Positions 1-33,449 of a DNA stretch of 33,449 nucleotides are shown here, piece by piece. The notes beneath the pieces were generated by a model. It searched no databases. It was not told the origin of the DNA and saw nothing but the letters and a program-made list of their open reading frames with translations. The stretch spans positions 1-33,449 of the forward strand of contig CANREO010000004.1 of the NCBI GenBank assembly GCA_947629635.1. Reading direction: 5' to 3'. Each line of letters begins with the position of its first letter. Position 1 is the first letter of the stretch. The stretch is from an uncultured Clostridia bacterium. Its GTDB lineage: Bacteria > Bacillota > Clostridia > Christensenellales > CAG-917. The position numbers and the translations under genes are program-made.

Positions 1-397
1 TTATGCCCTGATCTTGAGGCGCGTTATTCAGATCGTAAAAACGACGCAACAGAGCATTGACGCGCGCAACCAATTCGAGGGGATTAAACGGCTTTGTCAT
101 ATAGTCGTCCGCGCCCACGTTCAGCCCAAGAATTTTGTCGCTGTCGAGGTCGGCGGCGGAAAGTATCAATATGGGTATGTTGCTCTTTTTGCGCAGTTTT
201 TTGGTCAACTCGAAACCGTTCATTTTCGGCATCATAATGTCTATTACGGCGATGTTGATCCTCTCTTTTTGAAAGATTTCGTACGCTTCCTGCCCGTCTT
301 TGGCCCAAAACAGGGAAAAGTTTTCGTTTTCGAGATACAATCTGAGCAGTTTTACTATATCCTCGTCGTCCTCGGCAAGCAGAATGTTGAAATTCAT
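1..397 (-). CDS. OmpR/PhoB-type response regulator, receiver domain (C-terminus outside window)
   Basis: Open minus frame from ATG at 397 to the window edge: MNFNILLAEDDEDIVKLLRLYLENENFSLFWAKDGQEAYEIFQKERINIAVIDIMMPKMNGFELTKKLRKKSNIPILILSAADLDSDKILGLNVGADDYMTKPFNPLELVARVNALLRR. SD GAGGTG upstream. Missing from the ORF track because no stop lies in the window. Confidence 0.93.
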   Translation of the reverse strand, partial: MNFNILLAEDDEDIVKLLRLYLENENFSLFWAKDGQEAYEIFQKERINIAVIDIMMPKMNGFELTKKLRKKSNIPILILSAADLDSDKILGLNVGADDYMTKPFNPLELVARVNALLRRFYDLNNAPQDQGI

Positions 398-423
398 ATA
401 ACACCTCGATTATTTATATTTTC

Positions 424-451
424 ATTATATCATAATATCCGCTTTAGGCAA
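424..451 (-). promoter_or_regulatory. SigA-type promoter of the response regulator
   Basis: Minus strand TTGCCT-16 nt-TATAAT with TGA extended -10 (TGATATAAT). Confidence 0.6.
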
Positions 452-494
452 GTAAAGAAAACTTAAGGTTTGTTTAGCTTAACGCGCAAAAATA

Positions 495-523
495 TTGAAA
501 TAAAAGCCCATATGTGCTAAAAT
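495..523 (+). promoter_or_regulatory. SigA-type promoter of ispE, placed for a leaderless transcript
   Basis: TTGAAA (495-500), 17 nt, TAAAAT (518-523) with TGC extended -10; the ATG follows 6 nt later at 530. Confidence 0.65.
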
Positions 524-529
524 TTTGCT

Positions 530-1294
530 ATGATGACGGTAAAAGTGCCATTGAATACCTTCGTAGGCAGATCATCTGCCAAAGTCAATCTCTCTCTAGC
601 CGTGACGGGCAAGAGGGGAAATTTGCATACTCTCGATATGATCGTTGTGCCATATGAAAAGTCGGAAGATGTCGCCATCTTTAGCCCATCTGACGACGTG
701 ACGTTTCGGTACGGCGGCTATGACGGGTTTGACGCGACGCGTTTTGACGCTTTTTTCCGTCCCAAAGCGTTGGAGCTGATGAAGGCTTTGGATGTCACGG
801 GCAGGTTGTCCATTCACAAATGGGTTCCGCTCGGCGCGGGGTTGGGCGGCTCATCCGCTGCGATCGTGGCGGCGGCGCGCGCGATGGAGGCTTATTGCAG
901 ACGTATAGGCAAATCAAACGCGTTAGATGCCGAGTTTTTGTGCAAGCTTGGCAGCGATGTACCCGTGATGTACGTTGGCGGCGTATGTCGAGTGAAGGGA
1001 GTGGGCGAAGAAGTTGTATCTCTAAACGAAAAGGCGCCCGAGTTCAACGTAGAAATAGCGCCTCTCTGTTCGGACAGCGGCTTGTGTTATAAATCTTTCG
1101 ATGAAATGGGAGAAATATGTGCCGATGCGCCGCCGACAAACATCGAAGAGGCGTTGATCGCATGTCGCAACGATTTGGAGCGCGCGGCATTTCGGGTTTA
1201 TCCGCAGCTTGTCGGATTTAAGGAGCGCCTCAAAGAGGGGCACAAAATCGCAATACTTTCCGGCAGCGGATCGGCGTTTGTGTGCATTGATTAA
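530..1294 (+). CDS. ispE: 4-diphosphocytidyl-2-C-methyl-D-erythritol kinase (GHMP kinase)
   Basis: AKVNLSLAVTGKR N-terminal motif, GHMP motif PLGAGLGGSSAAIVAA, C-terminal ILSGSGSAFVCI. Confidence 0.82.
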   Translation: MMTVKVPLNTFVGRSSAKVNLSLAVTGKRGNLHTLDMIVVPYEKSEDVAIFSPSDDVTFRYGGYDGFDATRFDAFFRPKALELMKALDVTGRLSIHKWVPLGAGLGGSSAAIVAAARAMEAYCRRIGKSNALDAEFLCKLGSDVPVMYVGGVCRVKGVGEEVVSLNEKAPEFNVEIAPLCSDSGLCYKSFDEMGEICADAPPTNIEEALIACRNDLERAAFRVYPQLVGFKERLKEGHKIAILSGSGSAFVCID

Positions 1295-1373
1295 CAATTT
1301 TACGTTTTTTCGGTAAAAAAATATTTGATTTTTGCAAAAATGAAAAATTTTTTTATTTATTTTGGCAAATTTG

Positions 1374-1445
1374 TAGAATTTGCAAGTTTCAAATTTTATT
1401 TTTTTGTAAAATTTGCAAATTCTATTGTGTAGCATAATTTTTTTT
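1374..1445 (+). terminator. AT-rich hairpin plus 8-T run between ispE and glgB (possible terminator)
   Basis: TAGAATTTGCAAGTTT (1374-1389) and AAATTTGCAAATTCTA (1409-1424) form a 16-bp stem with one G-U pair; TTTTTTTT at 1438-1445. Confidence 0.45.
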
Positions 1446-1470
1446 GATATACTTTCTAATTGTGTATAAA
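1444..1470 (+). promoter_or_regulatory. Candidate promoter of glgB
   Basis: TTGATA (1444-1449), 15 nt, TATAAA (1465-1470). Spacer is short. Confidence 0.35.
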
Positions 1471-1520
1471 GATATCATAAATATATATTGCTTCTCAAAT
1501 ATAAGTGGTAAGGAGGACTT

Positions 1521-3413
1521 ATGAAGAGAGTTAAAGACAGTTACGCTTCCTATCTGTTTCACGAAGGGACAAATTATCAAGCGTACAAGATGTTCTCGCC
1601 TTATAAGGGCGTCGAAAACGGCGAGGACGGATGGTATTTCACCGTCTGGGCTCCCAATGCCAAAGCGGTGGCGGTGGTCGGTGATTTCAATTCATGGGAC
1701 AAAAGAGCAAATCCGATGGAGTCGACCGACGACGGTATATGGATGGCCTTTGTGCCCGGATTGAAGCAGTATGACGCTTATAAATATGCCGTGACAGACA
1801 AGAGCGGCAACACCGTACTCAAGTGTGACCCATACGGGCTGCATTTCGAGACTGCGCCGGCAAACGCCTCCAAACTGTACGACATATACGGCTATCGCTG
1901 GAAAGACAGGAAGTGGATGAACGAAAGGGCAAACTTCAATCCCTACGGTAGCCCGATGAATATTTATGAGGTGCATTTCGGCAGCTGGAAGCGCTATGCG
2001 GACGGCAATGTGATAAATTATAAGGCGATGGCGGACGAAATGATCCCCTATGTCAAAAAACTCGGATACACGCATATAGAGCTCATGCCGTTGACGGAAT
2101 ATCCGTTTGAGGGCAGTTGGGGTTATCAGGTGACGGGCATGTACGCGCCCACCTCGCGATACGGTACTCCAAAAGACTTAATGGAGTTTATCGATCGTTG
2201 CCATAGGGCCGGTATAGGCATTATATTGGATTGGGTGCTCGCGCACTTCCCGCGCGACGAACACGGCCTCGCGATGTTTGACGGCACTCCGCTTTACGAG
2301 TATGCAGACCCTCGCAAGGGAGAACACAAAGAATGGGGCACCAAGGTCTACGACTTTGGCAAAAACGAGGTCAAATCCTTCCTTATATCCGCGGCGATGT
2401 TTTGGTTTGACATGTATCATATCGACGGTATTCGCTGCGACGCTGTGGCAAGCATGCTCTATTTGGACTACGGCAGAAAAGACGGCGAATGGGTGCCCAA
2501 TCAATACGGCGGCAATTACAATCTCGAGGCGAAAGATTTCATCAAGCAGATGAATTCCGCCATACTCAGCAAATATCACGGTGCATTGACAATTGCGGAA
2601 GAGTCAACGGCTTATCCCATGATCACAAAACCCGCCTATGACGGAGGTTTGGGGTTCAACTTCAAGTGGAATATGGGCTGGATGAACGACACACTTCACT
2701 ATATTTCGCTCGATCCATTCTTCAGAAAGGACAATCACAACAATCTCACGTTTGCAATCACATACGCGTACAGCGAAAACTATATTCTCCCGATATCTCA
2801 CGATGAGGTGGTGCACGGCAAGTGCAGTATGATAAACAAAATTCCCGGCGATTACGATCAGAAATTCGAGGGTCTTAAGGCATTTTACGGTTATATGATG
2901 GGTCACCCCGGAAAGAAACTCAATTTTATGGGCAATGAGTTTGCTCAATTTATCGAGTGGAATTATACACAGCAACTTGATTGGTTTTTGCTTGATTATC
3001 CGCGTCATCGCACTTTCCAAAAATTCATCAAAGATCTAAACGCTTTTTATCTGGAAAATAAGGCTTTGTGGCAACTCGACTGCAGCTATGAAGGGTTCAA
3101 GTGGATAGTAGTCGACGATAACACTCAAAACGTTGTGTCATTCATACGTCGCGCGGCGGACGGAGAATATGTAATTTGCATCGTCAACTTTTCACCCGTC
3201 GAGAGGCTGAAATATGTCATGGGCGTGCCGGAATGCGTCACTTATAAGGCGGAATTGTTTTCCGCGCTGAAGAAATACGGCGGAGAGGAGGAGCGTCGCC
3301 CGAGCTTCCGCGCCACTGCAAAGCCTTCGCACGGACAACCGTATTCGATAAAAGCGAATATACCCAAAAATTCGGTCATGTTTCTTAAACCTGAATATAA
3401 GGAGGAAAACTAA
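1521..3413 (+). CDS. glgB: 1,4-alpha-glucan branching enzyme
   Basis: CBM48-like N-terminus ([23 protein letters not shown]), [47 protein letters not shown]. Confidence 0.97.
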
Positions 3414-4609
3414 TGGGCAAAAATTCTAAGAAAGAGTGCATTGCCATGCTGCTTGCCGGTGGGCAGGGCACGAGGCTTGGAGTGCTCACGACAAACGTGG
3501 CCAAGCCCGCGGTCCCGTTCGGCGCAAAGTATCGCATCATTGACTTTCCGCTTTCAAACAGCATCAACAGCGGCATAGACACGATAGGCGTTCTTACGCA
3601 ATACAGACCTTTCGAACTTCACCAATACATCGGCAACGGACAACCGTGGGACCTTGACAGGTTGAGCGGAGGCATCTACGTTTTGCCGCCGTACATGGGG
3701 GCAAAATCCGGCGAATGGTATAAAGGGACGGCGAACGCCATTTATCAAAACATAGACTTTATCGACAACTATGAGCCCGATTATGTCGTGATTTTGAGCG
3801 GCGACCATATCTATAAGATGGATTACAGTCTTATGCTTGCCGATCACAAACAAAACAACGCCGATTGCACGATCGCGGTGCGCGACGTGCCGATTGAGGA
3901 GGCGAGCCGCTTCGGCATACTCAACTTGAAGAAAAACTCGAGACAGATAGAAGAGTTCGAAGAGAAGCCGAAGCAGCCGAGAAGCACGAAAGCGTCCATG
4001 GGCATATACATTTTCACTTGGGCGAAGCTCAGGCAATATCTTATAGACGACGAGGCGGATAAAACTTCGGAGAACGATTTCGGCAAAAATATCATTCCCA
4101 AAATGTTGGCCGACAAACAGCGTCTGTTTGCATATCAGTTTGACGGATATTGGAAGGACGTCGGCACCATATCCTCTCTTTGGGAGGCAAATATGGATAT
4201 CTTGAACGGCAGCGAACTCAATCTCGACGACGATAAGTGGAAGATTTATGCGCGTAACAACGCGGAGCCGCCGCAGTTTATCACACCCACAGGCAAAGTG
4301 AAAAATTGTCTCGTTTCGGAGGGCACAGTCGTAAAAGGCACGGTGAAGGACAGCGTCATTTCGCATTCGGTCACGATAGGCGAGGGCGCATATGTCGAAG
4401 CGTCAATAATAATGCCGGGCGCAGTCATCGAGGACGGAGCGGACGTGAGATATTCGATAATAGGCTGGAACGCAGTAGTCGGCAAAAATGCCATGGTCGG
4501 CGAAACGCTTGACGAGTGCAAACCCGGAGAGTGGAAGATAAGCGTAATAGGGCCGCATTATCATCTCGAGCCTGACGCGCAAGTGGGCGCCAACGAGATG
4601 TTGGGCTAA
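3413..4609 (+). CDS. glgC: Glucose-1-phosphate adenylyltransferase
   Basis: [34 protein letters not shown], left-handed beta-helix C-terminus; SD AAGGAGG; TAATG overlap with glgB. Confidence 0.97.
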
Positions 4610-4619
4610 GGAGGGAAGT

Positions 4620-5735
4620 ATGAAAAACCATACAATGAGCGTTCTTTTTACATCTGATGCGGAAAGTCATTTGAATGACCTCACCATACATCGCACGACT
4701 GCGTCGTTGCCGTTTGGAGGAAGATACAGACTTATAGATTTTGCACTGTCCAATCTTGTCAATGCAAACATTACGACTATAGGCATTGTGACGCGCAGCA
4801 ACTATAACTCCCTTATGGATCATATTCGCATGGGCAGAGACTGGGATCTTAACAGAAAAAACAGCGGCATCACCGTTTTCCCTCCCTTTGTATTCAACAG
4901 CGCGCATGACGTATACAAGGGCAAGATAGAGGCTCTTTATACGCTCCGCGGCTTTATGATGGACAACAACGAGGAGTATGTCGTCATCGCCAACACCAAC
5001 ATCGCTTTCAATATCGACTTCGAGGCTGTGGAGGAATTTCATATCAACAAAGGCGCCGACATCACCGTGCTCACTTACAACACGGACGACACAAATCCAC
5101 GCAAGATCATCATATCCGCAGACAAAAATAACCGCATCACGGATATGCGCTATCCCATAGCGAGCGACACCGGCAAACAACTTTGCAACCTCAATATATA
5201 CTTCATCAAGAAAGATTTGCTTATTTCGCTTGTGGATAACGCATATGCTCACGGCGCGTACGATTTCGAAAAGGATATTTTGCAAAAGAAACTCGACGAG
5301 TTGTATATTATGAATTATGTCGTCAAAGACTACGTCGCCGTTATAGATCGCATACCTACCTATTTTAAGCACAGCATGGAGCTGCTGGATCCCGAGATCA
5401 GAGAGAATTTATTCTATAGACATTCGACCATTCTTACCAAGGTCAAGGATAGCGTCCCTGCCAAATACAAGGACGGAGCCAATGTCAAAAATTCGATCAT
5501 CGCCGACGGATGCGTCATAGACGGCACTGTGGAAAATTCTATCCTCTTCCGCTCGGTGAAAGTGGGCAAGGGCGCGGTGATACGCAATTCCATAATTATG
5601 GAAGATTCGATAATAATGGACGGGGCCTCGCTTGATTATACGATCACCGACAAGGACGTCATCATTCAGTCGGGCAGAACGCTCAGCGGATATGAGTCGT
5701 ATCCCATGGTGGTCGTCAAGGGCAAAGTCATCTAA
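4620..5735 (+). CDS. glgD: Glucose-1-phosphate adenylyltransferase subunit GlgD (degenerate nucleotide-binding motif)
   Basis: GlgC paralogue (LPFGGRYRLIDFALSN) lacking the GGxGxRL motif; SD AAGGAGGG; directly follows glgC. Confidence 0.93.
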   Translation: MKNHTMSVLFTSDAESHLNDLTIHRTTASLPFGGRYRLIDFALSNLVNANITTIGIVTRSNYNSLMDHIRMGRDWDLNRKNSGITVFPPFVFNSAHDVYKGKIEALYTLRGFMMDNNEEYVVIANTNIAFNIDFEAVEEFHINKGADITVLTYNTDDTNPRKIIISADKNNRITDMRYPIASDTGKQLCNLNIYFIKKDLLISLVDNAYAHGAYDFEKDILQKKLDELYIMNYVVKDYVAVIDRIPTYFKHSMELLDPEIRENLFYRHSTILTKVKDSVPAKYKDGANVKNSIIADGCVIDGTVENSILFRSVKVGKGAVIRNSIIMEDSIIMDGASLDYTITDKDVIIQSGRTLSGYESYPMVVVKGKVI

Positions 5736-5764
5736 AACCGCACTATTTGCCCAAATACTGTGTC

Positions 5765-5826
5765 AAAGTCCTCTCGTCTCACGGTCACGTACGATTAAGT
5801 ACGCTCACGCTCGTCGAGAGGGCTTT
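5765..5826 (+). repeat. Imperfect long palindrome/hairpin downstream of glgD
   Basis: AAAGTCCTCTCG (5765-5776) pairs with CGAGAGGGCTTT (5815-5826), one G-U; nested CGTAC-GATTAA-GTACG (5788-5803). No clean T-tract. Confidence 0.5.
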
Positions 5827-5978
5827 CCCTTGTCTTTGAATAAATATCGCGGTTTATAATAGATGTAGGTAACGAACAACTGCGTAAATGCCGTTTTAAT
5901 TTGTGTTATGAACAAGGAGTACACCGGCGCTCATACGATTTGTTTTTTCTTATTTATCTTATTTTTTGTATTTCAATT

Positions 5979-6767
5979 TCAAACAAAACGTACTTCCAGC
6001 ATTACTTCTTTTGCATATGCTTCAGGATAATAATCGCCACTGTCACTATATTGGTATCTACGAATATAAACGGACATTTTCAAGTTGCCTCTGAAAATTT
6101 TAGCAGGACAGGTGACTGTAATTATGAAGTCGTTCCAATTGCTACCTATCGTTCTAACTGTTTTTTTTGCAAAGACCTCGTATCCATTGTCGTCGGCTTT
6201 ATCACGATATTCTATATCATAAGCTTGGGTTTCGTCTGCAGCAGGAGAACCGATCAATGGCCATTCTTGAGTGGCTATTCTAAGTTTCAATGTGATTTCT
6301 ATCGTTTTGTCATAATTGCCTTGCAAAGCGTTAACAAATTGAGTATTAGATGCCGTAAAAGATAATGTCTTCGGCATTCCCAAATAGTATTGATTATTGT
6401 AAAGCCCGTCCCATGCCTGTGTTCCTAAATTCTTAACATCATCCCACTGTGCATAGAAAGTTGTCGGATAATCTTTTTGCCACACCGAGGTCGAATCGCC
6501 GCTTGTATCGAAATATTTCGTGCCGCCCGTCTCGCTGTCGAAAAAGCCTGTCAAATAATATCCGCTTTTCAATACGGGTTCGATGTGCGCTTCTTTTCCG
6601 ACAGCCAGAGTATAATTACTGCTTGCAGAACCGTTGTAGACGCTGATTGTTACCGATTTGTTTTTGAAATCGCCTCCGCCGTTTCCAAATATTCCGCAGG
6701 CTGTAAACGTAAGACAAACGATCACAAAAAGTGCGCATGTGGCAAATAATTTGATAAATTTTTTCAT
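5979..6767 (-). CDS. Putative lipoprotein with InlB B-repeat-like domain
   Basis: Signal peptide with lipobox LTFTAC; repeat-like segment GYYLTGFFDSETGGTKYFD...TTFYAQW. Confidence 0.75.
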   Translation of the reverse strand: MKKFIKLFATCALFVIVCLTFTACGIFGNGGGDFKNKSVTISVYNGSASSNYTLAVGKEAHIEPVLKSGYYLTGFFDSETGGTKYFDTSGDSTSVWQKDYPTTFYAQWDDVKNLGTQAWDGLYNNQYYLGMPKTLSFTASNTQFVNALQGNYDKTIEITLKLRIATQEWPLIGSPAADETQAYDIEYRDKADDNGYEVFAKKTVRTIGSNWNDFIITVTCPAKIFRGNLKMSVYIRRYQYSDSGDYYPEAYAKEVMLEVRFV

Positions 6768-6793
6768 AATAGTACTCCGAAAAACGAACTTTT

Positions 6794-6810
6794 TACAGCA
6801 AACTGCTGTA
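6794..6810. promoter_or_regulatory. Operator 1, 17-bp palindrome
   Basis: TACAGCA-AAC-TGCTGTA, perfect 7-bp arms. Confidence 0.65.
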
Positions 6811-6821
6811 TATCATCATAA

Positions 6822-6838
6822 TACAGCCAACTGCTGTA
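6822..6838. promoter_or_regulatory. Operator 2, 17-bp palindrome
   Basis: TACAGCC-AAC-TGCTGTA; same as operator 1 with one substitution, centres 28 bp apart. Confidence 0.65.
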
Positions 6839-6840
6839 AT

Positions 6841-7068
6841 ATGTCAAGTATGTGCGAAACAATTTTTATTTTCTCAAAACGTTTGAAAGAGCTAAGGCTT
6901 ATGTACGGATACACACAGACGCATCTCGCAAATATGCTCAATATAAAGCAACAGTCCTATGCGCGCTATGAATACGGAACGGGGGAGCCGAATCTTCAAA
7001 CCCTCGTGATGTTGAGCGAGATCTTTAATGTGTCCGTAGATTATCTGTTGGGCAAGTCGGAAATTTGA
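6841..7068 (+). CDS. XRE-family HTH transcriptional regulator
   Basis: FSKRLKELRLMYGYTQTHLANMLNIKQQSYARYEYGTGEPNLQTLVMLSEIFNVSVDYLLGKSEI. ATG at 6841 or 6850; the 6658 start in the track would run through the operators and the divergent gene. Confidence 0.85.
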   Translation: MSSMCETIFIFSKRLKELRLMYGYTQTHLANMLNIKQQSYARYEYGTGEPNLQTLVMLSEIFNVSVDYLLGKSEI

Positions 7069-7991
7069 TATATTTTAGGTATAGATGCAAGTTGTTTCTT
7101 GGCGTTATTTACTGCGGAGCGCATAATGAATCCCGAGTAAGAGCCGTTGCGTAGGTAACAATTTATTTCTTGAAAAAGGGAGTAAAATGCACATTTGAGG
7201 TCGCATTTTGAGGAAACCGGATATTTAGCCTTATACGTTTCGTACAATTTGAACGCGTTGCCCGTCAGATTGAAAAGTTGAAAAAGTTCATATTCTCTGT
7301 CGGCGTACATCGAGTCCAGAGGATCTATGAATCCTACGAATTCAAACGGCTTTTTTGTCATGATATTCATCACGTTTACGTCGCCATGTATTAGACATGC
7401 CTCCTTCACTTCGTCGCTGAATATATAATCGTAATTTGTCCACAACGTTTTCGCCGTAGTATAGATATATTTTTTAAGATGGCCCTGCGTATACAGTTCT
7501 TCTGCGGATTGCATTATTTTTTGCGCATACGGAAAATAAAAATCTTGCCATGAATCATATTGAGGGTTCGATATGTTGCCGAATTTCGGAGAGGTATGGC
7601 TGTGCAACCGAACGAGCGCGTCGCAGACCGCGTTAGCAAAGCGCTGTTTTTGTTTGCGAGGTTTGAAAAGAAAAGCAAAGTTTGTGAAAGAATCGTGCCC
7701 TTCGAGAAGTTCCATGCCCAAACAATCTACGGGCGCTCCTTCTCTCTTAAGGCGTACAAAATATACTTCGGGGATTTTGGCCGGGCAATATTCGCGTAAA
7801 ATTTTGAGTTCTGTCGCCTCATTCTCGCACATGCCGTCGCGCAAAAACGCTTTGACTACCAACGTGTTTTCTTCAACTTTGACCTTGAATGCACGTCCGA
7901 ATGAGCCGCCGCCGAGATATTTGACACGGCGCGGAGCTTTGCCGTATTGGGTCGCAACAATAGCGGCAATTTGGGCTTTATTCACTTTCAT
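7041..7991 (-). CDS. Aminoglycoside phosphotransferase-fold kinase family protein
   Basis: Brenner-type motif CLIHGDVNVMNIM followed by FVGFIDPLDSMYADREYELFQL; N-terminal LGGGSFGRAFKV. Confidence 0.78.
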   Translation of the reverse strand: MKVNKAQIAAIVATQYGKAPRRVKYLGGGSFGRAFKVKVEENTLVVKAFLRDGMCENEATELKILREYCPAKIPEVYFVRLKREGAPVDCLGMELLEGHDSFTNFAFLFKPRKQKQRFANAVCDALVRLHSHTSPKFGNISNPQYDSWQDFYFPYAQKIMQSAEELYTQGHLKKYIYTTAKTLWTNYDYIFSDEVKEACLIHGDVNVMNIMTKKPFEFVGFIDPLDSMYADREYELFQLFNLTGNAFKLYETYKAKYPVSSKCDLKCAFYSLFQEINCYLRNGSYSGFIMRSAVNNAKKQLASIPKIYQISDLPNR

Positions 7992-8187
7992 AAGCGTCCT
8001 CGCAATTATTTATTGCGCAATAGTTTATTTTTTTACGCGCGACATAATCGTATTTGAATGATATCATGACGGCGGTCGACAGTCAATACGGCCAGTGTCT
8101 CCGTCCATCAAGCATTGAGAAAAAAAGCATTTTCATAATATTTTGCGGCCAATCGAAAATCTTATGTTATACAATTAAATTTGGGTG

Positions 8188-8215
8188 TTGAAAATATAAT
8201 AAAAAACTTTATAAT
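8188..8215 (+). promoter_or_regulatory. SigA-type promoter of glgA
   Basis: TTGAAA (8188-8193), 16 nt, TATAAT (8210-8215). Confidence 0.65.
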
Positions 8216-8260
8216 AGAAGTATAGCATCGAGGCGTAAACCAATTTATAGAGGTGAAAAT

Positions 8261-9685
8261 ATGAAGATTTTATTTGTGGCGTCAGAAGCGGCGCCGTTTG
8301 TGAGGTCGGGCGGACTCGGCGACGTTGCAGGCGCGTTGCCAAAGGCGTTGTGCAAACTCGGACATGATTGTCGAGTCATTATCCCCTATTATAAAGAAGA
8401 GATAGGCGACATGTATCGCAACAGTTTTCATTTTCTTTCCTCCACTTATGTAGATCTCAGTTGGCGCAGGCAGTATTGCGGCATATATGAGATGAATTAC
8501 GACGGGGTGAAATATTATTTCATTGACAATGAGTATTACTTCAAGCGAAAAGGGCTGTACGGGCACTTCGACGACGCAGAACGATTCGCGTTTTTTTCCA
8601 AAGCTGTTTTGGAAGCGTTGCCGCTTATTGACTTTTATCCCGACATTTTGCATGCCAACGATTGGCATACGGCGTTGACGCCCGTGTTTTTGGATGTTTT
8701 CTATCGTTTTTCGGAGGAATATCAGCACATAAAGACCGTATTTACAATTCACAATATAGAGTTCCAAGGCAAATACGGCGAGGCGTTGATAGGCGATATA
8801 TTGGGGTTGCCGAGTTGGGCTAATTCGCTTGTGATGATGGGGGATTGCCTCAACTTTATGAAGGGCGGCATAGAGACTTCGAACGCTGTGACTACCGTCA
8901 GCGAAACGTACGCGGGCGAAATTTTGGATCCGTTTTATTCATACGGGTTGGAAAGCATTTTGTCAGAGCGCAGATATAAGTTGCACGGAGTAGTGAACGG
9001 TATTGACCAGACGGTTTACGATCCTCGCAAGGATGAGAGGCTGTTTGAGAAATATTCGCTTAAAGATTACGTTTCAAAAAAAGCTGCGAACAAGCGAGCT
9101 TTGCTTGAGATGATAAATTTGCCCTATGACGCAAACCGTCCGTTGATCACAATGGTTAGCCGCCTCACCGAGCAAAAGGGGCTCGATCTCGTGGCGACGG
9201 TGATTGACGACATAATGCGCGCCGACGTGCAGGTAATTGTGCTCGGCACGGGCGATTGGAAATACGAAAATATGCTCAAGGCCGTAGAAAACAGATATCC
9301 GAATAAATTTCGAGCCATCCTCGCTTTTTCGGGCGATCTTGCGAGCAAGCTTTACGGAGCCGGCGATATTTTCCTGATGCCGTCCAAATTCGAGCCTTGC
9401 GGATTGAGTCAACTCATCGCCATGCGTTACGGGTCCGTGCCCGTTGTGCGCGAGACGGGTGGGCTGAAAGATACGGTGCCCGCATTCAATCCCGAGACCG
9501 GTGAGGGCAGAGGATTCACCTTTAAGACCTACAATGCGTACGATATGCTTGACGCCGTTTGGAGAGCATACGCATGTTATTACGACAAGAATAATTGGAA
9601 CAAGGTGATAAAAAACGGCATGAAGTCGGACTTCGGCTGGGAAGTAAGCGCAAAGAAATATGAAGAGATCTACAAAAATCTTTGA
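8261..9685 (+). CDS. glgA: Glycogen synthase (ADP-glucose)
   Basis: MKILFVASEAAPFVRSGGLGDVAGALPKAL; HANDWHTAL; MPSKFEPCGLSQLIAMRYGSVPVVRETGGLKDTV; SD AGAGGTG. Confidence 0.97.
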   Translation: MKILFVASEAAPFVRSGGLGDVAGALPKALCKLGHDCRVIIPYYKEEIGDMYRNSFHFLSSTYVDLSWRRQYCGIYEMNYDGVKYYFIDNEYYFKRKGLYGHFDDAERFAFFSKAVLEALPLIDFYPDILHANDWHTALTPVFLDVFYRFSEEYQHIKTVFTIHNIEFQGKYGEALIGDILGLPSWANSLVMMGDCLNFMKGGIETSNAVTTVSETYAGEILDPFYSYGLESILSERRYKLHGVVNGIDQTVYDPRKDERLFEKYSLKDYVSKKAANKRALLEMINLPYDANRPLITMVSRLTEQKGLDLVATVIDDIMRADVQVIVLGTGDWKYENMLKAVENRYPNKFRAILAFSGDLASKLYGAGDIFLMPSKFEPCGLSQLIAMRYGSVPVVRETGGLKDTVPAFNPETGEGRGFTFKTYNAYDMLDAVWRAYACYYDKNNWNKVIKNGMKSDFGWEVSAKKYEEIYKNL

Positions 9686-9724
9686 CATAAAAGTTGCAAA
9701 TTTGTCAAAATCCCCCATAGGATG

Positions 9725-9753
9725 TTGACATCTATTCAATATAAAAGTAAAAT
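9725..9753 (+). promoter_or_regulatory. Candidate promoter P1 of glgP
   Basis: TTGACA (9725-9730), 17 nt, TAAAAT (9748-9753). Confidence 0.6.
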
Positions 9754-9766
9754 AAATAACGTCGTC

Positions 9767-9806
9767 TTATAATATGTTACATATTATAAAAGTGAATTGA
9801 TATAAT
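9767..9806 (+). promoter_or_regulatory. Palindromic operator candidate plus extended -10 promoter P2 of glgP
   Basis: TTATAATATG-TTA-CATATTATAA (9767-9789), then TGATATAAT (9798-9806). Confidence 0.5.
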
Positions 9807-9843
9807 GCTTTCGTCCGGGGGAAGCGGAAGGAAGGATGGTAAA

Positions 9844-12273
9844 ATGAAATATAACGTCACTGCTAAGGAATTTGCCGCACAGGTCACTTCCACGCTTGCT
9901 AGATATTTTGGTGTAAAGCCGGAGGACGCCAGCAAGGCCCAAATATATCGCGCAACATGTATTTGCGTGAGAGATATCCTCACACAAACGCGCGTAAACT
10001 TCAAAAAGCAAGTTCATGAAAAAAACGCCAAGCAGATATACTATATGTCCATGGAGTTTTTGCTTGGAAGATCGCTTAAAAATCATCTTTTCAATATGGG
10101 TATCCTCGACGAAGTTACGCATGCGGTTGAAAGTTTCGGCGTCAAAATGGAGGATATTTATGAGTTCGAACCCGACGCCGGGCTCGGCAACGGTGGACTC
10201 GGCAGGTTGGCGGCCGCATATATGGACGCGCTCACTTCTCGCGGTTATGCCGCAAGCGGATTTTCAATACTTTATGACTACGGTCTCTTCAAACAGATCA
10301 TAGTTGACGGGTGGCAACTAGAACAGCCCGACGATTGGCTTAAAATGGGTGATGTATGGCTTGCTCCGCGAATGGAAGAGGTTTATCAAGTGCGTTTCGG
10401 CGGCGTCGTCGATCAAATCTGGGAAGACGGCAAACTTACCGTAAATATGCGCGATTGCACGGTCGTCAACGCAGTGCCGTACGATATGAATATCAGCGGA
10501 TACGATACGCAGACGGTCAATCGTATAAGATTTTGGCATTCCGAGGCGCCGCAGGACTTCGATATCCACATGTTCAGCCGCGGCGAGTACGTAAAAGCAA
10601 GCGCGGCAAAAGCTATGGCGGAATCCATAAACAAGGTGTTGTACCCGGCGGACGACCACATCGAGGGGAAATCTTTGAGGCTCAAGCAACAATATTTCTT
10701 CGTATCTGCGTCCATACAGAGCATTCTGCGCCGTCATCTCAAGACAAATCCGACGTTGGACAATCTTGCGGATTGCGTGGCTATCCATATCAACGACACG
10801 CATCCCACGCTGTGCATCCCCGAATTGATGCGTCTTCTTTTGGACGAATACGGTTACGGTTGGGACGAGGCATGGAAAATTACCAAGGAAACGATTTCCT
10901 ATACAAATCACACGGTCATGGCGGAAGCTTTGGAAAAGTGGCCGCAAGATTTATTCCAGAGTTTGCTTCCGCGCATTTTCCAGATCGTGCACGAAATAAA
11001 TCAGCGCTTCTGCGACGAACTTTGGAAATTCTATCCCAACAATTGGGATATAGTTTCGCACAACGCGATTTTATCCAACGGTCAGGTGAAAATGGCAAAT
11101 CTTTGTCTTGCCACTTCGCATACGATCAACGGCGTCAGCGCGTTGCATAGCGATATACTCAAATACGATGTCTTTGCGGATTATTATCGCATGCATCCCG
11201 AAAAATTTACAAATGTTACAAACGGCATTACTCATCGCCGTTGGGTATGTCAGGCGAATCCCGGATTGGCTAAATTGATCACCGAGCTGATAGGAGATAG
11301 TTGGATCAAGGATGCGGATCGCTTGGAGGATCTGCAAAAATATATGGGCGATAAGCGCGTGCTCGAAAGACTTGGCGAAATCAAACTCGAAAATAAAAAG
11401 GCGCTTGCGAAATATATTCTCGAGCACAATAATGTGCAAATCGATCCAAACAGCATTTTCGACGTACAAGTCAAGCGGTTGCATGAATATAAGAGGCAAT
11501 TGCTGAACGCATTGCACATATTGGATTTGTATCTGAGACTTAAGGACAATCCCAACCTCGACATACAGCCCCGTACTTTTATCTTCGGCGCAAAGGCGGC
11601 GAGCGCGTACTACATGGCGAAGCAAATAATTCGCTTCATTTGCACGCTGGGCGACGTCATAAACAACGATCCCGACATTAACGGCAAGATAAAAGTAGTA
11701 TTTTTGGAAAATTATCGCGTGACGCTTGCCGAAGTCATCATGCCCGCGGCAGAAGTAAGCGAGCAGATCTCTCTCGCCGGCAAAGAGGCCAGCGGCACGG
11801 GCAATATGAAGTTTATGATAAACGGCGCCTTGACTATAGGCACGCTTGACGGCGCTAATGTCGAGATACACCAAAATGTCGGCGACGGAAATATGTTTCT
11901 TTTCGGCATGCTTTCCGAGGAAGTAAATAATCTTTGGAAGAGCGGCTACAATCCTTCGCATTATTATCAGACCAATCCTCGCATCAAGCGGCTCGTAGAC
12001 GCACTTCGTCGCGGTTTGGGCGGCATCTCGTTCGGAGAAATAGCGGACTCTTTGACGATAGGCAGGGGCGGACAACCCGACGGCTATATGGTTCTGGCGG
12101 ATTTTGACAGTTATTGCGCTGCGCAGGAGAGAGTGAACGCCACTTATTCGGATCCTCAAACTTGGAACAGAATGTCTCTCATAAATATTGCAAAAGCGGG
12201 ATTCTTTGCGGCGGACAGAGCCGTAGAGGAATACGCGCAACGCATATGGGGGCTGAAGCCTATACTCAAATAA
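9844..12273 (+). CDS. glgP: Glycogen/starch/alpha-glucan phosphorylase
   Basis: GNGGLGRLAAAYMDAL, RRWVCQANPGL, VQVKRLHEYKRQLLN, KEASGTGNMKFMINGALTIGTLDGANVEI. Start set at 9844 (SD AAGGAAGG); the track start at 9805 lies inside a TATAAT box. Confidence 0.96.
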   Translation: MKYNVTAKEFAAQVTSTLARYFGVKPEDASKAQIYRATCICVRDILTQTRVNFKKQVHEKNAKQIYYMSMEFLLGRSLKNHLFNMGILDEVTHAVESFGVKMEDIYEFEPDAGLGNGGLGRLAAAYMDALTSRGYAASGFSILYDYGLFKQIIVDGWQLEQPDDWLKMGDVWLAPRMEEVYQVRFGGVVDQIWEDGKLTVNMRDCTVVNAVPYDMNISGYDTQTVNRIRFWHSEAPQDFDIHMFSRGEYVKASAAKAMAESINKVLYPADDHIEGKSLRLKQQYFFVSASIQSILRRHLKTNPTLDNLADCVAIHINDTHPTLCIPELMRLLLDEYGYGWDEAWKITKETISYTNHTVMAEALEKWPQDLFQSLLPRIFQIVHEINQRFCDELWKFYPNNWDIVSHNAILSNGQVKMANLCLATSHTINGVSALHSDILKYDVFADYYRMHPEKFTNVTNGITHRRWVCQANPGLAKLITELIGDSWIKDADRLEDLQKYMGDKRVLERLGEIKLENKKALAKYILEHNNVQIDPNSIFDVQVKRLHEYKRQLLNALHILDLYLRLKDNPNLDIQPRTFIFGAKAASAYYMAKQIIRFICTLGDVINNDPDINGKIKVVFLENYRVTLAEVIMPAAEVSEQISLAGKEASGTGNMKFMINGALTIGTLDGANVEIHQNVGDGNMFLFGMLSEEVNNLWKSGYNPSHYYQTNPRIKRLVDALRRGLGGISFGEIADSLTIGRGGQPDGYMVLADFDSYCAAQERVNATYSDPQTWNRMSLINIAKAGFFAADRAVEEYAQRIWGLKPILK

Positions 12274-12289
12274 AGTTGATCAGGTCGCT

Positions 12290-14107
12290 ATGTACAATCC
12301 ATTGTTGCACAAACGCCCATATGGCGCGACTGCGGTAGGCGTGCAGACGCACATCACTTTCCCTCTCGACCCGACGCTTGGCGTCAAGAGGGTTTTTTGC
12401 ATTTTCAGAAAAATATACGAAGAAAATGGCGAGCCTTTTTCGTTGGAGCTCAATAAGATCGCAAGCGACAATGAGGACGTGTTTGAATTGACGTTTGCTT
12501 TGAGCGAGGCGGGCATATATATGTATCGTTTCGAGGGCGAATTGGAAGACGGGACTTTTGCATTTTTCGGGAGAAGTGACGACGGTACGGCCGTACGCGG
12601 CGATTGGTTGCCGGAATGGCAGTTGACTGTATCAAAATATGCATATAAAACCCCTGATTGGGCAAAAAACGGCGTGACATATCAAATATTCGCAGATAGA
12701 TTTTGTAAGGTGGGCGAAAGGCCGTTCAATAAGCGAGGAAGGGTGCATACCTATTGGAACGAGAGGCCCGATATTCAGGAGAGCGGCAAAGATTACAGAG
12801 CGGACGATTTTTTCGGAGGCAACATTAAGGGAATAATTTCCAGATTGGATTATTTGAGTTCGTTAGGCGTGACTTTGATATATCTATCGCCTATATTCGA
12901 ATCATCTTCTAATCACCGCTACGACACGGGCGACTATCTGCGCATCGACGAGTTTTTCGGCAGCGAGGAAGAGTTTGACGAGCTTGTCGAAAAAGCAAAA
13001 AAATATGGTATAAGGATAATGCTGGATGGCGTTTTCAACCATACGGGCGCGGACAGTTTATACTTCAACAAGTTTGGCAATTACCCTACGCTCGGCGCGT
13101 ATCAAAGCCCCCGTTCGCCATATTACGATTGGTACTATTTTACCGATTATCCCGACTTTTATCGTTGTTGGTGGGGGAGCACGGTCGTGCCCACCGTCAA
13201 CAAGACCGCTTACGGTTTCAGGCAACTCATACTCGGAAACGACGGCGTGATAGACAAGTGGTCCAAAAAAGGCGTATCGGGCTGGCGCTTAGACGTAGTA
13301 GACGAACTTCCCATAGATTTCACAGATGATCTATGTCAGCGAATACGGCAGGAGGGCGACGATATGCTTATTGTCGGGGAAGTTTGGGAGGACGCTTCCG
13401 TAAAAGTTTCCTATGACAAGTGGCGGCCGTACTTTATGGGGGATCAACTCCATTCGGTGATGAACTATCCCTTCAAAGAGGCAATTATCGATTTAACGTT
13501 GACAAACGATATAGATAAATTCAAAAAAGCGGTCTCGCTGATTTGCGAGCACTATCCCAAGCAGAGTCTCGACGTACTGATGAATTTGGTGGGCAGTCAC
13601 GATACGGTGCGCGCGCTTACAGTTTTGAGCGGCGTTAAGCCGCCGGAAAGTAAGCGCGAACGTGCGGATTTCAAGTTGTCAAAAGAGGAGTATGCGCTTG
13701 CGCGCAAAAGATTGGAATTTGCTTCGGCGCTACAATATCTGTTGCCCGGGGTGCCCTGCATTTATTACGGCGATGAAGCCGGAGTACAGGGGTTTGAGGA
13801 TCCGCTCAACAGAGCCGCTTATCCTTGGGGAAGAGAGGACGAGGAGCTTATAAAACATTACCGCCGACTGGGCGATATGCGCAAGCGATATAAAGAACTT
13901 TTGCAAGGCGAGTTGCATTTCGAACCAGATGAAGCGCTTGTCGTATTCGACCGCCGTTCGCCTTACGGCACGCTCAGAGTCTATGCCAACGCCTCAGACA
14001 AAACGTATGTGCGCGGCTGCGAGGGCGTGGACGCCATGTCGGGCAAAAAAATCAATTCGCGTATAAGAATAACCCCATGTTCCGTCAGGGCAATCGTGCT
14101 CGATTGA
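12290..14107 (+). CDS. GH13 alpha-amylase family protein (neopullulanase-like)
   Basis: GVTYQIFADRF, IMLDGVFNHTG, GWRLDVVDELP, IVGEVWEDA, LVGSHDTVRAL: GH13 conserved regions. Confidence 0.92.
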   Translation: MYNPLLHKRPYGATAVGVQTHITFPLDPTLGVKRVFCIFRKIYEENGEPFSLELNKIASDNEDVFELTFALSEAGIYMYRFEGELEDGTFAFFGRSDDGTAVRGDWLPEWQLTVSKYAYKTPDWAKNGVTYQIFADRFCKVGERPFNKRGRVHTYWNERPDIQESGKDYRADDFFGGNIKGIISRLDYLSSLGVTLIYLSPIFESSSNHRYDTGDYLRIDEFFGSEEEFDELVEKAKKYGIRIMLDGVFNHTGADSLYFNKFGNYPTLGAYQSPRSPYYDWYYFTDYPDFYRCWWGSTVVPTVNKTAYGFRQLILGNDGVIDKWSKKGVSGWRLDVVDELPIDFTDDLCQRIRQEGDDMLIVGEVWEDASVKVSYDKWRPYFMGDQLHSVMNYPFKEAIIDLTLTNDIDKFKKAVSLICEHYPKQSLDVLMNLVGSHDTVRALTVLSGVKPPESKRERADFKLSKEEYALARKRLEFASALQYLLPGVPCIYYGDEAGVQGFEDPLNRAAYPWGREDEELIKHYRRLGDMRKRYKELLQGELHFEPDEALVVFDRRSPYGTLRVYANASDKTYVRGCEGVDAMSGKKINSRIRITPCSVRAIVLD

Positions 14108-14146
14108 ATGCGGAGGGTTTTCGAATTTTATTCATAGTCTTTTGTC

Positions 14147-14175
14147 TTGCCATATATCTTGATTTCTTTTATAAT
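14147..14175 (+). promoter_or_regulatory. SigA-type promoter of the MFS transporter gene
   Basis: TTGCCA (14147-14152), 17 nt, TATAAT (14170-14175). Confidence 0.6.
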
Positions 14176-14215
14176 AAGGTAAGAGTATTCAATTCAATAC
14201 AAGCAGGAGAATTTT

Positions 14216-16198
14216 ATGAGAAAAGAAAAACAGGCCGAACCCGTTCTCGACGAAAATGGTAGGTCTCCTCTCAAACTTGATTATCCTCAAACGTTCAAGG
14301 TCGGCTTCGCGTTTGCAATCATAATGTTGTTTTGGACGGCGTACGATTTTGTCGTGCCTCTCCTTTTGGAGCATGCATACGGCTTGCCTAATTCGCTGCG
14401 TGGACTCATCATGGGTCTTGACAATCTGTTGTCGCTGTTTATGTTGCCGCTTTTCGGCAAGTTGAGCGACAATGCGCACGGTAAACTCGCTAAAAAATTC
14501 GGCCGCCGCACGCCATTCATCGTAATTGGTACCATTGCGTCGGTGATTCTTATGGTTTTTGTCCCCGTCGCTACGCTGAATCAGCAAAAGAAAGCGGACA
14601 AATTGAGCGCGGAAATTGCGGCGCAGATCAATGATGACGAATTTATGGAAGCAACGCTTACGGAGTGGTATGACAATGCCGTAAAAGGAGCGGACGGAGC
14701 TTCCAACTATTGTGACCTGAATTATCTTAATAAAAACGAAATAACGCGCGATGAATTTATTGCCATAAGATATGACGCGAAGATGACGTCGAAAAAGGCG
14801 TTTTTGGGTATGTTGGGCGATACGACGTATTTCTATGACGGAGTGCAAATAGATGATTTAAGCGCCAAACCCGACGGGTCTGCCAAGACATATCGGCAGA
14901 TACTCGACGGCAACGCCGATTACAACAAATATGTCGCGAGCGGCATGAACAATTATACCTCGGACAGGATTTACAACGAGATCACCAAAGTCAGCGGACA
15001 GGCAAGCATAGGCGTTTATATGGTTATTTTATTGCTGGTGCTGGTCGCGATGGCGACTTTCAGAAGCCCGGCGGTCGCTCTCATGCCGGACGTCACGCCA
15101 AAGCCGCTGCGCTCTCAGGGCAACGCCGTCATCAATCTGTGCGGCGGCATAGGCGGGGCAATAGCCTTCCTCATATATACGGTAGTGCTGTTTGGCGAAC
15201 GGTTGGAAAACTACGTTATCATATTTGCCTCGGCTGCCGCGGGCATGCTGCTGTTGCTGGCCGGTTTCTTAGCGCTTGTCAAAGAGCGAAAGATGGTTGA
15301 AAAATGCCAGCAGATCTGCAAAGATTACGAGATTGACGATTTTTCCGAGGACGAAAGCGAAGAGACGGAAAAGTTTGCGGATCAATTGCGAAGAGAAGGA
15401 GAAATTGCGGAGTTGAGCGAGGGTCGCGAAGCGAACGTTTCGGTCGAGGCCGGCGAAACCGAACCGCATGAAGAGACCGGCGCGCAACGCGTAAGAAGAC
15501 GCACCCCCAAGCAGTGGTGGACGGAAAAATCGAAGGAAGAAAGGGCAAAATTGGTGTCATTTTGGCTTATACTCGGGTCCATATTTATGTGGTTTATGGG
15601 CTATAACGCCATATCCTCCAATCTTTCGATTTACACCACCAAGGAATTGAATCTTTCTGCCGGCGTAGCTTCGATAATATCCGGCGTCAGCATGGGCGTC
15701 AGCGCAATAGCGTTTATCCCGGTAGGGTATATGGCGGCAAAAATAGGCAGGCGAAAATCTATCATTATAGGGTTTATGCTTGCTGTCATATCTTTCGTGT
15801 TGGTATTCGCTTTTGTCAGGACAAATTCCAACGAGATGATCCCGTCGGCGTTGTTCTCTCTATTCTATCTTATTGCCGGTTTCGGACTTATAATTGCGAA
15901 CGTCAACACATTCCCCATGGTGACCGAGCTTTCTACGTCGAGGACGGTCGGCCAATACACAGGCTATTATTATATGGCGACGATGTCCGCGCAAGCGATA
16001 ACTCCTTTCCTCGGAGGCCTTGTCATGGATCATATTTCCAATCGAGGGCTGTTTGTTTACAGCGCGATTTGCGTCGTGATCGCAATAGTGCTAATGTTGT
16101 TTGTCAAACACGGCGACAGCATAAAACTTGTAAAAGGCAGACGTCTCACAAAAGAGGAGAAGAAGCAAATCAGACTTGACGCGCTTGACGCGGATTGA
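14216..16198 (+). CDS. MFS transporter (sugar carrier-like) with large extramembrane insertions
   Basis: Multiple hydrophobic spans, cytoplasmic FGRRTPF and AAKIGRRKS motifs; SD AGGAG; adjacent to amylase and phosphorylase genes. Confidence 0.82.
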   Translation: MRKEKQAEPVLDENGRSPLKLDYPQTFKVGFAFAIIMLFWTAYDFVVPLLLEHAYGLPNSLRGLIMGLDNLLSLFMLPLFGKLSDNAHGKLAKKFGRRTPFIVIGTIASVILMVFVPVATLNQQKKADKLSAEIAAQINDDEFMEATLTEWYDNAVKGADGASNYCDLNYLNKNEITRDEFIAIRYDAKMTSKKAFLGMLGDTTYFYDGVQIDDLSAKPDGSAKTYRQILDGNADYNKYVASGMNNYTSDRIYNEITKVSGQASIGVYMVILLLVLVAMATFRSPAVALMPDVTPKPLRSQGNAVINLCGGIGGAIAFLIYTVVLFGERLENYVIIFASAAAGMLLLLAGFLALVKERKMVEKCQQICKDYEIDDFSEDESEETEKFADQLRREGEIAELSEGREANVSVEAGETEPHEETGAQRVRRRTPKQWWTEKSKEERAKLVSFWLILGSIFMWFMGYNAISSNLSIYTTKELNLSAGVASIISGVSMGVSAIAFIPVGYMAAKIGRRKSIIIGFMLAVISFVLVFAFVRTNSNEMIPSALFSLFYLIAGFGLIIANVNTFPMVTELSTSRTVGQYTGYYYMATMSAQAITPFLGGLVMDHISNRGLFVYSAICVVIAIVLMLFVKHGDSIKLVKGRRLTKEEKKQIRLDALDAD

Positions 16199-16333
16199 CG
16201 GACTGAGCGCTCGGCGAGTCTTTTATAAAACCTTTAAACGCGAATAGTGAAAAAAGCTTAATTTTGCGACAATTATATCTGAATTCGTAGTAAACGAGTC
16301 GCGCTTTTATCGTGCGGAAAAACTATAGAAAAG

Positions 16334-17458
16334 TCAATCCGCAGGAAGATAATTTATCTCTTGAGATACGTTTTTTTGCGTGGAAAATTTTATTGCGCCG
16401 TCCTTGTCGACGGTGAGTGTGACGGTGCCGTTGTTGTCGGTGCGGTACAACGTCATACTGCGCGCGCTCAGGCGTGCGAGAGTTTCCATAGTCGGGTGCC
16501 CGTGCTTCAAACCGCAACTTATTACGGCATATTCGCAATTTACCGCATCCAAAAACTCGTCAAGCGAGGATGTTGCGCTTCCGTGATGAGCAACTTTCAG
16601 GACATCGCAATCTATATAGCCTATTCGTTGGGCGATCAAGGGTTCGTTTTTGCTATTGCTGTCGCCCGTAAAAACTATGCGGCGCCCGTTGTATTCAAGT
16701 ATTCCCACCGGAGAGATCGCATTTAGCGCCTCGGCGTCGCCTAGCCCCTTTTGCGCGTAATATTCCTCTGTCGGGCAGTAGAAAGTCAACCTGTATGTAT
16801 CCGTAGCGATTATTATGCCGTTTGTGTGCTCATCGGGATCCATGTTGAGATGAATGGTGCAATTCGGTTCGGATAGCGCGCTTATAAAGAATTCCGCATA
16901 TACGTCCGTAGACACGACGTCGGGGTCGGTGAACATAGACAACTTTTTGCTGTCAAGTTCGGCAATGTAGTTTTTGAGTTGATCTTTATCCGATACTGCG
17001 AGGATGTTCGGCATATAAATGTTGCGCACATCGTATTTGTCTATCACCGCGTCAAGATAACCTACATGGTCGGAATCGGTGTGAGTAAGCATAAGGTGGT
17101 CTATCGTATCGTCGGCGTTGAGTTTGTCGATGGCGGCGATCGCCTCTTTCTCCGACGAGCCCTTTGAAGAGCCGCAATCTATCACCATGTCTGAGCCGTC
17201 GGGAAATTCTATGTAAATACAGTCGCCTTGTCCCACGTCTACGAAACAGACGGTAAGCACGCCGTCACCCTTGGCAAGAGGTTCGCCGAGTACGAGCGAT
17301 ATAAGCTTATTCCAAGTTTCGGGGAAGGCGAAGTATATCACCGCAATCGAGATCGCAATGACCAGTATCACCGCTATGACCGCGATCAGCGCCGCAAGCG
17401 GATATTTTTTTGCCGTCTTTTCGGCGGCGGATCTGACTTTGGAAGATGCCTTGGACAT
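16334..17458 (-). CDS. Membrane-anchored MBL-fold hydrolase, ComEC/Rec2-like C-terminal domain
   Basis: N-terminal TM segment, then VCFVDVGQGDCIYIEFPDG, LMLTHTDSDHVGYLDAV, IVFTGDSNSKNE, DVLKVAHHGSATSS. Confidence 0.88.
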   Translation of the reverse strand: MSKASSKVRSAAEKTAKKYPLAALIAVIAVILVIAISIAVIYFAFPETWNKLISLVLGEPLAKGDGVLTVCFVDVGQGDCIYIEFPDGSDMVIDCGSSKGSSEKEAIAAIDKLNADDTIDHLMLTHTDSDHVGYLDAVIDKYDVRNIYMPNILAVSDKDQLKNYIAELDSKKLSMFTDPDVVSTDVYAEFFISALSEPNCTIHLNMDPDEHTNGIIIATDTYRLTFYCPTEEYYAQKGLGDAEALNAISPVGILEYNGRRIVFTGDSNSKNEPLIAQRIGYIDCDVLKVAHHGSATSSLDEFLDAVNCEYAVISCGLKHGHPTMETLARLSARSMTLYRTDNNGTVTLTVDKDGAIKFSTQKNVSQEINYLPAD

Positions 17459-17464
17459 GGTTAT

Positions 17465-17493
17465 ATTATATAAATTTTACCGCCGAAAGGCAA
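17465..17493 (-). promoter_or_regulatory. SigA-type promoter of the MBL gene, placed for a leaderless transcript
   Basis: Minus strand TTGCCT-17 nt-TATAAT-ATAACC-ATG (17458). Confidence 0.6.
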
Positions 17494-17533
17494 TAAATTT
17501 AAAAGTTTAGCGCATATGACTTTGCGTTTGCAA

Positions 17534-17558
17534 ACAAAAAGCCCTTCCGAAGAAGGGC
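17534..17558 (-). terminator. Rho-independent terminator of the DUF362 gene
   Basis: Minus strand GCCCTTC-TTCG-GAAGGGC-TTTTTG, 6 nt beyond the stop codon. Confidence 0.88.
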
Positions 17559-17563
17559 GTAGC

Positions 17564-18430
17564 TTACAGCCGTATCAATTGATAGTCTCTTGTGCCTACG
17601 TTAAGCGCCGCTGCAGCTTCTATCGTATGCACGCCGTTGCGGCTCTCCACACGCTCGAGGAAGTGTTTTTGTCCCGGGTCGTCTTTGGCGGCGTATACAA
17701 GGTCGATGCAGGCCTGATCTATAGCTACCGGATCAAGCGACGCCAATATGCCGATATCTTTTATGCACGGGTCCTCCGCTTTTGCGCAGCAATCGCAGTC
17801 GACAGACATGTTTTTCATGACATTGATATATGCCGCGCGGCCCTCGAACAGCCGGACTACGGAATGCGCCGCGTCCGCCATCGATTCCAAAAACTTATTT
17901 TGGTTGGAAGTCCAGATGAGTTTAGGATGACCGGCGCCGTGAATGTATGCTTTGCCGTATGATGAAGCGATGCCTATGGACAACTGCTTCAATGCGCCGC
18001 CGTAGCCTCCTCTCGGATGACCTTTGAAGTGCGACAGCACCAAAAGCGAGGAGTAGTTTGTCAAATTTTTGCCCACATAATTTGCTTTTATCATGTGACC
18101 GTCGGGGATGTCGAGTTTGAGGTCAGGGCCTTCTGCGTCAAGCAAATCGACGTCGAAAAGCTTGCTCCAACCGTGAAGTTCCAGCGTCCTGAGATGCTTT
18201 TCCGTAGTGTTGCGCTCGCCGGGATATGCGGTGTTGCACTCCGTCACGGTGCCGTGGACCGCCTCGATCATAGGTTGCCAAAATTCGGGACGGAGAAAGT
18301 TTTGATTGCCTACCTCGCCGCTGTGCACTTTCACCGCGACCTTGTCGGGCAGAGTTACGCCGAGATGATTATACAATTCCAAAACTTTTTGAGGAGTGAT
18401 CTCTTCAGAAAAATATACCTTTGCAGTCAT
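17564..18430 (-). CDS. DUF362 domain-containing protein
   Basis: VAVKVHSGEVGN, LVLSHFKGHPRGGYGGALKQLSIGIAS, CDCCAKAEDPCIKDIGILASLDPVAIDQACIDLV; SD AAAGGAG. Confidence 0.85.
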   Translation of the reverse strand: MTAKVYFSEEITPQKVLELYNHLGVTLPDKVAVKVHSGEVGNQNFLRPEFWQPMIEAVHGTVTECNTAYPGERNTTEKHLRTLELHGWSKLFDVDLLDAEGPDLKLDIPDGHMIKANYVGKNLTNYSSLLVLSHFKGHPRGGYGGALKQLSIGIASSYGKAYIHGAGHPKLIWTSNQNKFLESMADAAHSVVRLFEGRAAYINVMKNMSVDCDCCAKAEDPCIKDIGILASLDPVAIDQACIDLVYAAKDDPGQKHFLERVESRNGVHTIEAAAALNVGTRDYQLIRL

Positions 18431-18557
18431 AACGTTGCTCCTTTAAGATGATAGCTATATAATACTACATTGGGTCGGAATTTTCAACTGCAAATAGCAA
18501 TTGTGCGCAAGATGAGTTGCGCGCATAGGATGCACGACCTGTTGTCCTGTTTGAAAT

Positions 18558-18611
18558 TTGACGTGCGAAGCTCTATTATTTATTGTATTTTCGCGCAGTT
18601 TATGGTACAAT
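18558..18611 (+). promoter_or_regulatory. Two candidate promoters of mrnC; the proximal one is placed for a leaderless transcript
   Basis: TTGACG-17-TATTGT (18558-18586) and TTGTAT-17-TACAAT (18583-18611) with TGG extended -10; ATG 6 nt after TACAAT. Confidence 0.55.
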
Positions 18612-18617
18612 CGGGCT

Positions 18618-19076
18618 ATGACGGACGACAACTACTTTTTCAGCCTTGCAACGCCCATAGACAGAGACGCGGCACAAAATATCTCGCCTACGTCGCTTGC
18701 GTTTGTCGGCGACGCAGTGCAAACTTTGTATGTTCGCGCGCGTCTTGCCGCAACATCCGTGCAGAAAACGACCGTGCTCCATCACGAAGCGGCCAAGGTC
18801 GTCAACGCCGTCGCGCAGTCGGAAGAGGCGAGGAATTTGTTTCCGCAATTCACCGACGAAGAGGCGGAGATTTATCGTAGGGCACGCAACGCAAAAATGC
18901 TCAATTCCGCAAAAAACGCCGACATCGGGCAATACAGACGCGCAAGTGGGCTCGAGGCGGTGCTCGGCTATTTGTATCTTGTCGGCGACTCGGACAGACT
19001 AAACAAAATGTTGTCGCTCTCATTCGAACTCGCAACCGGCGCGGAAGCGGTAAAAATCGAAAACGAGGAGAAATAA
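18618..19076 (+). CDS. mrnC: Mini-ribonuclease III
   Basis: SPTSLAFVGDAVQTLYVRARL, RRARNAKMLNSAKNADIGQYRRASGLEAVLGYLYLVGD; directly upstream of rlmB. Start moved from 18558 to 18618. Confidence 0.9.
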   Translation: MTDDNYFFSLATPIDRDAAQNISPTSLAFVGDAVQTLYVRARLAATSVQKTTVLHHEAAKVVNAVAQSEEARNLFPQFTDEEAEIYRRARNAKMLNSAKNADIGQYRRASGLEAVLGYLYLVGDSDRLNKMLSLSFELATGAEAVKIENEEK

Positions 19077-19079
19077 TAT

Positions 19080-19802
19080 ATGTACATTTACGGAAGAAAC
19101 TCGGTCAAGGAGGCATACCGCGCAGGTCGCACTGTAGATAAGCTCTATTTGCAAAAGGGCGAGTCGGATCCGACGCTGTCTACAGTCTACAAGCTGGCAA
19201 AAGAGGAACGTACGGCTATCAGTTATGTGGACAAAAATTTGCTCGACAAACTCGCTTCCGGCGGCAATCATCAGGGCGTAGTGGCGGCAGTGACGGATTT
19301 TGATTATTGCCAAATAGATGACATCGTTGCGCTTGCGGAAAAGAGGGCGGAGCCGCTTTTCATGCTTATTTTGGACGGTATAACGGATCCGCACAACCTC
19401 GGCGCTATCATCAGAAGCGCGGAGTGCTTCGGCGTGCACGGTATCGTGATTCCCAAGCATAGGAGCGTAGCGGTCAACGACACCGTCATAAAGGTCGCGA
19501 GCGGCGCGGCAGAGCATATGGCAATTGCAAAAGTGACAAATATCAATGACGCCATACGCAAGCTAAAAGAGCAAAATATATGGGTTTATGCAACGGATTT
19601 TGACGGTAAACCCCCTAAAGATGAAAATTTGAAAAATAATATTGCTATCGTGATAGGCAGCGAAGGGGAGGGGATACATCGCCTTACCAAGCAACTTTGC
19701 GACGGAACTCTTACCATTCCGCAGTATGGCAAGATCAACAGCCTCAACGCCTCGGTCGCGGCCGGCGTAGTGATGTACGAGGCGATGCGCCAAAGGAGAT
19801 AA
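19080..19802 (+). CDS. rlmB: 23S rRNA (guanosine-2'-O-)-methyltransferase RlmB-type SpoU/TrmH methylase
   Basis: YGRNSVKEAYRAGRTVDKLYL, LDGITDPHNLGAIIRSAECFGVHGIVIPK, VIGSEGEGIHRLTKQLCD, SLNASVAAGVVMYE. Confidence 0.95.
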   Translation: MYIYGRNSVKEAYRAGRTVDKLYLQKGESDPTLSTVYKLAKEERTAISYVDKNLLDKLASGGNHQGVVAAVTDFDYCQIDDIVALAEKRAEPLFMLILDGITDPHNLGAIIRSAECFGVHGIVIPKHRSVAVNDTVIKVASGAAEHMAIAKVTNINDAIRKLKEQNIWVYATDFDGKPPKDENLKNNIAIVIGSEGEGIHRLTKQLCDGTLTIPQYGKINSLNASVAAGVVMYEAMRQRR

Positions 19803-19803
19803 T

Positions 19804-20361
19804 ATGCAGGATGAAGTCCAACTCATATTAAAGGCTCAGGCGGGCGACGCACAAGCGATGAACGACGTGCTTATAAGTTTTGCGCCGCTTGTCAAGTCAA
19901 TATCTCGCGCCTTCCATATTATAGGCGCGGACAGGGAGGATCTGTCGCAGATAGGCATGATCGGGCTTATGAACGCAGTGCGCACCTATAGGACGGACGG
20001 CGCGGCAAAATTTAAAACTTACGCCACAAAATGCGTGCGCAACATCATGTTGGACGCCGTGCGCAAGCAAAAATCGGCGGTGCAGACGGTCAATTTGGAC
20101 GAATCGGCAGAGGATGTGTCATCCGAGCCCGAAAAACTTTATCTCGACAGCGAGGCGCAAAGCATACTGAACGACACCATCGCCGCCGCTCTCAACGACA
20201 CGGAAAAAGAGGTGTTGGCGCTCTATCTTGACGCGATGTCCTATGCCGAGATATCCAAAAAGCTAGGAATGACAAAGAAAAAGGTGGACAACACCATCTA
20301 CAGCCTGCGCAAAAAAATCAAAAAAATATTGGAAATCGGCCGTCAAGCGCGAGAAATTTGA
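19804..20361 (+). CDS. sigH: RNA polymerase sigma factor, SigH (Spo0H)-like
   Basis: IGADREDLSQIGMIGLMNAVRTYRTDGAAKFKTYATKCVRNIMLDAVRKQ; region 4 NDTEKEVLALYLDAMSYAEISKKLGMTKKKVDNTI; mrnC-rlmB-sigH synteny. Confidence 0.87.
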   Translation: MQDEVQLILKAQAGDAQAMNDVLISFAPLVKSISRAFHIIGADREDLSQIGMIGLMNAVRTYRTDGAAKFKTYATKCVRNIMLDAVRKQKSAVQTVNLDESAEDVSSEPEKLYLDSEAQSILNDTIAAALNDTEKEVLALYLDAMSYAEISKKLGMTKKKVDNTIYSLRKKIKKILEIGRQAREI

Positions 20362-20370
20362 AAAAATTGC

Positions 20371-20399
20371 TTTACAAAATTTTTTATATAATATATTAT
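20371..20399 (+). promoter_or_regulatory. SigA-type promoter of the rpsF operon
   Basis: TTTACA (20371-20376), 17 nt, TATTAT (20394-20399). Confidence 0.6.
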
Positions 20400-20405
20400 A
20401 TTTAA

Positions 20406-20455
20406 GCATCTCAAGATGCAAATTCCTTTCCCGAAAGGGACATTTTGACCGGAAG
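20406..20455 (+). promoter_or_regulatory. Structured rpsF leader, possible S6:S18 autoregulatory motif
   Basis: Two adjacent hairpins, GCATCTCAAGATGC (20406-20419) and CCTTTCCCGAAAGG (20425-20438), and a CCG at 20449-20451, just before the rpsF SD. Confidence 0.4.
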
Positions 20456-20466
20456 GAGGTAGTGCT

Positions 20467-20748
20467 ATGGATAAGTATGAGATACTCTACATTATTCGCG
20501 GCGCAGTCGAAGATGACCAAAAACTGAAGACTGTAGACAAATTTGCGGCTTTGGCAGAATCCTTGGGCGCAACAGTCGAGTCGGTCGACAAGTGGGGCAT
20601 GAGAAAGTTTGCCTACGAGATCGACAAACAGTTTGAGGGCTACTATGTGCTTATGAATATCGTTTGCACAAGCGAGGCCCAAGAGGAAATCAACAGGCAA
20701 ATGCGCAATGACGAGTGCATTCTCAGACAAATGATCATTAAGAAGTAA
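20467..20748 (+). CDS. rpsF: 30S ribosomal protein S6
   Basis: MDKYEILYIIRGAVEDDQ...VESVDKWGMRKFAYEIDKQFEGYYVLMNI; SD GGAAGGAGG; followed by ssb and rpsR. Confidence 0.97.
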   Translation: MDKYEILYIIRGAVEDDQKLKTVDKFAALAESLGATVESVDKWGMRKFAYEIDKQFEGYYVLMNIVCTSEAQEEINRQMRNDECILRQMIIKK

Positions 20749-20766
20749 GATAATAGGAGAAAATTT

Positions 20767-21147
20767 ATGAACAAAGTTTTTTTGATTGGCAATCTGACAA
20801 AAGACCCTGAGCTCGCATCCACTTCGGGCGGCATCAAGTTTTGCAGATTTACGCTTGCAGTGTCCAGAAGCTACGCTAAAGACGGCAAGAGAGAGACGGA
20901 TTTTCTTCCCATTGTCGTTTGGCGAGCGCAAGCCGACAATTGTGCGCGCTATTTGAAGAAGGGAAGCCGCGCGGCAATCTGCGGCAGCATACAGACAAGA
21001 AGTTATGACGCTCAGGACGGCACACGCCGTTACGTTACGGAAATCGCCGCCGATGAGGTGCAGTTCCTCACAACAAAGAATGAGGATGAGAGAGAGGATG
21101 TCGATTTTGACGACCTCAAGCCCATCGACGAGGACCTTCCATTTTGA
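20767..21147 (+). CDS. ssb: Single-stranded DNA-binding protein
   Basis: MNKVFLIGNLTKDPELASTSGGIKFCRFTLAVSR, acidic tail ending DEDLPF. Confidence 0.97.
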   Translation: MNKVFLIGNLTKDPELASTSGGIKFCRFTLAVSRSYAKDGKRETDFLPIVVWRAQADNCARYLKKGSRAAICGSIQTRSYDAQDGTRRYVTEIAADEVQFLTTKNEDEREDVDFDDLKPIDEDLPF

Positions 21148-21165
21148 TTAAGGAGATAAATTATT

Positions 21166-21417
21166 ATGGCAGATGATGTGGTAAAAGCCCCACGCGCTCC
21201 CAAAAGAGCGCCCAAAAAGAAGGTTTGCGCCTTCTGCGTAGAACATATTGACGACATCGATTATAAAGACGTCGCAAGACTTAGGAAGTATATCACCGAA
21301 AAGGGCAAGATCCTTCCGCGCCGTATGAGCGGCGTATGCGCCAAGCATCAACGTCCGCTTGCAGTGGCCATAAAGAGAGCGCGCCAAATGGCTTTGCTCC
21401 CCTATAAGGCGGACTGA
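21166..21417 (+). CDS. rpsR: 30S ribosomal protein S18
   Basis: [63 protein letters not shown]. Confidence 0.97.
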
Positions 21418-21494
21418 ATTATTCTTTGACCGCTCCCACTTGTGAGAAATATTCCTGTATTTCGGAGCGGTGCGAAAACATCAAACAACAAATT

Positions 21495-21525
21495 AAAAGA
21501 CTTCGCGGCAGACGAAGTCTTTTTT
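21495..21525 (+). terminator. Rho-independent terminator of the rpsF-ssb-rpsR operon
   Basis: AAAAGACTTCG-CGGCAGA-CGAAGTCTTTTTT. Confidence 0.88.
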
Positions 21526-21531
21526 ATGAGC

Positions 21532-21555
21532 AAAGCCTCGATTTTGCGAGGCTTT
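21532..21555 (-). terminator. Hairpin at the end of the minus-strand gene (convergent terminator pair)
   Basis: AAAGCCTCG-ATTTTG-CGAGGCTTT, 4 nt beyond the stop at 21560. Confidence 0.6.
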
Positions 21556-21559
21556 CCGA

Positions 21560-21976
21560 TTAAAGATAATTTCTCAAATTTTTGATGCACTTGTCATATG
21601 TCTTCATAAGGTCGTGCGCAAGTTGAGGGACTTCTACGCCATCGCGATTCAGCTCGTTGATGCATTTTTGCACGCTTGTGATGCCCATGTTGTAGCCGTC
21701 TATCAGCATACTTGCCAGATGTGAGTTGCTGTTGTCGAAGCTTGCGTTCATTTTTACTCCGGCTTTTAGCATCATTCGTTGGATGGGATGAGTTTTTGCG
21801 TCCTCGAGTTCTTTTTCGCCGAGTTCTGCTTCCGCTTTTTGATAGAACTCCTCAAGCACTTCCTTCTGCGAGAGTACGAGATTTTTGAGCTTGTCGCACT
21901 CTACATAGTTGATGATATTGTCGATCGACTGTGCGCCCATTGCAGTGTTGCGCACTATTTCTCTATAAATTTTCAT
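21560..21976 (-). CDS. Hypothetical helical protein
   Basis: 138 aa, SD AGGAGG; predicted mostly helical (MKIYREIVRNTAMGAQSIDNIINYVECDKLKNLVLSQKEVLEEFYQKAEAEL...). Resembles four-helix-bundle/ferritin-like small proteins; family not identified. Confidence 0.7.
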   Translation of the reverse strand: MKIYREIVRNTAMGAQSIDNIINYVECDKLKNLVLSQKEVLEEFYQKAEAELGEKELEDAKTHPIQRMMLKAGVKMNASFDNSNSHLASMLIDGYNMGITSVQKCINELNRDGVEVPQLAHDLMKTYDKCIKNLRNYL

Positions 21977-22024
21977 AAATGCCTCCTGAAAGTAGAATGC
22001 GCGTAAAACATATGTTTATTCATA

Positions 22025-22576
22025 TCAATTGAACAGTTTATCCAGCATTTCTTTCACCCAGGACTTGTATATGAGCTTTTCTCCGTTTTCGGAAGAGGGC
22101 GTGAAGCACAGCGGCGGAAATGCAACGCACCACCAGTTTTGCCCCTTGCCGCTGCCGAGGTTTATGATGACGGCGTCATAGCGCCCTTCGGGGAATGTAT
22201 ATTCGTCGTATCTTTTTTCGGGGAAATATTCGTTGCTGTACACTATGTCGGAAGTATAATCGAATCCGTTTGCCTTAAGCGTGTCGTCAGCGATCGCGCA
22301 TAGCCGAGATTTTACGTTTATAAGCCTGTTCGCAGCCTCCCTCTTTGACGAACATCCCTCGAGCGCGTATTGAAGATACTCTGTGACGGCGTCACGTACT
22401 TTAAGTTTGACGGATTGGTCGTCGGCGCTGTCAGAGTTTGCGCGTATGTGTATTCGGATGCAATTGTCGGCAAGTTCGCTTCCGCCACGATCGCAACCGC
22501 ACAAGGATGATGCGAGAAATATGCACAAGGCGGCGATGATAAATACGGAGATTTTTTTAATATGTAAATTTTTCAT
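22025..22576 (-). CDS. spoIIR: Stage II sporulation protein R
   Basis: MKNLHIKKISVFIIAALCIFLASSLCGC..., NCIRIHIRANSDSADDQSVKLKVRDAVTEYL, GKGQNWWCVAFPPLCF. Start set at 22576; the track start at 22822 runs into sleB. Confidence 0.9.
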   Translation of the reverse strand: MKNLHIKKISVFIIAALCIFLASSLCGCDRGGSELADNCIRIHIRANSDSADDQSVKLKVRDAVTEYLQYALEGCSSKREAANRLINVKSRLCAIADDTLKANGFDYTSDIVYSNEYFPEKRYDEYTFPEGRYDAVIINLGSGKGQNWWCVAFPPLCFTPSSENGEKLIYKSWVKEMLDKLFN

Positions 22577-22582
22577 GATTTT

Positions 22583-22610
22583 ATTTTTGCCAAATTCAAG
22601 CAGGTTAAAC
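22583..22610 (-). promoter_or_regulatory. SigF-like promoter of spoIIR
   Basis: Minus strand GTTTA-14 nt-GGCAAAAAT, compatible with the SigF pattern GYWTA / GGnnAnAnT. Confidence 0.5.
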
Positions 22611-22611
22611 T

Positions 22612-22640
22612 GCATAAAAGCAAAATATACATGCAAACTA
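22612..22640 (+). promoter_or_regulatory. SigG-like promoter of sleB
   Basis: GCATA (22612-22616), 17 nt, CAAACTA (22634-22640), close to GnATR / CATnnTA. Confidence 0.5.
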
Positions 22641-22655
22641 GCCGTGAGGTGAAAA

Positions 22656-23366
22656 ATGCGATCGAGTTTAATTAAGGATTCAACAATCGTGAAGATACTT
22701 CCGGCGTTTTTGGCGATCGTGCTTGCGGCCGTAATTTTTGTATACTGCATTCCTTCCGACTGCAGTGTGGCCGAGGCAGCCACGTTGAAGCAAGGTTCGA
22801 CCGGCGCCGTCGTCAAAACCATGCAGACAAAACTTATAAATTGGGGGTATCTGAGCGGAAAGGCCGATGGAATTTTCGGATCTAAAACAAAAGCCGCGGT
22901 GATTTATTTTCAAAAGCGTAACGGACTTGTCGCGGATGGAATAGTCGGCACAAAGACGGCTCAGGCTATGGGGCTTAAATTGTCCGGCACTACGACGACA
23001 AACGGCGGCGGCACGTCGTCTACGGAATTGAATTTGCTTGCGCGCGTCGTTTACGGCGAAGCAAGAGGAGAGCCCTACACGGGGCAAGTGGCCGTAGCGG
23101 CGGTTGTGCTTAACAGAGTAAAGAGTTCGAGTTTTCCCAACACCGTATCGGGAGTGATTTATCAGGCCGGCGCATTTGACTGCGTGGCGGATGGGCAGAT
23201 AAATATGACTCCCAATCAAAACGCGATCAACGCTGCTCGCGATGCTCTGAACGGATGGGACCCGACTTATGGCTGCCTGTTTTATTACAATCCCCGTACG
23301 GCTACAAGCAAGTGGATGCTGTCTCGAACCGTCAAATTGAAGATAGGCAATCATGCATTTTGTTGA
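22656..23366 (+). CDS. sleB: Spore cortex-lytic enzyme SleB
   Basis: Peptidoglycan-binding repeat (GSTGAVVKTMQTKLINWGYLSGKADGIFGSKTKAAVIYFQ) plus hydrolase domain (LLARVVYGEARGEPYTGQVAVAAVVLNRV...CLFYYNP); ypeB follows. Confidence 0.94.
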   Translation: MRSSLIKDSTIVKILPAFLAIVLAAVIFVYCIPSDCSVAEAATLKQGSTGAVVKTMQTKLINWGYLSGKADGIFGSKTKAAVIYFQKRNGLVADGIVGTKTAQAMGLKLSGTTTTNGGGTSSTELNLLARVVYGEARGEPYTGQVAVAAVVLNRVKSSSFPNTVSGVIYQAGAFDCVADGQINMTPNQNAINAARDALNGWDPTYGCLFYYNPRTATSKWMLSRTVKLKIGNHAFC

Positions 23367-23381
23367 TAAAGAGGTGAATAT

Positions 23382-24794
23382 ATGAGCAATAAAAAAACCA
23401 ACTGCGTAAAAACGCAGGACACAAAAAAGACCAAGAGACAACGCAATTCGCGAGTGGCAAAGACTGCGGTGCTCGGCACTGTGCTCGGCCTTTGCGCTAG
23501 CGCGATAGTAGGGCTTTCGGTAGCGTTATATTTTGCCGACAAAACGGTCGAGACGCACGAAAGTTACCAAAGGCAAATGGACGCCGTGTATTTCAGAGCG
23601 TATTATGACCTGATCGAGGGCGCCAACGATATGGGCGTCATGCTGAAGAAGTTGGGCGTTTCCAATTCGCCGACCATGCAACAGTCAATGCTTTATGAAG
23701 TATGGAGCGCTGCAAACCTTGCCGAAAACTCGCTCGGCATGTTCGAAAGTCAAGACGACGGAATTTTGCGGGCGCAAAAATTCGTAAATCAACTTGGAGA
23801 CTATTCTCATGCGCTTGCGCTGAGAGTGGCCGCCGGCAAACCGCTTACGGAAGAGGAGAGAGAAAGGCTCTCGAAACTTGCCGAGGTGGCGTCTGTATAT
23901 CAACGCGCGTTGACGGAGTTTGGCAAGCAACTTGAGGATGGGAATACCTTTATGGGCGAAGATGGAGCATTGAACAATTTTACGGCGGCATTTTCGGAAT
24001 TTTCTCAACCCGATTTCGCCTATCCCGAAATGATTTACGACGGGCCGTTTTCGGACGCTCTCGAAAACAAACAGCTTGTCGGGATGGGCGGAAAGGATAT
24101 TACGGCAGAGCGCGGCGAAGAATTGTTGAATGACTATTTGAGCGCGTACGAAGTGAGCGACGTCGCCTATATCGGCGAAGGAGAGGGCGACATACCCACT
24201 TACAACTTTATGTTGACGGCAGACGGCGCGCCGGCGTTTGCGCAAATTTGCAAGAGGGGAGGAATGTTGATCTCATACAATGTAAACATCGACGACGTCG
24301 CTTCATCAAAAGCCGTGAGGCAGGACGCCGGCCCCACATGCCAACAAAATGCCTTGGCGTTTGCAAGCAAGTTGGGTTTTGACAATATGCAGGTAGTCTG
24401 GTCATCTTCCGCGCATGGAGAATGCGTAGTCAATCTTGCGCCTGTTCAGGAAGGCGTTATACTCTATTCCGATCTTGTAAAAGTCAAACTCAGAGAGGAG
24501 GGCAGCCGCGTCATCGGACTTGACGCCACACACTATGCCTTCAACCATAGAGAGAGAAAACTCGACGTTCCCACAATAACTGCCGAACAAGCAAAACAAA
24601 ATTTGTCCATCCCGGCAATATCGGAAGGCAGGCTTGCCTTGATACCGTTGCGCGGCACTAAAGAGACGTTGACTTATGAGTTCGAATGTGAACAAGACGG
24701 CACTTATTTTGTATATATAGACGCGCTGAGCGGAGACGAAGCGAATATACTGTACGTCATCGACGACGAGGCCTCGGGCATGAGAACGATATGA
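23382..24794 (+). CDS. ypeB: Germination protein YpeB
   Basis: N-terminal TM and YpeB-type domains; immediately downstream of sleB; SD AGAGGTG. Confidence 0.9.
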   Translation: MSNKKTNCVKTQDTKKTKRQRNSRVAKTAVLGTVLGLCASAIVGLSVALYFADKTVETHESYQRQMDAVYFRAYYDLIEGANDMGVMLKKLGVSNSPTMQQSMLYEVWSAANLAENSLGMFESQDDGILRAQKFVNQLGDYSHALALRVAAGKPLTEEERERLSKLAEVASVYQRALTEFGKQLEDGNTFMGEDGALNNFTAAFSEFSQPDFAYPEMIYDGPFSDALENKQLVGMGGKDITAERGEELLNDYLSAYEVSDVAYIGEGEGDIPTYNFMLTADGAPAFAQICKRGGMLISYNVNIDDVASSKAVRQDAGPTCQQNALAFASKLGFDNMQVVWSSSAHGECVVNLAPVQEGVILYSDLVKVKLREEGSRVIGLDATHYAFNHRERKLDVPTITAEQAKQNLSIPAISEGRLALIPLRGTKETLTYEFECEQDGTYFVYIDALSGDEANILYVIDDEASGMRTI

Positions 24795-24810
24795 AAGGAC
24801 GTTGAACGAA

Positions 24811-24834
24811 AAAAAGCCCCACGACGTGGGGCTT
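24811..24834. terminator. Bidirectional terminator between ypeB and the convergent zinc-ribbon gene
   Basis: AAAGCCCCAC-GAC-GTGGGGCTTT, flanked by an A-run that gives a strong U-tract on the minus strand. Confidence 0.82.
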
Positions 24835-24851
24835 TGATATATTTGAGATCT

Positions 24852-25685
24852 TTATTTTTGTTTTTTATTGAGAGGAGCGAGGAATATGAGGGAGAAGAGG
24901 AATTGTATAAATCCAAGCAAGGGCAGCGCGTAGGCCAAAAACATGCCCAACTGGATAGGATATGTGAATACCACGACAAAGCTTACCCCCTCGGCAAGCA
25001 TCATAAAGGGCGATATGTAGAGCAATATCGTAACGGCGAAGAAAATCAAACTCCACAACACGTTTAACAGGCGGCTGTACTTTTTGATGATCGCACAAAC
25101 GAGCGCGCCGATAAAACTTATGCATGACATCGTGAATACGATCAGCGGAAGGATTGTGTACATGCCCATCCATACGCTTTCGCCAAACAGCCCTTTAAGT
25201 TCTGCGGCATGTTTTACAACCAACTCCCAGGATGAAATTCCATTGAACAACTCAAGACCGTAACTGGACGTTGCTATCACTCCCGTACTTATAAGGTATG
25301 CGACAACGGCTCCGGCAATGAAGATGAGGGAGAGAATCATCATAAAGATATTTCTGCCCAAGCCGGTCTTCGGTTTTTTGCCGTTCGGATTTTTATTTTG
25401 TTTGGGATCCGCGTCGGAAGAATTGCTATCGTCATCATCGTTATACTGATTGAGGGTCGGCAAATCATTGTCCGTTTCGTAATCGGTGTTGTAAGGTTGC
25501 TCAAAAGGAGTTGAGGTTTCGGAGCGGTCGATTTTATTGAGCTTCACTCCTATGCAACAACCGCAATTGGGACAATTGATCGGATATCTGTAATCGTCGG
25601 GAAACTGTTCCAAATTTTCCGGTCGGCGGAAGCTCAATTCTTTATTGCAACGAGGGCATCTCGTATACAAAATATTTCCTGCCAT
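24852..25685 (-). CDS. Zinc-ribbon-containing multi-pass membrane protein
   Basis: MAGNILYTRCPRCNKELSF...YPINCPNCGCCIG, then acidic/Asn-rich linker and four or more hydrophobic spans. SD AAGGAG places the start at 25685 rather than 25748. Confidence 0.8.
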   Translation of the reverse strand: MAGNILYTRCPRCNKELSFRRPENLEQFPDDYRYPINCPNCGCCIGVKLNKIDRSETSTPFEQPYNTDYETDNDLPTLNQYNDDDDSNSSDADPKQNKNPNGKKPKTGLGRNIFMMILSLIFIAGAVVAYLISTGVIATSSYGLELFNGISSWELVVKHAAELKGLFGESVWMGMYTILPLIVFTMSCISFIGALVCAIIKKYSRLLNVLWSLIFFAVTILLYISPFMMLAEGVSFVVVFTYPIQLGMFLAYALPLLGFIQFLFSLIFLAPLNKKQK

Positions 25686-25719
25686 ATTTCTGTACTCCTT
25701 AAAAATATTCCTATCTGTT

Positions 25720-25748
25720 ATTATATTATTATTGTTGCACAAAGTCAA
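25720..25748 (-). promoter_or_regulatory. SigA-type promoter of the zinc-ribbon gene
   Basis: Minus strand TTGACT-17 nt-TATAAT. Confidence 0.65.
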
Positions 25749-25913
25749 TGCCGGTTGATAAAAAAATTTTTATGGGCGGATTTGTCGAAACCATTCATTT
25801 CAACGTTTGAAACGCCGTATTTTCATTGCCTGTCCGCAGTCATTGAGTGTGATCGCCCACGAAGACCCGATAATTTGCGGCTTATGCTAAATTATTTTAA
25901 AATATGATTTTAT

Positions 25914-25935
25914 GAAAAAAGCGAGATTTTCTCGC
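25914..25935 (-). terminator. Rho-independent terminator of the 106-aa ORF
   Basis: Minus strand GCGAG-AAAAT-CTCGC-TTTTTT. Confidence 0.7.
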
Positions 25936-26256
25936 TCATACGGCGCTGTGCGCATCCGCATTTTCCAGAATGTTGCGCATGGAAACGTAATCGGCGCAAA
26001 TTTGCAATATGTATCTTTGCTTTTCGTCGTGCGAAAGCGTCGACATCTTCTTTTGATCCGCAAAGCAATCGATGGGATTGTCCACTTTTTCGCCGCTGCG
26101 CTTTAAAGCGCACAACTTCAGATATATCTCGCGCTGTTGCGGCGTGATATTTTTCGGGGCGTTTTGCCCCTCGCCGTACGTATTGTTGCAAAGTCTTGCC
26201 TTTGCCTCGCTTGCCAGTGTGCGGAGCTTGCATTTCGGGTGTTTTACGTTGCTCAT
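25936..26256 (-). CDS. Hypothetical protein (106 aa, Cys-containing)
   Basis: SD CGGAGG upstream, terminator downstream; no family recognised. Confidence 0.65.
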   Translation of the reverse strand: MSNVKHPKCKLRTLASEAKARLCNNTYGEGQNAPKNITPQQREIYLKLCALKRSGEKVDNPIDCFADQKKMSTLSHDEKQRYILQICADYVSMRNILENADAHSAV

Positions 26257-26329
26257 AAAAGCCTCCGTCGCTTATACTAGCACAAAGGACAAGCAAAAGA
26301 AATACGTCCGCAAAACTTGACAATGTTTG

Positions 26330-26629
26330 CTATTTTTTGCCAAATTTTCCCTTATGTTTTCTGTAAATTTTGACGCTTGTCGGAAGCACGGCGACGCCCA
26401 GCAGATATGCCGTAAGCGCGTAAAGTTCGGGTTTCCCGCCCAAAACGAATTCGACGCATACTATAAACGCCGCGGCGATGCAGACAGTTGCGAAAAAATC
26501 AGTCAGAGCGCGTTCGAGCGGACGCGCCTTGCGCAAATACAGCAGAGCGAATATGCCCACCGCAAGCCCTACGGCAAGACATATCAAAAAACATATTCCC
26601 TGCTCTTTAACGTTTGCGCCGAGCGTCAT
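26330..26629 (-). CDS. yabQ: Sporulation protein YabQ-like membrane protein (short)
   Basis: 99 aa with three hydrophobic spans; start overlaps the end of the yabP-like gene. Confidence 0.65.
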   Translation of the reverse strand: MTLGANVKEQGICFLICLAVGLAVGIFALLYLRKARPLERALTDFFATVCIAAAFIVCVEFVLGGKPELYALTAYLLGVAVLPTSVKIYRKHKGKFGKK

Positions 26630-26937
26630 TTCAGAATGCGCTTTATGAGCGAGGGCGCTTGAGAGGTATAGCGCAAAGAAAAAACTTCGCCGCCAACGCT
26701 GAATTTGCCGTTTTCTATGTCGAGATTTTTTACGCTGAGGCCGCGTCCCGTAACCAACAATGTTTCTTCTTCGAGTTTTATCGTGATGTTTTTGTCGGTA
26801 AATACGGGCACTGCCTTTACGCCTGTCATGCTCATGGCCCTTTTATGATCTATTTCCAGTTTATGTCCTTGGATCTTGGGATCCGAATTAGAGGCCGCTG
26901 CTGTGATCGAAGAGGGCAGTTTTGTCGATTTTTCCAT
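26626..26937 (-). CDS. yabP: Sporulation protein YabP (YabP/YqfC family)
   Basis: HKRAMSMTGVKAVPVFTDKNITIKLEEETLLVTGRGLSVKNLDIENGKFSVGGEVFSLRY; SD AAAGGAG. Confidence 0.82.
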   Translation of the reverse strand: MEKSTKLPSSITAAASNSDPKIQGHKLEIDHKRAMSMTGVKAVPVFTDKNITIKLEEETLLVTGRGLSVKNLDIENGKFSVGGEVFSLRYTSQAPSLIKRILK

Positions 26938-26964
26938 ATAAACTCCTTTGCCGAACGCTTTTCA

Positions 26965-26993
26965 TTGACAATAATATTAAAAAAATATAAAAT
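26965..26993 (+). promoter_or_regulatory. SigA-type promoter of the acyltransferase-like gene
   Basis: TTGACA (26965-26970), 17 nt, TAAAAT (26988-26993). Confidence 0.65.
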
Positions 26994-27033
26994 ATATGCT
27001 ATACATTATTACAAAATTTTTCGTGTGCGGCGA

Positions 27034-28332
27034 ATGTCGCAAAACGGCGGAGCATATAGAGGGGCCATGTCTAAGGACAAGACAAAAAAAACCAAATATA
27101 TTCTGGACGTATCAGCCCGATTTTACCCTATAATTTCGGGAAAGAAACGGCAGAGCCTTTTCGGGCTTGTTGCGCGGCTTTGCGATGAAATAGACGGCGT
27201 TCGTCTCGAAGTAGCCGTCAACGACGCGGCAAGAAGGTTTCCCACCATATGCGCTCGCATAGTCGGCGGTTACAGTTGGCACTATGTCCGACCCAATGAC
27301 TCAAGAATCAAGGTTTTCGAAGACGACGGCGCAGTGCTTAAACCAATAGATATCAATGAAACCAACGGATATATGTTCAGGTTGAGCTATGGCGGCCGTA
27401 TCGTAAAACTCGACATTTTCCATGCATTGACGGACGCAAACGGCGGATTGGAGTTTTTGAAAGCCGTGCTCAGAAGATACAGGGAGCTTGAAGGCGTCTG
27501 CTTCGATGAGAGTTGCGGCATAGCAAACTGTTCCGATCAAGCGTCCGAGGCGGAAACGGAGGACAGTTTTGTAAGATATTATAAGCCTATTCCGCTCAGC
27601 AAACTCGGTTTGAAGGAAATGGTCGGTTTCGCTCCGCATAGGCGCAAAGGCACGTTTAACGAGGGAGGTCGCCTCAAGCGCGAAGTGAGGGCTTTCGACG
27701 CGCAAGTCGCGCTCGACATCGCCAAACTTCACGAGGCGTCTCTGACGGCATATTTTACGGGCGTATTGGCATATTGTCTGGAAAAGTTGAGCGACAACGG
27801 CAAGCCGTATGTGCTCATGATACCCGTAAATTTGAGACGCATATTTCCGTCGCGAACGCATAGAAATTTTGTCACATTCGTTCGAGTAGTCATCTATCCC
27901 AAAAAGCACAAGACTCTCGAGGAATATATTGCGTCCGCGAAGGAGCAACTTTCAAAACTCGCGACGCGCGAGAATATGGAAAAATTCATTTCCACCACGG
28001 TGCGCGGCACAAACAACGCGCTGCTCAAAAGCGTGCCGCTTGCGATAAAGACATTTTTCATCAGATTGGGCAGATTGTTCATGCGATCGAGGCAGACGAT
28101 CATTTTCAGCAACGTGGGCAAAATAGATCTTCCCGATATGCTGGGCGTGGAGCAAATGTGGCTGCAACCCAACGTTTCCAAAAATAATGTGGAAAATATG
28201 GCTTGTATAACGGTGGGCAACGTCGCGACTTTGGCTTTTACAAGGATAATCGAAGAAGATTCGCTTTCAAAACTATTCTTCGATACGCTGGTGGAACAGG
28301 GACTGACCGAACTTGACGAATACGAGGCGTAA
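27034..28332 (+). CDS. CoA-dependent acyltransferase/condensation-like superfamily protein
   Basis: HxxxDxxGG motif (IFHALTDANGGLEFLKAVL), C-terminal IIFSNVGKIDLP, VLMIPVNLRRIFPSRTHRNF. Start 27034 or 27067; the track start at 26614 runs over the divergent yabP. Confidence 0.75.
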   Translation: MSQNGGAYRGAMSKDKTKKTKYILDVSARFYPIISGKKRQSLFGLVARLCDEIDGVRLEVAVNDAARRFPTICARIVGGYSWHYVRPNDSRIKVFEDDGAVLKPIDINETNGYMFRLSYGGRIVKLDIFHALTDANGGLEFLKAVLRRYRELEGVCFDESCGIANCSDQASEAETEDSFVRYYKPIPLSKLGLKEMVGFAPHRRKGTFNEGGRLKREVRAFDAQVALDIAKLHEASLTAYFTGVLAYCLEKLSDNGKPYVLMIPVNLRRIFPSRTHRNFVTFVRVVIYPKKHKTLEEYIASAKEQLSKLATRENMEKFISTTVRGTNNALLKSVPLAIKTFFIRLGRLFMRSRQTIIFSNVGKIDLPDMLGVEQMWLQPNVSKNNVENMACITVGNVATLAFTRIIEEDSLSKLFFDTLVEQGLTELDEYEA

Positions 28333-28383
28333 ATATCGAAAATTAACGGAAATACTGCTATATGCAGAAAGATAGGTAGAACT

Positions 28384-30171
28384 ATGAAAAAACTTGATTC
28401 CGAACAACTGAGGCAACTTTATCTTGAATTTTATCATTCGAAAAGACATGCGATCATCGACTCTGCTTCTCTTATACCCGAAAACGATCCGACCGTATTG
28501 TTTACGACCGCGGGCATGCATCCGCTGGTGCCGTACCTGCTCGGCGAGAAGCATCCGTCCGGCAATCGCCTCGCGGACGTGCAGATCTGCGTGCGTACGG
28601 GAGACATCGACGAGGTGGGGGACGCATCGCATTGCACGTTTTTCGAAATGTTGGGCAGTTGGTCGCTGGGTGATTATTTCAAGAAAGAAGCTATTGAATG
28701 GGCACATGAGTTGTTGCTTGAAAAATTGGAGTTCGACAAAGACAAATTTGCCGTAACCGTGTTTAAGGGCGACGAAAATTGTCCTCGTGACGAGGAGAGC
28801 GCCGCCTGTTGGAAGGCTTTGGGGATCCCCGAGGACAGAATTTTCTATTTGGACAAGAAGCACAACTGGTGGGGACCGGCGGGGCAGACAGGGCCGTGCG
28901 GACCCGACACGGAGATGTTTATCGATACGGGCAAACCTAAGTGCTCCGAAGACTGCTCGCCCGCTTGCAGTTGCGGCAAATATCTCGAGATAGGCAACAA
29001 CGTATTTATGCAATATTTCAAAAACGCGGACGGAAGTTTTGCGCCTCTTAAACAGAAAAACGTCGACCAAGGCATGGGCCTGGAGAGGATGCTTTGCATA
29101 CTCAACGGTTATAAATCCGTATACGAGACGGATCTGTTTGCTTTCGCTATAAAAAAACTTGAGGAGCTTAGCGGCAAAAAATACGGCGAAACCGAAGACG
29201 ACACCGTTGCGATGCGCATCATAGCCGATCATACGCGCACGGCAACTTTCCTCATCGGCGATATAAAGGGCGTGTCGCCGTCAAACGTCGATCAGGGTTA
29301 TGTATTGAGACGTCTCATACGAAGAGCGATGAGATATTGCCGCAAACTCGGCATAGATGACGGCGCGCTTGTGGAAATTGCGAAATTGTATGTGGAAAAA
29401 TATAAGGGCGCGTATCCTTACATAAATGAAAACGAGCAAAGAGTCATAGATGAATTGAGCCTCGAAAAAGACAAATTCGCAAGGACCATAGAGCAGGGAT
29501 TGAAGGAATTCGACAAGGTCGTCGTGCATCTCCCCGAAGGCATGACGGTGTTTCCCGGCAAGACGGCGTTCAGACTGTACGACACGTACGGATTTCCCAT
29601 CGAAATGACCGAAGAACTCGCAAAGGAGAGAGGCTATACTCTTGACAGATCCGGCTATGACAAGGCTCTGGGCGATCATCAGGCGCTCAGCAAAGCCGGC
29701 GCGGAGCAGAAATTCAAAGGCGGTCTTGCGGACGGGGGCGAACTTACGGCGAGGCTGCACAGCGCTACGCATTTGCTTAACGCGGCGTTGAAAATCGTAC
29801 TGAACGACTCAACCATACAGCAACGAGGCAGCAATATTACCGCGGAGCGATTGCGTTTCGATTTCAACTTTCCGCGTCCGCTCACCGCAGATGAGATCTC
29901 AAAAGTTGAAGCCGTTGTCAATGAGCAAATAGCTTTGGATTCTCCCGTAACTATGGAAGAAATGAGCGTTGACGAGGCGCGTAAGCAGGGCGCGATAGGA
30001 GTATTTGCTTCAAAGTACGGAGAGATTGTCAAAGTTTATACCATAGGCAATTCCAAAGAAATCTGCGGCGGACCGCATGCAAAGCGCACCGGCGAGCTCG
30101 GAAAATTCCGCATAGTCAAGGAGCAAAGCTCATCGGCCGGCATAAGAAGGATAAAGGCAGTGTTGGAATGA
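28384..30171 (+). CDS. alaS: Alanine--tRNA ligase, short form
   Basis: LFTTAGMHPLVPYLLGEKHP, TFFEMLGSWSLGDYFKKEAI, GPAGQTGPCGPDTEMF, YLEIGNNVFMQY; editing motifs HSATHLL and CGGPH; ends at 595 aa. Confidence 0.94.
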   Translation: MKKLDSEQLRQLYLEFYHSKRHAIIDSASLIPENDPTVLFTTAGMHPLVPYLLGEKHPSGNRLADVQICVRTGDIDEVGDASHCTFFEMLGSWSLGDYFKKEAIEWAHELLLEKLEFDKDKFAVTVFKGDENCPRDEESAACWKALGIPEDRIFYLDKKHNWWGPAGQTGPCGPDTEMFIDTGKPKCSEDCSPACSCGKYLEIGNNVFMQYFKNADGSFAPLKQKNVDQGMGLERMLCILNGYKSVYETDLFAFAIKKLEELSGKKYGETEDDTVAMRIIADHTRTATFLIGDIKGVSPSNVDQGYVLRRLIRRAMRYCRKLGIDDGALVEIAKLYVEKYKGAYPYINENEQRVIDELSLEKDKFARTIEQGLKEFDKVVVHLPEGMTVFPGKTAFRLYDTYGFPIEMTEELAKERGYTLDRSGYDKALGDHQALSKAGAEQKFKGGLADGGELTARLHSATHLLNAALKIVLNDSTIQQRGSNITAERLRFDFNFPRPLTADEISKVEAVVNEQIALDSPVTMEEMSVDEARKQGAIGVFASKYGEIVKVYTIGNSKEICGGPHAKRTGELGKFRIVKEQSSSAGIRRIKAVLE

Positions 30172-30992
30172 TGACGGGATTTTGCGACACACATATACAC
30201 ACGCGCAATTCACATGACGGCAAATTGTCGATAGCCAATATTGCGGATATTGCCGTAAAAAAGGGGATATCCTATATATGTACCACGGACCACTGCGACT
30301 TTGATTTGAAGTACGGCGGTTGTCATGCCCCGTATAGAAAATATCTTAATTTGGACGCATATTATGAGGAGTGGAGATCCGTAAAATCAGCGCTTGAAGC
30401 ATCAGGAATCGACACTTTAACTATGTGTTTTGGCATAGAGGCCGGTTTTTGCGACAGTCCCGCCGCAAAGGAAGCATATAGAATCGCAATTGACAAATAC
30501 CCGTTTGACGCGGTGATAAATTCCGTGCACTGCGTCGGCGGCAAAGAGGCTTACTTTAAAAGCGCTTTCCTTTTCAAATCGAAGGAGCGCATGTACGGGG
30601 AATATTTGGATACGGTGCTTAGAAGCCTCGACGCTCCCTATCCTTATGAGATCGTCGCTCACATAGGATATATAACGCACGGCGCGCCGTATAGGGATAA
30701 GGCTCTCAGATATGAGGATTTTCCCGATAAAATAGACGATATATTAAAAGGTATTATCGATCGTGACAAGACGCTTGAGATCAACTGCCATCACGAGATG
30801 AATCCGCCGAAAGATATTCTGCAAAGATATTATGATTTGGGAGGCAGGCGTATAAGTTACGGCGGAGACAGCCATAAAGGGGAGCTATGCGCGCATTATG
30901 CAGAGGCGGCGGAGCTCTTAAGCGAAATAGGTTTTACTCATTTCAGCGTATTTAAGGCGCACAAGGAAGAGTTGATGCCCATAATCATATAA
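30168..30992 (+). CDS. PHP-domain histidinol-phosphatase family protein
   Basis: CDTHIHTRNSHDGKLSIANIADIAVKKGISYICTTDHCD; NSVHCVGGKEAY; ISYGGDSH; overlaps the alaS stop codon. Confidence 0.88.
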   Translation: MMTGFCDTHIHTRNSHDGKLSIANIADIAVKKGISYICTTDHCDFDLKYGGCHAPYRKYLNLDAYYEEWRSVKSALEASGIDTLTMCFGIEAGFCDSPAAKEAYRIAIDKYPFDAVINSVHCVGGKEAYFKSAFLFKSKERMYGEYLDTVLRSLDAPYPYEIVAHIGYITHGAPYRDKALRYEDFPDKIDDILKGIIDRDKTLEINCHHEMNPPKDILQRYYDLGGRRISYGGDSHKGELCAHYAEAAELLSEIGFTHFSVFKAHKEELMPIII

Positions 30993-31059
30993 GATAAGCG
31001 CGCTGATTGCGAAAACAATAAGAAAATTACGCGCGGCGCCGAAAAAAATTTTTGCATCG

Positions 31060-31088
31060 TTGACTTATTGAAAAAGTTAGTTTATATT
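31060..31088 (+). promoter_or_regulatory. SigA-type promoter of the AmaP-like gene
   Basis: TTGACT (31060-31065), 17 nt, TATATT (31083-31088). Confidence 0.6.
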
Positions 31089-31136
31089 ATATGAGTAAAG
31101 TCAATGCGCGTATATGCGTGTAAAGGAGAATTGGTT

Positions 31137-31847
31137 ATGAAAAAGAATTTGGCAAAGATTTTTGCTTCCGCAAGCATCGTAGTCGCTCTCATCCTCATCA
31201 TGATTTTGATCGTCACTGCTTTTGGCGGAATCGAAACGAAAGAGTTTGAAAGCAAACTCGTGAGAGGCCTTATAATGACCATCGCGATTATTTATATGTT
31301 GCTTGCGTGCATTACGCTTACGTTGCTGTTTGTGCGCAACGATGCCGTGCAGGAGATCACTGTGCGCAAAGAAAAGGGCGGCGCAGTGCGCGTGTCTGCC
31401 AGAGTAGTCGAAAAACTCATAAAGAATTCTTGCGGCTGCGTCGAGGGCGTCAAATGCAAAAAGGTAGCTCTTTTGGCGGATGATTTCGGCGTAAGGCTCA
31501 AACTCAACATCAAAGTTGTGGATAAGGATGTTTTGGAAAGCGAAACATATATAAGGACGATAATCGAGGACGCATTCCTCAAAGAGTTCGGTTTTGCGTT
31601 TAGCGCGATAGAAATCAGGGTCATGGAGCTTACGCCCAAATATAAACCCAATAAGGAAGAAATCGACGCCAAAGTAGAGCAAGAACTTGCCGAGATTAAA
31701 GAGCAAGCCGTCGAGGAAGCTCAGGAGAGGCTCGATCAAGCGCAGGCCGATGCGGAGGAGAATCCGACCGAAACTCACGACGAGGAAAATAACGTTCCCG
31801 AGGAAAAGCCGGAGCGCGAAGAGCAAGAAGAAGCTGACGAAGAATGA
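31137..31847 (+). CDS. AmaP-like (alkaline shock response membrane anchor) protein
   Basis: Two N-terminal TM spans, ITVRKEKGGAVRVSARVVEKLIKNSC core, acidic C-terminus; SD AAAGGAG places the start at 31137. Confidence 0.7.
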   Translation: MKKNLAKIFASASIVVALILIMILIVTAFGGIETKEFESKLVRGLIMTIAIIYMLLACITLTLLFVRNDAVQEITVRKEKGGAVRVSARVVEKLIKNSCGCVEGVKCKKVALLADDFGVRLKLNIKVVDKDVLESETYIRTIIEDAFLKEFGFAFSAIEIRVMELTPKYKPNKEEIDAKVEQELAEIKEQAVEEAQERLDQAQADAEENPTETHDEENNVPEEKPEREEQEEADEE

Positions 31848-31865
31848 CATCGAATAAGTCAAATT

Positions 31866-31882
31866 GCGCCGCAAAACGGCGC
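31866..31882 (+). repeat. GC-rich hairpin between the AmaP-like gene and greA
   Basis: GCGCCG-CAAAA-CGGCGC, no T-tract. Confidence 0.55.
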
Positions 31883-31905
31883 ACTTTGCGTATATAGGAG
31901 AATTT

Positions 31906-32382
31906 ATGAAAGAAGTTTATTTGACGCAGGAAGGGCTTGAGGAGCTTAAGCATAGGCTTGACGAACAGATAGTCTATCTCCGTACGGAGGTGGCTAAGAA
32001 GTTGCAGCACGCAAGAGAACTCGGAGACCTCAGCGAAAATGCCGAATATGACGCCGCCAAACAAGAGGAGAGTCAGGTCGCGCAGGAAATCAAGGATCTG
32101 GAAGAGCGCATAAAAAACGCGGTCATTATCGAAAAGAGCGGCACGCATAAGGTGTCTATAGGCAATACGGTGACCGTTGAGTATTTGGGTGAAGTGGATC
32201 TTGACGAAGATCCTGTCATGCAGGTGCAAATCGTCGGTGAGACCGAAGCGGACTACGCGAAGGGCAAAATCAGCAACGAATCCCCTTTGGGCAAAGCGCT
32301 GATAGGCAAAAAGTCGGGCGAGATAGCAAAGGTTATCGCTCTGCACGGCGAAGAGGAATACAAAGTTATTTCGATCAAGTAA
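31906..32382 (+). CDS. greA: Transcription elongation factor GreA
   Basis: YLTQEGLEELKHRLDE, HARELGDLSENAEYDAAKQEE, SPLGKALIGKKSGE; SD AGGAG places the start at 31906. Confidence 0.96.
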   Translation: MKEVYLTQEGLEELKHRLDEQIVYLRTEVAKKLQHARELGDLSENAEYDAAKQEESQVAQEIKDLEERIKNAVIIEKSGTHKVSIGNTVTVEYLGEVDLDEDPVMQVQIVGETEADYAKGKISNESPLGKALIGKKSGEIAKVIALHGEEEYKVISIK

Positions 32383-32393
32383 AAGACAATTGA

Positions 32394-32412
32394 GCCGCCG
32401 CATTGCGGCGGC
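32394..32412 (+). repeat. GC-rich hairpin between greA and lysS
   Basis: GCCGCCGC-ATT-GCGGCGGC, no T-tract. Confidence 0.6.
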
Positions 32413-32426
32413 GCTTATTTAAGGCT

Positions 32427-33449
32427 ATGGATCAGGACAACATAAACAATGCGACCAACGTTGCGCCCGAAGTCAATCCCAACGAGGTGCGTAAGGTAAG
32501 GCTTGAAAAATTGAGCGAACTTCAGGCGAGAGGCAAAAATCCGTTTGAGCATACGGCATTCGGACGCACGACTACAGCCGGCGAAATACTTGCGGATTTT
32601 GACGGATTCGAGAGCAAAGATGTCGCCGTGGCGGGCAGATTGATGTCCAAACGCATCATGGGCAAAGCAAGTTTCGGGCATATTATGGACAGCGACGGCA
32701 AACTCCAATGTTATTTCAGCCGCGACGATTTGGGCGTTGACGAATATCAGGATTTCAAAAAACTCGACGTAGGCGATATAGTAGGCATAGAAGGCGTAGT
32801 TTTTAAGACAAAGACCGGAGAGATAACCGTACATGCCAAGAGAGTGACGTTGCTTACAAAATCGCTGTTGCCGCTTCCCGAAAAATATCACGGGCTTAAG
32901 GACACGGAACTAAGATACCGTCAACGCTATGTAGATCTTATTGCGAATCCTGAAGTCAAAGACGTTTTTATAAAGAGGAGCAAGATCATAAGAGTCATAA
33001 GGGACGTTTTGGACGCCAAAGGCTTTATAGAAGTGGAAACGCCCGTACTCAACACTCTTGCCGGAGGAGCGAACGCACGCCCGTTTGTGACTCATCACAA
33101 TACGCTCGATATAGATATGTATATGCGTATTGCCACTGAGTTGCATCTTAAAAGGTGCATAGTCGGCGGCTTCGATAAGGTGTATGAGATAGGCAGGCAG
33201 TTCCGCAACGAGGGCATGGATACCAAACACAATCCCGAGTTTACGACGATAGAACTCTATCAGGCATATGCGGACTACAATGAGATGATGAATGTAGCCG
33301 AGGAGCTGTATGCCACTGCCGCCATGCGCGTGCTCGGCACCCTCGATATAGAGTATCAAGGGCAACGGTTAAATCTTCGCACGCCGTGGGAGAGGCTCAC
33401 CATGGTGGAGGCGGTAAAGAAATACACGGGGTTGGATTTCGAGTCTCGG
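32427..33449 (+). CDS. lysS: Lysine--tRNA ligase, class II (C-terminus outside window)
   Basis: Open frame from ATG 32427 to the window edge: [101 protein letters not shown]. Not in the ORF track (no stop). Confidence 0.96.

Follow-up and report, generated by a model that had tools for sequence, protein, structure and literature searches.

A SigF-type promoter six nucleotides from the spoIIR start codon and a predicted leaderless spoIIR mRNA in uncultured Clostridia

SpoIIR is the forespore signal that triggers pro-SigE processing (PMC3789822); its gene is a core checkpoint gene, the timing of which couples the two cells. The usual way to find genes with leaderless mRNAs is to look for a sigma-70 -10 box close to the start codon, and such genes are considered rare in Firmicutes. 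The locus described here raises the question of whether a developmental sigma factor of an endospore former can also place the 5' end of an mRNA at the start codon. The window (the whole stretch of DNA that was analysed, 33,449 nt) is contig C4 of a draft genome (1.09 Mb, 85% complete) of an uncultured Clostridia bacterium. The features of the spoIIR locus are as follows.

22025 to 22576, minus strand: spoIIR, 183 amino acids (PF09551 and TIGR02837), with the predicted mRNA 5' end at or adjoining the A of the ATG at 22576
22577 to 22582, minus strand: AAAATC, the 6 nt separating the -10 element from the ATG, with a pyrimidine at -1 and without an SD sequence
22583 to 22591, minus strand: spoIIR -10 element GGCAAAAAT, from the sequence; aligns with GGCAAYAAT and GTCAATAAT of relatives
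22606 to 22610, minus strand: spoIIR -35 element GTTTA, SigF type, from the sequence and a motif scan

The open reading frame scores 148.8 bits against Pfam PF09551 (E=1.5e-43, cut-off 25) and 150.3 bits against NCBIfam TIGR02837 (3.7e-44), which is 1.6 bits short of the equivalog cut-off of 151.9. Judged by homology it is a genuine spoIIR, with a predicted function in pro-SigE processing. The N-terminal part of the protein (22494-22576, minus strand) and its counterparts in relatives carry a near-invariant cysteine at about residue 28, following a hydrophobic stretch (LCGC, LTAC, LCAC), which resembles a lipoprotein signal.

Direct reading of the minus strand from 22610 to 22574 gives GTTTA-ACCTGCTTGAATTT-GGCAAAAAT-AAAATC-ATG, where ACCTGCTTGAATTT is a 14-nt spacer between the two promoter elements, the last T of the -10 lies 7 nt 5' of the start codon, and the ATG occupies 22576-22574. 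With a SigF-type promoter taken as a -35 GYWTA and a -10 GGnnAnAnT 14-16 nt apart, the window's GTTTA-N14-GGCAAAAAT belongs to this class. It is not a typical member in every position: GGCAAAAAT has an A where most relatives show C or T, and B. subtilis shows less preference for a spacer of 14 nt (PMC5942855). The composite GYWTA-N14-GGCAANANT-N6-ATG has a single match in the window, precisely at 22574-22610, and none in 100 dinucleotide shuffles of the window. The preliminary description had proposed that GTTTA-14-GGCAAAAAT on the minus strand fits the SigF pattern, and that the ATG follows exactly 6 nt past the -10 without an SD; the uniqueness of the composite agrees with the former, and the reading of the sequence bears out the latter. 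A near-palindrome spanning the -35, GCAGTTTAACCTGC, was not seen in the 30 relatives first read, and folding of the 5' end of the spoIIR mRNA showed nothing special.

The arrangement was then compared among relatives; those taken from named records are uncultured Clostridia and include MAGs that carry the names Christensenella sp. UBA1260 and Candidatus Limadaptatus. Thirty relatives were read first, followed by 80 GTDB loci, which together with the window's own locus make 81; the motif and start criteria behind the counts were chosen partly after viewing the genus alignment. Among the 81 loci screened, the conserved core promoter of spoIIR occurs in two architectures. In 27 of them the SigF-like -10 ends exactly 6 nt 5' of ATG or GTG, a figure made up of 26 machine-scored loci and one (L127) that was scored instead on a GTG directly after the -10. 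The -10 variants at these loci are GGCAAYAAT, GTCAATAAT, GGCAATACT and similar sequences. A SigF-like -35 (GTTTA-, GTATA- or GATTA-like, N13-15) and a -1 pyrimidine are present in all 26 machine-scored loci, and an SD is missing from 25 of them. In about 20 other loci the same core promoter lies 13-41 nt 5' of the start, mostly with an SD, and most of the motif-bearing leadered loci also retain both the -35 and the -10. A further 30 of the 81 loci had no match to the regular expression used and were left unclassified. At seven loci (L136, L147, L151, L153, L154, L155 and L160) GAGG begins at the seventh nucleotide past the -10, and the predicted leader, 9-10 nt long, starts with the SD. Promoter identity, spacing and the lack of an SD can thus be read directly from the spoIIR sequences, as can their conservation: the check on upstream regions in relatives found the SigF-like motif and the 6-nt distance kept across the genus and beyond.

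On a spoIIR tree of 80 rows the leaderless label needs seven changes, six of which are forced by well-supported branches, and as few changes of architecture were obtained in 0 of 500 label shuffles. The loci with the leaderless layout form one large clade, which includes the window's genus, and two outside lineages (L156/L172 and L159/L162); reversions or returns are seen in the tree among Limadaptatus-like genomes. This layout would either have become established in the common ancestor of these uncultured Clostridia or have arisen repeatedly, and it appears to have interchanged with the SD-led form. Repeated switches between leaderless and minimal SD-led forms, with the promoter otherwise constant, provide a natural series for testing the contribution of leader and SD.

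The other side of the same intergenic region is occupied by a second sporulation promoter; spoIIR lies back to back with sleB-ypeB.

22612 to 22616, plus strand: GCATA, -35 element of the SigG-like promoter of sleB, which diverges from that of spoIIR; the two -35 elements stand back to back
22634 to 22640, plus strand: CAAACTA, SigG-like -10 element of sleB; CAAACTA or CACACTA recurs in relatives
22646 to 22655, plus strand: predicted 10-nt sleB leader GAGGTGAAAA, starting with the SD, from an inferred start site
22656 to 23366, plus strand: sleB, spore cortex-lytic enzyme (TIGR02869, 273.9 bits, above cut-off)
23382 to 24794, plus strand: ypeB (PF14620 and PF20769, above cut-off)

The sleB promoter reads GCATA-N17-CAAACTA and is followed by the SD GAGGTG; a GCATAAAA-like element is kept 5' of sleB in many relatives. 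Leadered sleB contrasts with spoIIR inside one intergenic region. Minimal leaders, with the predicted mRNA beginning exactly at the SD (GAGG), recur in the seven leadered spoIIR loci and in the window's sleB (22646).

Start sites at promoters of the sigma-70 family are usually found 6-7 nt past the last base of the -10. Given the fixed 6-nt distance, the pyrimidine at -1 and the A at +1, initiation at spoIIR is predicted at the A of the AUG. The bases at -1 and +1 are only consistent with a 5' end at the start codon, and the seven relatives with GAGG at +1 fit the same start-site rule. The reading that we consider very probable is that a SigF-type promoter drives spoIIR in the forespore and gives an mRNA that starts no more than a base or two from the A of the AUG, if not at this A itself, and that has neither a leader nor an SD. 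The SigF-type RNA polymerase would initiate behind a -10 whose end is 6 nt from the start codon, and a (70S) ribosome would bind the 5'-terminal AUG directly, as in other leaderless mRNAs, the translation of which is known to withstand kasugamycin. Dependence on SigF is presumed from the motif together with the control that SigF is known to exert on spoIIR (PMC3789822), and start site and translation mode are predictions of the same kind.

Several other readings of the locus have to be weighed. The consensus sequences of SigF and SigG overlap, SigG could read spoIIR too, and residual spoIIR transcription without SigF has been noted in C. difficile (PMC7438776). That SigG, or SigF and SigG together, would drive the gene rather than SigF alone is nevertheless unlikely: a G on the 5' side of the -10 (GGCAA, GTCAA) is a mark of SigF promoters (PMC3789822), gpr in these genomes has the CATAAT form, and in the known pathway SpoIIR has to act ahead of SigG. 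Somewhat less likely still is a real promoter with a minor product, where spoIIR is (also) expressed with a leader from a promoter further upstream. C. difficile spoIIR does retain SigF-independent expression (PMC3789822), and there are sigma-70-like matches in the upstream region, only weak ones, at 3 against 2.0 in shuffles. However, a transcript started upstream would still have no SD before the ATG at 22576, there is no nearby upstream start led by an SD, and the space 5' of spoIIR is occupied by the divergent sleB promoter. Nor would a fixed 6-nt distance be expected if a leadered form were doing the work.

The assignment of the start codon bears on the same distance. The spoIIR frame in the window is open far upstream of the ATG at 22576, and an in-frame ATG lies 39 nt 5' of it, at 22615, so a true start elsewhere would make the 6-nt distance incidental. 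We regard this as very improbable, since the ATG at 22615 also has no SD, lies within the promoter and is not common among relatives, whereas the N-terminus from 22576 is a good signal sequence and aligns with relatives from the same methionine. In two relatives (L133 and L172) the start is fixed, because an in-frame stop stands directly 5' of the leaderless start codon; in about ten loci a stop is reached before any in-frame start 5' of the assigned one, and among the nearest upstream in-frame starts listed only two have an SD, both of them distant. The search for an SD-led start further upstream, which could have overturned the leaderless reading of the preliminary description, thus left it in place. 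A chance resemblance in AT-rich intergenic DNA hardly deserves credence. Some elements of the motif are short and AT-rich, and the -10-N6-ATG part alone, with one match in the window, also has one in 13 of 100 shuffled windows; but the full composite is found in no shuffle, and chance is contradicted by the conservation of the arrangement at 27 spoIIR loci and at other spore genes.

The preferred reading, that of a leaderless transcript under SigF, implies that the genome has the sigma factor. A SigF gene (G000:C95) lies behind spoIIAB in the window's genome and scores 260 bits against TIGR02885, below its cut-off of 321. Only one gene of the SigF/SigG class is seen in this genome; a single forespore sigma factor was considered and rejected, as most near-complete genomes of the genus have two such genes. 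The lone gene is probably explained by the incompleteness of the draft.

Other spore genes of the genus show both layouts. Of 17 genus genomes, nearly all place a SigF-like -10 of yyaC 6 nt 5' of the ATG, with G011 deviating by one; at -1 there is mostly an A, and transcription may start a base or so upstream of the ATG. Among genes of SigG type, gpr has a CATAAT, CAAAAT, CATATT or CAATAAT box 6 nt 5' of ATG or GTG in 16 of 16 genus genomes, while spoIVB has a box ending in T 6 nt 5' of the ATG, with T at -1, in 11 genomes and an unclear one in G004 and G005. For spoIIIAA, a gene of SigE type, most of ten genomes have CATATAGT-like boxes about 5 nt 5' of an ATG that lacks an SD, and in several a stop lies two codons 5' of the ATG. 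An SD precedes sleB and spoVT (SigG type) as well as spoIVA (SigE type). A conserved element, TTGCAACCGTTTT, lies directly 5' of the gpr -35 in the genus (L101-L118).

Because sleB, spoVT and spoIVA are SD-led while genes of the same types look leaderless, the layout appears to be specific to the gene rather than to the sigma factor. The preliminary description had suggested that the leaderless layout extends to a forespore sigma factor. The promoters of spoIIR, yyaC, gpr and spoIVB support such an extension, but it is not special to the forespore: a forespore-specific rule was rejected, given that spoIIIAA looks leaderless and two SigG-type genes are SD-led. It is doubtful, although conceivable, that spoIIR, yyaC, gpr, spoIVB and spoIIIAA are kept leaderless as a built-in tier of sporulation control, differing from SD-led sleB, spoVT and spoIVA in translation mode, timing or compartment. 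Since PF00269 is almost missing, SASP genes could not serve as additional SigG targets: the family was found in only one genus genome (G004, among G000-G017 of genus g1), and the SASP protease gene gpr in nearly all. Its place in this clade may be taken by spore DNA-binding proteins that are divergent or of another kind.

Leaderless mRNAs made with alternative, sporulation-specific sigma factors have a precedent in Streptomyces coelicolor, with whiH (sigma WhiG) and sspA (Streptomyces SigF). To our knowledge, Streptomyces SigF is not an orthologue of endospore SigF. The transcription start of sspA coincides with the translation start by S1 mapping (PMC4282423), and whiH is leaderless under WhiG (PMC3160421). 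S. coelicolor differs in being an actinobacterium that forms exospores and in that leaderless genes are common there; they average 19% in Actinobacteria (PMC3160421). The SigF-dependent spoIIR of Bacillus and Clostridioides is the same forespore signal gene with the same class of -35 and -10. A literature search, largely of papers outside subscription, found no report of a leaderless spoIIR (Bacillus and Clostridioides included) and none of this layout in the clade described here. Only 15 potentially leaderless genes are listed for C. difficile in all, and 28 mRNAs with a leader under 10 nt for B. amyloliquefaciens (PMC4634765). The TA-led (Pribnow-type) leaderless genes of Zheng et al. 2011 likewise have a -10 about 12 bp 5' of the start codon and no SD; that survey, as it states itself, detects only sigma-70-like -10 boxes, and its leaderless genes in Firmicutes were concentrated in Lactobacillales and Mycoplasma (PMC3160421). 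Leaderless genes under sporulation sigma factors are thus already known from Streptomyces, to which a leaderless spoIIR of endospore formers would be an addition. This suggests that developmental sigma factors of endospore formers also make leaderless mRNAs, the start codons of which SD-reliant gene finders may misplace.

Candidate leaderless genes elsewhere were sought by motif. GGCAAYAMT-N6-ATG has about 3.5 occurrences in each genus genome, compared with about 0.2 for a reversed-pattern control, and recurs before spoIIR, yyaC and genes for Veg-family, 263-272-aa membrane and MazF-like proteins. The last three are not independent evidence, because they were found by the pattern itself. In the MazF-like gene (MEVKRGDLYYADLSP..., identified by eye) the SigF-like -10 is exactly 6 nt 5' of the ATG in several genus genomes (L257, L260, L267, L270, L272). 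The membrane protein, whose gene this pattern likewise marks as leaderless (L048, L050, L057, L255, L258, L263, L265, L269, L271), had no Pfam or NCBIfam match in the three loci L048, L050 and L057 and is a candidate new forespore protein. Vegetative-type boxes were counted in stretches sampled from the window's genome (G000, about 295 kb), G002 (400 kb) and G036/G051 (300 kb). A TAnnnT box exactly 6 nt 5' of the first ATG was counted 11 times in G000 (4.1 expected) and 13 times in G002 (5.5 expected), a modest excess when combined (24 seen, 9.6 expected, P=7e-5); sampled G036 showed no such excess. CATAnT at 6 nt showed no genome-wide enrichment, and leaderless genes of SigG type are therefore few. 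Within the window, vegetative-type TAAAAT and TATAAT boxes lie 6 nt 5' of SD-less ATGs at an ispE-like gene (530, plus strand) and at a gene at 17458 (minus strand). The window also encodes a divergent 185-aa SigH-like sigma factor (19804-20361, plus strand), which scores 102 bits against a SigH equivalog cut-off of 295.
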